From: Roseiflexus sp. RS-1
GTDB taxonomy: Bacteria > Chloroflexota > Chloroflexia > Chloroflexales > Roseiflexaceae
NCBI RefSeq assembly: GCF_000016665.1
Contig: NC_009523.1
Span: 496,001-560,000, forward strand
DNA length: 64,000 nt
Direction: 5' to 3'
Shown here: positions 1 through 64,000 of the stretch, one piece after another
How the letters are laid out: the number at the start of each line of letters is the position of its first letter
How positions within the stretch are numbered: position 1 is the stretch's first letter
Translations under genes and position numbers: made by a program
Notes under the pieces: model-generated
Seen by the model: only the letters and a program-made list of their open reading frames with translations
The model's database searches: none
Told to the model about the DNA's origin: nothing

Positions 1-147
1 GCTATCATATGACAACCTGGTGCAAGATGCAAGCGATGCATGCGATACCGATGTTGCGAAACCATATATCTTCCCGTCAGAGTGTAAAATGCAGGAGGTG
101 TGCTATAATCACGTGACGACAGGTACGAAGAATTCAGGGGGCGCAGT

Positions 148-1050
148 ATGAAAGACCTGTTTCGTCGCGCGCCAAAGCGTTTTACGGCAGCGCGCATCGA
201 GAATCAGGCGATCCCCGACAATATGTGGGTCAAATGCCCGTCCTGCGGCGACCTGATCTATACCCGGCAGTTCAGTGACAATCTGAAAGTCTGCAAATGC
301 GGCTATCACATGCGTCTGACCGCGCGTGAGTGGCTTGGATTGCTCGATGACGGGTCGTTCGTCGAGTTCGATGCTGCCCTGGCGTCGGTCGATGCGCTGG
401 GATTCGTGTCGCCACGTCATGTCTACGAGCAGAAATTGATCGAAAGTCGGCAGCAGACTGGCCTGAACGATGCGCTGATCACCAGCAGCGGAGCGATCAA
501 CGGGATGCTGCTATGCCTGGCAGTCACCGAATTCGAGTTTATCGGTGGCTCGATGGGAAGCGCCTATGGCGAGCGCCTGGCGCGCGTGATCGAGCGCGCC
601 GCCGATGCGCGCCTCCCGCTTTTGACGATCAACGCCAGTGGCGGTGCACGGCAGGAAGAAGGCACGCTGGCGCTCCTCCAGATGGCGAAGGTCAACATGG
701 CGCTAACGCGCCTTGCCGCCGCCGGTCAACCCCATATCGCTCTGCTGGTTGATCCATGCTATGGCGGCGTGCTGGCGTCGTACACCTCGGTCGCCGATGT
801 GATCATCGCCGAACCTGGCGCGCGAGTCGGCTTTGCCGGGCGACGGGTCATCGAGCAGACGATCCGCCAGAAACTGCCGGTCCACTTTCAGACCGCCGAA
901 TTCCTGCTGGATCACGGCATGATCGATATGGTGACGCCGCGTAGTGAACTGCGGGGCGTCCTGTCAACCCTCCTGCGATTGTATCGTGATGCGTTTGCAC
1001 ACACGTCAGCAGCGCAGCATGTTCCGGCGCTGACGCACGTCCAGGGATGA
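148..1050 (+). CDS. accD: Acetyl-CoA carboxylase carboxyltransferase beta subunit
   Basis: This 300-residue protein is the beta half of the carboxyltransferase that moves CO2 from carboxybiotin to acetyl-CoA to make malonyl-CoA in the cytoplasm. The N-terminus has the AccD zinc ribbon (Cys30, Cys33, Cys49, Cys51). The crotonase-fold part carries the family motifs around residues 130-220 (GGSMGSAYGER, NASGGARQEEG, DPCYGGVLAS). The last cysteine pair is C-X-C, where AccD normally has C-X2-C (usual text VCPKCGYH, here VCKCGYH). A -10 box TATAAT lies at 104-109, and a purine-rich stretch (CAGGGGGCG) precedes the ATG. The stop codon overlaps the accA start, so the two subunits are translationally coupled. 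Identification is secure. Confidence 0.96.
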   Translation: MKDLFRRAPKRFTAARIENQAIPDNMWVKCPSCGDLIYTRQFSDNLKVCKCGYHMRLTAREWLGLLDDGSFVEFDAALASVDALGFVSPRHVYEQKLIESRQQTGLNDALITSSGAINGMLLCLAVTEFEFIGGSMGSAYGERLARVIERAADARLPLLTINASGGARQEEGTLALLQMAKVNMALTRLAAAGQPHIALLVDPCYGGVLASYTSVADVIIAEPGARVGFAGRRVIEQTIRQKLPVHFQTAEFLLDHGMIDMVTPRSELRGVLSTLLRLYRDAFAHTSAAQHVPALTHVQG

Positions 1051-1925
1051 TCGTTCCAATGAAAACGCCAGCCTTGACGCCATGGGACAGGGTGCAACTG
1101 GCGCGTCACCCGCGCCGTCCGCATACGCTCGATTATGTGCGCGCCCTGTGCGACGATTTTATCGAACTCCACGGTGATCGTCGCTACGGCGACGATCCGG
1201 CGATCATTGGCGGACCGGCGCGCTTCGCCGACCGCACGGTCATGATCGTGGGGCATCAGAAAGGGAGCGACGCGCGCGAGAATGTGCGGCGCAACTTTGG
1301 TATGGCGCGCCCGGAAGGGTATCGCAAAGCGCTGCGCCTCTTTCGCCACGCCGAAAAGTTTGGCTTTCCGCTGATCTGCTTCATCGATACGCCAGGCGCC
1401 GATCCGAGCATGGAATCCGAGGAGCGCGGTCAGGGGAATGCTATTGCGGAAAACATTCTGGCGCTCGCCGGGTTGCGCGTCCCGATCGTTGCATGTGTGA
1501 TCGGCGAGGGGGGGAGCGGCGGCGCGCTGGCGCTTGGCGTCGCCGATCGGCTCCTGATGCTCGAACACGCAATCTACTCCGTGGCAGCGCCAGAAGCGGC
1601 AGCGTCGATTCTCTGGCGCGACGCAGGCAAAGCGCCGGAAGCGGCAAGCGCAATGCGCATTACGGCGCAGGACCAGTACGACCTGGGGATCGCGGATGCG
1701 ATCATTCCCGAGCCAGAGGGCGGTGCGCACACCGATGCCGCCGCCGCAGCGGAGGCAGTGGGGGCAGCGCTGCGTGCAGCGCTCGATGCACTGGTCGGGC
1801 TGCCGATCGATGTCCTGTTGCAGCGCCGCTACGCCAGATACCGCGCTATCGGACGCTTTCAGGAAAGCCAACCAATGCCGAACATGCCTGCCACCGTTCC
1901 GCCGCTTCCCTTCAAGGGATCGTAA
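1047..1925 (+). CDS. accA: Acetyl-CoA carboxylase carboxyltransferase alpha subunit
   Basis: This is the 292-residue alpha subunit partner of AccD. Family landmarks are LARHPRRPHTLDY near the N-terminus, ELHGDRRYGDDPAI, GHQKGSDARENVRRNFGM, FIDTPGADPSMESEERGQ and the oxyanion loop GEGGSGGALALGVAD. The start at 1047 makes an ATGA overlap with accD. An in-frame ATG at 1059 is an alternative. At 292 residues it is slightly shorter than the usual 315-320, with the missing part in the N-terminal helix. Its 3' end overlaps the convergent gene by 14 bp. With the biotin carboxylase/BCCP fusion at 57.2 kb it could form a complete carboxylase. Confidence 0.95.
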   Translation: MIVPMKTPALTPWDRVQLARHPRRPHTLDYVRALCDDFIELHGDRRYGDDPAIIGGPARFADRTVMIVGHQKGSDARENVRRNFGMARPEGYRKALRLFRHAEKFGFPLICFIDTPGADPSMESEERGQGNAIAENILALAGLRVPIVACVIGEGGSGGALALGVADRLLMLEHAIYSVAAPEAAASILWRDAGKAPEAASAMRITAQDQYDLGIADAIIPEPEGGAHTDAAAAAEAVGAALRAALDALVGLPIDVLLQRRYARYRAIGRFQESQPMPNMPATVPPLPFKGS

Positions 1926-3960
1926 CGCGGGTCAGAAGCAGCGCATCCTGCCCGGCATCGTCAGCCCGCTCCCCATTGGTTCGCAATGGCAATCGGGAGA
2001 AGGTCTGCGGATCGTAGACGCCAATCGCAAGGCGATAGGTTCCGGCAGGGAGATCGGGCGGCAGCGGAAAATGCTGCACCATCGAAACGTGCCTGCCCGG
2101 TTGCCATGATTGCGGGCGCCAGTGTTCCGTTCCCAACGGAACATCCACCTGCGCAACACGTTTGCCCGCGTCGTTCATCATATGCACAAAGATCATATAG
2201 TCACGGTCGGATTGTGCAAGCGCCTGCCACACCAGTGTGATCGTCAACGCCCCGGATGCGCCGATGGCGGATGTATCGAGGTTGTATCCGTGGAGGCGAA
2301 CCATATCGCCGAAATCTGTATCCGGCACCTCAGTGACCGGTGGCGGAACCTGATAGATGTAGGCATAGTCAATGCCGTGAATCCGGACGATGTGGATCGG
2401 CTTGAGACGCCGCAGTGGAGCGTGCAGTTCTGGTCGCGTGTTGCGCTGGATCTGGTCGATATACGCGACCGCATAATCGACGCGCAGCGGGTTTTGAATG
2501 GCCTGGAGCGGCGCAACCCCTGCTGGCGCAAACGGACTCAGGACAGCCTGGTAGAACACGGCGATCGGGCGATCCCTGCCGTCTGGCTGCGCAGCGATAA
2601 ATGCAGCCGCAAGTTCCAGCCCCTCACCCCAACCAATCGGCAACACCTGTCTGGCTACTGCACCGCCGCCGAGCAGCGGGTTGTAGTACGCCAGATAATA
2701 GGGGTGGTACCAGATCAGATTGGTGATCACTGCCGTTACCACCAGCACATACCCTGCCGACTGCCACGGATGCGCGGCGCCGAAACGTCTGAGGGCATCG
2801 ATGATCCCCCGCTTGCTCAGAAAATCGTATCCACGGGAGAACCCGGCAGCCGCCAGGATTGTCAGCGCAGGAAAGACCGGCAGCGCATAGCGGTCGAATT
2901 TCTTCGCCATAACACTGATCGCTGCAACGAAAAGAACGACAAACACCGCCAGCAGCAGCAAGGGACGACTCGCATCCTTCCAGGCGTCTTTCCCATCGCG
3001 CACAATAAAGCTGATCCAGATCAGCACGCCGATCAGCGTCCACGGCGCCAGGCGGAACGGTATCGCCACCAGGTAGAAGAGCGGTCCCGGATCGGCGACG
3101 GCGCGACCGAAGAAGAAGTTCCCCCACGGGTGCGGCGCTCCGCCATCGAAGAGAATCTCGCTCACAACACCCCAGGTCGTCGCGAGCGGTCGCACCCACA
3201 TGGCGGGCCAGAGCGCGATCCAGACGAGCGCTGCCATGCCGCACCACACTGCCAGGGGCGGGATGCAACGCACCATTGTTATAACCGCAGAGCGAACGGT
3301 TAGCGTCGATGGCAGCCCCTGCCCGATGAGCACAACCAACCCCGCCAGCGGCGCCAGCAGCAGCGCGGGTGATTTGGTCAGCAACCCCAGACCGGCGACG
3401 AGACCGCTGGCGATCCACCACGGCGAGTGGACGAAACTGCGTGTGTTGCTCTGGAGCGCCACCAGCATCAGCAGCAGGCTGAGCGTCATCAGGGACGTCA
3501 GGGTTGCATCCATATGGAACAGTTGCGAGTGAGCGACCAGAAACGGCTCGCCGATCCAGAGCAGCGCCGCCAGAAGCGCAATGGTTCGACCGGTCAGGCG
3601 CTCCAGGAGCGGGTACGCCAGCGCGAGCGCAAGCGCCGTAATCGTGGCAGCCGGTAACCGCATGACGGTGTAGAAGGTCGCCGGGTGTTCCTGGATGATT
3701 TCGAGTACGGTCAGAACCTGGTAGATCGTGTGCCCCAGAGCGCCAAGCCACAGCGTTGTGACTGCCGGATGCCCGAAGTAGAAGGTGTCGGCGAAGTTGC
3801 CGGTAGCAACTGCGGTTGCGAATCGCCGGGAGAGCGATATCCAGTGGTAGGCTTCATCAACGGTGAGAAAACGTCCATTGGGCCAGCGCGCCGCCATTGC
3901 CAGAACAAAGAGTGCAACCGGCGTCACCGCCCGACGCAGGACCTGACCAGGACCTGTCAC
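1912..3960 (-). CDS. GT39/ArnT-like membrane glycosyltransferase
   Basis: A 682-residue polytopic membrane protein of the dolichyl-phosphate-mannose/ArnT glycosyltransferase superfamily. These enzymes move a sugar from a polyprenyl-phosphate donor outside the cell membrane. The first periplasmic loop has the acidic catalytic motif (FLTVDEAYHW) after one N-terminal TM segment. About ten further hydrophobic segments follow. The last ~130 residues form a soluble beta-rich domain (IFVHMMNDAGKRVAQVD, LPAGTYRLAIGVYDP), also found at the C-terminus of the GT at 25.4-27.8 kb. I chose the GTG at 3960 because AAGGAGGG lies just upstream; a TTG at 4014 would add 18 residues. Substrate is unknown. Confidence 0.8.
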   Translation of the reverse strand: MTGPGQVLRRAVTPVALFVLAMAARWPNGRFLTVDEAYHWISLSRRFATAVATGNFADTFYFGHPAVTTLWLGALGHTIYQVLTVLEIIQEHPATFYTVMRLPAATITALALALAYPLLERLTGRTIALLAALLWIGEPFLVAHSQLFHMDATLTSLMTLSLLLMLVALQSNTRSFVHSPWWIASGLVAGLGLLTKSPALLLAPLAGLVVLIGQGLPSTLTVRSAVITMVRCIPPLAVWCGMAALVWIALWPAMWVRPLATTWGVVSEILFDGGAPHPWGNFFFGRAVADPGPLFYLVAIPFRLAPWTLIGVLIWISFIVRDGKDAWKDASRPLLLLAVFVVLFVAAISVMAKKFDRYALPVFPALTILAAAGFSRGYDFLSKRGIIDALRRFGAAHPWQSAGYVLVVTAVITNLIWYHPYYLAYYNPLLGGGAVARQVLPIGWGEGLELAAAFIAAQPDGRDRPIAVFYQAVLSPFAPAGVAPLQAIQNPLRVDYAVAYIDQIQRNTRPELHAPLRRLKPIHIVRIHGIDYAYIYQVPPPVTEVPDTDFGDMVRLHGYNLDTSAIGASGALTITLVWQALAQSDRDYMIFVHMMNDAGKRVAQVDVPLGTEHWRPQSWQPGRHVSMVQHFPLPPDLPAGTYRLAIGVYDPQTFSRLPLRTNGERADDAGQDALLLTRVTIP

Positions 3961-4093
3961 AAGCCCTCCTTGAGTAAGGCTCGTCGTCACGATACCCTGG
4001 AGGCGCAGAAGCAATCTCGCACCACGAGTAACGACGGTTCTGGCGTGTCATCCTGAAATGAGGAATGAGACGAACAACGACGACCGGTGTACC

Positions 4094-4330
4094 TTAACGG
4101 GAAGAGCGCACAGTTGAGGTCTCTTCATCGGTTTTGCGCGGTTCGCCGGAAGGTTCGGCTTTCACGCGCATCCCGACAATCAGTGTGCCGAAGAGAAGCA
4201 CAGCCATAGCAACAAACACCGCGATGGTAAGGAGCGACTCGCTTTTGGCAAGTTCGAACCCCAACGCGACAAACGGCAGCGCCGTCAGCAGAATGGCGAG
4301 CACAGTCCAGATACGATCAAATGTGTTCAT
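4094..4330 (-). CDS. Small two-TM membrane protein, unknown function
   Basis: A 78-residue protein with two predicted membrane helices (VLAILLTALPFVALGFELA and IAVFVAMAVLLFGTLIVGM) and a short charged C-terminal tail (KAEPSGEPRKTDEETS). The start at 4330 is chosen because GGAG sits about ten bases upstream; an in-frame ATG at 4372 would add 14 residues without clear benefit. The gene lies between two minus-strand genes, 79 bp upstream of one and 36 bp downstream of the next. I do not recognise a family. Confidence 0.6.
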   Translation of the reverse strand: MNTFDRIWTVLAILLTALPFVALGFELAKSESLLTIAVFVAMAVLLFGTLIVGMRVKAEPSGEPRKTDEETSTVRSSR

Positions 4331-4408
4331 GACACCACTCCGCATTCTCCCCCTCAACTCCTTCCATGGCATATAGTACCATAATTTCGTGGAGAGAACC
4401 GCAGCGTG

Positions 4409-6088
4409 TCATCTTTTTGGTTGATAGATTTCCAACGGCAGCGCCAGCAGGTGCAGTACTCGCTGTTGCAGCGGCGACAGCGGCGTCATGCTGGAAGGAT
4501 CGTGATGGAAGTTGGGGGCGAAGGTCATATCACGAAAAGCATCGAGCAGGCGCTCGCCGGTGATCCGCGATGCACTTCGTCCGTTGTCCTGGTTGGCGGA
4601 GAGGGTAAACACGCCTTCCTCGATCAAGCGGCGGCGCGCGATGGCTTCGAGCGAGGCAAGCGTGCGCAACCCCAGTGAGAGCAGGCGTATCAGCCCGGTT
4701 TCCAGTTCTGGCGAATGCACGTCGTGCGGCGCCAGCGAGATCGGACGCCCGTGCAGGCGCTCGAAACCTGATGCGGCAGGCAGGGTCAGTGAGAGCATGT
4801 GATCCCTGGCAGGTTCCGGCGGGGTGATATTGGAACCGAATACCTGCCACCCCAGGCTGTGCACCGCCCGACTCAGCGCATCGGTATTGACCGACACGTT
4901 CATACGCACATCGCGCTCAACGCGCACGCCGGTTGGTCGCCCTCGATACCGGCGCACCATACGCTCCTCGATCTGCTCATCGAAGTCCAGGTGCAGAAGC
5001 CCATGCACCTGATAACTGTCGAGAATGGCATGGGCAGCTTCGCGCAGAGCTTCGATGGTACGGGGACGACGCTTGCCGCGTTTGCGCTCGCCAAGCGCCA
5101 GCAATGCCGCCTGTGCGCGTGTCAGGCGTGCGCGCAACGCTTCCTCCGAGATACGTGCATGGTTTGGTGAACGGATGGCGATCCGTCGCTCGTTCCAGAC
5201 AATGGGGCTGCCGTTGAGATTGACGCGCATCGGGGTCAACCATTCGACGCCATCGCTGGAAGAAGAGGCAAGCGGATCATGATCGTCCGCTGGCAAGCGG
5301 CATGCTGGTCGAGCGCCATCAAGCGGGGCATCCGGAGCAGACAGCGAATCCGGCAGCAGGCAGAGATACTCGTGGTTGTGCTGATGGATCGCGCCGCGGA
5401 ATTCAACTGCTGTGAGTGCGTCGCCGGTGAACCGGTATCGTCGTGGCGGCAGGTTCTGACTTATCCGTTCCACGAGATCGTAGAACGACGCAGGGTGCGT
5501 GCACTCTTGTGAGAAGGAGTACAGCACGAGCGGCATATTCAGCGGGTCGAGCATTGCCAGCGCCATTGGTTGCCGTGACATCCTGGCGCGCCAGAGATGG
5601 GGCTGATTAACCAGGAACAAGCCGTTCGGCGAGATGTGCCACACCCGACCTTCATAGATGCGCACATGAATCTGCTCAATTTCCGACATCCATGTCTCGA
5701 GGACATAGCGATTGAGATCGTGCTCAATCGCCTGCCACTGATGATCGCGGCTGAGTCCGATCAGGAGATCGTGAAGCCGATCAATATCGACATCAATGGG
5801 AGTAACCTCACTGCCAATGCACCAATGAAGCGTCCCCAGGCGGCTCGATACCCACTGTTGAATCGTACTGGCTTTATGATCGCCGCACGACAGGATGTGG
5901 GTCAACCAGACGACAGCAGTCCAGCCGGAGGTGAGGTTGCCCCAGTAGGCGCGGATAGGAATATGCCGGTCGAGGATATGCGGAATGCCCATACGTCGCA
6001 TGTGGGCAATGAGGAGCGGAATGTCGTCACTGTGCTCGACAGTGAGCGTCAGCATCTCTGGACGTTCATGCGTGTGAAGCATGGGCAT
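4409..6088 (-). CDS. Transposase-derived protein (IS1634/IS4-like), degenerate catalytic site
   Basis: A 559-residue protein whose architecture follows IS1634-type transposases. The N-terminal DUF4277-like part reads ILDRHIPIRAYWGNLTSG and WLTHILSCGDHKASTIQQW. The C-terminal part has the family end (ERLHGRPISLAPHDV, LLSLGLRTLASLEAI, GERLLDAFRDMTFA). The positions where the family normally has its DDE acids look changed: the first region reads EQIHVRIYEGRVWH rather than a DTT/DTS-like motif, and the YxxxE region before FERLHGR is missing. No terminal inverted repeats are visible around the gene. It may be a retired or domesticated transposase. Start: ATG at 6088 with GAGAGACAGG upstream; a TTG at 6103 is also in frame. 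Confidence 0.6.
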   Translation of the reverse strand: MPMLHTHERPEMLTLTVEHSDDIPLLIAHMRRMGIPHILDRHIPIRAYWGNLTSGWTAVVWLTHILSCGDHKASTIQQWVSSRLGTLHWCIGSEVTPIDVDIDRLHDLLIGLSRDHQWQAIEHDLNRYVLETWMSEIEQIHVRIYEGRVWHISPNGLFLVNQPHLWRARMSRQPMALAMLDPLNMPLVLYSFSQECTHPASFYDLVERISQNLPPRRYRFTGDALTAVEFRGAIHQHNHEYLCLLPDSLSAPDAPLDGARPACRLPADDHDPLASSSSDGVEWLTPMRVNLNGSPIVWNERRIAIRSPNHARISEEALRARLTRAQAALLALGERKRGKRRPRTIEALREAAHAILDSYQVHGLLHLDFDEQIEERMVRRYRGRPTGVRVERDVRMNVSVNTDALSRAVHSLGWQVFGSNITPPEPARDHMLSLTLPAASGFERLHGRPISLAPHDVHSPELETGLIRLLSLGLRTLASLEAIARRRLIEEGVFTLSANQDNGRSASRITGERLLDAFRDMTFAPNFHHDPSSMTPLSPLQQRVLHLLALPLEIYQPKR

Positions 6089-6197
6089 CGACCTGTCTCT
6101 CAAGACTGGATTTCATGATGCGGCGTGGCATCCCGCTGATGATAGTATCAATACAGGATGACCGTCCCTTTTCAATTTCTTCTGTGAACGTGAACGT

Positions 6198-6225
6198 TTG
6201 TTAAGACCACATTACGGTGTATAAT
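6198..6225 (+). promoter_or_regulatory. Promoter of M16 protease gene, possibly leaderless
   Basis: TTGTTA at 6198-6203 and TATAAT at 6220-6225 are separated by 16 bp. The -10 box ends only seven bases before the ATG at 6233, so transcription would be expected to begin at or next to the start codon. No Shine-Dalgarno sequence fits between them. Confidence 0.6.
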
Positions 6226-6232
6226 TGGCGGT

Positions 6233-7528
6233 ATGCCAGACTATCCGCCACCGCCACAACTCTACACGCTGCCCGGCGGCTTGCGTGTGCTGATCGAGGC
6301 GTTGCCATATGCGCACTCGGTATCGGTCGGTTGCTTCGTAAGCGTCGGCGCTGGTCATGAAGCGCGCCATGAGAGCGGCATTGCGCACTTTATCGAGCAT
6401 ATGCTCTTCAAAGGCACACAGCGCCGACCATCGCCCAAGTTGATCGCCGATGCCATCGAGGGTGTCGGCGGCACGCTGGATGCCTATACCAGTTTCGAGT
6501 CGACGGTCTACTACGCCAAAGTCGCCGATATCTATTTCGACCGCGCGATAGATGTGCTCGCGGATATGCTGATCGCTCCGCGCTTCGATCCGCTCGACAT
6601 CGAAAAAGAGCGGCGCGTGATCGCCGAGGAACTGCATCAGACCGAAGACACGCCTTCGGAACTGGTGCATCTGGTTCTTGATGCTGCTATGTGGGGCGAC
6701 CAGCCGCTGGGACGCGACATCGCCGGCAGTGAAGAGACAATCGCGGCGTTCCGTGCCGAACAGATCGTTTCGTTCTGGCGGGCGCATTACACTAAACGGA
6801 ATATAGTCATTTCGATCGCCGGGCATGTCGATGTGCAGCGTGCACTCGATGCGGTGGCGGTCGCCTTCGACGCGCTGCCGGAAGGCTCGCCGGCAATGTT
6901 GCTGCCCAGCCAACCGCCGCGCCCTGGTCCGGCGGTAACGTTGCGCAGCGACGACAATGAGCAGGGCAATTTCTGCATCGGTTTCCGCGGCATATCCCAC
7001 AACGACCCGGATCGTCGCGCGTTGCTGGTCTTCGATACGGTGATCGGCGGCGGCGCATCTTCCCGCCTGTTCCAGGAGATCCGCGAAGAGCGAGGGTTGG
7101 CGTACAACATTGGCAGTTACAGCCGCGAATACCACGATACGGGGAAGTGGGTCATCTTCGGCAGTGTGGAACCGCAGTGTGTAGATGAGTGCATTGCGAC
7201 GGTGATGACAGAATTGCGCCGCGCGCGAGTCGAAGGGATCACTGCTGAAGAACTGGCGCAGGTGAAGGAGCAGGTCAAAGGGGGCATTCTCCTTTCGCTG
7301 GAGGATACCTGGGCGATTGCGTCGCGCAACGGGTCGCATCAACTGCGCTATGGGCGCGTTATTCCCATTGAACAGGTTGTTGCCGAGGTTGAAGCCGTAT
7401 CGCGTGACGATGTGCTGCGCGTTGCCCAACGGGTGCTGCGTGACGACCATCTGCACCTGGCAGTCATTGGTCCGTATGATGATACCGCCAATCTTGAGCG
7501 CCTGCTCACCGTGGAGCATTCTCCGTGA
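6233..7528 (+). CDS. M16 family zinc metalloprotease (pitrilysin/processing peptidase type)
   Basis: A 431-residue peptidase of the insulinase/mitochondrial-processing-peptidase family. The inverted zinc motif HFIEH is at residues 52-56 and the distal glutamate region (RRVIAEELHQTEDTPSE) is near residue 130. The C-terminal half has the family pair GGGASSRLFQEIREERGLAY and the R/Y-rich substrate-binding segment. Its length equals the single-chain bacterial form, close to B. subtilis YmxG/MlpA. No signal peptide is visible, so it is probably cytoplasmic. It is read from a strong -10 box seven bases upstream of the ATG and is followed by rnpB on the same strand. Confidence 0.92.
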   Translation: MPDYPPPPQLYTLPGGLRVLIEALPYAHSVSVGCFVSVGAGHEARHESGIAHFIEHMLFKGTQRRPSPKLIADAIEGVGGTLDAYTSFESTVYYAKVADIYFDRAIDVLADMLIAPRFDPLDIEKERRVIAEELHQTEDTPSELVHLVLDAAMWGDQPLGRDIAGSEETIAAFRAEQIVSFWRAHYTKRNIVISIAGHVDVQRALDAVAVAFDALPEGSPAMLLPSQPPRPGPAVTLRSDDNEQGNFCIGFRGISHNDPDRRALLVFDTVIGGGASSRLFQEIREERGLAYNIGSYSREYHDTGKWVIFGSVEPQCVDECIATVMTELRRARVEGITAEELAQVKEQVKGGILLSLEDTWAIASRNGSHQLRYGRVIPIEQVVAEVEAVSRDDVLRVAQRVLRDDHLHLAVIGPYDDTANLERLLTVEHSP

Positions 7529-7591
7529 ACCGCGCTACCGCTCATCCGTTTTCCATGCATGTGTCGCATGTGCTACAATAGATACGGAATC

Positions 7592-8040
7592 GAGAGTCGG
7601 CAACGAGCCGCCGCTGGAGCGATCCTCCAGAGGAACTTCCCGACTCCCCGCCCGCCGCAAGGCGGAACGTCGCCCCGCGAAACAGCAAGCGGGGGCGCGC
7701 AGGGGGTAACGCCTGCGCGACGCAAGACGGCAACAGAGAGCAGACCCGCCGATGGCTCCTTCGCGAGCTCAGGTAAGGGGTGAAAGGGTGCGGTAAGAGC
7801 GCACCGGCGTCGGCAGCGATGCCGGCGGCCAGGCGACTGCGCCGACGATGGGGAGCAAGGTGTGTGGGGCGGGCTTATCGTGTGGGAGCGACGCACGTCG
7901 CGTGATCACCACCGCGCTCGCTCACATCGCAGCCGCGACGGTGAAGGCGGGCAACACCCGCCAGGCCAGGAGCGGCCCGCGCAGTGCGCGGAGAGAGATG
8001 GCGGCGAACAACAGAATCGGGGGTACAGTTGCCGACTCGC
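7592..8040 (+). ncRNA. rnpB: RNase P RNA (bacterial type A)
   Basis: The catalytic RNA of RNase P, which trims tRNA 5' leaders. The ends pair as helix P1: GAGTCGGCAAC at 7594-7604 with GTTGCCGACTC at 8028-8038. Conserved core text appears in order: GAGGAA near the 5' end, GGGGGTAACGCC, ACAGAGAGCAGACC, AGGGTGAAAGGGTGCGGTAAGAGCGCACC-like text near 7770-7800, GGAGCAAGG near 7855, and ACAGAATCGGGG near the 3' end. The -10 box TACAAT at 7574-7579 would start transcription at about the first base of P1. Exact ends are approximate. The RNA is about 450 nt, longer than most, with the extra length in peripheral helices. Confidence 0.92.
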
Positions 8041-8159
8041 CGAACGGGCGGGAGCAGAGCGCTTCCGCCTGTTTTTGTTGCAGCCGCCTTCCTGCTGTTT
8101 GACGCCATTCATCAATCGCGCTACGATAGTGTCACGTCGTCGAAATCGTTGGAGCCGTT

Positions 8160-9386
8160 GTGCACCTGTTCCTTCGCAGTATCCCGCAGTGGTTCGAGCG
8201 CAGGTTGATCGGCGCCTTTCCGGAGAATGTCCGCGCCAATATTCGCATCGAACTGCTGGCTTCGTTCTGGTATGGCCTCTTCTTTGCCGCCAGTCTGACA
8301 TTCTTTCCGGTTATTCTGCGTCGTTTGGGCGCCACTCCCTTCGAACTGGCGCTGTACGTCGTCTTCAGTTATATCGCTCAGACCCTGTCGCCGCTCAGTC
8401 TCATGCTGCTGCGTCGTGTGGCGCCGATCCGCTTCTCGGTGATCGCCTGGTCATTCGGGCGCGGCGTGCTCGTTTTTGGGGCGCTGTCGAGCAACACGTC
8501 CTGGTTGCTGGCGCTTGCCGCACTGTTCTGGATCGCCGAGGCACTGCCATCACCAGCATATGCGCGCATCATGCAGCAGATCTACCCGCCGCGCCACCGT
8601 GGACGCGCGATGTCAACCGTGCGGATCGGCGTCGCAATCGTGGTGCTGATCGCAACGCCGATTGCGGGTTGGGCGCTTGATCAGGCGGGACATCCGCCCC
8701 TCTTTGCGCTGGCAGCAATCTTTGGCGTTGTTTCGAGCCTGATCTTCTCGCGCGTTCGTCCGATCGACGGCGCTGCGGAACCGGAGAGTCCGCCAGCGCT
8801 TCGTGCATTGCTGCCGATCGTGCGCCACGACCGCCGTTTTGCGCTCTACCTGCTGGTTCTGACGATCTATGGGTTTGGCGCTGTGATGGCGCTCCCGCTC
8901 TACCCGGTGGTGCAGGTGACGAAACTCCAACTCTCGTACACAACCATCGGCTATCTGAATCTGGTGCAATCGCTCTGCTGGCTGGCAGGATTCTTCGTGT
9001 GGGGGCGTCTGCTCGACCGGTACGGACCGTTGTGGGTGTTGCGCCTCAGTATTCTCATGGCAGCCTTTGTGCCGCTAACCTACATCTGGGCTGGTCATGC
9101 CTGGATGTTGCTGCCCGCATTCATCTGCCAGGGTCTGATGCAGGGCGGTTTCGAATTGGGGATCACCACCGGCGCTATCGACCTGGCAAAACGGGGGCAT
9201 GTGATGGAGTATACTGCGCTTCAAACGGCCACGATCGGAGTGCGTGGCATGCTGGCGCCGCTCATGGGGGCGGCGCTCCTCGGCGTGGGAGCATCCGAAA
9301 CGCTGGTGTTGGGTCTTGCGGTTGGGTTGGTGGCAGGTTCGTGGGTTCTGCTCGGCGCGGTGCGATTGCCACAGCATCCGTCATAG
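8160..9386 (+). CDS. Major facilitator superfamily transporter
   Basis: A 408-residue integral membrane protein with about twelve hydrophobic segments, consistent with MFS. The loop between helices 2 and 3 reads RRVAPIRFSVIAWSFGRG. A long cytoplasmic loop in the middle (VRPIDGAAEPESPPALRALLPIVRHDRR) splits two six-helix halves, and WGRLLDRYGPLWVLR is the repeat of the loop 2-3 motif in the second half. Start is GTG with GGAG six bases upstream. Substrate cannot be predicted. The gene follows rnpB and is not obviously in an operon. Confidence 0.85.
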   Translation: MHLFLRSIPQWFERRLIGAFPENVRANIRIELLASFWYGLFFAASLTFFPVILRRLGATPFELALYVVFSYIAQTLSPLSLMLLRRVAPIRFSVIAWSFGRGVLVFGALSSNTSWLLALAALFWIAEALPSPAYARIMQQIYPPRHRGRAMSTVRIGVAIVVLIATPIAGWALDQAGHPPLFALAAIFGVVSSLIFSRVRPIDGAAEPESPPALRALLPIVRHDRRFALYLLVLTIYGFGAVMALPLYPVVQVTKLQLSYTTIGYLNLVQSLCWLAGFFVWGRLLDRYGPLWVLRLSILMAAFVPLTYIWAGHAWMLLPAFICQGLMQGGFELGITTGAIDLAKRGHVMEYTALQTATIGVRGMLAPLMGAALLGVGASETLVLGLAVGLVAGSWVLLGAVRLPQHPS

Positions 9387-9481
9387 CAAACTCGATGGAT
9401 CAGGATGCATTCTTGCCAGAGCGTCCCATGAATGTTCCTGGCGTGCTGGAACGGTGCGCGTCCTCGCCACTGCCTGGGTGC

Positions 9482-9574
9482 GCAGGCGTCTCGCCTGCAT
9501 GCAGTGCCGTGACCCTTGACGGGAACAAGGGCATGGCGTCCCTGGCTGTCCAGCGAGGGCAGGACGCCCTCGCT
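9482..9574. repeat. Intergenic paired-hairpin repeat (REP-like)
   Basis: Two compact hairpins lie in the 255-bp gap between the MFS gene and the glycoside hydrolase. GCAGGCG/CGCCTGC is at 9482-9498, and AGCGAGGGC/GCCCTCGCT is at 9552-9574 with loop AGGAC. The GGGC-AGGAC-GCCC style recurs near 22.85, 41.8 and 44.55 kb. It may also act as a terminator of the converging genes. Confidence 0.5.
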
Positions 9575-9641
9575 CTGAGGCACACAGCGTGGAAGGTGAA
9601 CAAACAGCGGTGGAGCGTTTGTTCTGCCAGAATAGAATGCG

Positions 9642-9847
9642 CTACGGTCCCAGACGAATGAAGATCGGCGCGTCGCTGACGTTGAAACCGATCAGTCCAT
9701 CCCCATCGTGATCCGAGCAATCGACTGTCAGCGGCGTCGGACGCTCCGGGTGCGAAATGCAAATCGCCCGTGCGCCGGGTTGCACCACAAGACCCCACCC
9801 GACTTCGTCAGGGGCGCGGGGTCGCCAGAAGAGATGGAGTGTGCCCC
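9642..9847 (-). other. Frameshifted C-terminal tail of the glycoside hydrolase gene
   Basis: Past the run CCCC at 9844-9847 (GGGG on the coding strand), the reading frame that looks like real protein is the other one. It continues as TLHLFWRPRAPDEVGWG, then LVVQPGARAICISHPERP, and ends IGFNVSDAPIFIRLGP with a stop at 9642-9644. One missing G in the run would join it to the upstream frame. The frame that is actually open ends at 9728 with a low-complexity, arginine-rich tail. Confidence 0.65.
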
Positions 9848-11026
9848 ATCGTGTGCGGCAAAGCGTAATGTCTGCACCATGCCGTCCCGATCGAACCGCA
9901 CATCGGTAAGCGGCGGACCGGTGTATACCGCGTCGCGCAGCAGGAGCGCGGCATTGCGGTAGGCATAGAATGCCGGTCGCGGTGTCACGCCGCTACTGCT
10001 GAGATCCGCCAGATGACTGTTCTGAAAACCCCTTCCCTGTTCCAGCAGCGTATACCAGAGAATGCCGCGCATGTTCATTGCAATTGCCAGGGCATAGATG
10101 CGGGCGGCATAGTTTGCCTGCATTTGCAGGTACATTTCTGGGCAGGGTTGACCTTCAGGGCATACCTCAGCAACCTCGATGGCGGCGAGCGGCATGTGTT
10201 GGAGACCATAGGTTGCCAGCGCACGCCGGAGACTCTGTGCCTTCAAGGTCATCCGCTCTGCGCTCCCCCAATACGTGTAGCCGGTGAAACCGATCATGTC
10301 GCACGCCAGCCCGCTGCCCTCGATCATGCCGCGCAAAAACCCGATGGTTTGCCGGTCATCGGGCCAGAAGTGCGCGAAATTCCCGCCAATAATTTGCGCC
10401 GATGGATTGACCGACCGGATGGCGTCGGCGAACACGCGCAGCGCAGCGCCATACGCATCGCCGCCGTACCATGGCGCCTGACCGGTATTCCAGCAACCGC
10501 TCCCGTTATTGTCGCTGATTGCCGGGGTGAAATCCGGCTCATTCCAGAATTGCCAGTATCGCACATTCAGATCACCGCTCCGGTAACGCGTTGCGGCAGC
10601 AGTAGCAAAGCGCGCCAGATCAGCGTAGGCTTCAGGCGCTACGGAGCTGCACGTTCGCCCAGGGAGACGACGCGCCCACTGCGGCGCGATCTGCACCAGG
10701 ACAATCGGCTCGATGCCAGCAGCGCGCAGACGGCGGATATTTGCCTCCAGCGCCGCTGCCGCTTCCCAGGAATAAACGCCGCGTGTCGGCTCGATTGTCG
10801 CCCAGACCAGATCACCGGCGCGCGCCCAGCTCGCCGGGAGCGCCGGTAACAACGGCTCCGCATGTGCGCCGCGGTTCGTCCGCAGGTCATACCCAATCAG
10901 AACGCGGGTGTCAGGCACGCTTACCAGCGGGAGATATATCGTCGATGTGGCCGCACCAGACCCGGCGGAAGACGATGGTATCAGCGCCAGGAGAGTCGAG
11001 ATGAGGATGAGAAGGATTGATCGCAT
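9728..11026 (-). CDS. Secreted glycoside hydrolase-like protein (clan GH-A), frameshifted near 3' end
   Basis: The open frame gives a 432-residue protein with an N-terminal signal/anchor (SILLILISTLLALIPSSSA) and a TIM-barrel glycosidase domain. The acid/base motif is WQFWNEPDF near residue 165, the barrel strands include PIVLVQIAPQWARRL, and a candidate nucleophile glutamate lies in AAIEVAEVCPEG. It resembles GH39/GH5-type enzymes; the substrate is unknown. The barrel is complete, but the end is altered by a single-base frameshift at 9844-9847, so the natural C-terminus probably reaches 9642. Start: ATG at 11026 (GTG at 11032 also in frame); no good ribosome binding site. Confidence 0.7.
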   Translation of the reverse strand: MRSILLILISTLLALIPSSSAGSGAATSTIYLPLVSVPDTRVLIGYDLRTNRGAHAEPLLPALPASWARAGDLVWATIEPTRGVYSWEAAAALEANIRRLRAAGIEPIVLVQIAPQWARRLPGRTCSSVAPEAYADLARFATAAATRYRSGDLNVRYWQFWNEPDFTPAISDNNGSGCWNTGQAPWYGGDAYGAALRVFADAIRSVNPSAQIIGGNFAHFWPDDRQTIGFLRGMIEGSGLACDMIGFTGYTYWGSAERMTLKAQSLRRALATYGLQHMPLAAIEVAEVCPEGQPCPEMYLQMQANYAARIYALAIAMNMRGILWYTLLEQGRGFQNSHLADLSSSGVTPRPAFYAYRNAALLLRDAVYTGPPLTDVRFDRDGMVQTLRFAAHDGAHSISSGDPAPLTKSGGVLWCNPAHGRFAFRTRSVRRR

Positions 11027-11168
11027 GAACACGCTAACAGGTTTGTACGCTCAGAACTATCACAATCATCATACCCCATCTCCCGGCAATGCAGTGGCTT
11101 CCGTTCGTTACACATGCGTGACGATGACACGATAGTACGACCGTTGATGTGATATAATCGCTCTGCCG

Positions 11169-11945
11169 ATGAGAGGTGTGAAGGAGCCGATAGTAACCGT
11201 GATCCCGACTGCACGTCATCGGATTGAGCGTCTGTATCATGACCGGGTTGCGACACGTGAGCGGAGCGACTTTTATGCATGGGGGGCGCTCGATGCCGCA
11301 GATGCTTTCGCATATTCGTTGATTGAACGACCGCAAGGCAGCGTCCTTCTGGACCTCGGGTGCGGCAGAGGAGCGCATACCTTGCATTTTGCGCGATCCG
11401 GCGCTTATGTTGTCGCCATCGATCTGTCAGGGGGTATGACCAGTGTGACACAGCGGCGCGCTGTCGCAGCCGGTCTTGGCGATCGCGTGGCAGTTCAGCA
11501 GATGAGCGCCGAGTCGCTGGGATTCGCCGATGCGACCTTCGACTATGTGTTTGGTCACTCGGTGCTCCACCATACCGATCTGGCAGTGACACGGCGGGAG
11601 GTGCAGCGCATCCTCAAGCCGGGCGGGCGCGCCGTTTTCCTGGAACCGCTGAGTCACAATCCGCTGCTCAACCTGTTCCGGCGTTTGACGCCGTGGCGAC
11701 GAACGCCAACCGAGAAACCGCTCAGTATGGCGGACCTGCGTTTTTTTGCCGAACCTTTCGCCAGCGCATCGCATCGAGAGTTTTATCTGCTGGCGCTGGC
11801 TGCGTTCGTTTTTGCGCCTGTCGGCAGTCGCGCGCTGTTTCGACGCGCGCTGCATCTGCTCAATGCCGTTGATCAGCGCATCTTTCGCCTCGCGCCTGCA
11901 CTGCGCCGTTACGCATGGGTGACGGTATGCGAGGTGCGGCGATGA
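11169..11945 (+). CDS. Class I SAM-dependent methyltransferase
   Basis: A 258-residue methyltransferase. Motif I is VLLDLGCGRGAHTLHFA near residue 60, motif II is VVAIDLSGGMT, and the post-motif GHSVLHHTDL plus LKPGGRAVFLEPL place it in the Methyltransf_11/25 group. The ATG at 11169 follows a TATAAT box (11153-11158) by ten bases. A GTG at 11199 behind AAGGAG is an alternative start. The stop overlaps the next ATG (ATGA), so it is coupled to the glycosyltransferase and probably modifies a glycan or lipid-linked sugar. Confidence 0.85.
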   Translation: MRGVKEPIVTVIPTARHRIERLYHDRVATRERSDFYAWGALDAADAFAYSLIERPQGSVLLDLGCGRGAHTLHFARSGAYVVAIDLSGGMTSVTQRRAVAAGLGDRVAVQQMSAESLGFADATFDYVFGHSVLHHTDLAVTRREVQRILKPGGRAVFLEPLSHNPLLNLFRRLTPWRRTPTEKPLSMADLRFFAEPFASASHREFYLLALAAFVFAPVGSRALFRRALHLLNAVDQRIFRLAPALRRYAWVTVCEVRR

Positions 11946-13120
11946 ACATCCTCTTTGTTGCACCACGCTTCCCCGATCCGCTCATCCAGGGCGACCGGCT
12001 GCGCGCGCGTCAGTTCCTGCGCGTTCTGCGCCGCTGGCACGAGATCACCCTCGTCACACCCGCGACGCCAGAGCTGCCAGACGCTGCCACCATCGCCGAC
12101 ATGTGTGACCGGTGGGTTCCAGTGCATGAACCGCGCTGGCGGGCGCTGTGGCGCGTCGCGTCGCATAGTATTGAGACGCTGCCATTGCAGACAGCGCTGT
12201 TCAGTTCGCCAGCGTTGATCCGCACCGTGCGCGACCTGGCGCATCACCAATCATTCGACTTACTCTACCTGCATACCGCACGGGTAGCGCCGGTGGTCGA
12301 CGCCGTCCCGGATCTACCGAAAGCAATCGACTTTATCGACGCGCTGTCGCTGAATATGTATCGCCGCGCCCGCTGTCAGGGCGGTATCACGCACTGGTTG
12401 TTCGATATTGAAGCGCGCCGGATGGCAGAATGCGAGCAGTACCTTTCCGAAATATGCGATGTACAGTTCGTCTCGGCAGTTCGTGATCGCGCATTCTTAG
12501 GACCGAACGTTCGAGTTGTCAACAGTGGGGTTGACGTGGCCCAGTTTCCTTATGTAGAACAGGGACGTCTCAACGATCTCATTGTCTTGACTGGCCGCAT
12601 GGGATACTTCCCCAATGCGGACGCCGCAGTTTCGTTTGCTTCAAACGTCTTGCCCCTGGTCCGGCACGAGGTGCCAACGGCACGCCTGCAGATCGTTGGC
12701 GCCGATCCGCCGCAGCGCGTACGAGCACTGGCGCGTTTGCCGGGTGTTGAGGTGACTGGCCACGTGCCTCGTATCCAGGACTATCTGCAACGCGCGACAA
12801 TCGCAGTGGCGCCGTTACGCAGTGGCTCAGGCTTTCAGACTAAAGTAGCTGAAGCAATGGCAAGCGGTACTCCAGTTGTGGCGACGCCGCACATACTGGA
12901 TTCGCTTGATGTTCGTCATGACGAGCATGTGCTTCTGGCGCACGATGATGCTGAAATGGCAGCGCAAATCGTGCGCCTGCTGCGCGATGCTGCGCTGCGC
13001 CGCCGGTTGGCGCGGGCAGCACGCGCGCTGGTTGAACAGCGTTATACCTGGGAACGCTCGGCCGCAGCGATCAATGCACATCTCGTTGCGGTCGTTCAGC
13101 AAGGCAAAAAGATATCATGA
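11942..13120 (+). CDS. GT4-family glycosyltransferase
   Basis: A 392-residue GT-B fold glycosyltransferase. The N-terminal Rossmann half opens NILFVAPRFPDPLIQGDRLR. The C-terminal half has the sugar-nucleotide region LTGRMGYFPNADAA, VAPLRSGSGFQTKVAEAMAS and GTPVVATPH, which hold the EX7E-type glutamates. This is typical of exopolysaccharide glycosyltransferases that use UDP- or GDP-sugars at the inner membrane face. The ATG at 11942 overlaps the methyltransferase stop, and its own stop overlaps the start of the next gene, so three genes form a tight operon. Confidence 0.88.
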   Translation: MNILFVAPRFPDPLIQGDRLRARQFLRVLRRWHEITLVTPATPELPDAATIADMCDRWVPVHEPRWRALWRVASHSIETLPLQTALFSSPALIRTVRDLAHHQSFDLLYLHTARVAPVVDAVPDLPKAIDFIDALSLNMYRRARCQGGITHWLFDIEARRMAECEQYLSEICDVQFVSAVRDRAFLGPNVRVVNSGVDVAQFPYVEQGRLNDLIVLTGRMGYFPNADAAVSFASNVLPLVRHEVPTARLQIVGADPPQRVRALARLPGVEVTGHVPRIQDYLQRATIAVAPLRSGSGFQTKVAEAMASGTPVVATPHILDSLDVRHDEHVLLAHDDAEMAAQIVRLLRDAALRRRLARAARALVEQRYTWERSAAAINAHLVAVVQQGKKIS

Positions 13121-14601
13121 GTCGTCGCAGCGTTCTCAACCATCCAACACAGCCGTGTGAGATGTCATTCCATCTGCGCTTGGAGATTTCCGAGCGTCGG
13201 TTGTTGCTGCGCGTTGGTGATCTGGCGTTGACCATGCTCGCCGTCTTCGGAGCGTTGTGGTTCTGGGCGCGTCTGGCGGATCGTGCGCTCAATGTCGCTC
13301 TGATCCAATCGCAGTTCAGTTGGTTGGCGCTGATCGGCATTGGCTGGCCCCTCTGGCTGATGCTCGCAGATATGTACAATCTGCGTCTGGTCGCACGCAT
13401 CGGTCCGAGCGTGCGCCGGATTCTGCTTGGCGGTCTGGCGCTGCTGTTCGCGTATCTGGCGCTGTTCTTCGTACTGTCACGTGCGCCGGTCACCGGGATG
13501 CTTGCGTCGATTGAAATTGGCACGCCGCAACTGCGCCTGGCGCCTGCGCTTGCGATTGTGCTGCTGGTCGCGTCGATGGCGATCTGGCGTCTGGCATACA
13601 TTCGTGTGCTGGGCGCACCGCACGCGCGACGTCGGTTGCTGATCCTGGGAACGGGTCAGGCAGGTTCGGCGCTGTCGCATGTTATTCTGAAGGGGCACAC
13701 CCCATACTACGAGATTGTCGGGTTTGTCGATGATGCCCCCCTTCCATCCTGTGACTGCATCGGCAGCGTGCCGGTGCTTGGCGGCGTTGACCGCCTCGGC
13801 GATGTCGTCTGGGATCAGCGTGTCGATGAGATTGTGATTGCCAGCAGCGATGTCAGCGGCGAACTGCTCCAGTTCTTGATCGACTGCTATGAACACGGAG
13901 TTGCTATTACGCCGATGCCGCTGCTGTACGAACGGTTGACCGGGAAGATTGCAGTGGAACACGCTGGCAATCAGTGGCATGTGGCGCTGCCGTTGCAATC
14001 ACGTCCGACACGGACTGCCGAGGCGGTGTTGAAACGCATGCTCGATCTGGTCGGCGGTCTGGTTCTGTTTGGGTTGCTGCTTGTTCTGCTGCCATTCATT
14101 GCGCTTGCGATTCGTCTTGACACGCCCGGTCCCATCCTGTACCGGCAGCAGCGTGTTGGCTGGCGAGGACGAATCTTTACAGCGCTCAAGTTTCGCTCGA
14201 TGGTTCAGGATGCCGAACCGGACGGCGAGGCGCAGTGGGCATCGAAGGACGACTCGCGTGTGACGCGCGTTGGGCGCTGGTTACGGCGCACCCGCCTTGA
14301 TGAACTACCGCAGGCGTTGAATGTTCTGCGTGGCGAGATGAGTCTGGTCGGACCACGTCCCGAACGACCGGAGTTTGTCGAGCAGTTGCAGCGCGTTATT
14401 CCGTTCTACCGCGCGCGACTGGCGATCAAACCGGGGCTGACAGGGTGGGCGCAGATCAACTATGGCTATGGCAATAGCATTGAAGCATCGCTTGCCAAAC
14501 TCCAGTACGACCTTTACTATCTGAAGCATCAGTCGTTCTGGTTCGATCTGCTCATTCTGGCGCGAACGGTCTACGTTGTGCTGTTGATGAAAGGTCAATA
14601 G
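13117..14601 (+). CDS. Polyprenyl-phosphate sugar-1-phosphate transferase (exopolysaccharide initiation)
   Basis: A 494-residue initiating glycosyltransferase of the WcaJ/WbaP/CpsE type. It moves a sugar-1-phosphate from UDP-sugar to undecaprenyl phosphate. The N-terminal ~150 residues hold four TM helices, then comes a CoA-binding-like Rossmann region ([19 protein letters not shown]), then the bacterial sugar-transferase domain ([86 protein letters not shown]). All the catalytic core motifs are present. ATGA overlap with the preceding GT4 gene indicates co-translation. Confidence 0.93.
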
Positions 14602-14716
14602 CATTGCAAGAGAGCCAGAGTACCGCTCAGGAGCGCGCACAACGCACTGACCGGTTGTGTAATCAGCGCTTCGGCGCTTCATGACTTCTCACAATGACCA
14701 TGGAACGAGTTTTTTT

Positions 14717-14740
14717 AGGAGCGTCGCGGCTCTCCTTTTT
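14717..14740 (+). terminator. Hairpin with T-run after the polysaccharide operon
   Basis: AGGAG at 14717-14721 pairs with CTCCT at 14732-14736, followed by five T. It would end the three-gene operon. It lies directly against the next start codon at 14746, which leaves that gene without an evident ribosome binding site. Confidence 0.5.
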
Positions 14741-14745
14741 CTGCT

Positions 14746-17427
14746 ATGAAGTCTTCATCAATAGTAAACATTGCTCATTCACACACAGAGGCGCGTTTCC
14801 GGGTTGCGTCGGTGCAGCACATCGCACTGGCAACGCTTCTGGCAGTCATCGTATTCGGCGCGGGTCTGGCATGTGCGCCCCATTCGTTGTACTTTGATGC
14901 AGCAGACTCAGTGGCGTCAAGGCATCTGGTCAAGTTTAGCGCTGCCGAGTCGAACGAGCGCGAACGGTACCGCTGGTCGGAACGAGGCGCCATTGTGCTC
15001 CTGTTTGGTCTTACCCGGCATCCTCTGATTATCGATCTGCGTATGACCTCACCGCGTCCGCCGAATGCTGCGCCTGCCGAGACGCGCCTGGGGCTCGGAT
15101 CCTGGCGCAGCAACGCTTTTGTTGTCGAAGGAGACTGGCGGCGCTATCGGGTGCTGCTCCCGCCGCGTCCCGGCGCCCCTGATCTGCGTCTCGATATGCG
15201 CGCCTTCCGTCCGGCGAAAGCGCGCGATACACGAGAGTTAGGCGCAGCATTCACCCGTGTGGCAGTGCACCCGGTCGATGGTCTTCCGGCGCCGGGCCTG
15301 GCAATTGCGACGCTTGGCGGAATCCGCACTGTCGTGCTGCTGTTGTTGCCAATTGCAACATTCGTGGTTATGTCGCAATTGGCAGGCAGAGTGCTACCAT
15401 GGTTTGCCGCCGCCGCCGTTGCCGGTCTTGTCGCTGTCGGAGCTGCGCGTCCGGTCGATGCCGTCGCGCTCCTGCCCGACCTGTGGCTTATTCCGGTCGG
15501 AACCGCAGTGGGTGCAGGTATCTTCTGGGGAATACAGTCGCATCTGTCGCCGGGGCTGGCAGTTTTGCGGCAATTTCTGGCTTCGGATAGAGCACGGCTT
15601 GCGTGCGTGCTGGTCGTCGCCAGTGTGCAGGGGATCGTCTTTCTGACGCTGGTTCCACCCTGGCACCATGATGATGAACCGTCGCACTTTGAGTATGTCT
15701 GGTTGATGGCATTCCGCCCATCCTGGCCTGCGGTAAGGACGCCCGATCCGGAAATTGCCCAGATCGGCGGTACAGGGAGCGCACTGTCGCATTTTCCGAC
15801 GTATTATCTCATAGTGGGTCTGCCACTGCGATTCACCAGCGGATTGACGGTTATCGAACAACTCTACGTGGCCCGCAGCGTATCGCTGGTTATGTTCGTG
15901 GTTACAGTCGCCATTCTTGGCGGCATTGCGCGCACGCTCTTCCACGAAGGGCATCACATGCGCTGGTTGATGCCACTCACGGCGGCGCTCATTCCTCCCT
16001 TCGCCAATATTATGACGGCAGTGAACAACGATGTTGGCGCGATTCTGGGATTTTCGCTCTTTCTGTGGAGCGTAGTCCGGATCATTATGCTGGGATGGAG
16101 CACTCGACGTGCGGCATGGGTCGTCAGCGCTGCTCTGATTGCTGCAGCGATGAAGAACGTCGCGGTGGCGGCGATCTTCATTGCCCCGCTTGTTCTGGTC
16201 ATTGCGGTTGGTCTGCACCGCCGGTGGCGCTGGAAACCTCTCATTGCGGCACTGGTCGGAGCAGGCGCAGTCATCCTCGGGAGCATACTCGCGTGGGGCG
16301 ATCCTGCCGGGTGGTATCGCTACGGCGCAGTATCTATCGATGGCGCAGCGCGTGCGGTTGTTTCCGATTCCGATACGCCACACGGACAACAGGCGTTTCG
16401 ACTTACATCCAGCATCTCTCTATATGACGATTTTTCCGGGCTGGCGACTCCCATCGCTTCCGCTGATGTACCTCTGATTGCCGGTCGGACGATCACGATT
16501 GGCGCGTGGGTCTGGGCGTCACACCCGGTCACGATCGCCGGACCGGGAGTTCTCTACAATGAAGGGGCTCGTCCTGCAGTAGTGATGACCCCAGTTATCG
16601 AGGCGAGTACGACGCCACGTTTTGTTGCATGGACATTCGAAGCGCCGGAAGCCTTAAGCTCGTTGCAGGTTTTCATTCCGGCGCCACCGCCCGCTGCCGA
16701 ATCTCCTGTTACCCTGTTTGTCGATGGCGTTGTGGCAGTACAGGGTTCGTTCTCCGCCGATACTCCGCCAATTTTCGACCGTTCAGCAACCAGCGGTTTC
16801 TGGGAGGGTCGTCCATTCGCCAACCTTGTGCGCAATGGCTCGGCAGAACAGGCGTGGCCGTATGTCCGTCCAGAAGTCGATAGCGCTGCCCGATATCTTG
16901 TCCGAATTTCTCTATCACGAATCGCCGCATCGATGTTCGATATCGAGCGTACAGTTCCCCTCATTCTTTTTGATCGCGTGCCTGACATTATTTTTCGCTC
17001 TTTTGCTTCGCTTGGATGGGGAAGATTGATGCTGACAGGCGATATCTGGCTTTTAGCGCTGAACTTTGTCTTTCTGATAACAGTTGCAGGATGCATCCGT
17101 CTGGCTGTGACTCACAACGACCGTTCATCTCGACGTATTGCTATCGTGGTGTTTTTGGTCATCGGTTTGTTGATGTGGATGAACGCAGTGTTACGTACGA
17201 TGCATGCGCCGTCTGTCCAACCACCCCCTTTACCACGCTACGGCTTTCCTGCCGTCGGATCACTGACGCTGGTTCTCGCAGGCGGGTGGCTGGCATGGTG
17301 GCCTCCGCAGCGCCGCACGATCGGCATTGTGACGCTGGTGCTTAGCCTGGTTATGCTGAACGCGCTGGCATACTCAACGATATGGTGGCTTCGCGTAGTG
17401 TATAATGCATATGCGAGTTCAGGATAA
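14746..17427 (+). CDS. Large polytopic membrane protein, DUF2142-like
   Basis: An 893-residue membrane protein. The middle contains the signature region PPWHHDDEPSHFEYVW near residue 305, with an acidic pair before His, as in DUF2142 and related GT-C-like proteins of cell-surface polysaccharide loci. About twelve hydrophobic segments flank it. Two non-membrane stretches stand out: residues ~55-170 (after the first TM) and ~540-690, both beta-rich (DLRMTSPRPPN; GAWVWASHPVTIAGPG). A role in exopolysaccharide or teichoic-type polymer transfer is inference from context. Start at 14746 is uncertain because a terminator-like hairpin sits just upstream. Confidence 0.75.
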   Translation: MKSSSIVNIAHSHTEARFRVASVQHIALATLLAVIVFGAGLACAPHSLYFDAADSVASRHLVKFSAAESNERERYRWSERGAIVLLFGLTRHPLIIDLRMTSPRPPNAAPAETRLGLGSWRSNAFVVEGDWRRYRVLLPPRPGAPDLRLDMRAFRPAKARDTRELGAAFTRVAVHPVDGLPAPGLAIATLGGIRTVVLLLLPIATFVVMSQLAGRVLPWFAAAAVAGLVAVGAARPVDAVALLPDLWLIPVGTAVGAGIFWGIQSHLSPGLAVLRQFLASDRARLACVLVVASVQGIVFLTLVPPWHHDDEPSHFEYVWLMAFRPSWPAVRTPDPEIAQIGGTGSALSHFPTYYLIVGLPLRFTSGLTVIEQLYVARSVSLVMFVVTVAILGGIARTLFHEGHHMRWLMPLTAALIPPFANIMTAVNNDVGAILGFSLFLWSVVRIIMLGWSTRRAAWVVSAALIAAAMKNVAVAAIFIAPLVLVIAVGLHRRWRWKPLIAALVGAGAVILGSILAWGDPAGWYRYGAVSIDGAARAVVSDSDTPHGQQAFRLTSSISLYDDFSGLATPIASADVPLIAGRTITIGAWVWASHPVTIAGPGVLYNEGARPAVVMTPVIEASTTPRFVAWTFEAPEALSSLQVFIPAPPPAAESPVTLFVDGVVAVQGSFSADTPPIFDRSATSGFWEGRPFANLVRNGSAEQAWPYVRPEVDSAARYLVRISLSRIAASMFDIERTVPLILFDRVPDIIFRSFASLGWGRLMLTGDIWLLALNFVFLITVAGCIRLAVTHNDRSSRRIAIVVFLVIGLLMWMNAVLRTMHAPSVQPPPLPRYGFPAVGSLTLVLAGGWLAWWPPQRRTIGIVTLVLSLVMLNALAYSTIWWLRVVYNAYASSG

Positions 17428-17508
17428 AGAGAGGATCTCCAAACGAGAGGAAACCGTCGTTGTAGCAGTTCTCAAATGCTTCCGGCACTCCCGTGTGCAC
17501 TACATCGG

Positions 17509-18873
17509 CTACGGTGATGGCGTCGCTGCAATCACCGCCTGCACTGACTCACCGATGATCGCCACAATCTGTTCGATCTGTTCCTCTGTCGAGACCAGCG
17601 GTGGAGCGAGCAGGATCATATCGCCGAGCACGCGGGTGAACAATCCGCGCTTCAGCATCTCCTGATACACGCGCGCGCCGACATTCGCTTCCGTCGGGTA
17701 GGGCTGCTTTGTCGTTTTATCCGCCACCAGTTCAACGGCCGCCATCATCCCTTTGCCACGCACATCCCCTACCCCGTCGAGCGCTTCCAGCGTCTTCAAC
17801 CCGGTCAGCAGGCGATCTCCCAGAACTGCTGCCCGCTCGACCAACCCTTCCTCCTCGATAATCCGCAGATTGCGCAGCGCAACGGCGCAGCATGTCGGAT
17901 GACCGGAGTAGGTGTAGGCGTGCATGTATCGTTTGTCGGGCGGCGCGCTGTGGATCGCCTCGCGAATGCGGTCGGAGATGCCGATGCCGCCAAGTGGAAC
18001 GTACCCGCTGGTAATCCCCTTGGCAAACTGCACAATATCCGGTTCGATGCCGTAGTGCTCAAGGGCAAACCAGCGACCGGTGCGCCCGAAGCCGGTAATC
18101 ACCTCGTCGGCGATCAGCAATACTTCATATTTGTCGCAGATCGCACGGATGCGACCGAAGTAATCGTCCTGCGGCACGATCACGCCGCCAGCGCCCTGCA
18201 CCGGTTCGGCAATGAATGCGGCCACTGTTTCAGGACCTTCGCGCAGGATGGCTTCTTCGAGCAGATTGGCCGCAGCGACGCCGTCGCTGACTTCAGGGGT
18301 CGGGTTGACGAAGCGATATGGGTAGGGCGACTCGATATGCACAATGCCCGGCATGCGCGGCTCGAACATGGGCCAGTAGACTGGCAGACCGGTCGCGCTC
18401 ATGGCGGCCATCGTCACACCGTGGTACCCACGCATCCGCGCAATGAACTTGACCTTCTCCGGCTTGCCGACCAGTTTCCAGTAGTAGCGCGCCGTCTTGA
18501 ACGAAGTTTCGGTCGCTTCGGCGCCGCCGCTGGTGAAGAAGAAGGTATTGATCGACGGGTACATCAACTGACTGAGCCGCTCCGCCAGATTGATGGCGGG
18601 CAGATTCGACGAGCCGGTGTAGGCGGAGCAGTACGCCAGCGTGGTCATCTGTTCGGCTGCCGCCTCTGCCAGTTCGCGCCGCCCATGCCCGACGTTCACG
18701 TTCCACAGCCCGCTCAACCCATCGATATACTCGCGCCCCTCGATGTCGATCACAATCGCGCCGCGCCCTTTCACCCAAATCTTCGGCGACTGATGACCGC
18801 TGGGGTGATACAGCGGGTGCAACAGGTGCGCCAGGTCGCTCTGAATGCGATCAGCGACATCGATGGCAGTCAT
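17509..18873 (-). CDS. Class III aminotransferase (PLP-dependent)
   Basis: A 454-residue omega-amino acid:pyruvate-type aminotransferase. Motifs in order: IDIEGREYIDGLSGLWNVN, FFTSGGAEATETSFK (PLP phosphate site), RGYHGVT, FIAEPVQGAGGV, LIADEVITGFGRTG with the PLP-nitrogen Asp, and FAKGITSGYVPLGG with the Schiff-base Lys. It probably moves an amino group from an omega-amino acid or polyamine to pyruvate or a keto acid; the exact substrate cannot be read from the sequence. The start at 18873 has GGGAGGAGTT immediately upstream; an upstream ATG at 18993 would add a cysteine-rich stretch with no family likeness. Confidence 0.92.
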   Translation of the reverse strand: MTAIDVADRIQSDLAHLLHPLYHPSGHQSPKIWVKGRGAIVIDIEGREYIDGLSGLWNVNVGHGRRELAEAAAEQMTTLAYCSAYTGSSNLPAINLAERLSQLMYPSINTFFFTSGGAEATETSFKTARYYWKLVGKPEKVKFIARMRGYHGVTMAAMSATGLPVYWPMFEPRMPGIVHIESPYPYRFVNPTPEVSDGVAAANLLEEAILREGPETVAAFIAEPVQGAGGVIVPQDDYFGRIRAICDKYEVLLIADEVITGFGRTGRWFALEHYGIEPDIVQFAKGITSGYVPLGGIGISDRIREAIHSAPPDKRYMHAYTYSGHPTCCAVALRNLRIIEEEGLVERAAVLGDRLLTGLKTLEALDGVGDVRGKGMMAAVELVADKTTKQPYPTEANVGARVYQEMLKRGLFTRVLGDMILLAPPLVSTEEQIEQIVAIIGESVQAVIAATPSP

Positions 18874-19184
18874 AACTCCTCCCGTACAAGAAACGTCACA
18901 GCAGTGCGGTACATCCAGGACAATGATACCACAGGTACAACAATACGAGCAGATAATGAAGCGAGCGCCTGCCCGAAGGAAGCGTGACCACATGTCGCAG
19001 GCGCCTGCGGGAAGGTGTGCTTCTTTGATCGCGATGCCGGAGTATGTTGATAAAAGGTATGCGCCTGTTGTAATGATATACTGTATCGAAAATGGTAAAC
19101 TTACCCTGCAACCTCAGGGGGAATCGCTCTTCCCCCGACATCCAGCAGCGGCTATACTGAACAACGAATGAAAGGAGCATTGCA
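18874..19184. other. Divergent intergenic region with one hairpin
   Basis: This 311-bp gap between divergent genes holds no convincing gene. A hairpin GGGGGAA/TTCCCCC lies at 19117-19136, and TATACT at 19153-19158 is a possible -10 box for the plus-strand gene, 27 bases before its ATG. Otherwise I see nothing in it. Confidence 0.4.
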
Positions 19185-19772
19185 ATGGGGATTTTCGACT
19201 CTTTGTTCGGACGTGACCGACGCAACCAGCAACCACGCCCTGCAACCGGGCCTGCTACTCGCCTGAGCGATGAACAGGCGCTTGAGCGTTATCGGTACTT
19301 TCTGCGCACTGCGCCGCCTGACGCAATCGAGCAGGCATACGCCGATGCGTTCGCGCAGTTGACACCAGAACAGCGCGCATATGCACTGCGTGAATTGACA
19401 GCCATGCTGCCGCCGCACGAGCGCGCCTCCGTGCCGCAGCAGGACGACCCGCAAACTCTGGCGCGTCTGGCAACGCGCGCCGAACTGCGAGAGCCGGGCA
19501 TAATGGAGCGCCTGTTTAGCCGCAATGACGCACCCGCGCCGCCACACGCAGCGCAGGCGCAAAGTGGGATGGGCTTCGGCGGTGCGTTTGCCGGAACATT
19601 GCTGGGCGCCATGATTGGCGGCGTGATCGGCAGTATGGCAGCGCAGGCAATCCTGGACGGGTTTGGCGCCGATGAAATGATCGGCGACATGGGGATGGAA
19701 GACCTGACCGGCGGCTTCGAAGACTTCGGCGGCGATCTCAGCGCCGAATTCGATATGGGCGACGGTTGGTGA
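19185..19772 (+). CDS. Acidic protein with glycine-zipper segment, unknown function
   Basis: A 195-residue protein with no family I recognise. It starts MGIFDSLFGRDRR, has a helical middle (DEQALERYRYFLR, LTPEQRAYALRELTAMLPP), a glycine-zipper/hydrophobic stretch (GGAFAGTLLGAMIGGVIGSM at about residues 130-150), and a very acidic glycine-rich tail (GGFEDFGGDLSAEFDMGDGW). The glycine zipper suggests membrane association or self-assembly. The start is well supported: GAAAGGAG seven bases before ATG. Divergent from the aminotransferase gene. Confidence 0.75.
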   Translation: MGIFDSLFGRDRRNQQPRPATGPATRLSDEQALERYRYFLRTAPPDAIEQAYADAFAQLTPEQRAYALRELTAMLPPHERASVPQQDDPQTLARLATRAELREPGIMERLFSRNDAPAPPHAAQAQSGMGFGGAFAGTLLGAMIGGVIGSMAAQAILDGFGADEMIGDMGMEDLTGGFEDFGGDLSAEFDMGDGW

Positions 19773-19809
19773 AGCGACGGCGAGCGCGGAGTGCGGATGC
19801 ACTTCGCGC

Positions 19810-21147
19810 TCACCATACCTCTCGTGCAATCAGGTCTTCATACGTCTCGCGGCGCTGGATGAGTCGCGCTTCTCCCTCATTGATCAGCACAACCGCCGGT
19901 CGGGGCGCCAGGTTGTAGGTGCTTGCCATACTCAGCGTATATGCGCCAGCGACCGGAACAGCCAGTATCTCGCCGACCCTGGCACGCGGCAGCATCAGGT
20001 CACGGATCAAGACATCGCCAGACTCGCAGTAGCGACCGGCAATCGCCACACATTCCTCAACCGGATCACGCATCCGCTCCGCCAGTGCTGCGGTGTAGCG
20101 CGCATCGTATAGTGCAGGGCGAATGTTGTCCCCCATACCGCCGTCGATATGGAGAAAGCGCATATGGGGAAGCGGTTTGGTTGCCACAATTGTGTAGAGC
20201 GCAACGCCAGCGCGCGCAATGATTGAGCGTCCCGGCTCGATCACCAGGCGCATGAGTGGCAATCCGCGGCGTTCGCACCCGCGTACCAGCGAGTCGCCCA
20301 ACAGCGCCGCCCAGGCATCGATGTCCGGCAGGGGTTGATCGGTGGTGTACGGGACGCCGATCCCGCCACCGGCGTTTATCTCTTCGATCAACACGCCAAA
20401 GCGGTCACGCAGACGCGCTGCACTATCGAGTAACACCTCGACGGCTGCCGCATAGGGCGCTCTATCGAACAGTTGCGATCCCAGATGAGCGTGCAACCCG
20501 GTCAGACGCACGCCAGACGCTGCGCACAGTTTCTCAGCGGCGGCATCGAGCGCGTCGAGTGGCAGACCGAACTTCGATGTCGCGTGACCGGTCTGGATAT
20601 GCGCATGCGTGTCGGCGGCAATGTTGGGCGCAATGCGCAGCGCAACCGGCTGTGGCGACGAACGATGCGCGGTCAGGCGCCTCAGCATATCCAGTTCATC
20701 CAGGTTATCGACGATAATCTGTCCAATCCCGGCTGCCAGCGCCTGTTCCAGTTCGGCGTGGGTTTTAGCGTTGCCGTGCATATGAATGCGCTGCGTCGGG
20801 AATCCGGCGCGCAGCGCGACGTACAGTTCACCGCCTGAAACCACGTCGAGTCCCAACCCCTCATCGGCGATGATCTGCGCAATTGCGATGTTGAGCAACG
20901 CTTTGCCAGCGTAATGCACTGCGGTTGTACCACGGTAGTGATCGGCGAATGCAGTGCGACAGGCACGACATGCAGCGCGGATGGTCATTTCGTCGAAAAG
21001 GTAGAGCGGTGTGCCGTACTGCTGCGTCAGCGCCGCTACATCGCACCCGCCAATGAACAGGCGACCGCCATGATCGACGGAGGTTGTCAGGGGCCAGAGA
21101 CCGGCGTTGGGGGGAGGGTTCCGGTTTTGAGACGGAAGGCTCTCCAT
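19810..21147 (-). CDS. lysA: Diaminopimelate decarboxylase
   Basis: A 445-residue PLP enzyme that decarboxylates meso-diaminopimelate to lysine. It has the alanine-racemase-fold barrel with the PLP lysine in VHYAGKALLN, glycine loop NAGGGIGVPYT, EPGRSIIA, HIDGGMGDNIRPALY and the C-terminal CESGDVL motif with the active-site Cys. Three in-frame ATGs exist (21171, 21153, 21147). I prefer 21147, which has GGAG eight bases upstream, and the first ATG lies inside the heptamer repeat. Four other genes lie around it without a lysine pathway context. Confidence 0.93.
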   Translation of the reverse strand: MESLPSQNRNPPPNAGLWPLTTSVDHGGRLFIGGCDVAALTQQYGTPLYLFDEMTIRAACRACRTAFADHYRGTTAVHYAGKALLNIAIAQIIADEGLGLDVVSGGELYVALRAGFPTQRIHMHGNAKTHAELEQALAAGIGQIIVDNLDELDMLRRLTAHRSSPQPVALRIAPNIAADTHAHIQTGHATSKFGLPLDALDAAAEKLCAASGVRLTGLHAHLGSQLFDRAPYAAAVEVLLDSAARLRDRFGVLIEEINAGGGIGVPYTTDQPLPDIDAWAALLGDSLVRGCERRGLPLMRLVIEPGRSIIARAGVALYTIVATKPLPHMRFLHIDGGMGDNIRPALYDARYTAALAERMRDPVEECVAIAGRYCESGDVLIRDLMLPRARVGEILAVPVAGAYTLSMASTYNLAPRPAVVLINEGEARLIQRRETYEDLIAREVW

Positions 21148-21163
21148 ATCCATTCTCCATTCA

Positions 21164-21240
21164 GCGTTCAACGTTCAACCTTCACAACGTTCAACGCTCA
21201 ACCTTCAACGTTCAACCCTCAACCTTCATTACTCAACACG
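21164..21240. repeat. Heptanucleotide repeat array (TTCAACN type)
   Basis: About eleven degenerate copies of a 7-bp unit (TTCAACG, TTCAACC, CTCAACC) lie between lysA and the antiporter gene. The array supplies the last codons and the TGA stop of the antiporter gene and touches the first lysA ATG. The same unit recurs inside the coding region at 26.33-26.56 kb and just after the stop codon at 27.83 kb. Confidence 0.85.
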
Positions 21241-22679
21241 CGCCGCACATCGTCGAGAGCGCTGCGTTCCGCCAGCAGCAACACCCGATCCCCCGGCTCC
21301 AGAATCGTTGTGCCGCCCGGCACCAGGCTATCGTCACTGCGGTTGATCAGCACCACCAGCGCACCACGCGGCAATCCAAGTTCCATAATCGCCCGCCCAC
21401 ACGCGGGGGAACCGGGTGCAACGGTCAACTCAACCAGTTGACTGCTGGCGCTGACCTGTGGAATGAACTCTTGCGGATAGTGAAACGTCGCCTGTGGACG
21501 CGGTTGCTGCACACCGAGCCAGCGTGCAACATACGCAATAGTGGTACCCTGGATCAACACCGAGGTCAGGACGATAAAAAAGACCAGGTTGAACACCATG
21601 CCAGCGCGATCCAGCCCTGCCAGCAGCGGGAAGGTTGCCAGCACGATCGGCGCTGCACCGCGCAGTCCAGCCCAGGAAACCATCGCTTTAGCGCGCCAGT
21701 CGTAGCGGGAGAAAGCAAGCGACACAAAGACTGCCACCGGACGCGCCACAAAAACCAGAAATGCGGACATAAGCAACCCTTCGCCGATGATTGGAACGAT
21801 GCGCGAGGGGTACACCAGCAAGCCCAGGACAAGGAACATGGCGATCTGCATGAGCCATGCCAGCCCGTCATAAAAACGAATGAGACTCCGTTTGTGGGCA
21901 AAATCGCAGTTGCCAAGCACAATGCCGGCGAGATAGACCGCAAGAAACCCGCTGCCGTTGATCAGCGCCGTACCGCCATAGGTCAACAGCACCAACCCCA
22001 GCGCCAGCGCCGGATACAACCCTTCCAGTTGCAGTTTTGCGCGATTGATCGTGATCGCCATCAACCGGCCCATCGCATACCCGGCCACGCCGCCGACGGT
22101 CATCTGCAGCACGAACAGCGGCGCCAGGCTTGCCAGCGAGCGCGACGGGTCGGCAAGCACCATGGTCAGGCCAATCGTCAGAAACACGGCAATCGGATCA
22201 TTGCTGCCCGACTCGAGTTCGATCAACCCTTCCAGATTATCGCGCAGATTGACATCCCGCGTGCGCATCACCGCGAAAACCGCAGCGGCATCGGTTGACG
22301 AGATGATCGCTCCGAGCAGGAACCCTTCCAGGATTGAGAACTGGAGCAGGAGGTGCGCGGCGACGGCTACCAGCAGTGCGCTGATCAACACCCCCAGATT
22401 CGCCAGGATCATCCCGGTCCACAAGACCGGACGGATCATCTGCCAGTCGGTGCCCAACCCGCCGGAGAACAGGATTAGCACCAGCGCCAGCACGCCGACC
22501 GACTGCGCCAGCCAGGCGTCATCAAAGTAGATGCCGAGCGGACCGTCGGAACCGGCGAGCATCCCGATGATCAGGAAGAGCAACGGTGCAGGCAACCCGA
22601 ACCGGAGCGATGCTTTTCCGGCAATGATGCTGAGGATCAAAAGCAACGCTGCGATCATCAGGATGAGTTCAAGTGACAT
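21219..22679 (-). CDS. NhaP-type potassium/sodium-proton antiporter (CPA1) with TrkA-C domain
   Basis: A 486-residue antiporter. About twelve TM helices span residues 1-390, with the CPA1 landmarks FGLPAPLLFLIIGMLAG, ISSTDAAAVFAVMRT (the TD motif), IELESGSNDPIAVFLTIG and KAMVSWAGLRGAAPIVLA. A cytoplasmic TrkA-C/RCK-C domain follows (LVELTVAPGSPACGRAIMEL, VLINRSDDSLVPGGTTILEPG). This layout matches NhaP2/CvrA-like K+/H+ antiporters. The start at 22679 (MSLELILMIAALL) has CAGG ten bases upstream; an upstream ATG at 22766 would add a hydrophilic leader. Stop codon is provided by the heptamer array. Confidence 0.9.
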   Translation of the reverse strand: MSLELILMIAALLLILSIIAGKASLRFGLPAPLLFLIIGMLAGSDGPLGIYFDDAWLAQSVGVLALVLILFSGGLGTDWQMIRPVLWTGMILANLGVLISALLVAVAAHLLLQFSILEGFLLGAIISSTDAAAVFAVMRTRDVNLRDNLEGLIELESGSNDPIAVFLTIGLTMVLADPSRSLASLAPLFVLQMTVGGVAGYAMGRLMAITINRAKLQLEGLYPALALGLVLLTYGGTALINGSGFLAVYLAGIVLGNCDFAHKRSLIRFYDGLAWLMQIAMFLVLGLLVYPSRIVPIIGEGLLMSAFLVFVARPVAVFVSLAFSRYDWRAKAMVSWAGLRGAAPIVLATFPLLAGLDRAGMVFNLVFFIVLTSVLIQGTTIAYVARWLGVQQPRPQATFHYPQEFIPQVSASSQLVELTVAPGSPACGRAIMELGLPRGALVVLINRSDDSLVPGGTTILEPGDRVLLLAERSALDDVRRVLSNEG

Positions 22680-23010
22680 CGGTGCAACCTGCTGGATTGC
22701 CAGGCTCTTGTGTCGCCAGGTGCGACGCCACAGACGAGTGGAAGGTGATCGTGGCGCACTGTACAAAAGCGAAGAGCGACGCAGGATACAGGTGTTACTG
22801 CGCCCGACAGCAACGCCAATCGTTCGTTCTCGTAGAAGAGAAGGGGACAGCAGGGCGTCCTGCTGCCCGCCACGGCAGATGAAACGCGGTTACGACACCC
22901 CCAGCGCATGATCCTGAACTGATGGTGCAGCGGAGTATCGAAAAGCAGGCGTTTCTGGTTGTGCGATGCCTTTTTCTTTCGCCTGCCAGCCCAGGTTTGC
23001 ACCTCCAGAC
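22680..23010. other. Intergenic region with a hairpin repeat
   Basis: A 331-bp gap with no convincing gene between two minus-strand genes. It carries hairpin CAGCAGG/CCTGCTG at 22848-22865 around loop GCGT, in the style of the other short intergenic repeats. It may hold the antiporter promoter and the tpx terminator; neither is clear. Confidence 0.4.
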
Positions 23011-23517
23011 TTACAAGAGTTCCTTCAATGCTGCCAGCGCCGCGTCGTAGTTCGGTTCGTGACCGGCAACCGGCACATATTCAGCGTAGCGGATGATGCC
23101 ATCTTTGTCCACCACGAACACCGCCCGGCTTTCGATGCGCAATTCTTTGACATACGTGCCGTAGGCGGCGCCAAAACTCATATCCAGGTGATCAGACGCC
23201 ATAATGACTTTATCCACCCCCTCAGCGCCGCACCAGCGCCCCTGGGCAAACGGCAGATCGGCGCTGACCGTCAGGATGTTGACCGCATCGCCGAGTTCCG
23301 CCGCTGCTTCGTTGAACCGCCGGGTCTGTTTGGAACAGACGCCGGTATCGATCGACGGAATGACGCTGATCACCAGCGGCTTGCCAGCAAACTGCTCACT
23401 GCTGATCGTTGCTTTTCCGGTCGTCAGCTTAAATGCGGGCGCTCGATCACCCGGCTTCAGTTCAGGACCCACCAGCGTTCTCGGACCCAAGAAGTCGAAG
23501 GCGTTCGCACGTTCCAT
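23011..23517 (-). CDS. tpx: Thiol peroxidase (atypical 2-Cys peroxiredoxin)
   Basis: A 168-residue Tpx that reduces peroxides using thioredoxin. The peroxidatic Cys61 is in PSIDTGVCSKQT and the resolving Cys96 is in GRWCGAEG; spacing and surrounding text match Tpx. The lead-in LKPGDRAPAFKLT is the thioredoxin-fold start. The ATG at 23517 has GGAGGA ten bases upstream; a longer reading from 23625 is not supported. Stand-alone gene, divergent from the sensor at 23.7 kb. Confidence 0.94.
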   Translation of the reverse strand: MERANAFDFLGPRTLVGPELKPGDRAPAFKLTTGKATISSEQFAGKPLVISVIPSIDTGVCSKQTRRFNEAAAELGDAVNILTVSADLPFAQGRWCGAEGVDKVIMASDHLDMSFGAAYGTYVKELRIESRAVFVVDKDGIIRYAEYVPVAGHEPNYDAALAALKELL

Positions 23518-23729
23518 ACACTCTTCCTCCTGAAATGCAGGTTCGACCCGGCGACGATCCATAATACGATGGACGATCAAAGGAACTGCTTCCACGCACC
23601 AGGTACAGTACCCCGATGTGACCATTGTACAGTTGAAGATGCCGGTTGTCGGTCATTATAATCGATGCAGGCAATGTCGGGTGCGGCACACGTATTGATA
23701 CAGAATACGAATAAGTTTCGGAGGGGGAT

Positions 23730-25208
23730 ATGATCAACTTTGTTCTCATCCTCCTGAGCATGATCATTCTGACTGCGACTGGTGTGTATGTGCTGATACA
23801 GGACTGGCGCGCAACGACAAACCGCCTGTTCGCATTGTTTGCTCTCAGCGCTGTTCTGCTCATGTATTGCGCTGTGCTGCGCTTCACGGGAAGCGATCCG
23901 TGGGAAGTGTGGTTCGTCTATGGATTGTCGGCGCCGTTGCTTGCTGTATCTTCCTGGTTACTGATCTGGCTGATTCTGGCGATCTTTATTCCGCACCGGT
24001 ATGCACAACCGACAGTGCGCCGGGCGCTTGCGGCGCCGTACCTGTTCATGGCGCTGTTCCTGACGCTGGACTGGTATAGCGGTCTCGGTCTGGTCAGACG
24101 TATGGACGCATCCGAAGCAACAGGCATGCCGGGTCTTTTGAACGGTCCACTGTATATGCTGGTGATCATATCGTATATTCTCGGCGGCTTGCTTGTTCCT
24201 GTAGCAATGTTGATCACGGTTGCCGCGCGTCGGCGCAGTGTGCGCGTACCGGCGGCGTGGCTGTCGGGCGGTCTGGCGCTCTCCTTTGCAGCAGGCGCAT
24301 GGTTCGGTCCGATGTACTGGCTGGCGTTGAATTATGTCAGCATGCTTCCGCTCTATCTTGCATTTGGATGGTTGACATTGCGGTATCAGATGTTTCGCCC
24401 ATCACAGGTTGCGCTGCGCACCGCCGTTGAGTCTCTGCCGGATGGCGTGGTGATTATCGATGCGCAGCGGCAGGTTCGTTTTGCGAACCGCGCAGCGCGG
24501 CAACTGGCGTCGCTGAACGACGATGGCGAGACGACATTCGAAACAGCTCTGGCGCGCGCAGGGTTTCAGGACTGCACGATGTCGGAGGATCGTCTCGCCG
24601 GTGTGCGGCGCTTTCATCGTGAGGGTGAGGCCGAAGCAACGCTGATCGTCTCAGAGGTTGCTATCAAGGGTGATCATACCTCCGGCAGCGTGCTGCTCCT
24701 CCGCGATGTGACGACGGCGGAACGCCAGAGAGCGGCGCTGGCGGCATCGCACGCTGCGCTCGAAGAACGCACCGCAGCGCTGGAACGCTCGCTCGATGAG
24801 ATCCGCCAGCGAGACGCGATGATCACTCGTTTGACGCTGCCACTGATCCCGTTGAGCGAAGGGGTGCTGGCGCTGCCGCTGATCGGCGCCTTCACCGGCG
24901 AACGCAGCCAGGCGATGGTTACGCTGCTGCTGAACCAGATCGAGCAACGACGCGCGCAGAAGGTGCTGCTCGATCTGACCGGCATCACCGGTTTTGATCA
25001 TTCCCTCGCCGTGGCGCTGCACCAGGCAGCCGACGGCGCTCGCCTGATGGGGGCGCAGATCGTGCTGTGCGGCGTGCGCCCCGATATTGCTGAAAGCATC
25101 GTCCGTGAGCGATTGGAGATACACGGCATTCAGTACTTTGCAACGATGCAAGAGGGGGTCGCTGCGCTCTTGCATCAGAGTAACAGATCGTCACCGGTGC
25201 ATCAATGA
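23730..25208 (+). CDS. Membrane sensor with 7TM, PAS and STAS domains
   Basis: A 492-residue protein. Residues ~1-225 hold about seven TM helices of the type seen in membrane histidine kinases. A PAS domain follows (TAVESLPDGVVIIDAQRQVRF, SGSVLLLRDVTTAERQRA), then a coiled coil (~335-370, AALAASHAALEERTAALERSL) and a C-terminal STAS domain (LPLIPLSEGVLALPLIGAF, KVLLDLTGITGFDHSLA). There is no kinase or HAMP domain, so it is likely an RsbR-like stressosome or partner-switch input that binds another protein. The STAS ITGFD sequence lacks the usual phosphoacceptor Ser/Thr after the aspartate, reading DHSLA. Promoter TTGAAG-18-TATAAT at 23633-23662; GGAGGGGG precedes ATG. Confidence 0.82.
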   Translation: MINFVLILLSMIILTATGVYVLIQDWRATTNRLFALFALSAVLLMYCAVLRFTGSDPWEVWFVYGLSAPLLAVSSWLLIWLILAIFIPHRYAQPTVRRALAAPYLFMALFLTLDWYSGLGLVRRMDASEATGMPGLLNGPLYMLVIISYILGGLLVPVAMLITVAARRRSVRVPAAWLSGGLALSFAAGAWFGPMYWLALNYVSMLPLYLAFGWLTLRYQMFRPSQVALRTAVESLPDGVVIIDAQRQVRFANRAARQLASLNDDGETTFETALARAGFQDCTMSEDRLAGVRRFHREGEAEATLIVSEVAIKGDHTSGSVLLLRDVTTAERQRAALAASHAALEERTAALERSLDEIRQRDAMITRLTLPLIPLSEGVLALPLIGAFTGERSQAMVTLLLNQIEQRRAQKVLLDLTGITGFDHSLAVALHQAADGARLMGAQIVLCGVRPDIAESIVRERLEIHGIQYFATMQEGVAALLHQSNRSSPVHQ

Positions 25209-25220
25209 GATTTCGCGCAC

Positions 25221-25415
25221 TCACACTGCTGCAATCTGCACCTGTCCTGCCGTTATTGTGCGCAGCGCACCGGTCAGCGCGGCAACGTTTGCGTCCGGCG
25301 CGATAATCTCCAGCGTGACCGTAGCAGCAAACTCTTCACGCTCAATCGTTCCGCGATGGGCGGCGATCAATCGCTGTATTGGCTCATATGCGGATACGGG
25401 ATTGTCAATGGTATA
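25221..25415 (-). pseudogene. Relic of YigZ/IMPACT family gene (C-terminal domain only)
   Basis: The minus strand keeps about 55 residues that match the C-terminal DUF1949 domain of YigZ: YEPIQRLIAAHRGTIEREEF and AATVTLEIIAPDANVAALTG, ending TAGQVQIAAV. The bit that should precede it, PLTIPYP, is present but in another frame a few bases away, so a frameshift separates them. The large N-terminal IMPACT domain is absent; its place is taken by the 5' end of the plus-strand glycosyltransferase gene, whose promoter lies inside this relic. Confidence 0.55.
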
Positions 25416-25417
25416 AT
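25412..25417 (+). promoter_or_regulatory. -10 box seven bases from the start codon (leaderless candidate)
   Basis: TATAAT at 25412-25417 is followed by seven bases and ATG at 25425. As with the M16 gene, this spacing would put the transcript start at the ATG. No good -35 hexamer is visible at 17 bp. Confidence 0.5.
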
Positions 25418-25424
25418 GCCGGGC

Positions 25425-27833
25425 ATGGCGAATGTTCCGGTTGAACCGCGTGTTGCTGCGCAAACGCAGCGTGATCGACCACGCCTGCTGCGGTATGCGC
25501 CTGGAGTGCTGGCGCTGGCGCTGTTTCTGGCGCTGGCGCTGGGGCGCGGCGTTCTCGGCGCTGCCGCCGTGCCGGTGCAGGGTGCGCTGGCACTGGCGTT
25601 GCTGGGGTCGATCCTTGCGCATCCGCAGGTGGTGGCGCGGGTGCGCGTCACGCGCACCGCAGTGGCTCTGGTCGGCATCCTTGCGCTGGCGCTGGGGTTG
25701 CGGGTCTGGGGATTGCGCTTCGGATTGCCCTACTTCGAGCACCCTGATGAATGGGCGGTCGCCGACGAGGCGCTGCGGATGCTGCGCACGGGTGAGTATA
25801 CTCCTTTTTCGTACACCTACCCGACACTCTATGTCTATATGCAGGTCGGCGTGGCGACGTTCCACTTTCTCTGGGGTGCTGGCGCCGGTCTCTACCGCAC
25901 CCCTGCCGACATCGATCCGGTGCGGTTCTATGTCTGGGCGCGCGCGTTGACCGCCCTGCTTGGCACGGGCGCTGTTGCGCTGACATTCCTGGCGGGACGT
26001 TCCCTCTACGGGCGCACGGCTGGACTGCTGGCGGCTGCACTGATCGCGGTCATGCCAGCGGTGGCTGGCGATGCGCATTATGTGACGACCGATACGCCAG
26101 CGATGTTCTTCACCCTGCTGGCATTCCTGGCTATCGCACGGCTTGGTGTTGCGCCGGAGCACGACGGGGGGCGGGAAACGCTCCGGTCGACGCTGGCGCT
26201 GGCGCTCTTCGCCGGGTTTGGCGTCGGCATCGCTACAGCGACCAAATGGAACGCTGGCGCACTCGTGATCGCGCTGCTGGCATCGATTGTGTTAGTTGCG
26301 CATCGTCGCATGTCCGACACTCAACGCTCAACCCCCAACGTTCAACCATCCTCCCAACGTTCAACGTTCAACGTTCAACCTTCACCGCTCAACCTTCAAC
26401 CTTCAACCCCCAACGTTCAACCATCCTCCCAACGTTCAACGTTCAACCTTCACCGCTCAACCTTCAACCTTCAACCTTCACCGCTCAACCTTCAACCTTC
26501 AACCTTCACCGCTCAACCTTCAACCTTCAACCTTCAACCTTCAACCCTCAACCTTCTCCTCGCCGCTCTCGCTGGCATCCTGCTGGGTTTTACACTCGGC
26601 GTCCCGTTCTGGTTGCGCGATCTGCCACGCATTCTCACCGATCTCGCCGGGATTATCAGACATTACCGTTTCGACGGGCATCCGGGCGCCGAGTCAGACC
26701 AACCGGCGCTGTTCTACTGGTGGGCGTTGACCCGTGAAGGGACGCTGCTGGCGTGGGCATGTCTGGGAGGGGTAGCGCTGGCTTTCCTGCGACGCAAATC
26801 AGCCGATATCCTCGTTCTGGCGGTTATCGTTCCTGCGGTGTTGCAACTGACCGGGGTGAAGGTCGTGTTCTTCCGCAATGCGATGCCGCTGCTGCCATTC
26901 CTGTGCATCCTTGCCGCAGCGCTGGTTGTTGCTATCGTTGATTGGTGGACAACCGCGAAGCGAGATACGGCAGTGCAATCCGAACGCAGGGAAGCGCCAG
27001 CGCCGGTTGCATTCGTTCGTCGGCTGACCGGCAACCGCACTGCGCTGTTGCTGGCAGTCGCCGCGCTGCTGATGGCTGAACCGCTGGTGCAGGCGATCCA
27101 CGACGAAACGCTGCGCTCCCGTCCGACGACGCGCATTCTGGCGGGGGAATGGCTGGAGGCGCGCACAACGGATGGCGAGCGGGTCTGGCTGGAGGACAAT
27201 ACCCTCATCCTTTCACCGCGTTTGCGCGCTATTGGCGGCGAGCCTGCCATCCGGCACGAACTCGCCTGGTACCGCGAGCAGGGCATTCGGTTTGTGGTGG
27301 TGCATCTTGACCGTGATACGGGCGTGGCGGCGCTGAATGCCTTTGGCGAACCGGCGGCGCGCTTTCTGCGGTCGGGTGAGCGGCACGGACCTGAACTGGC
27401 GATCTTTGATACCGGTGCGCCTGAGGCGTCAATCGAGCCACGCACACCGTCAGGAGCAACGCTCGGCGCCGGTGCGGTTGTGCTTGATGGGTATCGCCAT
27501 CCGGGAAAGGTACAGGCAGGCGGCGTGTTGCCGCTGGCGCTCTTCTGGCGCGCAACGCGCCCGCTCCCGCTGGATTATACCGTGTATGTGCACCTCGTCG
27601 ATGCAGCGGGGAACAAAGTTGCGCAGCGCGATGTGCCGCCGCTCGAGGGGCGTCGCCCGACCAGCGCCTGGCAGCCGGGAGACCTGGTGCGCGATGATCA
27701 GGACCTGTTCGTTCCTGAAACGGTGGCGCCGGGAACCTATCGCCTGCTGGCGGGCATGTACGATGCCGCGACAATGACGCCGATCAATGATGCGGGACCG
27801 ATCGATCTGGGGGTGGTTACCGTTACACGTTGA
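25425..27833 (+). CDS. GT39/ArnT-like membrane glycosyltransferase with in-frame heptamer repeat
   Basis: An 802-residue polytopic enzyme related to the protein at 1.9-4.0 kb. Residues ~70-130 have the catalytic loop with an Asp-Glu pair (YFEHPDEWAVADEALRM) and a tyrosine-rich stretch. Residues ~296-378 are a low-complexity insert made of the heptapeptide STFNLQP and variants, encoded by a 7-bp DNA repeat and lying between TM segments. Further TM helices follow, then a C-terminal beta-rich domain (VYVHLVDAAGNKVAQRD, VAPGTYRLLAGMYDA) shared with the 1.9-kb enzyme. Start chosen at 25425 because of the -10 box spacing. Stop TGA falls in heptamer-like text (GTTGAACGCTGGAC). Confidence 0.8.
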   Translation: MANVPVEPRVAAQTQRDRPRLLRYAPGVLALALFLALALGRGVLGAAAVPVQGALALALLGSILAHPQVVARVRVTRTAVALVGILALALGLRVWGLRFGLPYFEHPDEWAVADEALRMLRTGEYTPFSYTYPTLYVYMQVGVATFHFLWGAGAGLYRTPADIDPVRFYVWARALTALLGTGAVALTFLAGRSLYGRTAGLLAAALIAVMPAVAGDAHYVTTDTPAMFFTLLAFLAIARLGVAPEHDGGRETLRSTLALALFAGFGVGIATATKWNAGALVIALLASIVLVAHRRMSDTQRSTPNVQPSSQRSTFNVQPSPLNLQPSTPNVQPSSQRSTFNLHRSTFNLQPSPLNLQPSTFTAQPSTFNLQPSTLNLLLAALAGILLGFTLGVPFWLRDLPRILTDLAGIIRHYRFDGHPGAESDQPALFYWWALTREGTLLAWACLGGVALAFLRRKSADILVLAVIVPAVLQLTGVKVVFFRNAMPLLPFLCILAAALVVAIVDWWTTAKRDTAVQSERREAPAPVAFVRRLTGNRTALLLAVAALLMAEPLVQAIHDETLRSRPTTRILAGEWLEARTTDGERVWLEDNTLILSPRLRAIGGEPAIRHELAWYREQGIRFVVVHLDRDTGVAALNAFGEPAARFLRSGERHGPELAIFDTGAPEASIEPRTPSGATLGAGAVVLDGYRHPGKVQAGGVLPLALFWRATRPLPLDYTVYVHLVDAAGNKVAQRDVPPLEGRRPTSAWQPGDLVRDDQDLFVPETVAPGTYRLLAGMYDAATMTPINDAGPIDLGVVTVTR
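26325..26560 (+). repeat. Heptanucleotide repeat array inside a coding region
   Basis: About 33 degenerate copies of a 7-bp unit (TTCAACC, TTCAACG, CTCAACC, TTCACCG) run through the glycosyltransferase gene. Because 7 is not a multiple of 3, each three units encode seven residues (STFNLQP), and the unit has no stop in any of its three phases. Gain or loss of one or two units would shift the downstream frame. Confidence 0.92.
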
Positions 27834-27857
27834 ACGCTGGACGCTGGACAGCGATGC

Positions 27858-28982
27858 TCAACTGACCACAATCTCAAAGTCGTTCGGCGAGCGCCCCAGC
27901 GCTTCCAGCAACTGCGCGATAATCCATAGCACTGATCGTGCGCTCTGATTGGTCTCGATCCACAACGCAGCGCCCGGGATGGGCGCCGGGGAGATCATAC
28001 CAGTCGGGCTGTCAGCAATGTGCTGCCGCGAGCGCCCCTTGATAATGGTCGCAACCGTTGCGAAATTGTCGCAACGCTGCGCCAGCGCCTGGCAGACACC
28101 CAACAACACCCCGCGCCAGGTGTTCGCAGCGTAGAATTCGCCAAACAGAATGAAGCCTTTGGGTTTCCCTGGCATCAACCTTGTTTTGACAGTCGGGGCT
28201 GGTCTGGGTGCGACTGGATCCGGAAGCGAAACCGTCGGGACAGAAGGCGCACTGCTCTGTCCGATCAACTCGCTCCAATACTCGTCGTCCAGGACAGTTA
28301 CCTCCAGGGTGCGCTTGACCACGCCTACCTGATGCTTCACCAGCAGATCGATCAGTTCATCACCATTGATCAAACCAATCCGCGTTTTGTTCGCTTCGAC
28401 AGCCTCTCGACGCGCATCTTTCGTGAAGTCGCTGGTAGTGATGATAATACCCTGCTGATGCACCTGCAGCGAACCGCGCAACTGGGTGACGATCGACGCG
28501 CCTACGTTGCCCTTCCAGCGTTTCACCTGCACCGCAGCGCTCACCTCGGTCAGTCCGGCGGCGCGGTAGATGCCAATGACGTCAACGCCGCCATCGCTGC
28601 GATACGGGGTGATCTGGACTGTACTCTCATCAAAGCCCATGCGGATCAGCAACTCGCGGATCAGCGCCTCGAACCGGTCTGGCGGCATGTTCAGGACCAT
28701 TTCGCGCAATTGTTTTCGCGTGTCTGCGTTGATGTCGGACACGTGGGCGTCGATGCCCCTGGGTCGCCATTCAGCCAGACCGAACGTTCCCCTGCCAGCG
28801 CGCACGAATCGTGAGCCTTCCTCCAGCGTGTCGGTGTAGAGCCGGGAGCCCATCGTCGCAGCCGGGGTTGCTCCCTGTGGCTTGATCAGCCCCTGCTTTA
28901 GCGCCTCCTGGGTGATTGCCTCGTAGTGCAACGGTTGACCGGCAGCTTTGAGGATAGTATAGGCAGCGTCGAGGTAGGTCAT
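27858..28982 (-). CDS. HARE-HTH and Mrr-like restriction endonuclease protein
   Basis: A 374-residue protein. Residues 1-80 form a HARE-HTH domain (YLDAAYTILKAAGQPLHYEAI, LYTDTLEEGSRFVRAG). Residues ~100-220 form an Mrr-type PD-(D/E)XK nuclease domain: MPPDRFEALIRELLIRMGF, then GGVDVIG supplying the Asp, and VQVKRWKGNVG supplying the QxK pair. The C-terminal ~130 residues (FYAANTWRGVLLGVCQALAQR) are not recognised. Mrr enzymes cut modified DNA; the HARE domain may read modified bases. No methylase is nearby, which fits a modification-dependent enzyme. Good likeness, role inferred. Confidence 0.82.
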   Translation of the reverse strand: MTYLDAAYTILKAAGQPLHYEAITQEALKQGLIKPQGATPAATMGSRLYTDTLEEGSRFVRAGRGTFGLAEWRPRGIDAHVSDINADTRKQLREMVLNMPPDRFEALIRELLIRMGFDESTVQITPYRSDGGVDVIGIYRAAGLTEVSAAVQVKRWKGNVGASIVTQLRGSLQVHQQGIIITTSDFTKDARREAVEANKTRIGLINGDELIDLLVKHQVGVVKRTLEVTVLDDEYWSELIGQSSAPSVPTVSLPDPVAPRPAPTVKTRLMPGKPKGFILFGEFYAANTWRGVLLGVCQALAQRCDNFATVATIIKGRSRQHIADSPTGMISPAPIPGAALWIETNQSARSVLWIIAQLLEALGRSPNDFEIVVS

Positions 28983-29035
28983 TGGTCGGATTTCTTCATG
29001 AGCACATCTATACGTTATTCCTGCCCCCCACTCCC

Positions 29036-31123
29036 CTATCTCCGCACCAGATCCGTTGCCACGGGGAGTGTAAAGTAGAACGTGCTGCCCTTGTTGAGTT
29101 TGCTCTCCGCCCAGATGCGCCCCCCGTGCAGTTCCACCAGAGCTTTGGCAATCGAAAGACCAAGACCGGTGCCGCCGATGCGGCGCGTATTGCCGTTGTC
29201 AACGCGGTAGAAGCGCTCCCAGATACGCGGCAGGTCCTCTGGCGCAATCCCGATTCCCTGGTCGCTCACCGCGACGCGCACAAACTTCCCGCGCGGGTGA
29301 TCGGGCGGGAGTTCGACGTTATCGGAGATTGTGAGGCGGATTTCGCCGCCATTCGGCGAGTATTTGACCGCATTCGTAATCAGATTCACCAGCACCTGCC
29401 GGACCTTGTCACGGTCGGCGTAGACGGGCGGCAGATGCGGCGGAATGTCGATCAGCATCGTATGTTTGCCGCTGATCTGATTATTGAGTTGCGCTGTCAG
29501 GTCGCTCACAATCTGGCGCAGTGACACTGCCCACTGATTGAGGCGCACATTCCCGGCTTCCAGCCGCGTCACCCCCAGCAAGTCTTCGACGATCTGGTAG
29601 AGATGATTCGCTTCGTTGTATACCGTCTGCACAAATTCGCGCCGTTCGGCAGGACTGAACTCGCGCGCCAGCAGCAATTCGGTGTACCCCATAATCGAGG
29701 TGAGTGGCGTGCGCAGTTCGTGCGAGATGATCGAGAGGAACTCACTCTTCAGGCGATCGGCTTCGCGTTCGCGTGTCACATCGCTGACGATCCACAACCG
29801 ACCGGTCAGCGAACCGAAACTATCGCGCGTTGGCACCGAGAGGAGCATCAACTCCTGATGCGGGCTGGTCAACTGCACCAGCAGCGATTGCACTTCAGTC
29901 GGGGCGCGCTGACCTTCGGCGCACATCCCGGTCAGCGCAAGCGGATCGCGCAGCCGCGGCAGCAACAGCGGCACCAGGTCGAGCGGCACATAGAACGGAT
30001 CGCGCATCGATCCGGACGGCAACCCCCAGATCGTCAGCCATGCCGGGTTGTGGCGCAGCACGCGCCCCTGTTGATCCATCAACGCCAGCCCGCCGGGAAT
30101 GCTGGAAAAGACCTGACCGAGGTGCGTGCTGGTTTCGAGCAACTGCTGGTAGTGCAGCGCGCGGCGCAGCGGATTGACCGCCAGATCGCACAACGCCTTG
30201 ACGAACGCCACTTCGCCGTCGCCGAACGCGGTTGAGCGCGGGCTATCGAGGATCAGCACGGCAAGCGGTTGATCGGCGCCGATTGGCATTGCCAGTTCTG
30301 CACGCACCTCAGGATTGAGCGCCTGATAATCCGGGTCGTGTGACACATCGCGCAGCAAAATGGCGCGACCGGTGCGCGCGACCTTTCCCGCAACGCCGAC
30401 GCTCCAGTTCCAGCGACGCCGTGTTTCGCCGAAAGCGTCGCGACTGAGCGGATTGGCGCCGTACCCTTCATATGCCTGAAGCGTCACTTCACCGCGCTCA
30501 CGGTCGACCACGCCGATCGCGCCAGCTTCGGCGCCGGTCGCATCGAGCGCCCAGCGCAACAGGAAGGTCAGAAGCTCACCAAGATCGAGCGGCGCTTCGA
30601 GTTCGGCGCGCAGGGCATCGAGCACACGCTGCTGGCGCGTCGTCAGGATTGGCGTATCAATATTCGTGTTGCTACTGGACGCGATTGCAGCTGCCAGCAG
30701 CGGGCTCAGCGCATCGATCAGCGCCTGTTCCTCGTCGCCGATAATCATCTGATGGTCGCCACGCAGTTCCAGCACCCCCCACAGACGCCGGTTCCAGATG
30801 ATCGGCGCACCATAGTGAAGCGCCGGGTCACCGGCAGCATCCACGACACGACGACAGGGAGCGCCACGGGCAATAACCTCGTGCAACAGATCATCGTGCC
30901 ATGGGAGACTCCAGCCGTTCGGCGCATACCACTGATCGCCAGTTGACGCTGCGATCGGTTCATGCCGCCACCAGGTCACACGTCCATCGTGGAAGGGAAT
31001 GGCAGTGCGCAGTAGATCGAACACACCGGGCAACCGCATCTCAAGCGCCTGATCGCCGGCAAGCAGGCGTGAAGCGTGCAGAATGATCGGAAGCGTCGCC
31101 GATGTGGAAGAGAGCGCGTACAT
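29036..31123 (-). CDS. Soluble GAF/PAS sensor histidine kinase
   Basis: A 695-residue hybrid-free histidine kinase with no TM segments. From the N-terminus: a degenerate GAF (residues ~1-150), a second GAF (~190-320, LEAPLDLGELLTFLLRWALD), a PAS domain (~340-450), HisKA with H-box FLSIISHELRTPLTSIMGYTE near 480, and HATPase (N-box LVNLITNAVKYSPNG, G1 VSDQGIGIAPEDLP, G2 GTGLGLSIAKALVELHGG). It is cytoplasmic and probably reads a small ligand or light via GAF. Response regulator is not in the window. Start at 31123 is preferred, with AGGG ten bases upstream; an earlier in-frame start lies at 31165. Confidence 0.9.
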   Translation of the reverse strand: MYALSSTSATLPIILHASRLLAGDQALEMRLPGVFDLLRTAIPFHDGRVTWWRHEPIAASTGDQWYAPNGWSLPWHDDLLHEVIARGAPCRRVVDAAGDPALHYGAPIIWNRRLWGVLELRGDHQMIIGDEEQALIDALSPLLAAAIASSSNTNIDTPILTTRQQRVLDALRAELEAPLDLGELLTFLLRWALDATGAEAGAIGVVDRERGEVTLQAYEGYGANPLSRDAFGETRRRWNWSVGVAGKVARTGRAILLRDVSHDPDYQALNPEVRAELAMPIGADQPLAVLILDSPRSTAFGDGEVAFVKALCDLAVNPLRRALHYQQLLETSTHLGQVFSSIPGGLALMDQQGRVLRHNPAWLTIWGLPSGSMRDPFYVPLDLVPLLLPRLRDPLALTGMCAEGQRAPTEVQSLLVQLTSPHQELMLLSVPTRDSFGSLTGRLWIVSDVTREREADRLKSEFLSIISHELRTPLTSIMGYTELLLAREFSPAERREFVQTVYNEANHLYQIVEDLLGVTRLEAGNVRLNQWAVSLRQIVSDLTAQLNNQISGKHTMLIDIPPHLPPVYADRDKVRQVLVNLITNAVKYSPNGGEIRLTISDNVELPPDHPRGKFVRVAVSDQGIGIAPEDLPRIWERFYRVDNGNTRRIGGTGLGLSIAKALVELHGGRIWAESKLNKGSTFYFTLPVATDLVRR

Positions 31124-31558
31124 GGTCTCGCCCTGTCTGCTTATGATGTTATTGTAGCGCCTCAATGCGGCTTGTCAACGGTTGTGCATGCACAGTATTC
31201 GGCTTGACATACCTGTAGCAGCGTGTTACCATTTCGTGCAACCGTTGATGTTGAGTTAATCCGGCGCATCCAGGCGCACACGACGATCGTCTGCGCGTGT
31301 TGTGTATCCTCGCCAGCAAGGAGGCGCCGCGCTCTTCCAGTAGTTCGGTATGGATGCAACCTGGCAGCATCACAGTGTGCCTGTATCTGGATGCATACCG
31401 TTCGCGCCGATGTCCGGTGCGAGTCCCTGATAAGCGGATAGCATATCAACAAGGAGGTTGCCTATCGCACAAACCTGCATGTCGTTTGCAGATTCCTTTG
31501 CGGACGTCGATGAGGGATGTCCTCCGGTCTGGAAGACCTGAGAAAGGAGTATTGTTCC
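31124..31558. other. Divergent region and long leader of the peptide ABC operon
   Basis: The gap runs from the kinase start to the binding-protein start. On the plus strand a promoter is clear at 31204-31232, so a leader of about 320 nt precedes the ATG. The leader has the repeated words TGGATGCAACC and TGGATGCATACC and a GGTGCGAGTCC motif, but I cannot assign it to a riboswitch class. No coding sequence is evident. Confidence 0.45.
31204..31232 (+). promoter_or_regulatory. Promoter of the peptide ABC operon
   Basis: TTGACA at 31204-31209 and TACCAT at 31227-31232 are spaced 17 bp. It is the best sigma-70-like match upstream of the operon. Start would be near 31239, giving a ~320-nt leader. 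Confidence 0.55.
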
Positions 31559-33520
31559 ATGAAGATTCTCGACAGGAAGATCGCGCTGACCCTGTTGCTC
31601 GCGCTGGTTGCGCCGATCCTGGCAGCCTGCGGCGGCGGGACGGCACAGCAACCGATCCGCGAAACGGTGGTCGTAACGGCAGAGCCGGTTCGGGAGACGG
31701 TCGTTGTGCGCGAGACGGTTGTGGCTGAGGCGCCGACGGCTGCTCCATCAGGGGCGTTCACCACACCGCACCCGATCCTCAGCGATGTGCGGGTGCGCCA
31801 GGCGATTGCGTACTGCACCAACCGCCCCGAGTTGATCCAGTCGGTCTACAGTTACCTGACGCCGGAGCAGCAGCAAGAGTTGCTGATGGATACCAACCTG
31901 CCGAAGACGCACTGGGCGGCAGCCAGCGAAGCGGACGGGATCGTGGTCTATCCGTTCGACCCTGATAAGGGCAAGGCGCTGCTCGAAGAGGCGGGCTGGA
32001 AACTGCCTGAAGGTCAGCGTGTGCGCGCGAAGGATGGCGAGCCGCTGTCGCTCGAGTTCACCACCACCAATGCGCAGTTCCGCATCACCTGGGCAACCGT
32101 GCTGGAGAAGCAGTTGCTCGATAATTGCGGCATCCAGATCATCCGCAAGCATGCCCCGGCATCCTGGTGGTTCGGTGGCGCGTCCGGTCTGCGCCGGCGC
32201 GACTTTGAACTTGGCGCATTCGCCTGGGTTGGTGAAGCCGATCCCGGTGGTCGCACCCTGTATGCCTGTGACCAGATTCCGCTGCCGGATAACAACTGGA
32301 ATGGGCAGAACTATATGGGCTGGTGCAACGAGACGGCCAGCAAGGCGATCACTGCGGCGAACAATACGCTGAACCGCGAGGAGCGCATCAAGAACTACAA
32401 GGCGTTCCAGGTCGAGTTCACCAAGGACATGGTCAGCCTGCCGCTGTTCCAGCGCCTCGAGGCGTATGCCTGGAACAAGGCGTTGAGGGGTCTCAAGCCC
32501 GACCCGACCGAGTATATCACCGCGAATGCGTATCAGTGGGAGCGCGCCGATGGCGGCGACACCATTATCCTGGGCTTCACTCAGGAGCCAGCTTCGATGT
32601 TCACGCTGGTCGAGAGCGCGGCAGTGCAGCGCCAGGCGGCGCAACTCGTCGAAGGCGTGCTGACCACCCAGTATAGCTACGACTTCCAGCCGGTGCTGCA
32701 GGATGGTCTTGCGACGATTGAGTCCGGCAAGGCAAAGAATGAGGTCGTCGAAGTCAAAGAAGGTGATAAGGTCTGGGACGCGACGGGCGCTGCCGTTGAA
32801 CTCAAGCCGGGCGTTGAGATCATCAACTCCGACGGTGAGACGGTCAAGTACGAGAGTGGCACGGTGAAGATGAACCAGCTCACCGTCACCTACGATCTCA
32901 TCAAAGGCATTAAGTGGTCGGACGGCGAACCGCTGAAGAAGGCCGACCTGGAACTGGGCGTCAAGATCGCGTGCGATCCCGACTCAGGGGCGGTCAGCCT
33001 GACCTTCTGCGAGTCGCACGATAATCTCAACGGTGTCACCTTTAACAGCGATACCAGCTACACCATCAAGTTCCTGCCGGGCGTGCAGTGGCCAATTTAC
33101 TTCACTGCTCCCTACGGCGGCTACCCCTCGCATGTGACCGTTTCGGACGGGCGGAAACTGGCGGATGTGCCGGCGAAAGAGTGGGCAACTCTGCCGGAAG
33201 TCGCCGAAATTCCGCTGGGGTATGGTCCATACATCCTGAAGGAGTGGAAGAAGGGCGAGTTCATGAAGTTCGAGGCAAACCCGAACTTCGTGCTCGGCGC
33301 GCCGAAGGTCAAGAATGTCATCATCCAGTTCTACGCCGACACCAATGCGGCAGTAGCAGCGCTGCTGACCGGCGAGGTCGACATTCTTGAGAAGGCGACG
33401 CTCGGCGCCGGTCCGGAGGTGGAAACGGTGCTCAAGGCGGCGGCAGAGGGCAAGATCGAAGCCAAGACCGACGCCAGCCCGACCTGGGAGCACATGGATA
33501 TGAACCTGTTCATCCGGTAA
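31559..33520 (+). CDS. Peptide ABC transporter substrate-binding lipoprotein, circularly permuted
   Basis: A 653-residue lipoprotein (lipobox LAAC, Cys24) with an acidic linker rich in RETVVV repeats, of the SBP_bac_5 family. The order is wrong. Residues ~70-330 hold what is normally the C-terminal half: DVRVRQAIAYCTNRPELI, AGWKLPEGQRVRAKDGEPL, LFQRLEAYAWN. Residues ~333-653 hold what is normally the N-terminal half: DTIILGFTQEPASMFTLVES, LTVTYDLIKGIKWSDGEPL, YGPYILKEWKKGEF. The protein ends TWEHMDMNLFIR, which usually runs directly into the VRVRQA segment. Total length suits one normal SBP plus linker, so it is a circular permutation, not a fusion of two SBPs. First gene of an operon; AAAGGAG precedes ATG. 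Confidence 0.85.
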   Translation: MKILDRKIALTLLLALVAPILAACGGGTAQQPIRETVVVTAEPVRETVVVRETVVAEAPTAAPSGAFTTPHPILSDVRVRQAIAYCTNRPELIQSVYSYLTPEQQQELLMDTNLPKTHWAAASEADGIVVYPFDPDKGKALLEEAGWKLPEGQRVRAKDGEPLSLEFTTTNAQFRITWATVLEKQLLDNCGIQIIRKHAPASWWFGGASGLRRRDFELGAFAWVGEADPGGRTLYACDQIPLPDNNWNGQNYMGWCNETASKAITAANNTLNREERIKNYKAFQVEFTKDMVSLPLFQRLEAYAWNKALRGLKPDPTEYITANAYQWERADGGDTIILGFTQEPASMFTLVESAAVQRQAAQLVEGVLTTQYSYDFQPVLQDGLATIESGKAKNEVVEVKEGDKVWDATGAAVELKPGVEIINSDGETVKYESGTVKMNQLTVTYDLIKGIKWSDGEPLKKADLELGVKIACDPDSGAVSLTFCESHDNLNGVTFNSDTSYTIKFLPGVQWPIYFTAPYGGYPSHVTVSDGRKLADVPAKEWATLPEVAEIPLGYGPYILKEWKKGEFMKFEANPNFVLGAPKVKNVIIQFYADTNAAVAALLTGEVDILEKATLGAGPEVETVLKAAAEGKIEAKTDASPTWEHMDMNLFIR

Positions 33521-33538
33521 ACCGGTAGGGGCAAAAAG

Positions 33539-33567
33539 GCGCGTGCGGGGTTTGTCCCTGCACGCGC
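33539..33567 (+). terminator. Hairpin between binding-protein and permease genes
   Basis: GCGCGTGC at 33539-33546 pairs perfectly with GCACGCGC at 33560-33567, with GGG/CCC pairs inside. No T-run follows, so it is better seen as an mRNA stabiliser or partial terminator that would raise the level of the binding protein relative to the permeases. Confidence 0.6.
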
Positions 33568-33611
33568 ATTCATATATAATTAACAAAAGTACATCGTGTG
33601 AGCAGGATGGT

Positions 33612-34814
33612 ATGACAACGTATCTTATCCGTCGCCTGATTCAAATGGTCATCGTCGCCATTCTTTCGGCGATGCTCGGCTACTCGTTGTTATATATTGC
33701 GCCGGGCGGACCGTTGTTGTTTTTGCAGCAGATGCAGAATACCGGGCAGCGCCGGGTGACCGAAGAAGATATTGCGCGTTTGAAAGCTCGCTATGAACTT
33801 GATCTCTATCTCCCCATCCGCTTTACCCGCTGGTTGATCGGCTTCCCTGCCGGTCCTGTGCAGATCGGCGGGGTGAATCTGATCCCGCCGGACACGGTTG
33901 TCGGGTGTGCAATCCCCGGTCAGGTGCGCCTGCGCTACCCCGATGGCACGGTTGAGATCATCGAGGAGGGGTGCGTCCGGGTGGTAACACTGGCGAATCT
34001 GGCGGAGCGCCGCACGAGTCGCGGCATTCTGTTTGGCGACTTCGGTCTGTCGCAGCAGATTGCGCGTGATCGCCCGATCAGCGATCTGCTGATGAGTCGC
34101 CTGCCGTATACGCTGCAATTGATGGGCGTTTCGACGTTGCTGGCGATTATGATCGGTGTGCCGGTGGGCATCTATTCGGCGGTGCGTCAGTATTCGCGCT
34201 TCGACTATGCGATGACCGGCATTACCTTCATCGGGTCATCGCTGCCAACCCTGTTCATGGGGGTCATGGCGATCCTGATCTTCTCGGTGCTGGCGAAGGA
34301 TGCCGGGTTGCCCTACCTGCCGTCGGGCGGTGCGCAGGGTATTCGCAACTACGATATTCCGTGGGTCGGGACGGTGCAGGCCGGTTCGGCGCTTGATCGC
34401 ACCCTGCGCTTTATTATGCCGTGCGCGGTGTTGACGTTTTTCAATATCGCGGGGTGGAGCCGTTTCATTCGCGCCAGTATGCTCGAAGTGCTGCGGCAGG
34501 ATTATGTGCGCACAGCACGCGCGAAAGGCGTGCGCGAACGGGCAGTGATTACCAGGCACGCGCTGCGCAATGCGTTGATCCCGTTCGTGACCCTGCTCGC
34601 GGGGGTGCTGCCAACGCTGGTTGCTGGCGCAGCCATTACCGAATCGGTGTTCAACTGGCCCGGTATGGGGCGGTTGCTGGTCGATGCGCTTGGACGCAGC
34701 GACTATACGGTTGCTATGTCGATCCTGTTCATCAGTACCGTTCTGGTGTTGATTGGTTATCTCATTTCCGACATCCTGTACACGGTTGTCGATCCGCGCA
34801 TCCGGCTCACGTGA
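33612..34814 (+). CDS. Peptide ABC transporter permease (DppB/OppB type)
   Basis: A 400-residue permease of the DppB family: TTYLIRRLIQMVIVAILSAML opening, about six TM helices, and the EAA loop ending in the C-terminal half (YVRTARAKGVRERAVITRHALRNALIP). A longer-than-usual soluble insert (~residues 80-150, PAGPVQIGGVNLIPPDTVVG) follows the first TM, as in other Chloroflexota permeases. The start at 33612 has AGGATGG upstream. Second gene of the operon and partner of the permease that follows. Confidence 0.92.
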   Translation: MTTYLIRRLIQMVIVAILSAMLGYSLLYIAPGGPLLFLQQMQNTGQRRVTEEDIARLKARYELDLYLPIRFTRWLIGFPAGPVQIGGVNLIPPDTVVGCAIPGQVRLRYPDGTVEIIEEGCVRVVTLANLAERRTSRGILFGDFGLSQQIARDRPISDLLMSRLPYTLQLMGVSTLLAIMIGVPVGIYSAVRQYSRFDYAMTGITFIGSSLPTLFMGVMAILIFSVLAKDAGLPYLPSGGAQGIRNYDIPWVGTVQAGSALDRTLRFIMPCAVLTFFNIAGWSRFIRASMLEVLRQDYVRTARAKGVRERAVITRHALRNALIPFVTLLAGVLPTLVAGAAITESVFNWPGMGRLLVDALGRSDYTVAMSILFISTVLVLIGYLISDILYTVVDPRIRLT

Positions 34815-34830
34815 GGAGCAGAACGTAACC

Positions 34831-35835
34831 ATGGCCACGACAACATCGGCGCCAGCGGCGCCTGGCGCGCTTGATCGGTTGCAGACGCGCTCTGAAGGAC
34901 AGTGGGCGGTTGTCTTCCGCCGGTTTCGCCGGCACCGACTGGCAATGGTCAGTCTTGCCGTTTTGATCCTGATCTTTACCGCTTCGATCCTGGCGCCCTG
35001 GATCGCTCCTTTCCCGCGTGACGATATCGGCTTGAACCGCACCCGCCTCCCGCCAATGAGCGCTGACCCGGCCACGGGTCAACTCCATATCCTTGGCACC
35101 GACCACCTGGGGCGCGATTTCTTCACCCGCGTAATCTATGCAGCACGGGTGTCGCTCATGGTGGCGGTTTCGGTCACGACGCTGGTGGCGATCATTGGTA
35201 CAACCCTTGGCTTGCTGGCGGGGTTCTTCGGCAGTTGGGTCGATAATACAATCAGCCGTATCATGGAGTTTGTCGCAACGATCCCCGATCTGCCGATCCT
35301 GCTGATCCTCAGTGCAATCATGATCCAGAATGCTGACCTGATCGTTCTCCCGTCCTGGATCATCGGTCCGGTCGCCTGGATCATGGCAGTGCCCAACCGC
35401 GAGGCGACGCAGGTGGCATTGCTGATCCTGGTGCTCGCGTCGCTCGGTTGGGTCGGTGTGGCGCGTCTGATGCGCGGCATGGTGCTTCAGGTGCGCGAAA
35501 TGCAGTACATCGAGTCGGCGCGCGCCCTCGGCGGCTCGAATGCGTGGATCCTGCTCAAGCACGTCTTCCCGAATGCCTTCCCGCCGCTGATCGTGGCGTT
35601 TACCCTTGGTCTCAATGGCGCGCTGGTGAGCGAAGTGGCAATCAGTTTCCTCGGTTTCGGCGTGCAGGACCCGACGCCGACCTGGGGGAATATGATGGGG
35701 TTTGCAACCAGTTATATGTTCAATCATCCGTGGATGCCGCTCATCCCCGGTTTGCCGATCTTTCTCTGTTCGCTGGCGTTCAACTTTATCGGTGATGGAT
35801 TGCGCGACGCTCTCGATCCGCGCTTGAAACTGTAA
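34831..35835 (+). CDS. Peptide ABC transporter permease (DppC/OppC type)
   Basis: A 334-residue permease. The N-terminal DppC-specific cytoplasmic part (SEGQWAVVFRRFRRHRLAMVS) precedes a TM, then the family signature LGTDHLGRDFFTRVIYAARV, EAA loop REMQYIESARALGGSNAWIL, and the end GDGLRDALDPRLKL. Starts 17 bases after the DppB stop with GAGGAGC in front. It makes the transmembrane heterodimer with the preceding protein. Confidence 0.93.
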   Translation: MATTTSAPAAPGALDRLQTRSEGQWAVVFRRFRRHRLAMVSLAVLILIFTASILAPWIAPFPRDDIGLNRTRLPPMSADPATGQLHILGTDHLGRDFFTRVIYAARVSLMVAVSVTTLVAIIGTTLGLLAGFFGSWVDNTISRIMEFVATIPDLPILLILSAIMIQNADLIVLPSWIIGPVAWIMAVPNREATQVALLILVLASLGWVGVARLMRGMVLQVREMQYIESARALGGSNAWILLKHVFPNAFPPLIVAFTLGLNGALVSEVAISFLGFGVQDPTPTWGNMMGFATSYMFNHPWMPLIPGLPIFLCSLAFNFIGDGLRDALDPRLKL

Positions 35836-35852
35836 CAAGAAGTAAGAGAAAC

Positions 35853-36890
<1,038 letters not shown>

Positions 36891-36907
36891 TCAATGGACG
36901 TATTTCT

Positions 36908-37915
36908 ATGACAACAGCAGGGCAACGCAGCGTGTCGAGCGATACGCTGCTGGAAGTCAATAATCTGGTCAAGCATTTTCCGATCAAAGGCGGTATCCTG
37001 CGCCGTACTGTTGCGGTCGTCAAAGCCGTCGACGGCGTCAGTTTCACCCTCAAACGTGGTGAAACCCTGGGTCTGGTCGGCGAGAGCGGGTGCGGCAAAA
37101 CCACGACCGGACGCACAATCCTGCGACTTGAGAAGGCAACCGATGGTGAGGTGATCTTCGATGGCAAGGATGTGCTTGCCGCTTCCGGCAGTCAGTTGAA
37201 GGCGCTGCGTCGCGATATGCAGATCGTCTTCCAGGACCCGTATGCTTCCCTTGATCCGCGGATGACGATCGGCGAGAGCGTGGCGGAAGGGTTGACGATC
37301 CACGGCATCGGCAGCAAAGCCGAGCGTATCGAGCGCGTGCGCGAGGTGCTGGCGAAGGTCGGTATGCATCCCAGTCATATGGAACGCTTCCCGCACGAGT
37401 TTTCCGGCGGTCAGCGTCAGCGGATCGGAATTGCGCGCGCACTGGTGATGAATCCAAAACTGATCGTGTGTGATGAACCGGTGTCGGCGCTCGATGTGTC
37501 GATCCAGTCGCAGGTGCTCAACCTGTTGCGCAATCTGCAGCAGGAGTTCGGTCTCACCTACCTCTTCATTGCACACAATCTCAGCGTCGTCGAGCATATC
37601 AGCAACCGGGTGGGCGTGATGTATCTGGGAAAGATGGTCGAACTGGCGGATCGGATGGAACTCTTTCGCCGCCCGCTCCATCCGTACACTAAAGCGCTGA
37701 TTTCCGCCATTCCCATCCCGAACCCGACCATCCGGCGTGAACGGATCATTCTCCAGGGGGATGTGCCGAGTCCGATCAATCCGCCGAAGGGGTGCCGCTT
37801 CCATCCGCGCTGCTGGATGGCGCGCGACATATGTCGTGAGGTCGAACCGGTATTCGAAGAAAAAGCGCCTGGTCACTGGTCAGCCTGCCATTTTGCACAC
37901 GAGGTTTCGCCATAA
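36908..37915 (+). CDS. Oligopeptide ABC transporter ATP-binding protein (OppF/DppF type), first copy
   Basis: A 335-residue ATPase of the OppF subgroup, shown by its opening [22 protein letters not shown]. Walker [16 protein letters not shown], signature [15 protein letters not shown], Walker [15 protein letters not shown], and a C-terminal cysteine cluster ([15 protein letters not shown]). It probably pairs with the OppD just upstream. The ATG is 17 bases after that gene's stop. Confidence 0.93.
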
Positions 37916-37927
37916 AGGAGAGCGCCT

Positions 37928-38947
<1,020 letters not shown>

Positions 38948-38981
38948 CGATGCGATGATGATCAGGTGAGAGGGTAGAGAT

Positions 38982-40049
38982 ATGAGCGCCACGTCGACCG
39001 ATCTGATCCAGGTGCGGAACCTGAAGATGCACTTCCCCGTGACGAAAGGTGCGATTATCAAGCGCACCGTCGGTTATGTCAAAGCCGTCGATGGCGTGAC
39101 ATTCTCGATCAAACGGGGCGAAACGCTGGGGCTGGTGGGAGAGAGCGGATGCGGGAAATCCACCACCGGTCGCGCCATTTTGCAACTCTACAAGCCAACC
39201 GCTGGCGAGGTGCTGTTCCAGGGAACCGATCTGACCCGCCTGCACGGGGAAGAGTTGCGCCGGATGCGGCGCAAGGTGCAGATGATCTTCCAGGACCCGT
39301 ATGCGTCGCTCAATCCGCGCATGACGGTGGGCGACATCATCGGTGAGCCGATTGCCGTCCATAATCTGCGTCAGGGGAAGGCAGCCATCCGTGAGCGGGT
39401 GCAGGAACTGCTCGAACTCGTCGGTCTTAACCCCTATTTTATCAATCGCTATCCCCACGAGTTTTCCGGCGGTCAACGTCAGCGCATCGGCATCGCACGC
39501 GCATTGGCGGTCGAACCGGAATTTGTCGTATGTGATGAACCGGTGTCGGCACTCGACGTCTCGATCCAGGCGCAGGTGCTCAATCTGCTTGAAGACCTGC
39601 AACACCGCCTTGGATTGACCTACCTGTTCATTGCTCACGGCCTGGCGGTCGTCAGGCATATCAGCGACCGCGTGGCGGTGATGTATCTGGGGAAGGTGGT
39701 TGAACTGGCAGAGGGGAAGAAACTCTACTCCATGCCGATGCACCCCTACACCCAGGCGCTTCTGTCAGCAGCGCCGATTCCCGATCCGACCGTCGAGCGC
39801 AAACGACAACGCATCATTCTGGAGGGTGATGTGCCCAGTCCGTTCAATCCGCCGCCGGGTTGCCACTTCCACACCCGTTGCCCGATCGCCATCGAACGCT
39901 GCAAAGTCGAAGAGCCGCCCTTCCAGGATTACGGCGATGGGCATTTCGTCGCCTGCTGGCGCGCACCCGAGTCGATTGCGTTGATGGAACAGTATGTGGC
40001 GCGCCCGAATAACGGCGCGTCTCCGGGTGTGCCACAGGCGAGCGCGTGA
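38982..40049 (+). CDS. Oligopeptide ABC transporter ATP-binding protein (OppF/DppF type), second copy
   Basis: A 355-residue second Opp[22 protein letters not shown] start, Walker [45 protein letters not shown], Cys cluster [15 protein letters not shown]. Last gene of the operon; a dense repeat cluster begins just after its stop. Having two OppD/OppF pairs for one pair of permeases is unusual. Confidence 0.93.
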
Positions 40050-40064
40050 TGACATTGACACCGC

Positions 40065-40110
40065 TTTTGAATAGCCGATAGGCGATAGGCGATAGGTGAT
40101 AGGTGATAGG
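40065..40110 (+). repeat. Heptanucleotide repeat (GATAGGC type)
   Basis: Five copies of a 7-bp unit (GATAGGC, GATAGGT) directly after the last ABC gene. The reverse-complement form (TATCGCC, TATCGGC, TATCGAG), about nine units, lies at 56998-57060. Confidence 0.85.
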
Positions 40111-40120
40111 TGCGCCTGGC

Positions 40121-40264
40121 GTGGGGCTGATGGAGATTGAGCATTGAATCCGCTCTGCCGAATGAGCCGTCGGGCTGATGGAGATTGAGCATTGAATCCG
40201 CTCTACCGCGCGAGCCGTGGGGCTGATGAAGATTGAGAAATAAATCCGCTATCCCGCGCTAGCC
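40121..40264 (+). repeat. 48-bp tandem repeat, three copies
   Basis: Units begin at 40121, 40169 and 40217 and share GGGCTGATG(G/A)AGATTGAG and AATCCGCT. The reverse-complement version (CTCAATCTCCATCAGCCC) appears twice at about 56910-56990. Confidence 0.85.
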
Positions 40265-40612
40265 GTCGGGCTGAAGCCCTCGGCTATGCAAGGCGAAGCC
40301 CGCCTGCGCGGGCTATGACGGATTATTTCTTCAAAGACCATGAGCTCCTGGTTATCCAGGGCAAAGCCCGCCTGCACGGGCTATGACGGATTATTTCTTC
40401 AAAGACCATCAGCCCTCGGCTATGCAAGGCGAAGCCCGCCTGCGCGGGCTATGACGGATTATTTCTTCAAAGACCATGAGCTCCTGGTTATCCAGGGCGA
40501 AGCCCGTCTGCACGGGCTAGAGCGGAATAATGACGCAAAGACCATCAGCCCTCGGCTATGGGAGGCGAAGCCCGCCTGCGCGGGCCAGAATCGTGTGCCC
40601 TGCTCCAGGAGT
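40265..40612 (+). repeat. 68-bp tandem repeat, five copies
   Basis: The sequence AAGCCCGCCTGCGCGGGC recurs at 40296, 40364, 40432, 40500 and 40568, always 68 bp apart. Copies alternate between two middle forms (GAGCTCCTGG and CAGCCCTCGG), so the higher-order unit is 136 bp. Each unit has a palindrome CCCGC-CTGC-GCGGG that could form a hairpin. Part of the unit also occurs, inverted, at 55.38-55.44 kb and 56.83-56.88 kb. Confidence 0.88.
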
Positions 40613-40722
40613 GTGAGAGACGCCACCTCAGGTGCGCGCGCCTCCGGCGCGCCACACCGGAAGAGACGCTCCATCCTCGCAGGGGCTTCCAATCGCTCAC
40701 GGAGGGCTTCAGTCTGCACCCT

Positions 40723-40795
40723 CTCTCGTTTCAGGCATCAGGACGACCAAAATCCCACTTCTCCCCTTGTGGGAGAAGGGGGCAGGGGGATGACG
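40723..40795 (+). repeat. Intergenic repeat with CTTCTCCC/GGGAGAAG hairpin
   Basis: TCTCGTTTCAGGCATCAGGACG followed by a hairpin (CACTTCTCCC, loop CTTGT, GGGAGAAGGGG). The same ~70-bp arrangement is repeated at 46364-46434, with a further copy of just the hairpin at 46278-46306. Confidence 0.75.
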
Positions 40796-40874
40796 GGCAA
40801 AAGCGCACTGGAATACAGAAAATCACTCATCCTGTGCTGCGTTGGAATGAACCAACGCGCTGGAAAGCAGTATC

Positions 40875-41021
40875 ATGACAATCGGTTGGGGCGAGGCGCT
40901 GATTATTTTCTTCATACTGGCATTCCTCCTGGCGCTGGCGTTTCGCGGCGGTTATGTGCGCGGGCGGGTGCGGCGCTCTGGCGCATCGCGCAAAAAGGAC
41001 CAGAATCAGCCTGACGGATGA
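40875..41021 (+). CDS. Small single-TM membrane protein (48 residues)
   Basis: MTIGWGEALIIFFILAFLLA is one long hydrophobic N-terminal helix, then a basic, arginine-rich tail (RGGYVRGRVRRSGASRKKDQ). GGAAAG lies about nine bases before the ATG. The layout faintly recalls TatA-like or other one-pass proteins, but it lacks the FG hinge, so I do not assign TatA. It is separated from the Uma2 gene by 25 bases and both are on the plus strand. Confidence 0.55.
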   Translation: MTIGWGEALIIFFILAFLLALAFRGGYVRGRVRRSGASRKKDQNQPDG

Positions 41022-41046
41022 TCTCCAATCAGGAAGGAGAGGTTCG

Positions 41047-41757
41047 ATGCGAATAAAGAAGCCATCACGAATGGTTGCTCACGATCTTGATGAGCAACCA
41101 TTCGTCCATTATTACGATATGCATCCTACGAAAGAGGACTTAATGGGTGAGAGCGCGGCGCAATCGACGTTAATCCACTACCTGCTCAGTGTCTTGACGC
41201 ATCTGTTCCGCGCCAGACCTTGCTTTATCGTCAGTAATCTCAACATCTATCGTCATCGTCGTCGCTACGAATATCCAATGGCGCCCGATATTGCAGTATT
41301 CAAGGGAATCAGCATCCCCAACCCGGCATCACGTGAGTTTCGCAGTTGGAGATTATATGAAGCGAATCGTCCCCCGCCTCAGGTCGTTTTTGAGTTCAGT
41401 TCCGAAGAAACGTGGCAGGCGAATATCTCCAAAAAACCGGCCAGATATGCAGATTTGGGAGTTCGCGAGTACATTGCTTATGATCCGAACGATCCTCCAT
41501 ACTGGCCCGCTGCAATGGGTCGGCTGCGCGTCTGGCGCTGCACAGGCGACCGCGTTGTCGAAGTCAATGCCGATGCACAGGGGCGTGTCTGGAGCGATGA
41601 ACTGGAATGCTGGCTCGTACCCGACGGCGCTCTGCTCCGCCTCATGCTCCCCGACGGTCGGATTGCGCCGACAGAGGCGGAAGCCGAACGCGCCGCCCGT
41701 GAAGCAGCCTGGGCAAAACTGCGTGAACTCGGGGTTGAGATGCCGGATGAGATATAG
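41047..41757 (+). CDS. Uma2 family putative endonuclease (DUF820)
   Basis: A 236-residue PD-(D/E)XK-fold protein of the Uma2/DUF820 family. The core reads YPMAPDIAVFKGI (catalytic Asp), QVVFEFSSEETWQAN (Glu plus following lysine later in SKKPARYADLG) and VREYIAYDP. The C-terminal ~30 residues are a helical extension (AEAERAAREAAWAKLRELG). This family is widely expanded in Chloroflexota and cyanobacteria; function is not established. GGAAGGAGAGG precedes the ATG. Confidence 0.88.
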   Translation: MRIKKPSRMVAHDLDEQPFVHYYDMHPTKEDLMGESAAQSTLIHYLLSVLTHLFRARPCFIVSNLNIYRHRRRYEYPMAPDIAVFKGISIPNPASREFRSWRLYEANRPPPQVVFEFSSEETWQANISKKPARYADLGVREYIAYDPNDPPYWPAAMGRLRVWRCTGDRVVEVNADAQGRVWSDELECWLVPDGALLRLMLPDGRIAPTEAEAERAAREAAWAKLRELGVEMPDEI

Positions 41758-41784
41758 CGGGTGAAGAATCTGTATTCTGGCAAC

Positions 41785-41889
41785 TGTTCACACCTCGGTT
41801 AACACACGCGCCTGGGAGCGAGGGCGTCCGGCCCTCATCGCGTCGACGACGCGGGCAAGATGACCTTGCTCCCAGGAGAAATGTGAACA
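41785..41889. repeat. Structured intergenic element with nested inverted repeats
   Basis: Outer arms TGTTCACA (41785-41792) and TGTGAACA (41882-41889). Inside are CCTGGGAGC/GCTCCCAGG (41811-41819/41868-41876), GAGGGC/GCCCTC and CGCGTC/GACGCG hairpins. About 105 bp; size and style resemble the element at 44506-44620. Confidence 0.6.
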
Positions 41890-41930
41890 CGTACAAGTTC
41901 TGTTAGCAGCAGGAGGAAGGAGACTACGCA

Positions 41931-44444
41931 ATGCGAAAGCGGAACGTGATCATCGCCCTCATCGCGCTGACATTAGTGCTCTCGTCCACGCCAGCACAGG
42001 CAAGAAAGGTGTCGGATGTGGCAATTGATAAACGACCGGTCAAACTCGATAGGTATCTGTACCCAGGTGTAGCACACACCTGGATAGACAGCACCGGCAG
42101 CGAGGGGAGACTCATGACCAATCCGGGCAAAGCTCCGGCATCGCCGCTACCGCTAAGCAGGGTGATCGCGCTGGCGGCGGGTCGATATCATACCTGCGCC
42201 TTGCTGAATACAGGGACAGTGTGGTGCTGGGGATGGAACGGGTCTGGGCAACTGGGCGACGGGACGACTACTGATCGCGCGATGCCGGTGGCAGTGAGCG
42301 GATTGAGCGGGGTGACCGCGCTGGCGGCGGGTCGATATCATACCTGCGCCCTGCTGAATACAGGGACAGTGCAGTGCTGGGGATTGAACTCTTCCGGGCA
42401 ACTGGGCGATTGGACGATAACCAACCGCGTGACGCCAGTGGCGGTGAGCGGGCTAAGCGGGGTGATTGCGCTGGCGGCGGGCGATAGGCACACCTGCGCT
42501 CTGCTGGATACAAGGACAGTGCGGTGCTGGGGAGAGAACGAGCATGGGCAACTGGGCGATGGGACGACGAACGACCGCTGGACGCCGGTGGCAGTGAGTG
42601 GGCTGAGCGGGGTGACCGCGCTGGCGGCGGGTGGTCGTCACACCTGCGCTGCACTGAATACGGGTACGGTGCAGTGCTGGGGAGGGAATGGGGCCGGGCA
42701 ACTGGGTGACGGGACGAGAACCAGCCGCCTGACGCCAATGGCAGTGAGCGGGCTGAGCGGGGCAACCGCCCTGGCAGCAGGTTTCGAGCATACCTGCGCC
42801 CTGCTAGATACGGGCACGGTACGGTGCTGGGGGTTGAACTCATCTGGGCAACTGGGCGACGGGACGACCGAACGCCGGTTGACGCCGGTGGCAGTAAGCG
42901 GGCTAAGCGGGGTGACCGCGCTGGCAGCGGGTGACTTCCACACTTGCGCCGTGCTGCAGACGGAGACAGTGCAGTGCTGGGGGTTAAACTCCTCTGGGCA
43001 ACTGGGCGACGGGACGACCGAACGCCGGTTGACGCCGGTGTCGGTGAGCGGGCTGAGCGGGTCAACCGCGCTGGCAGCGGGTGGTGTGCATACCTGCGCC
43101 CTGCTGCAGACGGGGACGGTGCAGTGCTGGGGGCGGAACGAGTTCGGGCAACTGGGCGACGGGACGACCGAACGCCGGTTGACGCCGGTGGTAGTGAGCG
43201 GGTTAAGCGGGGCAACTGCGCTGACGGCAGGCGATAGGCACACCTGCGCCGTGCTGCAGACGAGGACGGCACAGTGCTGGGGAGAGAACTCCCCTGGGCA
43301 ACTGGGCGATGGGACGACGGAACGCCGGTTGACGCCGGTAACGGTGAGCGGGCTGAGCGGGGCGACCTCCCTGGCAGCGGGCGATGGTCACACCTGTGCC
43401 TTGATGAATGTGAGGACAGCGCAGTGTTGGGGGCGGAACTCGTCTGGGCAATTGGGCGATGGGACGACGGAACGCCGGTTGACGCCAGTAACGGTGAGTG
43501 GGCTGAGCGCAGCGACCGCACTGGCGGCAGGCGATAGTCACACCTGCGCCCTGTTGGATACGAGGAGGGTACGGTGCTGGGGGCGGAACTCGTCTGGGCA
43601 ACTGGGCGACGGGACAAGAACCGACCGCGTGACGCCAGTGGCGGTAAGCGGGCTGAGCGGGGCAACCGCGCTGGCGGCGGGCAATAGTCACACCTGCACC
43701 CTGCTGGATACGGGAACGGTGCAGTGCTGGGGGTGGAACTCGTCTGGGCAACTGGGCGACGGGACAAGAACCGACCGCGTGACGCCAGCGGCGGTGAGCG
43801 GGCTGAGCGGGGTGACCGCGCTGGCGGCAGGCGCCAATCATACCTGCGCCCTAATGGATTCGGGAACGGTGCAGTGCTGGGGGCGGAACTCGTCTGGGCA
43901 ACTGGGCGACGGGACAAGAACCGACCGCGTGACGCCAGCGGCGGTGAGCGGGCTGAGCGGGGTGACCGCGCTGGCGGCAGGCGCCAATCATACCTGCGCC
44001 CTAATGGATTCGGGAACGGTGCAGTGCTGGGGGCGGAACTCGTCTGGGCAACTGGGTGACGGGACAACCACTGACCGCGTGACGCCAGCGGCGGTGAGCG
44101 GGCTGAGCGGGGTAACCGCGCTGGTGGCAGGCGCTAATCATACCTGCGCGCTGATGCCGACGGGAACGGTGCAGTGCTGGGGGAAGAACGAGTTTGGGCA
44201 ACTGGGTGACGGGACGACGACCGACCGCCTGACGCCGGTGGCGGTGAGCGGACTGAGCGGAATAACCGCGCTGGCGGCGGGTAGCGAGCATACCTGCGCC
44301 GTGCTGAATACCGGCGCGGCGCGGTGCTGGGGGCGTAATCTATTCGGTCGATTAGGCATTAGTCCGCTGGACTACTCCCCGCTGCCGCGCACAGTGGTAA
44401 TCATCCCGCATCAGGTGTTCATTCCGGTCGTGTATCGGCCATAG
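41931..44444 (+). CDS. Secreted RCC1-repeat protein (beta-propeller)
   Basis: An 837-residue secreted protein with an N-terminal signal (NVIIALIALTLVLSSTPAQA) followed by fifteen RCC1 repeats of ~50 residues. Each has the form GxxHTCALLxTGTVQCWG, then NSSGQLGDGTTTDR and TPVAVSGLSG. Two to three RCC1 propellers would form. Adjacent copies at about 43.78-44.08 kb are almost identical at DNA level, which suggests recent expansion. The C-terminus reads HQVFIPVVYRP. Likely a surface or secreted binding protein. AGGAGGAAGGAG precedes the ATG. Confidence 0.9.
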   Translation: MRKRNVIIALIALTLVLSSTPAQARKVSDVAIDKRPVKLDRYLYPGVAHTWIDSTGSEGRLMTNPGKAPASPLPLSRVIALAAGRYHTCALLNTGTVWCWGWNGSGQLGDGTTTDRAMPVAVSGLSGVTALAAGRYHTCALLNTGTVQCWGLNSSGQLGDWTITNRVTPVAVSGLSGVIALAAGDRHTCALLDTRTVRCWGENEHGQLGDGTTNDRWTPVAVSGLSGVTALAAGGRHTCAALNTGTVQCWGGNGAGQLGDGTRTSRLTPMAVSGLSGATALAAGFEHTCALLDTGTVRCWGLNSSGQLGDGTTERRLTPVAVSGLSGVTALAAGDFHTCAVLQTETVQCWGLNSSGQLGDGTTERRLTPVSVSGLSGSTALAAGGVHTCALLQTGTVQCWGRNEFGQLGDGTTERRLTPVVVSGLSGATALTAGDRHTCAVLQTRTAQCWGENSPGQLGDGTTERRLTPVTVSGLSGATSLAAGDGHTCALMNVRTAQCWGRNSSGQLGDGTTERRLTPVTVSGLSAATALAAGDSHTCALLDTRRVRCWGRNSSGQLGDGTRTDRVTPVAVSGLSGATALAAGNSHTCTLLDTGTVQCWGWNSSGQLGDGTRTDRVTPAAVSGLSGVTALAAGANHTCALMDSGTVQCWGRNSSGQLGDGTRTDRVTPAAVSGLSGVTALAAGANHTCALMDSGTVQCWGRNSSGQLGDGTTTDRVTPAAVSGLSGVTALVAGANHTCALMPTGTVQCWGKNEFGQLGDGTTTDRLTPVAVSGLSGITALAAGSEHTCAVLNTGAARCWGRNLFGRLGISPLDYSPLPRTVVIIPHQVFIPVVYRP

Positions 44445-44505
44445 CCGCAGGAAGAGTTTCTATGCACGCAGAGGGGAACGAAAAGGTTCCCCCCTTGCTG
44501 CTATT

Positions 44506-44620
44506 TACAGCGAAGCGCAGACCAGTTGAACGCCGGGGTCGCGCACGTCTTGCGTGCAGGCGGGCAGGACACCCGCGCACCCGGCACGCACGTGGTTCAA
44601 TAATTCTGCGCTTCGCTGTA
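44506..44620. repeat. 115-bp element bounded by 16-bp perfect inverted repeats
   Basis: TACAGCGAAGCGCAGA at 44506-44521 is the exact reverse complement of TCTGCGCTTCGCTGTA at 44605-44620. Internal pairs include GTTGAAC/GGTTCAA, GCCGGG/CCCGGC, GCACG/CGTGC and GCGGG/CCCGC. No clear target-site duplication. It could be a MITE-like element or a strong convergent terminator. Confidence 0.7.
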
Positions 44621-44635
44621 GGAGTATACCGATGA

Positions 44636-45523
44636 TTACCGACTGCGCATCGCGTCGCGTATCGGGCGCCAGCCGACGACCTGAATGCCCTGCTCACGAA
44701 CCCAGGCGCGCAGTTCGGCGCTGCAAAACGCCTGGTAATCGGCGACGCGGGCGCGCCAGTCGCTGGCAATGGCGCGTAGTTCCGGCGTGTCAATCGCCGG
44801 ATGGATGATCAGGTACGTCAGCCCCGGTTTCAATGTGCCAAGCACCTGTTTTGCCGTCTCGATCCGTTCTTCATACCGGTCGAGCGGCATGCCGATCAGA
44901 TCATCGACCATCACCACCCCCTGCGCCTCCAGGTGTTGTGCGCTCTCACGCGCAAAGGCAATCATCTCGTCCGGCATGCCCTGTTCACGCATGCGTTCCT
45001 CGCTCAGGCGTGGCACAAGCGGCGGCACATGCACGCGCGCAGCGGCAGCAAGGTACACCGGCAGCATATGAGGGGCAAACACCGATCCCATATGCGAATC
45101 AATATGGGTCACATCGATACCGCTTGCGAGCGCCCTGTCGATCTGAGCGTTCAGTTCCGCAGCAACCGCAGCCGGATCGGCGCGCTCCTGAACCATAGCG
45201 GTCGTGCGGTGGAAGTACCCCTCATCGTCCAGCAACCCCGATGCCGGTTCGCGTGTACTGAGCGGACCCCAGCGACAGGCTTCCCATTCGCAGGTGAGCG
45301 TGGCGTGGACGCCAATATCAACGGCGGGGTTGGCGCGGGCATATGCGGCGACTGCCGGAAACCAGGGGCAGGGAACCATCGTCGCCGCCGACGAGACCAG
45401 CCCCGCGTCGAAAAGTTCTGCAACGGCGGGAATGGTCGCGTGGCACATGCCGAGATCGTCGGCATGGATGATGACGACCCGATCATCGGGGCGGAAACCG
45501 AGATGTGCCAGGATTGGGTTCAT
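44636..45523 (-). CDS. ChbG/YdjC-family deacetylase
   Basis: A 295-residue carbohydrate deacetylase-like protein. The metal-site text is VIIHADDLGMCHA near residue 20, DIGVHATLTCEW, and HIDSHMG near 140. The family (YdjC/ChbG) removes acetyl from chitooligosaccharides or similar. The first ~25 residues have no signal, so it is probably cytoplasmic. It overlaps no neighbour and is 15 bases upstream of pdxH on the same strand. Convincing family match, substrate inferred. Confidence 0.9.
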   Translation of the reverse strand: MNPILAHLGFRPDDRVVIIHADDLGMCHATIPAVAELFDAGLVSSAATMVPCPWFPAVAAYARANPAVDIGVHATLTCEWEACRWGPLSTREPASGLLDDEGYFHRTTAMVQERADPAAVAAELNAQIDRALASGIDVTHIDSHMGSVFAPHMLPVYLAAAARVHVPPLVPRLSEERMREQGMPDEMIAFARESAQHLEAQGVVMVDDLIGMPLDRYEERIETAKQVLGTLKPGLTYLIIHPAIDTPELRAIASDWRARVADYQAFCSAELRAWVREQGIQVVGWRPIRDAMRSR

Positions 45524-45538
45524 GGGAGTACTCCAGTG

Positions 45539-46174
45539 TTATGGTGATAATCGTTCGATGATCCATCCGTCGTTGGTGCGTCGGTAGCGCAGACGATCAT
45601 GCATGCGGTTGGGGCGTCCCTGCCAGAACTCGATCATATCAGGAATAACCCGGAACCCGCCCCAGTATGGCGGGCGCGGGATGTCGCGGTCGGCGTAGAG
45701 CGCCTCCAGTTCGGCGACACGCTGTTCCAGTTCGGCGCGACTGCTGATGACCGCGCTCTGGCGCGATGCCCATGCGCCAATGCGATTGCCGTTCGGTCGT
45801 GAGACGAAATAGGCGTCGGATTCCTCCGGCGAGACCCGTTCGACGCGCCCTTCGACGCGCACCTGACGCTCCAGTTCGGGCCAGTAGAACACCAGCGCCG
45901 CCCACGGGTTGGCTGTCAGTTCCAATCCCTTCCGGCTCTCATAGTTGGTGAAAAAGACGAACCCGCCAGCATTCACTCCCTTGAGCAGCACCATCCGTGC
46001 TGATGGTTTGCCATCGGGGGTGGCGGTTGCCAGCGTCATGGCATTCGGTTCAATCAACCCGGCGTTGAGCGCCTGATCGAACCAGTGCTGAAACTGGCGC
46101 AACGGATCGGGGTCGAGGTCGGACTCACTCAACCCGTGCAGGGTGTACTCTTTCCGCAGATCGGCGAGAGGCAT
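45539..46174 (-). CDS. pdxH: Pyridoxamine 5'-phosphate oxidase
   Basis: A 211-residue FMN enzyme that oxidises PNP or PMP to PLP. Motifs: [101 protein letters not shown] and MHDRLRYRR, all as in PdxH. Start at 46174 has AAAAGGAGC in front; upstream in-frame text is repeat DNA. Confidence 0.95.
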
Positions 46175-46277
46175 ACGTCGTGCTCCTTTTTCAGACAACC
46201 GCCGCGCCTCAGAGGGCGCATGCCAGATGACGAGCCAAAGCCCTGCGGGCTGAATCAATCCAGCACGCTCCACATCT

Positions 46278-46434
46278 CCCCCTTCTCCCCTTGTGGGAGA
46301 AGGGGGCAGGGGGGATGAGGGGCTCACAGGGGTAGATTTTTTGGCAAGCCCCTGCGTGCCATCTCCCGTTTCAGCCATCAGGACGCCCAGAATCCCCCTT
46401 CTCCCCGTGTGGGAGAAGGGGGTTGGGGGATGAG
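46278..46434. repeat. Two copies of CCCTTCTCCC/GGGAGAAGGG hairpin repeat
   Basis: Hairpins at 46278-46306 and 46394-46422, each with stem CCCCCTTCTCCC and a 5-base loop. Each is followed by a G-rich run ending GGATGAGG or similar. The second has the same 5' flank (TTTCAGCCATCAGGACG) as the copy at 40723-40795. Confidence 0.75.
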
Positions 46435-46446
46435 GGAGCGAATCCC

Positions 46447-47589
46447 TCATCGTACTGCCCGCGCATAGACCGCCAGCGTCTCTTCGGCGGTGCGCTGCCA
46501 CGAGAACGTTGCAGCGCGCCGACGCCCGGCATCGCTCAACGCCGCACGCAGCGCCGTATCTGCCAGGACGCGGTCGATTGCCGCTGCAAGCGCCCCCGGA
46601 TCGTCGGGATCGATCAGCAACGCTGCATCGCCAACGACCTCTGGCAGACTTCCAGCGCGGCTACAGATCACCGCTGCACCGCATGCCATCGCTTCCAGCG
46701 GCGGCAGGCCGAACCCTTCGTAGCGCGACGGATAGACAAAGATCAGCGCACCGCTGTACAGGGCGGGAAGATCGGCTTCCGCAACCGCTCCCAGATCACG
46801 AATGGCGGGATGGTCAAAGGATAACACCCCACGGTCACGGTGACCGGCGAGCACGAGCAAAGGCGCTGCCTCGCAACGTCCAGAAGCCGACCTGCGCCAC
46901 GCCTCTACCAGTGTACTAACGTTTTTGTGCGGCTTGTCGGATGCCACACAGAGGATGTAGCGGTCTGGCAGGCGATAGCGTGTTTTCACCTCCGCCACGA
47001 TTGCCGGGTCGGCGGGGCGGAAGCGCGCGTCGGCGGCGCCGTACACCACATCGATGCGCGCTGGCGACATGCGGTATACGCGGGCAATATCGTCGCGTGC
47101 GCAGCGTGACAGTGTGATGACCCGTCGCGCCGACCACAACGCCAGCCGGGTCGAGAGATCGAAGAACAGGCGCGCGCGCAGCGACGACTCACGTGGGAAG
47201 AGGCGCGGAATGATGTCATAGAGCGTCACTACGACAGGACACGGGAGACCGGCATAGGGAAAGAGATAGTAGGGTGCATGGAAGAGATCGGCGCGCGCCT
47301 GCCGCAGCAACGCAGGAAGAGCAACCTGTCCGGCGACGCTGAAGGGAGGTGGAGCGGCAAGCGCCAGCACCTGCGACGCACGCAGCAGATGCCCCAGGTC
47401 ATAGCGCGTATTTGCGGCAGCGAAAGAGCCAGGTCGTTCGTGTGTGCGGCGCGGCGCATCCGACGTGGAGAGGAACACAAACTCGTGCGGCGCGTCCAGG
47501 GAGACCAGCGCCGATGCCAGGCTGAACACATAGCGTCCGATTCCCGGAAAGTGATCATTGACAAAGCGCAGGTCGAGCGCGATCCTCAT
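46447..47589 (-). CDS. GT4-family glycosyltransferase
   Basis: A 380-residue GT-B enzyme of the RfaB/PimB-like type. The start [21 protein letters not shown] carries the N-terminal acceptor-side motif. The C-terminal half has [20 protein letters not shown], the [21 protein letters not shown] donor motif and [21 protein letters not shown]. Donor and acceptor are not known. Starts at 47589; upstream in-frame extension is not supported. No obvious operon partner. Confidence 0.9.
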
Positions 47590-47774
47590 AGCAAGTAATG
47601 AACCTCGTGCTATAATGACCAGCATCGTCAGCAGTGGCGCTGCGGCGCAGAAAGGAGCCATTTTCCCATCTCCGCCGCGCCGCTGAGGATAGCACGCTCC
47701 CTGGGGTGCGTCAAGATTGCACATCTGTGATGGCACTCGGGTTGACGAGTATCTGCCAGCATACCGGACATCGT

Positions 47775-48209
47775 ATGATCCGCATTGTCCTGATCCTGAT
47801 CCTGACGGCATGGTTGTCGGCATGCACACTCCCTGCGCCGCCACAACCGACAACCCCGCGCCCGACGGCGCCGGTCATTCTTGAGATCACTCCAGCGCCG
47901 ACGCTGGATGTGGACGCCACTGCGACCGCATATGCCACATTGCTCGTTCCCTCACCGACGCCAGCCGGGCTGTACATCGTTCAGCCGGGCGATACGCTGA
48001 GCGAACTGGCAATCGCATTCGGCACAACGGTTGCTGAGATCATGGCCGCCAACGGCCTGACCGATCCTGATTCATTGCAGGTCGGGCAACCGCTGATCAT
48101 CCCCTCGCTGGTGGATACATCGCCGTCGCTGCGGGCAACGCCGACCCTTAGTGCGGGGACGGCGGATCAAACTCCGGCGCCGGCAACCCCGACACTGGCG
48201 ACCCCGTAG
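47775..48209 (+). CDS. LysM-domain lipoprotein
   Basis: A 144-residue lipoprotein: signal IRIVLILILTAWLSAC with lipobox LSAC, a proline/threonine-rich linker, and a LysM domain (YIVQPGDTLSELAIAFGT, LQVGQPLIIPS). The tail is again Pro/Thr rich. It is probably anchored at the outer face of the membrane and binds peptidoglycan or related glycan. Start ATG at 47775. TATAAT at 47612-47617 could be its promoter, giving a ~150-nt leader. Confidence 0.85.
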   Translation: MIRIVLILILTAWLSACTLPAPPQPTTPRPTAPVILEITPAPTLDVDATATAYATLLVPSPTPAGLYIVQPGDTLSELAIAFGTTVAEIMAANGLTDPDSLQVGQPLIIPSLVDTSPSLRATPTLSAGTADQTPAPATPTLATP

Positions 48210-48227
48210 TGACCGGAAAAATGGCGC

Positions 48228-48256
48228 TTGACAGGCGAAGCGATTTTCGGTATATT
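48228..48256 (+). promoter_or_regulatory. Strong promoter of the small SD-peptide transcript
   Basis: TTGACA (48228-48233) and TATATT (48251-48256) are spaced 17 bp. Expected start near 48263. Confidence 0.75.
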
Positions 48257-48308
48257 TGCAATGTCAATCCTTCAAAATTGCCGTTCAGGCGTAAAGGAGG
48301 TGATGCCC

Positions 48309-48353
48309 ATGAGTAATAAGCGTAAGGGCATCACTGTCGAGGTGGTGCGCTAA
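48309..48353 (+). CDS. 14-residue peptide with near-perfect ribosome binding site
   Basis: MSNKRKGITVEVVR, from ATG at 48309 to TAA. Eight bases upstream of the ATG ends AAAGGAGGTGAT-type text (48293-48304), which is complementary to 12 bases of the usual 16S rRNA 3' end. The peptide is basic at the N-terminus and hydrophobic at the C-terminus. I do not recognise it. The ORF is open in only one frame and is too short for codon statistics; the ribosome binding site is the main evidence. Confidence 0.5.
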   Translation: MSNKRKGITVEVVR

Positions 48354-48386
48354 GTCCATCCGCGGTGATGCCCAGGGCAAACAAAG

Positions 48387-48412
48387 AACCCTCGCAACAG
48401 CGAGGGTTTTTT
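48387..48412. terminator. Rho-independent terminator
   Basis: AACCCTCGC (48387-48395), loop AACA, GCGAGGGTT (48400-48408) followed by a run of T to 48412. It ends the small transcript. The complementary A-rich side is short, so for rplY on the other strand it would be weaker. Confidence 0.85.
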
Positions 48413-48431
48413 GATTCCGGGGAAACGAAGA

Positions 48432-49088
48432 CTATTCTTCTTCCTCTTCCTTCGACTCGCGGCGTTCGCGCACCAGTTCCGGCTCGGCTGGCGTCTCGGC
48501 TGCCGCCTCCTCTTCTTCGCCCTCAGCCGCGCGCGTATGCGCGAGACCCACCACCAGTTCCTCGCCGGGGGTCACCAGCGTTACGCCGGGCGGCAGCATC
48601 AGATCGCGCGCGTGGATACTCTTGTCGAACGAATCGAGCGCGCTGATATCGACCGTGATGTGAGCAGGGATTGCGGTTGGCAGCGCACGGATTTCGATTG
48701 TGCTCAACACCTGGTTCAGCACTGCTTCGCCGCTTTCGACAAGCGGCGACTTCCCTTCGATATGGAGCGGGACGGCCACCTCCACCTCCTGGCGCAGATC
48801 GACCGCGCGGAAATCGGCATGAATAATATCGCGCGTCACCGGATGGCGCTGCAACGCATGGATGAACGCTGCGAGCGGCGGATGACCGGCGATGTGCAGT
48901 TCGATCAGCGAGGTGCGCCCGGCCTGGCGATAGATCGCCTGGAAACTGCGCGCATCGATCTGCACGGCAATTGGTTCGATGCCCTTCCCATAGACTGTCG
49001 CCGGCAGGATGCCGCTGCGCCGCAGCCGTTTGACCTTCTTGCCCAAAACCGAACGCGGTTCGAGCGATAGTGTGAATTTTTCCGACAT
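48432..49088 (-). CDS. rplY: 50S ribosomal protein L25 (long, Ctc/TL5 type)
   Basis: A 218-residue L25 of the two-domain type (binds 5S rRNA). N-terminal domain: [29 protein letters not shown]-terminal TL5/Ctc domain: [39 protein letters not shown]. The tail after residue ~190 is an acidic glutamate-rich run ([16 protein letters not shown]) typical of bacterial long forms. AAGGAGC precedes ATG; promoter TTGCAT-17-TACAAT on the minus strand at 49197-49169. Confidence 0.94.
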
Positions 49089-49168
49089 ACTGAAATCGAT
49101 GCTCCTTATCGTGTTGCAAATACCTTCGCCTCAAGCTAAGGGCATTGCCCGGTAGCTCCGAGTCGCGC

Positions 49169-49197
49169 ATTGTACTATACCGCGCGACGAGATGCAA
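49169..49197 (-). promoter_or_regulatory. Promoter of rplY
   Basis: On the minus strand TTGCAT (49197-49192) and TACAAT (49174-49169) are 17 bp apart. It leaves a ~75-nt leader before the rplY ATG. Confidence 0.6.
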
Positions 49198-49236
49198 ACC
49201 GGGCGTAGTGAGGGAGAAAAAGTAGAAAATATGGGC

Positions 49237-49266
49237 TTGACAAGAACAGGTGTGTTATGTCATAAT
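49237..49266 (+). promoter_or_regulatory. Promoter of lexA
   Basis: TTGACA at 49237-49242 and CATAAT at 49261-49266, spaced 18 bp. Confidence 0.65.
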
Positions 49267-49281
49267 GAATCTACCACAAAA

Positions 49282-49314
49282 GTTCTATCGAACAGGCTTG
49301 CGGTTCTGTGGAAC
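49282..49314 (+). promoter_or_regulatory. Two palindromes upstream of lexA, candidate LexA operators
   Basis: GTTCTATCGAAC (49282-49293) and GTTCTGTGGAAC (49303-49314) share the form GTTCT-N-T-S-GAAC and are 21 bp apart, two turns of DNA. They sit between the promoter and the ATG of lexA, where autoregulatory operators are expected. LexA of this lineage has not been matched to this sequence by me. Confidence 0.5.
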
Positions 49315-49339
49315 GGCGCCAGATGAAAGGGCAAAACGT

Positions 49340-49996
49340 ATGCGATCATCAGATCAACTCTCGGCGCGGCAGCGCGATATTCTTGGCTTCATCGAGGAGT
49401 TTACCCAGGAACACGGCTATCCGCCCTCCATCCGCGAAATACAGGATGGTCTGCGCATTTCCTCGACATCGGTTGTTGCCTACAATCTCCGCGCTCTGGA
49501 GAGCAAGGGCCTGATTGATCGCGACGGCAGGGTATCGCGCGGCATCAAGATCAAGAACATGACACCGATGCCCCTGAGCCGTGCGCAGGGCGGTCGGGTG
49601 CCGCTCCTGGGTGTCATTACCGCCGGTCAGCCGCTGCCCAACCCGGAAGACACGAGCACCACCGCCGTCGAGATGATCGAGGTTCCTGTCGATCTGGCGC
49701 CGCCTGAGAAATTGCAGAACGTCTATGCACTGAAGGTGCGTGGTCATTCGATGATCGATGCGCTGATCGACGATGGCGATATTGTGCTGATGCGCTATCA
49801 GGAGACCGCCGATAATGGTCAGATGGTCGCGGTGCGCATCGAGGACGATAATGCCGTGACGCTCAAGCGCTTTTATCGCGAGGGCGATAAGGTGCGTCTG
49901 CAACCTGCTAACGTCACTATGGAGCCGATCTACGTCGATGCAGCGCGCGTTCATATTCAGGGGCGCGTCGTTGGTGTGCTGCGGTCGATGTGGTGA
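49340..49996 (+). CDS. lexA: LexA SOS repressor
   Basis: A 218-residue LexA. The winged-helix N-terminus (LSARQRDILGFIEEFTQEHG, YPPSIREIQDGLRISSTS) binds DNA; the C-terminal S24-type peptidase has the self-cleavage site Ala95-Gly96 (GVITAGQPLP), Ser137 (VRGHSMIDALI) and Lys176 (AVTLKRFY). The protein represses DNA repair genes and is cleaved when RecA is activated. ATG at 49340 has AAAGGG upstream; an in-frame ATG at 49250 would run through the candidate operators. Confidence 0.95.
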   Translation: MRSSDQLSARQRDILGFIEEFTQEHGYPPSIREIQDGLRISSTSVVAYNLRALESKGLIDRDGRVSRGIKIKNMTPMPLSRAQGGRVPLLGVITAGQPLPNPEDTSTTAVEMIEVPVDLAPPEKLQNVYALKVRGHSMIDALIDDGDIVLMRYQETADNGQMVAVRIEDDNAVTLKRFYREGDKVRLQPANVTMEPIYVDAARVHIQGRVVGVLRSMW

Positions 49997-50002
49997 AACG
50001 AA

Positions 50003-50106
50003 GCTTCTGCGCCCTGTGCTATGTTGCTCAGGGGCGAAGAGTATACAGGTGGGCAAAGGTACTGCCTTTGCCCACCTGCCATTATGGGGCAGAAGCGTCA
50101 TGTCCC
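50003..50106. terminator. Nested hairpins after lexA, bidirectional terminator candidate
   Basis: Inner stem CAGGTGGGCAAAGG (50046-50059)/CCTTTGCCCACCTG (50065-50078) with loop TACTG is perfect over 14 bp. Outer arms GCTTCTGC (50003-50010) and GCAGAAGC (50099-50106) plus CCC/GGG pair as well, giving a 104-nt structure between convergent lexA and the DUF35 gene. There is no T-run, so it may be a Rho-assisted or RNA-stabilising structure. Confidence 0.55.
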
Positions 50107-50134
50107 GGCGCCGCTGCGACGACGCCAGGTCACG

Positions 50135-50530
50135 CTACGACACAATCGGGCGGAATTTGTAGCCGTACACGATCAGACCCGTCGGTCCAAGATCACGCAG
50201 GCGGCGCGTGACCATTTCGACCGGCATATCGATTGCGACCTGATCAGGATCGCAGTCGGTGAGTTGCGCGGTTACCAGCGGTCCTTCATCCAGACGCACG
50301 AGCGCCACTAGGTACGGCGGTTGATCGTCGAACCCTTCCGGCGGTTGGCGCACAACGCTGAACGAGTAGATGCGCCCACGTCCTTTCAGGATATATGGCT
50401 CCCATATATCTTCACGTTCGCCCGGAAGCGGCGGCGCGGGCGGAAAACGCACTTCACCGGTAAGCCGGTTGCGTTGCCCCTCCAGACGGTACCGCGCATG
50501 GCGAAGACGCCAGTGTTTTGCCAGATCCAT
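50135..50530 (-). CDS. DUF35 OB-fold protein (HMG-CoA synthase/thiolase partner), zinc-ribbon cysteines lost
   Basis: A 131-residue DUF35-type protein. The OB-fold is clear (GRGRIYSFSVVRQPPEGF, PYLVALVRLDEGPLVTAQL, PVEMVTRRLRDLG). The N-terminal part follows the family layout (HARYRLEGQRNRLTGEVRFP) but has no cysteine where the family normally has CxxC motifs. In archaea a DUF35 protein bridges acetoacetyl-CoA thiolase and HMG-CoA synthase in one complex. Here it sits right after both genes, so the same role is likely. The gene starts 16 bases after the thiolase-like gene stop. Confidence 0.85.
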   Translation of the reverse strand: MDLAKHWRLRHARYRLEGQRNRLTGEVRFPPAPPLPGEREDIWEPYILKGRGRIYSFSVVRQPPEGFDDQPPYLVALVRLDEGPLVTAQLTDCDPDQVAIDMPVEMVTRRLRDLGPTGLIVYGYKFRPIVS

Positions 50531-50545
50531 CGTTGAACCTCCACC

Positions 50546-51700
50546 TCATTCGAGCGCAAGAATGTGTGTTGCGACCGTGGCGCCAATGCCTCCCATGCAC
50601 TGCGCCAGTGCGACGCGCGCGCCGTTCACCTGTGCTGCGCCTGCCTGCCCGCGCAACTGTGCAACCAGTTCGACAATCTGATACACGCCGTTGGCGCCAA
50701 CCGCGTCACCGCGCGCCTTGCACCCGCCGCCGGTCGCCAGCGGCAACCGCCCCTTCGGCGTGATTGCGCCTTCACGCGCCAGCGCTACGGCTGTTCCACG
50801 TTCGGCGAACCCACTCGATTCAAGCGCCAGCGCGGCTGCGATACCGTGCGGGTCGGTCACATCGAATACCTGCACGTCACTATGCGTCAGGCGCGCCGTG
50901 CGCAGCGCCGCCGCTGTGGAGTGCGCCGCTGCCGGGAACCACAGTGGATCGGGGCGGCTGTGCAGCGCCAGCGTGTCGGTCGCCGTCGCCGAGCCTGCGA
51001 TGCGCACCGGCGTGGCGCAGAGTTCGTGCGCCAGACCTTCGCTGGCGATCAGCACGGCAGCCGCGCCATCGGCAGCGGTCGAACAGTCGAGCAATCCGAG
51101 CGGTTCGGCAACCATTGGGGCGCTGCGCACCTTCTCGGCGGTGATCGCAAAACGGTACATCGCGCGTGGGTTGGCAACGCCATTCGCGTGGGCATTGACC
51201 GGGAAGGGCGCAAAATCGTCGGCAGTGTAGCCGTACTCGTGCATGTAGCGCCGCATGAGCAACGCCCAGAGCGCAGTCAGCGTCACCCCGTGAATGGCTT
51301 CCCAATCAACATCGGTAGCCAGCGCCAGCGCCGCTTCGCGCCGCGCATCAAGCACATCGGTCACCTTTTCGACGCCAACAACCATTGCCAGATCGACCGC
51401 ACCGGCTGCAACGGCCAGGCATGCCTGGCGCAGTGCCACTCCACCCGACGCGCCGCCTGCCTCGACGGTCACGGCTTCGACACCGGGGATGCCAGCGGCG
51501 GTTGCGATCAGCGCAGCCATCTGACTCTGGGTGTGCAGCGATCCGCTGAGAGCGCTGGCAACATAGAGCGCGCCAATCCGTGATGCAGGGATAGTCCCCA
51601 GCGCACCGGTCAACGCCTCGATTGCGAGTGACGCGGGGCTGCGATCCCAGTGTTCTCCAACCGGCGTTGCGCCGGTTCCAATAATATAGACATGTCGCAT
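50546..51700 (-). CDS. Thiolase-like protein of archaeal type, nucleophilic Cys absent
   Basis: A 384-residue thiolase-superfamily protein of the archaeal acetoacetyl-CoA thiolase/SCP2-thiolase type (YIIGTGATPVGEHWDRSP opening, CSTAADGAAAVLIAS, DVTDPHGIAAALALE). The usual nucleophile motif ENACASG reads VEAGGASGG, with Gly in place of Cys at residue 83. The late His motif (KARGHP in the family) reads KARGDAVGANG, but the final Cys (QCMGGIGA) is kept. Without Cys83 it may not do thiolysis or condensation by the normal route. ATG 51700 is chosen for GGAG at -8; it follows the HMG-CoA synthase gene with a few bases of spacing. Confidence 0.85.
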   Translation of the reverse strand: MRHVYIIGTGATPVGEHWDRSPASLAIEALTGALGTIPASRIGALYVASALSGSLHTQSQMAALIATAAGIPGVEAVTVEAGGASGGVALRQACLAVAAGAVDLAMVVGVEKVTDVLDARREAALALATDVDWEAIHGVTLTALWALLMRRYMHEYGYTADDFAPFPVNAHANGVANPRAMYRFAITAEKVRSAPMVAEPLGLLDCSTAADGAAAVLIASEGLAHELCATPVRIAGSATATDTLALHSRPDPLWFPAAAHSTAAALRTARLTHSDVQVFDVTDPHGIAAALALESSGFAERGTAVALAREGAITPKGRLPLATGGGCKARGDAVGANGVYQIVELVAQLRGQAGAAQVNGARVALAQCMGGIGATVATHILALE

Positions 51701-51705
51701 AACCA

Positions 51706-52752
51706 TCACTCCATCACCAGTTTGCCGCGCCACTTGACGTACACGGCGTAATCGACAAATGTTTCGCGCGCCAGATAGGCGGCGGTCAACGGTGCGCGAT
51801 CACGACGATCCGGCAGCGCATCAGTCACCCGCAGCGCATAGGCGTCGGAGCCTGCGCCTGAACCGTAGGTGGTCACAAAGATCGTATCGCCTGGTTGCGC
51901 CACATCAAGAATGGCGCACAGACCGAGCAACGCCGCTGCCGAATAGGCATTGCCAATCTTCGGCGAGAGCAACCCCGGCGCGATCTGCTGCGGCGTGAAC
52001 CCCAGTTGTCGTGCCACCGTCTGCGGGAAGCGCGTATTCGGTTGGTGGAACACGGCATAGGTGAAATCCGACGGCTTTGCGCCCAGATCGTGCAACAACT
52101 TTTCGGCTGCGCTGCGCACCGTACCAAAATAGGCAGGTTCGCCGGTGAAGCGATGCCCGTGCACCGGGTACGCCGTATCGGCGCGGCGAAAGAAGTCAGG
52201 GGTGTCGGTTACATACGAGGTGGTTCCCTCGATGACCGCGACCGCATCCATCGCCGGACCGACGATCAGCGCAGCTGCACCGGCTGCGGCAGTGTACTCC
52301 AGCGCATCGCCCGGACGACCCTGCGCCGTGTCGGCGCCAATCGCAAGCACATACTCCGCCATGCCGCTGCCGACCATTCCCATCGCAGCGGTCAGTGCTT
52401 CAGAACCGGCTTTACATGCGAATTCCCAATCTGCCGTGCTGACCCACGGCGTTGCACCGAGCGTCTCGGCGACCAGCGTGCCGGACGGTTTGACCGAGTA
52501 AGGGTGGCTCTCGCTGCCAACCCAGACTGCCGACAGGCGATCGGGCGTAATGCGCGCCCGCGCCAGCGCGTTGCGCGCCGCTTCTATCGACATTGTGATC
52601 GTATCTTCGTCGGGACCGGGTACGCTCTTCGAGTCGACCGGCGTTCCGCTAGCGCCATCCCAGATGCGGGCAATCTCCCGCGCTGCGATACGGAAGCGCG
52701 GGATGTAGACGCCATACCCCGTGATACCGACAGGTCGTTCAGGCTTCATCAT
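51706..52752 (-). CDS. Hydroxymethylglutaryl-CoA synthase (archaeal type)
   Basis: A 348-residue HMG-CoA synthase that condenses acetoacetyl-CoA with acetyl-CoA in the mevalonate pathway. Catalytic residues are Glu81 (VGSESHPY), Cys113 ([11 protein letters not shown]) and His236 ([11 protein letters not shown]). Length and text match the short archaeal/bacterial type rather than the eukaryotic form. Start at 52752 (ATGATG) has GGAGGAGC upstream. A strong RNA structure lies in its leader at 52779-52860. It is followed directly by the thiolase-like and DUF35 genes. Confidence 0.94.
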
Positions 52753-52778
52753 AAGAAATGCTCCTCCAGACACACGAA

Positions 52779-52860
52779 AAGAGAACGCGGAACGCACACC
52801 GTGCGTCTGCACATACGTGGTTGCATCACAACGGCGGGATGCAGCGTTCCGGGTTCTCTT
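52779..52860 (-). promoter_or_regulatory. Structured RNA (three-way junction) in the leader of HMG-CoA synthase
   Basis: An outer stem of 17 positions (52779-52795 with 52844-52860) has 16 Watson-Crick pairs. The 48-base interior holds two smaller stems: GTGC/GCAC at 52801-52812, and TGCATC/GATGCA at 52822-52843. On the minus strand this lies about ten bases upstream of the synthase ribosome binding site and downstream of HMG-CoA reductase. It may be a cis-regulatory RNA or an mRNA processing site. Confidence 0.5.
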
Positions 52861-52965
52861 CCAGGTCGTCAGTCAGGTGATGTCAAACGTCAGGTATCTT
52901 TCCCCTTCGCTGTCTGTGCGGCGTGGTCTGACGAAGCGCGGGATCAGACGCGCTGCTTGAACGCC

Positions 52966-54336
52966 CTACCCGCCAGATACAGACGTGGTTTCAACCACTG
53001 CGGCGGAGTGGTCCGGTTCCATTGCAGACGGCGCCTGCCCTGTTCCGGCAGCGCGCAATTCCGTCAGGAGCGCTTCGGCGCGAGCTGGCTTAATCTGGCG
53101 TTCCTGCACCATACGCGCTGCAATGATATCCACTTCAGACCCCTGCGCGCCGGCAGCCAGCGCGATCTGGCGCGCGTGCAGGCTCATATGCCCGCGCTGA
53201 ATGCCTTCCGTCGCCAGGGCGCGCATTGCAGCCAGGTTCGACGCCAGACCGGCACAGACGCAGATCTCCGCCAGTTCGTGCGCGTGGGTGACCCCAAGCA
53301 GTTTGAGCGCTGCCTGAGCCGCCGGGTGAACCTTCGTCGCACCGCCGACAACGCCAACCGCGAGCGGCATTTCGAGCGTGCCGACCAGGTTGCCGTGCGC
53401 ATCACGCTCCCAGTGCGACAGTGATGTGTACCGACCGCTGCGTGCAGCGTAGGCGTGTGCGCCAGCTTCGACGGCGCGCCAGTCGTTGCCGGTGGCGATC
53501 AGCACCGGATCAATGCCGTTCAGGATCCCCTTGTTGTGGGTCGTTGCGCGGTACGGATCGACGACCGCAAATGCATACGCCCACAGAATCCCTTCGACAA
53601 CCTCTTCGCCGCTCAGACCGTCGCGCGCCAGCGACTGCGCTGGCACAATCGCCCGCGCCCGCGCCAGGCGTCGGTCGCTCAGGTTCGAGAGGATGCGCAG
53701 GTACGCCTTGCCGCCGCTGATCTCTTCGAGCATCGGCGCCACTGCTTCTGCCATGGTATTGATTGCATTCGCGCCCATCGCGTCGCGGCAGTCGATGATC
53801 AGGTGCACCACCAGCATTGGTCCCATGGGGCTGGTTTCAAAGAAGCGCACCTCGATATCTTTGGCGCCGCCGCCGAGCGCTACCAGGCTGCTGCTCTGGC
53901 GATTGGCGAGTGCCAGAAGAGCGTCGCGCTGCGCCAGGATGTCGTACCGGGCGCGCTGCGGATCGGCGACATGAACCAGTTGCACCTGACCGATCATGAG
54001 GGGCGGGGTTGAACTGGCCTGGAACCCGCCGCCATCACGAACCAGTTTTGCCGCATAACTTGCGCCTGCCACGATCGATGGCTCCTCGACCACCATCGGG
54101 ATGAGCACATCGCGTCCGTTGATCAGGAAGTTGGTCGCAATACCAAGCGGCAGTTCAAAGGTGCCGATTACGTTTTCGATCATCTTGTCAGCGCGCTCGA
54201 CGGTCAGGGCGCCATTGCCGCCGTGGAGCTGGCGCAGATCCTCATCATTCAGCCCGTCGAATGACCGGACGACTTCCAGGCGTTCGCGGGGGCTGAGGTG
54301 ATAGAACCCGCTGATCCGTGAGTTGCGCGTTCCCAT
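52966..54336 (-). CDS. mvaA: Hydroxymethylglutaryl-CoA reductase, class II
   Basis: A 456-residue reductase that converts HMG-CoA to mevalonate. Class II landmarks are [64 protein letters not shown] and [19 protein letters not shown] with [13 protein letters not shown] near the end. The C-terminal ~30 residues are a flexible tail. GGAGA lies about twelve bases before the ATG. It is first in the mevalonate cluster and separated from the HMG-CoA synthase gene by 213 bp that hold the RNA structure above. Confidence 0.95.
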
Positions 54337-54482
54337 ATGCGTGTTGTTTCTCCTGTGATGTTTTGCACATTCCGTAGTTTGTTACGGGCGAGTATAGCAG
54401 GGAGATCCCTTCAAATACCCTGTGAAAGCTGTCAAAACCTATCAAACATCTGTCTGACACTTTCGTGGTACGATACCAGGGT

Positions 54483-55205
54483 ATGCAAAAGCTCTTCATG
54501 TTCTCCATGGTAATGTGTATCGTTCTGGCGGCATGCAGTCAGTCGCCAGGCGACGCTTCTCTTCCTGCACCGACGTTTATTCCCCTCGACACGGCGCTCG
54601 CCTCGCCTCGAAGATCAGGACCCATCGGGGCGTACCTGCTGATCGACGCAAGCGGCGCGCGCCTGGTTGCAGGGTTGAGTTTCAGCGCTGGCGCAACCCC
54701 TCTCCCCACCGATCCGCCTGATCGCCAGGTGTGGCTCGATCCCGATGACCGGCTCGCCGATATCGTCAGGCGCGCTCAGCCTTCCGGTGATGCGCAGTAC
54801 CTGGCGGTCGCCGTCAGTGGTGATCTGGAAGGACCAGGAGCGTTCGGACCGGAGGGCGCCTTTGGTTACCGGATGCGCGCGCCGACCCTCACGCCGCTTC
54901 CCTGGCAGGAAACGACGGTCGCGCTGCTGGCGGCGCTGCCGCCATCCGGTCAGGCGGTGCGGGTGACCGGTGCGCTGGTTGCCAGCGCCGGCGAAGCAGT
55001 GCTCGTCGAGGCGCTTGATCCCGGCGGTGCGCCAGCGCCCCAGGCGCGCCAGGTGAAACTGCGCGCCCCGTTGCGCGACGCCGCACTCCTGGCACGCCTC
55101 ACCGCCGCCCCCGGCGGCGCGGTGCGCTACGGGATGGTACAGGTCGAAGGGATCTGGCATGACGGCGCGCTGGTTCCGCTGGGGATCAGGAAGGTTGAGG
55201 GGTGA
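54483..55205 (+). CDS. Lipoprotein of unknown function
   Basis: A 240-residue lipoprotein with signal MFSMVMCIVLAAC and lipobox LAAC. The rest is beta-rich (LLIDASGARLVAGLSFSAG, VRVTGALVASAGEAVLVEAL, YGMVQVEGIWHDGALVPLG) with no family I recognise. It lies divergent from the mevalonate cluster. AGGG is a few bases before the ATG. The region just downstream contains the repeat cluster. Confidence 0.7.
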   Translation: MQKLFMFSMVMCIVLAACSQSPGDASLPAPTFIPLDTALASPRRSGPIGAYLLIDASGARLVAGLSFSAGATPLPTDPPDRQVWLDPDDRLADIVRRAQPSGDAQYLAVAVSGDLEGPGAFGPEGAFGYRMRAPTLTPLPWQETTVALLAALPPSGQAVRVTGALVASAGEAVLVEALDPGGAPAPQARQVKLRAPLRDAALLARLTAAPGGAVRYGMVQVEGIWHDGALVPLGIRKVEG

Positions 55206-55694
55206 AGGGGGCAGTGTTTCCCCTCGTTCCCCTGCCTCTTCTCCTGCTGCTCCTCATACCCCCGCCCCCCTTTCAACCCACACGGGGAGAAGGGGAAGGG
55301 TGGCGTCCGGATGCGCGCCGGAGGCGCGCGCACCGGAGGTGGCGTCTCTCCCGCTCCTGGAGCAGGGTGCACGACTCTGGCCCGCGCAGGCGGGCTTCAC
55401 CTCGTAGAGCCGAGGGCGTATGGTCTTTGAGTAAATATAGCAGTTCTCACAAAGATTGGGCTTGTCGGGCGGGGTTGCACCCGCCATCGAACGCAGACGC
55501 CTTGTGCGCCATCCCTCCGCGTGCTAGTATAATCTAACGGGACACGGTATACCGTTCTGCGCCAGGTTCACGAGATCGCCGCGGAGTGTTGGGTAGCCGT
55601 GTCCTTCAACGCGACCAAGCCGAACAGTTATCTGGGCCCTCAAACCCGCATATGCTAGCAAGGCTGGCGCCGTTTTCCTCAGGAGGTTCTGTGT
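55206..55694. other. Repeat-rich gap plus left end of IS110 element
   Basis: From 55262 it carries an inverted copy of repeat material seen at 40.5-40.8 kb: a CCCACACGGGGAGAAGG hairpin, GCGCCGGAGGCGCGCG, GGCGTCTCTCCCGCTCCTGG-type text, GCCCGCGCAGGCGGGC, and ATGGTCTTTGAG. TATAGCAGTTCTCA at 55436-55449 recurs inverted at about 56811-56824. The IS110 left end begins near 55515. Confidence 0.65.
55528..55690 (+). ncRNA. Candidate IS110 bridge RNA in the left-end non-coding region
   Basis: A -10 box TATAAT (55528-55533) starts a ~160-nt untranslated region ahead of the transposase ATG. GGACACGG (55540-55547) pairs with CCGTGTCC (55597-55604) around a ~49-base interior. IS110 elements are known to make a bridge RNA from this end, with internal loops that guide target and donor choice. 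I assign the role from family knowledge and cannot map the loops. Confidence 0.4.
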
Positions 55695-56657
55695 ATGGCT
55701 TCCCGTGAGTCGCTCTTTATCGGCATTGATGTCTCCAAACAGACGCTGGATGTGGCGTTTGGCGCCGACCCGCACGCGCCACGCGAGACGATACCGTCTA
55801 CCGACGAAGGTGTCCAGCTCCTGGTCACGCGACTCCAGCGCCTGCAGCCGACCCTGATTGTGCTGGAGGCGACCGGCGGGCTGGAGCGCATGGTGTTCGC
55901 CCAACTGCTCCAGGCTGGCTTGCCGACGGCGCGGGTGCAGCCACGCCGCGTGCGCGCCCTGGCGCACGCGGAAGGACGCCAGGCGAAGACCGACCGCCTG
56001 GATGCCCGGTTGCTCGCCCGCTTTGCCGAACGGGTGCGCCCGCCGCACCACCAGGCGACGGACGAGCAGCGCGCATCCTTGCGCGACCTGCTGGTCCGGC
56101 GGGAGCAGTTGATTCAGATGCGGACGGCTGAGATCAATCGGTTGACGGCTGCCGCGCCGAACCTCCGCCCGGGCATCCAGCAGCATATTGATTGGCTGGA
56201 TCAGGAGATCCGTGCGCTTGAGCAGGAACGCGACAACGAGGCGGAGCGCACCGACGAGGTGCGCCGGAAACGGGAGCTGCGCGACAGCGTGCCCGGCATC
56301 GGCGCGATCACCGCACTGAACCTGCTGCTCCGCCTGCCCGAACTGGGGACCATCAATCGCACGGAAGCGGCGGCCTTTGTGGGCGTTGCGCCGTATGCCA
56401 ATCAGAGCGGCGCACAGCACAAACCCCGGCATATCTCCGGCGGCAGGAGGGATGGGCGCAGCGTGTTGTACATGGCGACCCTGGCGGCCACGCGGCGCCG
56501 TCTGGTCAGGCGCGCCTTCGATCAGCGCCTGTGTCAAGCTGGCAAGCCGCGCAAGGTCGCCATCGTCGCTGCGATGCGCAAGCTGCTGACTATTCTCGGC
56601 GCAATATTGCGTCAGCAAAAGCCCTGGGATCCGGCTGTGCATACGAGCGCCCCTTGA
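55695..56657 (+). CDS. IS110-family transposase (DEDD recombinase)
   Basis: A 320-residue transposase. RuvC-like DEDD acids: Asp12 (FIGIDVSKQTLDV), Glu58 (VLEATGG), Asp100 and Asp103 (KTDRLDARLLA). The C-terminal Transposase_20 domain has VPGIGAITALNLLLRLPELG and the serine region (ISGGRRDGRSVLYMATLAA). All catalytic positions are present, so the element may be active. AGGAGG lies about nine bases upstream of the ATG. Confidence 0.95.
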   Translation: MASRESLFIGIDVSKQTLDVAFGADPHAPRETIPSTDEGVQLLVTRLQRLQPTLIVLEATGGLERMVFAQLLQAGLPTARVQPRRVRALAHAEGRQAKTDRLDARLLARFAERVRPPHHQATDEQRASLRDLLVRREQLIQMRTAEINRLTAAAPNLRPGIQQHIDWLDQEIRALEQERDNEAERTDEVRRKRELRDSVPGIGAITALNLLLRLPELGTINRTEAAAFVGVAPYANQSGAQHKPRHISGGRRDGRSVLYMATLAATRRRLVRRAFDQRLCQAGKPRKVAIVAAMRKLLTILGAILRQQKPWDPAVHTSAP

Positions 56658-56810
56658 CAAGCAACACAGTTACTCCGCGTCTCTATGTGCATCAGACCAG
56701 CTCACGCGGAGGCAGCGCGGTTCCCGCAGGGACTGTTGGACGGGGCTGCACCCGTCGCCGGACGCGGGCGCCTTGTGCGACACGGCAGACCCGGACGATG
56801 GTCAATGTAT

Positions 56811-57060
56811 CTGAGAACTGCTATAATCCGCCAAAGCCCGCGCAGGCGGGCTTTGCATTCCATAGCCGAGGGCTTCAGCCCCACGGCAAGGGCGCATACC
56901 GGATGTATTGCTCAATCTCCATCAGCCCGACGGCTCATTCGGCAGAGCGGATTCAATGCTCAATCTCCATCAGCCCCACGCCAGGCGCCCCTATCGGCTA
57001 TCAGCTATCGAGTATCGAGTATCGGCTATCGCCTATCGCCTATCGCCTATCGGCTATTCA
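56811..57060 (-). repeat. Inverted copy of the 40-kb repeat cluster
   Basis: In inverted order and orientation relative to 40.06-40.58 kb: a 68-bp-unit fragment (GCCCGCGCAGGCGGGC), two 48-bp-unit copies (CTCAATCTCCATCAGCCC), and heptamers TATCGGC/TATCGAG/TATCGCC (about nine units at 56998-57060). TGAGAACTGCTATA at 56811-56824 is the reverse complement of a word at 55436. Confidence 0.85.
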
Positions 57061-57101
57061 GAACCCCGCCGCCTGGTTGCCAGAAGGTGCGCTATCTGCA
57101 C

Positions 57102-57107
57102 TATAAT
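57102..57107 (+). promoter_or_regulatory. -10 box upstream of the biotin carboxylase gene
   Basis: TATAAT at 57102-57107 with TTGCCA at 57077-57082 (19-bp spacing). A ~105-nt leader precedes the GTG start. Confidence 0.45.
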
Positions 57108-57220
57108 GGCATCTCACAGAGAACGTCCTGCGCAGTGATTGATCGAACCAGACACCATCGGAGGGCGCGCGGGACACTCTCCGTCATCCGCTCACGCATG
57201 AGAGAAGTCGAACAAAAGCC

Positions 57221-59200
57221 GTGTTTGCCAAACTTCTGATAGCCAACCGCGGCGAGATCGCCGTTCGGATCATTCATGCCTGTCACGCGATGGGTATTGC
57301 CGCCGTTGTCGTATACAGCGAGGCGGATCGTCGGGCGTTGCACGTGCGCATGGCGGACGAGGCGCTGCCGATTGGTCCCGCGCCTGCGCCGGAGAGTTAT
57401 CTGCGCATCGAGGCGATCATCGAGGCAGCGTTGCGCGCCGGTGCGCAGGCGATCCATCCCGGCTACGGCTTCCTCTCTGAACGCGCTGCTTTTTCGCGCG
57501 CCTGCCGCGATGCCGGTCTGGCGTTCGTCGGTCCTCCGCCGGAAGCGATCGAGGCGCTGGGTGATAAAATCGCCGCGCGCCGCCTGGCGCTCGCTACCGG
57601 CGTCCCGGTGGCGCCCGGCTACCACGGCGCCGATCAGAGTGACGAGACGCTGCTGCGCGAGGCGACGCGGATCGGTTATCCGTTGCTGATCAAAGCCAGC
57701 GCGGGTGGCGGTGGACGCGGCATGCGGATCGTCACGAACGCCGATGAACTGATGCCGGCGCTGGAGAGCGCCCGCCGCGAGGCGCGCGCCGCGTTCGGCG
57801 ATGATACGGTCTTCCTGGAAAAGCTGATTGCCCGTCCGCGCCATATCGAGGTCCAGTTCCTGGCGGACGCCTATGGCAACGCCGTGCATCTGTTCGAGCG
57901 CGAGTGCTCGATCCAGCGTCGCTACCAGAAGATTGTCGAAGAATCGCCCTCCCCCGCGCTGACTCCCAAACAGCGCGAGATGATCGGCGAAGCGGCAGTG
58001 CGCCTCGCGCGCGCCGCCGGTTACGTGAATGCCGGTACTGCGGAGTTCCTGTACGACGAAACTGACGGCAGTTTTGCATTCCTTGAAGTCAACGCGCGCT
58101 TACAGGTCGAACATCCGGTCACCGAGGCAGTGACCGGCGTCGATCTGGTGCAGTTGCAGATCGCTATCGCCGGCGGCGCGCGCCTTCCCTTCCGCCAGGA
58201 AGATGTGCAGCAGCGCGGGCATGCCATCGAGGTGCGCCTCTGCGCCGAAGACCCGGTGACCTTCCTGCCAGCCGGTGGACGGCTCACGCGCTTCGATCTG
58301 CCGGACGATATTCGTTGTGATAGCGGCTTTGAAACCGGTGACGAGGTAACGCTGTACTACGACTCGCTGCTGGCGAAACTGATCGTTCATGCCGATGATC
58401 GCTCCGTCGCAATTGCGAAGTTGCGCACCGCCCTCGATGCCTGCACCGTCGAAGGCGTGACGACCAACCTGCCGTTGTTGCGCGCTATCGCTGCACATCC
58501 GGCATTCGCCGCTGGCGAAACGACCACCGATTTTCTGACGACCCATCAGGTAGCGGCGCGTCTCCCTGCGCCTGCGCCTCTGCCGGACGAGGTGGTGCTG
58601 GCGGCGGCAATCGCCGATGTTCTCGCGCTGCCGTTCGGAAGAGCCGCTGCGCGCGATCCGTGGTCTGCGCTGGGACCGTGGCGCCTGCTGCGTGCCGATA
58701 TGCCGCTCCGCTACCGTGACGGGGAACGCGAGCGTTGTGTGCGCGTCACCGAATGCGCCAGCGAGTGGCGCGTTGAGATCGATGGAACGACCTGCACCGT
58801 CGGGGTGCTGGCAACGCACCCCGATCACCTGATCGTGCGCACGACGGACGGACGCATCGAGCGGTTTGGCATAGCGCGCGACGGCGCCGGGTTGCGCGTC
58901 GAATGGCAGGGGAAGCGTTTTTATCTCTCTCACGCAACGCTCGATGTTGAACATCTTGGGGTGCGCGGGCATAGTCACAGCCGCGCCGGATTGGAAGCGC
59001 CGATGCCAGGCACGATTGTGCGCATTCTGGTGAACGAAGGGGATCGCGTGGCGGCGCACCAACCGCTGGTGGTGCTGGAGGCGATGAAAATGGAACATAT
59101 CGTCGCCGCCCCTCACGACGGCATCATCCTGCGTCTGCCCTACGCTGTCGGTGCGCTGGTCGCCAAAGGCGCAACGCTGGTCGAAATGGAAGAAGGGTGA
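57221..59200 (+). CDS. Biotin carboxylase-BCCP fusion (acyl-CoA carboxylase alpha chain)
   Basis: A 659-residue biotin-dependent carboxylase alpha chain. Residues 1-450 hold the BC domain (KLLIANRGEIAVRIIHACHA, ASAGGGGRGMR ATP loop, ERECSIQRRYQKIVEESPSP, NARLQVEHPVTE). A ~130-residue middle part follows, then a C-terminal biotinyl domain with the EAMKMEH biotin lysine. The BC active-site strand reads EVNARLQVEH where most have EMNTRLQVEH; Glu, Asn and Arg are kept. GTG start. It might serve AccA/AccD in this window or a propionyl-CoA carboxylase. Confidence 0.92.
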   Translation: MFAKLLIANRGEIAVRIIHACHAMGIAAVVVYSEADRRALHVRMADEALPIGPAPAPESYLRIEAIIEAALRAGAQAIHPGYGFLSERAAFSRACRDAGLAFVGPPPEAIEALGDKIAARRLALATGVPVAPGYHGADQSDETLLREATRIGYPLLIKASAGGGGRGMRIVTNADELMPALESARREARAAFGDDTVFLEKLIARPRHIEVQFLADAYGNAVHLFERECSIQRRYQKIVEESPSPALTPKQREMIGEAAVRLARAAGYVNAGTAEFLYDETDGSFAFLEVNARLQVEHPVTEAVTGVDLVQLQIAIAGGARLPFRQEDVQQRGHAIEVRLCAEDPVTFLPAGGRLTRFDLPDDIRCDSGFETGDEVTLYYDSLLAKLIVHADDRSVAIAKLRTALDACTVEGVTTNLPLLRAIAAHPAFAAGETTTDFLTTHQVAARLPAPAPLPDEVVLAAAIADVLALPFGRAAARDPWSALGPWRLLRADMPLRYRDGERERCVRVTECASEWRVEIDGTTCTVGVLATHPDHLIVRTTDGRIERFGIARDGAGLRVEWQGKRFYLSHATLDVEHLGVRGHSHSRAGLEAPMPGTIVRILVNEGDRVAAHQPLVVLEAMKMEHIVAAPHDGIILRLPYAVGALVAKGATLVEMEEG

Positions 59201-59295
59201 TGAAGGATGAGGCGCGAGGCGACGTAGGGGCGCAGCGCGGCGGCGCCCGGATCGGCAGCAGCGGGGGTTTTGGAGATACAGAGTTACCTTGATTG

Positions 59296-60193
59296 CTAGT
59301 TCATGTTCGTACAGATGAGTGCAATGAGCGTTGCGTGCACCTTCAGTTCAAACCCGGCATTGGTACGTGCGTAAAGCCGCTCAATGCCCATCTTCTCCAG
59401 TTGACTGTTGACCGTCTCAATCGTATGACGATATGCGCGCAATTCGATGGCGTCCATAAACCAGGCGTGCGGACGCATGGTCGCCCGGCGCATCGGGACC
59501 AGGCGCACCCCCGTCTCCGCCAGGATGCTGGCCTCATCAGCGGCGCTGTTGCGGCGACCGTAAGGGCGACCGTAAGGGCGACCGTAAGGGCGACCGTAAG
59601 GGCGAATAATTATTCGCCCTTACGGTCGCTACGCCCAACCGCCGCGCCCCGGTGGGCAGGCCATACGCACCCCCCCAGTCCCCCCCGCGCGCGGGGGGGT
59701 TCGGGGGGGTCGTCAGGTCATGCACCCCTGCGGGCAGCATCTGAACGCGCACGGGCACGCCATCCGGGCGGCAGACCAGATGCACACGCCATCCAACGAA
59801 CGTCTCCCGTTTCGCCGCGCACTACCCGCAGAATTCGCGCCCGCGCACCTTCCGACAGCGCCGGGCGCGCACGCGACGGCAGACTGGCAGGGGGAGGCTA
59901 TCGATAATGAACCCGTCGCCCGTGGTGAACACCTCCCCCAACACGTCCGGAATCCAGGCCATCCAATCGGCGAGCTGATGCAGACGACGATTGAAGCGCG
60001 AGACGCTGATCCGCCCCGACAGAGAGCCTAACTCGCGCATCATCGGCGCCGCCCGTTCGTGATGACGGCCAAACTACGTGGCGGCGACGACCGCAATCGT
60101 CAGAATCTCGGAGTCGGGAACCTGCGCCCGCACATCACGGCGATGCCCCAGGTGGTCCATCAGCGTGTCGATCACGACAAAAGCAGGCATCAT
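59296..60193 (-). pseudogene. IS982-like transposase pseudogene
   Basis: Reading from 60193 the protein (VIDTLMDHLGHRRDVRAQV, SRFNRRLHQLADWMAWIP, DGFIIDSLPLPVC, RETFVGWRVHLVCRPDG) is interrupted by in-frame TAG at 60074-60076 and TAG at 59822-59824. Both replace residues that are Tyr in relatives (AA-Y-FGRHH; G-Y-CAAKRE). After about 59720 the gene is further disrupted by intergenic repeats and shifts frame, then resumes (LVPMRRATMRPHAWFMDAIE, RHTIETVNSQLEKMGIERLY). Confidence 0.8.
59548..59712. repeat. Palindromic and 12-bp tandem repeats inserted in the IS982-like gene
   Basis: At 59552-59607 a 12-bp unit GGCGACCGTAAG is repeated four or five times, next to a palindrome GGGCGAATAATTATTCGCCC flanked by GCGACCGTAAG and its complement. 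At 59670-59712 lies a G/C-run hairpin (CCCCCCCGCGCGCGGGGGGG). Both split the transposase reading frame. Confidence 0.85.
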
Positions 60194-60388
60194 CGGGCGA
60201 GCGACCGTCGGCTCCTCCTGGCGATGATGTTGGTTTGGCGCCCGCGATCGTGCCAGAGGTGTCGGTGGTCGTCAACTAGCAATCAAGGTAGAGTTGTGAT
60301 GCAGTCTGAGGTTTGTATCGCACATATCTTGAAGGTCACGGGGGCGCACCTGTGATGGCGACGGCAACACAGGTGCTGGTCATCGGAT

Positions 60389-61993
60389 CTACAACAACCG
60401 TTCTCCCACTGCAACTGAATCGACGCGGTAGTGGCACCCGCGGCTCTGGCGGTTATGCCGCGCCGCCTGGGCGATGATCAGCGCCGCTTCGACGGCGTTG
60501 CGCAGCCCGATCAGTCCATCGCTCAACTTCGTGGCGCGGTAGAAGGTCTCGATCTCGTTTTGCAGGTGGCGCAGTTCACGGATAGCGCGCGAGAGCCGGT
60601 CGCCGGAGCGGATCAGCCCGACATAGTGCCACATGATGTTCTGAATGGTCTGCATATCACCCTGGATGAGCGCCGGGTCGGAGTCCTCGGTCAATCCCGA
60701 CTCGTCCCACGGCGGGATGTCGCGAGCCGGTGGACGGATGATCGCCGGGTCGTTGTTCAGACGCGCCTCGATGTCGCGCGCGGCGCGCACGCCCCACACC
60801 AGACCTTCGAGCAACGAGGTCGATGCCAGGCGGTTGGCGCCGTGCAGTCCGGTGCAGGCGACTTCGCCGACCGCGTACAGGTTGGCGATGCTCGCCCGCC
60901 CCCATTCATCGGTCAGCACCCCGCCGCAGGAGTAGTGCGCCGCCGGAACGACCGGTATCGGCTCACGGGTGATGTCCACGCCGACCCGCAGGCACTCAGC
61001 GTAGATGTTAGGGAAACGGGAACGGATGACGTCCGGTTTCAGCCGCGAGGCGATGTCCAGCAGAACGTGGGAGTAGCCGTGTTCTTCCATTTCGGCGTGG
61101 ATGGCGCGCGCAACAACGTCACGCGGCGCCAGGTCTTTCCATTCCGGCGCGTATTTGTGCATAAAAGGACGACCTTCGGGGGTGAGCAGAATGCCCCCTT
61201 CGCCGCGCACCGCTTCGCTGATCAGGAACCCTTCGGCGCCGGGCACGGCGAGCGCAGTGGGATGGAACTGAATATACTCGGCGTTGACGATGCGCGCACC
61301 GGCGCGATGCGCCATTGCCAGCCCGTCGCCGCGCGCGCCGGGCGGATTGGTGGTGTTGCGGTAGAGGCGCCCCAGCCCGCCGGTCGCCAGGATGGTGAAG
61401 GTGGCGAGGGTACGGTGGACGGTGCGGCGTTTCCGTTCAAACACATATGCGCCATGGCAGACGACAGGTTCATACGCTGCGAGCGGGTTGTGCGAATGGT
61501 GCGGCGAGGTGATCAGATCGACGGCGGTGAGACCGGTCATAACTTCGATGTTGGGGCGCTGACGAATGGCTTCCATCATGGCGCTGATGATTGCCCTGCC
61601 GGTTCCATCGCCAACGTGAAGAATGCGGCGGCGCGAATGCGCCGCTTCTTTGCCATACGCCAGATCGCCGTCCGGTGTGCGGTCGAACTCGACCCGCGCC
61701 GTGCGGATCAGCACCTCTTCGAGCAGGCGCGGTCCCTCTTCGGCGAGGATCTGCGCGGCGCGGGACGATGAAGCACCGGCGCCAGCTGCCAGAATGTCGC
61801 GCACCAGCAGATCGGCGGAGTCGTCCGGTCCACGCGCAATAATGCCACCCTGCGCATAGCGGGTGTTCGATTCGCACGGATCAATTTCGCGCGTCAGCAG
61901 CGTAATATGGCGACGCGGATTGCGCGCCAGTTCGAGCGCCGCAGCCGCGCCAGCGATACCGGCGCCGATGATCAAAACATCGGTGGTTTTCAT
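60389..61993 (-). CDS. nadB: L-aspartate oxidase
   Basis: A 534-residue FAD enzyme, first step of NAD synthesis (aspartate to iminoaspartate). Opening FAD site [93 protein letters not shown] and [10 protein letters not shown], all as in NadB. [26 protein letters not shown]-type text is near residue 375. Followed by nadA on the same strand, 106 bp between them. Confidence 0.95.
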   Translation of the reverse strand: [534 protein letters not shown]

Positions 61994-62099
61994 CGGTTTT
62001 CTCTCGTTCCAGTCGCCCGTCGGGCGAAACCACAGTCCGGCGGCTCGATGCGCCGGCTGCCAGAAGGATCGTCACAAAAGATCAGGCTACGTCCAGGTC

Positions 62100-63131
62100 T
62101 CACCCGATCTGGATCATCCGTTCCACTGCGCGATACGCGCGCTGGCGGATGTCTTCCGGGATCTCGATGACATACCGGTTGAACAACAAGGCGTCACGGG
62201 TATCTTCCAGAGTGATCATATTCATATGCGGGCAACGCACCATGCAGAGACGCAGCATATCCTTCTCCGGGTTGGCAGCGGCGATATTGTCGCCCATTGC
62301 GCACTCGGTGAGCAACAGATAGTGCGGCGCGCGGGTCTGTTGCACATAGCGGATCATGGCATTGGTGCTGCCGGCGAAATCCGCTGCCGCCACCACTTCT
62401 GGACTGCACTCCGGATGCGCCAGGATGACCACATCGGGGAACTGCGCGCGCACGCGCCGGATGTCATCGACGGTGAACTTTTCGTGCACCTCGCAGCGTC
62501 CGTGCCAGCCGACCAGTTGATAATCGAGCAGCGTGTCGCCATTCACCGGGTGCAGCGTCGGGAAGATGATATGTTTGCCGGTCTCGCGGGCGACATTGCG
62601 CGCCAGGTATTCGTCGGGCACAAAGATCACCGTGTCCGCCTTGAGCGATTCGACCACGGCGACCGCGTTGGACGATGTGCAGCAGATGTCGCTTTCGGCT
62701 TTGACATCGGCATAGGTGTTGACGTAAGACACGACCGGCGCACCGGGGAAGCGCGCTTTCAAGGCGCGAACGTCTTCAGCCGTGATGCTTGCCGCGAGCG
62801 AGCATCCCGCCTTTTCCGACGGCAGCAGCACCGTTTTTGTCGGGTTGAGAATTTTGGCGGTTTCCGCCATAAAGCGCACACCGCAAAACACAATCACATC
62901 TTTGTCGGTCGTGGCGGCTTTGCGGCTCAGGTCGAGCGAGTCGCCGGTAAAGTCGGGAATGGAATGGAACAGCGCCGGCTCCATGTAGTTGTGCCCCAGA
63001 ATGACGGCGTTGCGCTGCCGTTTGAGTTCCAGAATTTCGACTGCCAGTTCCGCCTTGTAGTGCAACTCGAACTCCGGCGCCAGATTGCCGAGTTTCACCT
63101 GCAACCGCGTAAACATCTCCTGCGCGTTCAT
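62100..63131 (-). CDS. nadA: Quinolinate synthase A
   Basis: A 343-residue 4Fe-4S enzyme that condenses iminoaspartate with DHAP to quinolinate. Likely cluster ligands are Cys110 (SEKAGCSLAAS), Cys212 (WHGRCEVHEKF) and Cys300 (MVRCPHMN). Other motifs: VILGHNYMEPALFHS, FTGDSLDLSRKA, SYVNTYADVKAESDICCTSSN, HPECSPEVV. ATG at 63131 overlaps the nadC stop (ATGA), so the two are translated together. Confidence 0.96.
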   Translation of the reverse strand: MNAQEMFTRLQVKLGNLAPEFELHYKAELAVEILELKRQRNAVILGHNYMEPALFHSIPDFTGDSLDLSRKAATTDKDVIVFCGVRFMAETAKILNPTKTVLLPSEKAGCSLAASITAEDVRALKARFPGAPVVSYVNTYADVKAESDICCTSSNAVAVVESLKADTVIFVPDEYLARNVARETGKHIIFPTLHPVNGDTLLDYQLVGWHGRCEVHEKFTVDDIRRVRAQFPDVVILAHPECSPEVVAAADFAGSTNAMIRYVQQTRAPHYLLLTECAMGDNIAAANPEKDMLRLCMVRCPHMNMITLEDTRDALLFNRYVIEIPEDIRQRAYRAVERMIQIG

Positions 63132-64000
63132 TGTGGTCTCCCTGTAGTTTCCGGCGCTTCATCAGAAGCGTCGGATGCGAGATATTCAAAACTGACATCA
63201 AAAACCGGCGCCGAGTGGGTCAACGCACCGATGGAAATATCGTCCACGCCGGTTTCGGCGATCCGCCGGACGGTTTCGAGCGAAACGTTGCCCGACGCCT
63301 CGAGGCGCGCACGACCGGCGACCAGGCGCACCGCCTCCGCCATCGCGTCGAGCGACATGTTATCGAGCATGATGCGTTGCACCCCCAGGTCGAGCGCTTC
63401 GCGCACATCGGCGAGGGAGCGCGCCTCGACTTCGATCCCCAGGTGCGGCGCGTGCGCCCTGGCGCGTTCCACGGCAGCGCGCAGCGAACCGGCGAAGTCG
63501 ATATGGTTATCCTTGATCAGCACCATGTCGTACAACCCGATGCGATGGTTGCGCCCGCCGCCGCGCCGGACCGCGAGTTTGTCCACCATGCGCAGTCCGG
63601 GGGCGGTTTTGCGCGTATCGAGAATGACGGCGCGCGTTCCGGCAACCGCATCGACAAAGCGACGGGTCAATGTCGCAATGCCCGACATCCGCCCCAGAAA
63701 GTTGAGCGCCACCCGCTCGGCGGTCAGCAACGCACGCGCCGGACCGCTGACAAGCGCCAGGGTCTGCCCCCTGGCAACCCGCGCGCCTTCAGCAACGTCG
63801 GTCGTGAAGACGACCCGTTCATCGACCATGCGGTACACCGCGTGCGCCACGTCCAGCCCGGCAACAATGCCCTCCTGCTTCGCAACAATCCGCCCGCGCA
63901 TTGTCGCATCGGGCGGCACAATGCTGTTGGTGGTGACATCGCCGGTTCCCACGTCCTCGGCGAGCGCGCGGCGAATGGCGTCGAGGATGTCGGGGTGGAG
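63128..64000 (-). CDS. nadC: Nicotinate-nucleotide pyrophosphorylase (quinolinate phosphoribosyltransferase), 5' truncated by window
   Basis: Third enzyme of NAD synthesis. 290 residues are visible and the start lies outside the window. Text: LHPDILDAIRRALAEDVGTG, GIVAGLDVAHAVYRM, ERVALNFLGRMSGIATLTR, DTRKTAPGLRMVDKLAVRRGG, HRIGLYDMVLIKDNHIDFAG, VEVEARSLADV, IMLDNMS, ASGNVSLETVRRIAETGVD. The Arg/Lys/Asp active-site residues are all there. First gene of the nadC-nadA-nadB run in transcription order. Confidence 0.95.
   Translation of the reverse strand, partial: LHPDILDAIRRALAEDVGTGDVTTNSIVPPDATMRGRIVAKQEGIVAGLDVAHAVYRMVDERVVFTTDVAEGARVARGQTLALVSGPARALLTAERVALNFLGRMSGIATLTRRFVDAVAGTRAVILDTRKTAPGLRMVDKLAVRRGGGRNHRIGLYDMVLIKDNHIDFAGSLRAAVERARAHAPHLGIEVEARSLADVREALDLGVQRIMLDNMSLDAMAEAVRLVAGRARLEASGNVSLETVRRIAETGVDDISIGALTHSAPVFDVSFEYLASDASDEAPETTGRPQ

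Follow-up and report, generated by a model that had tools for sequence, protein, structure and literature searches.

Cyanobacterial STRRs are dispersed families of heptamer repeats. Further dispersed heptamer families have been described for GGGAATC in Xanthomonas and GGGGAYT in Nostoc (PMC4692102), and for TAACTGA in the Beggiatoaceae (PMC4679880). In all of these, the arrays are many and mostly intergenic, and the few that lie in open reading frames are tolerated mostly in unconserved parts of the protein. A coding heptamer is known from neuO of E. coli K1 and the CUS-3 prophage, in which an AAGACTC heptanucleotide VNTR can switch the gene (PMC13001214, PMC3046976). The neuO gene was out of frame (off) in 42 of 64 genomes and on in the other 22 (PMC13001214), and the activity of NeuO rises with the number of RLKTQDS heptads (PMC3046976).

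Here we analysed a heptamer tract within a membrane glycosyltransferase gene of Roseiflexus sp. RS-1, located in a window of 64,000 nucleotides (NC_009523.1, positions 496,001 to 560,000). As in neuO, the gene of an envelope-glycan enzyme contains a 7-bp tandem repeat in its coding sequence, a 7-aa repeat arises from three units, the gain or loss of one unit shifts the frame, and the repeat peptide is apparently unfolded. In neuO, however, the repeats are N-terminal and the alleles are mostly off, whereas the Roseiflexus tract is internal and degenerate; it is part of a genome-wide family with arrays in several genes, and in-frame alleles alone have been seen. Compared with the STRRs and the heptamers of Xanthomonas, Nostoc, and Beggiatoaceae, the Roseiflexus heptamers differ in unit and lineage and, unlike them, include several arrays well inside glycosyltransferase-family genes, in the same loops across genera. 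The in-gene tract is unusual within its genome, and coding heptamer repeats are already known as a kind.

The glycosyltransferase gene and its repeat-coded loop

The features of the locus are as follows.

25425..27833, + strand: GT-C/PMT-type membrane glycosyltransferase gene (Pfam and orthologs); 802 aa, or 825 aa from the ATG at 25356
26321..26559, + strand: imperfect heptamer tract of ~34 units, consensus TTCAACC/G, linker-coding (TRF, segmentation, and lag-7 test)
26328..26447, + strand: 45-bp identical block present twice at an offset of 75 bp, frame-neutral, each with the sub-unit CAACCATCCTCCCAACG (self-comparison)
26442..26536, + strand: block of four heptamers (28 bp) in 3.4 tandem copies (exact self-match of 67 bp at an offset of 28)
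26560..26737, + strand: stretch that would be misread after a net unit change not divisible by three (ORFs 26296-26730 and 26246-26737)
27829..27849, + strand: short degenerate heptamers of opposite orientation, GTTGAAC GCTGGAC GCTGGAC (sequence), the first being the source of the TGA stop of the glycosyltransferase gene

The open reading frame comprises 825 codons from its first ATG at 25356 and ends with the TGA at 27831-27833. Since homology to the orthologs begins near residue 18 of this frame (alignment from MANVPVEP, identity 73-90%), the ATG at 25425 is the likely start. The protein matched PF02366 PMT (E=2.6e-13, 50.6 bits against a cut-off of 22.7) and PF13231 PMT_2 (29 bits against a curated cut-off of 26.1), its family profile gave weak matches to the STT3A and yeast Pmt1 structures, and an invariant HPDEW motif follows a hydrophobic helix in the family. 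In these respects the protein is like the GT-C glycosyltransferases of the PMT/ArnT/STT3 kind; it is unlike them in its C-terminal beta-sandwich and its repeat-coded loop. The beta-sandwich was present in a low-confidence AlphaFold model (pTM 0.40) and was the only part recognisable in the best Foldseek matches of this weak model, which included the Wzt C-terminal domain; a GT-C fold match was not found by the same search. The gene stands alone, with a STAS-domain gene on one side and an Mrr-like gene on the other. In the relative G001, the Mrr-like ORF 27858-28982 lacks ~356 bp (window 28064-28420), and ~1 kb of extra sequence lies upstream of the glycosyltransferase gene. At another locus (L102, 14455-14499), GTTGAAC heptamers at the 3' end of a gene encode the C-terminal residues of an ABC transporter.

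The tract was examined with TRF, which reported a period of 7/14 with ~29-33 copies and 75-77% matches at 26321-26556. Its lag-7 identity was 0.74, compared with 0.33 +/- 0.03 in shuffled sequences (n=2000; shuffle maximum 0.43). The run of heptamers encoding an STFNLQP-type linker between helices, as described by the earlier note, was thus confirmed. The tract is in frame within the gene and is translated as ...RSTFNVQPSPLNLQPS...STFNLQP.... Its purity is low, the longest unbroken run being 6 units, and it contains two 5-bp ATCCT interruptions. All three frames are open across the tract, with stops at 26730 and 26737 in the two that are not used; any net change other than a multiple of three, e.g., a single +/-7, is therefore predicted from the sequence to cost the protein its second half. 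One 28-bp duplication step shifts the frame because 28 mod 3 = 1. Since such a step is not frame-neutral, the growth of the tract probably passed through off intermediates or involved coupled events. The tract thus shares with neuO heptamers inside the reading frame and a unit change that is predicted to truncate the protein; a long pure run was not found in it, nor were out-of-frame alleles found among the orthologs of six to seven genomes.

In the ortholog alignment, the linker appeared as an unconserved, gap-filled region between two helices with invariant flanks. Residues 300-371 were predicted to be disordered (pLDDT ~30, in a model that is weak overall). A helix ending in HRR precedes the linker, and the positive-inside rule alone suggests that the linker is cytoplasmic. 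The STFNLQP-type repeat peptide is what the intergenic arrays would also encode, and neither its length nor its sequence is conserved.

The genome-wide heptamer family and its coding arrays

The genome is a single contig of 5,801,598 bp. The three-unit pattern YTCAACN x3 gave 530 matches genome-wide, compared with 0 for the reversed control pattern. Sixty stretches of 20 kb were taken as a sample of the genome, with targeted stretches in addition; in ~1.26 Mb of sampled sequence, TRF found 67 arrays of period 7, five of period 6, and nine of period 8. The period-7 units of the sample belonged to the families TTCAACS, CTATCGG, GGTTCYN, and AGAGGCG. Coding in frame on both sides was found for only 2 of the 66 classifiable period-7 arrays, in comparison with 38-45% of random positions scored alike; of these two arrays, L106 overlaps the end of a gene. 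The heptamer family is overwhelmingly intergenic, and it has the form of an STRR-like dispersed family, with many, chiefly intergenic, degenerate arrays. The statement of the earlier note that the heptamer is intergenic elsewhere holds with these matches and with an array in the window itself:

21160..21237, + strand: intergenic array of the TTCAACC/G heptamer family between two minus-strand genes (TRF)

In G001, the interval syntenic to this array is 38 bp long, as against ~120 bp. Congeners had fewer arrays, and most other genomes of the order had none at five units, the exceptions being G009, G023, and G029. Literature searches found no published description of heptamer arrays in Roseiflexus.

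Internal arrays of the family were also found in other genes. A GT4 gene on the minus strand (genome 5572399-5573637) contains 20 consecutive near-perfect heptamers in frame (L255, genome 5572938-5573077), a run that is far more slip-prone than the window tract. The corresponding GT4 loops of seven genomes were 17, 19, 21, 21, 21, 28, and 49 aa long, all in frame, and the longer ones differed in steps of 7 aa (21 bp). A PMT_2 protein carries 8 units beside a second heptamer-like repeat (G002 and G003), and its G005 allele has an N stretch at the array. A 1393-aa membrane protein (L118 5412-9590, genome 1560412-1564590), whose PMT_2 match was sub-threshold (E=0.0066), carries arrays in three loops in frame, and its orthologs were open through the corresponding loops; a 23-unit intergenic array lies directly after this gene. 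An 809-aa membrane protein of G009 contains four units. In addition, arrays precede the first domain in the GT2-GT4 fusion proteins of G001 and G003, where they may lie upstream of the true start; the N-terminal arrays L117, L199, L200, and L202, which may likewise precede the true start, were left out of the internal count. All in-gene arrays with a family assignment lie in glycosyltransferases; as these loci were found partly via glycosyltransferase queries, the enrichment is no more than suggestive.

Several candidates were rejected. Two loci with flanking coding in different frames (L102 14455 and window 21160) were considered as off alleles and proved to be gene ends or intergenic. The 809-aa gene of G003 was rejected as an off allele because its frame break lies ~300 codons from the array. 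The open frames around the arrays L080, L095, and L125 appeared antisense or spurious and had no Pfam match, and those around L250 and L251 were judged antisense or spurious by eye from their composition.

History of the tract, frame retention, and competing explanations

In most congeners and in the sister genus (G009), heptamer runs or remnants were found in the same loop of the orthologs, all in frame. The loop of G001 holds a 4-unit run and decayed units, and that of G009 a 5-unit run (GTTCAACGTGCAACGTTCAACGTGCAACGTTCAAC); G005 also has a 5-unit run, at the end of its contig, where the ortholog sequence begins at the array. In several orthologs the repeats were lost and the gene was retained: the G004 loop keeps heptamer remnants, and the G003 loop one unit and a different repeat. 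Two more distant relatives (L041 and L042) had short loops without heptamers. The loop length was different in every species compared, and the frame was kept. When the tract was compared among relatives as the earlier note had proposed, its length was therefore found to vary, and no relative held a conserved non-repeat insert of the same residues. The proposal that a mobile or spreading repeat had entered the gene fared differently. The sub-unit CATCCTCCCAACG / CAACCATCCTCCCAACG, which occurs twice in the tract, had no copy elsewhere in a genome-wide search, and there is therefore no donor copy. Nor did the tract look like a discrete element, which would have further copies in the genome and unoccupied sites in relatives: the relatives hold heptamer runs or remnants at the same site, and a recent mobile insertion was therefore rejected. 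Taken together, the same-loop runs in relatives and the unique sub-unit indicate that the tract expanded in place from an old run.

Out-of-frame alleles were sought among orthologs of the window gene and of four other gene families in six to seven genomes. Of 14 alleles with runs of at least 4 units, 13 were judgeable and one lay at a contig edge; none of the 13 was out of frame. Under a neuO-like frame ratio (22/64 on), the chance of 13 in-frame alleles would be ~1e-6, bearing in mind that the alleles are not all independent. Each genome is the consensus of one assembly, mostly a metagenome bin in the case of the relatives, in which minority off alleles would be invisible. At the level of sequence comparison, the retention of the frame and the loss of repeats with the gene kept argue against a freely flipping, maintained switch and for frame-keeping selection. 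Of the switch claim made by the earlier note, the 7-bp unit open in all phases within a membrane sugar transferase and the frame shift upon length change were borne out; switching as a function was not, the frame being kept in every judgeable allele. On/off switching by the tract is possible, though what was seen between species tells somewhat against it. Rare off cells are compatible with the data, and frameshifted cells must arise at some rate.

We consider the tract to be a locally expanding, tolerated loop filler that is filtered by frame selection, with a probability of about 0.66. An in-gene member of the genome-wide TTCAAC-N family would sit in a poorly constrained loop between two GT-C helices, where short heptamer runs probably predate the split of the sister genera. 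In this strain, the run may have grown in place via slippage and unequal recombination, of which the 75-bp and 28-bp duplications would be the visible traces. Three heptamers correspond to seven codons and no phase contains a stop, so the loop could change in length by 21 bp at a time, or by steps that offset each other, and stay open; alleles with a net frame shift would be purged by purifying selection acting on the enzyme. The outcome would be a disordered, length-variable, repeat-coded linker. Both the slippage and recombination mechanism and tolerance rather than benefit are inferred from these patterns. One observation stands against pure tolerance: the in-gene arrays recognised by family all lie in glycosyltransferases, a class classical at phase-variable loci, which tolerance does not predict.

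This observation bears on the explanation that the gene is a phase-variable contingency locus, in which slippage of the tract would turn the glycosyltransferase on and off and thereby diversify the cell surface. The coding heptamer is open in all frames with shifted frames stopping within ~180 bp, the 28-bp duplications are not frame-neutral, several glycosyltransferases of the genus bear arrays, including the 20-unit near-perfect run, and neuO provides a precedent for coding-heptamer switching (PMC13001214, PMC3046976). This explanation is nevertheless unlikely given the 13 in-frame alleles and their ~1e-6 neuO-like expectation, the impurity of a tract whose longest run is 6, the orthologs of G003 and G004, which are without repeats yet kept, and the isolated position of the gene between the STAS-domain and Mrr-like genes. 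A wider form is a little more doubtful still, namely that a set of envelope glycosyltransferases (two of PMT type, one GT4, and probably others) is maintained in Roseiflexus and its sister genus as heptamer-array contingency genes, whose arrays, located at fixed loops and inherited across genera, would give both frequent switching of the frame and graded changes in loop length.

Graded loop length could also be the selected property itself, the repeat number in the linker altering enzyme activity or a partner interaction as the heptads do in NeuO (PMC3046976). The loop length differs from species to species and the flanks on both sides are strongly conserved, but the array peptide is an intergenic-type product without conserved length or sequence, and orthologs with unrelated short loops exist; we regard such tuning as improbable. 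A sequencing or assembly artefact, or a repeat collapsed or expanded in assembly, is very improbable. Assembly trouble at arrays does occur in relatives, as in the G005 ortholog that begins at the array and the N stretch of the G005 PMT_2 allele, but the window genome is a single contig, the imperfect tract has diagnostic sub-units and is in frame, and runs homologous to it are present in genomes assembled independently.

If the contingency set were true, a free-living phototroph would have a system of several genes for diversifying its surface. As it stands, the occurrence of coding heptamer arrays is extended beyond neuO, a single prophage gene, to several internal glycosyltransferase loops in a Chloroflexota lineage. 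These loops form a natural data set in which simple in-gene repeats kept as switches can be set against frame-filtered noise; between species, the evidence is on the side of filtering. Switching against filtering would best be tested in the GT4 gene with its 20 near-perfect units.

Other repeats in the window and the genome sample

Heptamer arrays of other families lie in the window at 40071-40110 and 56991-57057 (ATAGGCG and CTATCGG), and period 7 was the dominant short period in the genome sample. Composite arrays, in which two heptamer families abut as if growing side by side, were seen at L077 1641-1743, L079 4247-4780, and L099 16907-17139. In the window, 48-bp and 68/136-bp tandem repeats (40120-40585) adjoin a heptamer array, and 150-bp tandem repeats at 42152-44335 have the appearance of a candidate RCC1-type repeat gene. 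A perfect 12-bp repeat, GGCGACCGTAAG, is present at 59553-59605 in 4.4 copies and is followed by an inverted copy.

Follow-up and report, generated by a model that had tools for sequence, protein, structure and literature searches.

Positions 48228-48412 on the plus strand of Roseiflexus sp. RS-1 DNA carry a stand-alone unit composed of a promoter, a 12-nucleotide match to the tail of 16S rRNA, an open reading frame (ORF) of 14 codons, three segments designated A, B and C, and a terminator. All coordinates are those of the window, which is the whole stretch of 64,000 nucleotides that was analysed. Segment B can pair either with A or with C, and copies of this arrangement are found throughout the class to which Roseiflexus belongs. 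With about even confidence, we read the element as a free-standing, ribosome-gated RNA switch for which the cycle of ribosome and RNA, rather than the encoded peptide, is the product under selection. The switch mechanism modelled below is plausible, and the feature is important when judged by its conservation among sequences.

Parts of the unit in Roseiflexus sp. RS-1

The promoter (48228-48256, plus strand, as for all parts of the unit) has a -35 element TTGACA at 48228-48233, a spacer of 17 nucleotides and a -10 element TATATT at 48251-48256, and scores 11 of 12 in a consensus scan. The predicted transcript is approximately 150 nucleotides long (48263-48412), wherein the start is inferred from the -10 element and the end from the terminator. 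A short hairpin, GCC-GTTCA-GGC, is located at 48280-48290, only two nucleotides upstream of the Shine-Dalgarno sequence. Its stem letters (CCGNNYAGG) are kept in most aligned copies, with the pairs present in 23-28 of 29.

The Shine-Dalgarno sequence, SD1 (AAAGGAGGTGAT, 48293-48304), is a perfect 12-nucleotide complement of the 16S rRNA 3' end (ATCACCTCCTTT). This 12-mer occurs only three times in the genome of 5.8 Mb, once as SD1 and twice in antisense orientation, at the 3' end of each of the two 16S genes. SD1 is the longest anti-SD match of this genome and sits amid two covarying alternative helices. Segment A (GGTGATGCCC, 48299-48308) overlaps SD1, is near-invariant among copies and pairs with B. 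The ORF (48309-48353) begins with ATG at 48309, encodes the peptide MSNKRKGITVEVVR and ends with a TAA stop codon at 48351-48353. Within it lie segment B (GGGCATCACT, 48326-48335), which is complementary to both A and C, and a second Shine-Dalgarno-like sequence, SD2 (GAGGTGG, 48339-48345), located 6-12 nucleotides upstream of the stop codon. Segment C (48364-48373) is a second copy of A that is located 3' of the stop codon and pairs with B.

An intrinsic terminator (48382-48412; stem 48387-48408, T run to 48412) is located beyond C, is predicted to fold independently of the A/B/C switch, and is probably shared with the convergent gene for ribosomal protein bL25. When the region 48262-48412 is folded, its stability corresponds to z = -8.2, and none of 200 shuffled sequences is equally stable. 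An earlier note on this DNA, made from the letters alone, had claimed the TTGACA-17-TATATT promoter, the 12-base match to the 16S tail, the 14-codon peptide ORF with its terminator, and a word that is repeated with its complement in between. Each of these is present, the last as A and C flanking B.

Conservation and alternative pairing of segments A, B and C

With a plain DNA search, 38 of 60 relatives prove to carry the element, some of them from other families of the same order. Of 158 genomes of the class, a first covariance model, built from 29 copies, matches 131, and a second (R2), built from 75 diverse copies, matches 136. The second model also recovers 89 of the 93 genomes of good quality, defined by a completeness of 90% or more and a contamination of no more than 5%. 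Genomes of the class mostly have a single copy. Three genomes (G006, G008 and G032) have two diverged copies at different places (L012/L031, L021/L032 and L033/L034), each with its own B:C pairing. The A, B and C words and the ORF, on whose conservation in relatives the earlier note had staked its proposal, are thus conserved, and far more deeply than a reader of this one sequence could see.

The element is rarer outside the class, where three or more other families of Chloroflexota have clear members. An even draw of 400 genomes from the phylum yields 75 matches, mostly from the same class. R2 matches outside the class with E-values above about 1e-4 (L193-L196) were inspected and are unconvincing. 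A search pattern applied to 84,980 prokaryote genomes, strict enough that rarer variants elsewhere could escape it, gives 68 stretches that are essentially all from Chloroflexota. The exceptions by title are two metagenome-assembled genomes (MAGs) named only as 'bacterium' (L124, L138 and L149) and one MAG titled Candidatus Gracilibacteria (L164), whose element is probably mis-binned Chloroflexota DNA. A phage or mobile origin was considered and rejected, with the pattern giving no matches in viral contigs. The element is absent from the RNA family libraries searched and from the papers found: no Rfam family matches it at the gathering threshold in a scan of the window, permissive thresholds give weak terminator-type chance matches alone, and the open-access papers searched hold no description of it.

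Among 29 Chloroflexales copies, A is near-invariant and B varies at five places. The changes in B (A to G and C to T) are all tolerated by wobble pairing with A, such that 290 of 290 A:B cells pair. For B:C in these copies, 95.5% of cells are paired and 23 carry double changes (shuffle mean 8.2), a level reached by none of 500 shuffles. The same picture is obtained from 91 copies representing many families, wherein A:B pairs in 885 of 910 cells and B:C in 847 of 910. In B:C, 90 cells show compensatory double changes, among them swaps of C-G to G-C. Compensatory changes in A:B are few and are located outside the core of the SD (GCTA/TAGC in L078/L107 and GCCT/AGGC in L080/L081). Each of the mutually exclusive helices that the earlier note had drawn from one sequence is thus preserved by compensatory change in relatives, which is the covariation it had proposed as a check. 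Judged by these comparisons of sequences, the A:B and B:C helices are both under selection, and the architecture of the switch is strongly supported. A gene for an RNA with two covarying alternative helices that is carried by 96% of the good-quality genomes in the class is unlikely to be minor.

The alternation is also found where the letters differ, as in f34 (predicted by folding) and f65 (as read from the sequence). The f65 copies (L185 and L186) have an ORF of 12 codons and a segment B, GGCGTCACCTCC, that constitutes a near-copy of the 16S tail inside the mRNA.

Partition-function folding of growing chains predicts that A:B forms with a probability of 0.99 once B has been made, and of 0.95 when the chain reaches the stop codon. 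Once C is present, the predicted probability for A:B is 0.24 and that for B:C is 0.72. For the window copy the predicted exchange is complete, with A:B passing from 0.97 to 0.00 and B:C reaching 1.00 after C has been made. Predictions at 60 C are similar. These results accord with the earlier proposal that the SD can be hidden or exposed, in that B is predicted to hide the SD and the synthesis of C to release it. When C appears, the predicted free exposure of the SD core shows just a modest increase (from 0.21 to 0.34), because other local pairings occupy part of the core. In about one-quarter of copies A:B is predicted to be still favoured in the full RNA, and the median difference between two forced folds, A:B versus B:C, is just 1.5 kcal.

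The reading frame, its surroundings and competing explanations

The ORF is 13-17 codons long in 95 of 96 distinct copies, and SD1 is represented by AAGGAGGTGAT in 89 of the 96. Start codons are ATG in 94 copies and GTG in two. Insertions and deletions within the ORF come in threes, and the codon phase of B is kept in 91 of 95 copies. B and the stop codon are 15 nucleotides apart in 71 of 91 copies and 18 nucleotides apart in 14, and the spacing between the stop codon and C is widely variable. In L029 (ORF from about 1522, minus strand), CAG takes the place of the usual TAG, and the ORF extends to 21 codons with a TGA end inside C.

The peptides, with 13-17 residues, are polar or basic and poorly conserved. 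Values of dN/dS, which are inflated since synonymous sites are also constrained and which come from pairs that are not independent, are approximately 0.90 upstream of B, 0.98 within it and 0.64 downstream of it. The last value leaves room for a weak amino-acid constraint. In codons 2-3, third positions vary no more than either of the other two. Two Ardenticatena-type loci keep B and read it in a different frame. Based on these alignments, the reading frame is conserved and the peptide is hardly conserved at all. The simplest reading is that the passage and position of the ribosome are selected, rather than the peptide.

These data bear most directly on the possibility that the unit is a micropeptide gene, for which the 13-17-residue peptide (M-S-S-x-x-x-G-[IV]-[TA]-x-x-x) is the product and the hairpins merely time its translation. 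The strong SD, the preponderance of ATG, the conserved frame and length, and the lower dN/dS after B would all be expected of such a gene. Likewise, G-[IV]-[TA] is nearly invariant within the class. However, G-[IV]-[TA] is precisely what B has to encode for pairing with A, and dN/dS is near 1 outside the stretch after B. Furthermore, the peptides of f34, f65 and Ardenticatena are quite different despite retention of the architecture, and L029 has lost the normal stop. We consider a micropeptide gene unlikely, and among the three options offered by the earlier note, 'peptide gene' fares worst, with the frame kept and the amino acids nearly unconstrained.

Stop codon usage and the SD-like sequence in the ORF are consistent with selection on the ribosome-RNA cycle. 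The 96 copies end with TAG (68), TAA (25) or TGA (3). TGA thus accounts for 3% of the ORFs of the element versus 47% of the long ORFs at these loci, a comparison in which the background list includes some spurious ORFs and the copies are not independent. An SD-like stretch is found 6-15 nucleotides before the stop codon across copies. The mean best anti-SD energy after B is -7.7 kcal, versus -5.3 kcal (sd 0.23) for shuffled sequences and -3.5 kcal for ordinary gene ends. SD2 is found in more than one reading frame, and therefore is more likely to be an RNA feature than an amino-acid one, and part of its role may lie in the B:C stem. Some lineages lack it, f34 among them.

Perhaps, then, the switch operates as follows. 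During transcription, formation of A:B would shut the SD, as folding predicts. Once transcribed, C is predicted to capture B and thereby free A, such that the finished RNA could load a 30S subunit. A ribosome reading through B would melt B:C and would then stop at UAG or UAA, mostly 15 nucleotides past B and often with the SD-like stretch in its exit channel. This combination of stop codon and SD-like stretch might delay departure of the ribosome. Meanwhile B, now just behind the terminating ribosome, could re-close A, which would permit a single ribosome per RNA at a time. The selected output might be the frequency or duration of ribosome holding, or the face that the RNA shows. Our best guess is that the RNA acts in trans on translation capacity, or reports on or buffers it. 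More tentatively, the element could be a class-wide housekeeping RNA that admits one ribosome at a time through three-strand exchange, that senses or buffers translation capacity or the activity of release factor 1, and that makes its peptide as a by-product. The 'regulatory RNA' option of the earlier note is thereby supported insofar as a conserved switch is concerned.

If this switch model is true, the element would be a rare case in which translation of a tiny ORF is conserved without conservation of the peptide and without a downstream gene that relies on it. Passage of the ribosome would itself be the signal. In addition, A, B, C, SD2 and UAG provide concrete, testable letters for asking how cells might measure or limit ribosome use by means of RNA alone.

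Another use of the same features would be ribosome titration, whereby the extended SD holds 30S or 70S ribosomes, both at initiation and through slow release at SD2 and UAG, and so lowers translation elsewhere, with the A/B/C switch timing the binding. The genome has no extended SD of this kind other than SD1, genomes of the class have 1-2 such sites each, the SD-like stretch is located at a pausing distance before the stop codon and TGA is avoided. Nevertheless, titration would require a high abundance of the RNA, SD2 is missing from some lineages, and an RNA made just for 30S binding needs no in-frame ORF with a fixed stop. Titration is therefore rated as quite improbable.

The genomic surroundings address a third explanation, in which the element serves a neighbour as its cis-acting leader or 3' element. 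The upstream neighbour in the window is a LysM-domain lipoprotein gene (47634-48209, plus strand; Pfam LysM 2.9e-16), whose true start is probably later than the one listed. Downstream is the convergent gene for ribosomal protein bL25 of the TL5/CTC type (48432-49088, minus strand; Pfam 1.5e-21 and 6.9e-22). At least 38 of 96 copies, from many families, are preceded on their own strand by a LysM motif, and the convergent bL25 gene is present in the family of Roseiflexus and in a second family, Thermomicrobiales being included. This arrangement looks like an ancestral one that is broken in other lineages such as Chloroflexus, where an RNase H-like gene (identified by eye) is located upstream. 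These recurring neighbours offer some support for a cis-acting role. Set against this, the element adjoins unrelated genes in many lineages, and the nearest downstream ORF is on the same strand in 38 copies and on the opposite strand in 48. Moreover, a -10 element with at least 5 of 6 matches is located 40-62 nucleotides before A in 55% of 95 copies, versus 6% of shuffles, and a terminator lies directly 3', within 100 nucleotides of the stop codon, in 81 of 96 copies versus 6 of 288 shuffles. A cis-acting role for either neighbour is accordingly judged to have a small chance of being correct.

Consistent with the earlier observation that no gene follows on the strand of the element, downstream genes on the same strand share no family beyond close relatives. 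Given this and the presence of its own terminator and -10 element, the element is not an attenuator of a neighbour. A simple attenuator of a downstream gene was rejected on the strands and families of the neighbours. The resemblance to a leader or attenuator remarked on earlier thus holds for the short ORF with alternative hairpins and fails for ordinary attenuation.

Other features of the window include a LexA-like repressor (helix-turn-helix start, serine-protease-like end) at 49250-49996, just past the bL25 gene. There are also CRISPR direct repeats (Rfam CRISPR-DR28) with at least four copies above threshold at 40292-40587, and an 837-residue protein at 41931-44444 with repeated 'HTCALL..G.V.CWG.N..GQLGDGT' units that are RCC1-type-like.

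Finally, a conventional base-pairing sRNA that incidentally carries an ORF is very improbable: the size, promoter and terminator are compatible with it and there are precedents for dual-function RNAs with short ORFs (PMC8672173), but the sole conserved unpaired seed is SD1, for which the obvious partner is 16S rRNA, and the covariation between B and C shows that neither segment is a fixed seed.

Relation to known systems

Each piece of the proposed ribosome-gated switch has a precedent, and its free-standing combination was not found in the literature searched. Leaders and attenuators of amino-acid operons, such as Leu_leader (RF00512), likewise have a short ORF over alternative hairpins, with the position of the ribosome setting the fold and a terminator nearby. 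Unlike these, the element lacks a regulatory codon run (there is no common codon run across the 96 ORFs) and a downstream operon, and its terminator is separate from the switch. The corresponding Rfam scores are below the gathering thresholds, with 30.3 bits versus 50 for Leu_leader and 24.4 versus 55 for Phe_leader.

The Chloroflexi-1 RNA motif (RF01698) comes from the same phylum and was reported from Chloroflexus aggregans only (PMC2864571). It gives no match at the element even with permissive thresholds. Dual-function sRNAs such as VcdRP (PMC8672173) resemble the element in being stand-alone small RNAs with a short ORF. In the element, by contrast, the peptide is not conserved, there is no fixed seed apart from SD1, and the switch is far more deeply conserved. 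Extended-SD leader peptides of S. aureus provide an example of a short ORF with initiation driven by long SD-aSD pairing (PMC13009471). Those that have been described precede the gene they control, whereas the element stands alone.

A parallel for the predicted folding pathway is offered by type I toxin mRNAs such as hok and aapA3, for the latter of which a metastable hairpin that masks the SD in the nascent RNA is documented (PMC6733600). In both cases a hairpin of the nascent RNA conceals the SD until another fold displaces it, as predicted for the A:B helix before C is made. The peptide of the element is polar and has 14 residues, whereas type I toxins are hydrophobic and usually have about 20 residues or more. 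A consensus scan of the minus strand over the element reveals no promoter-like site for an antisense RNA. The direction of the exchange also differs: the later fold of a toxin mRNA locks the SD, whereas that of the element is predicted to release it.
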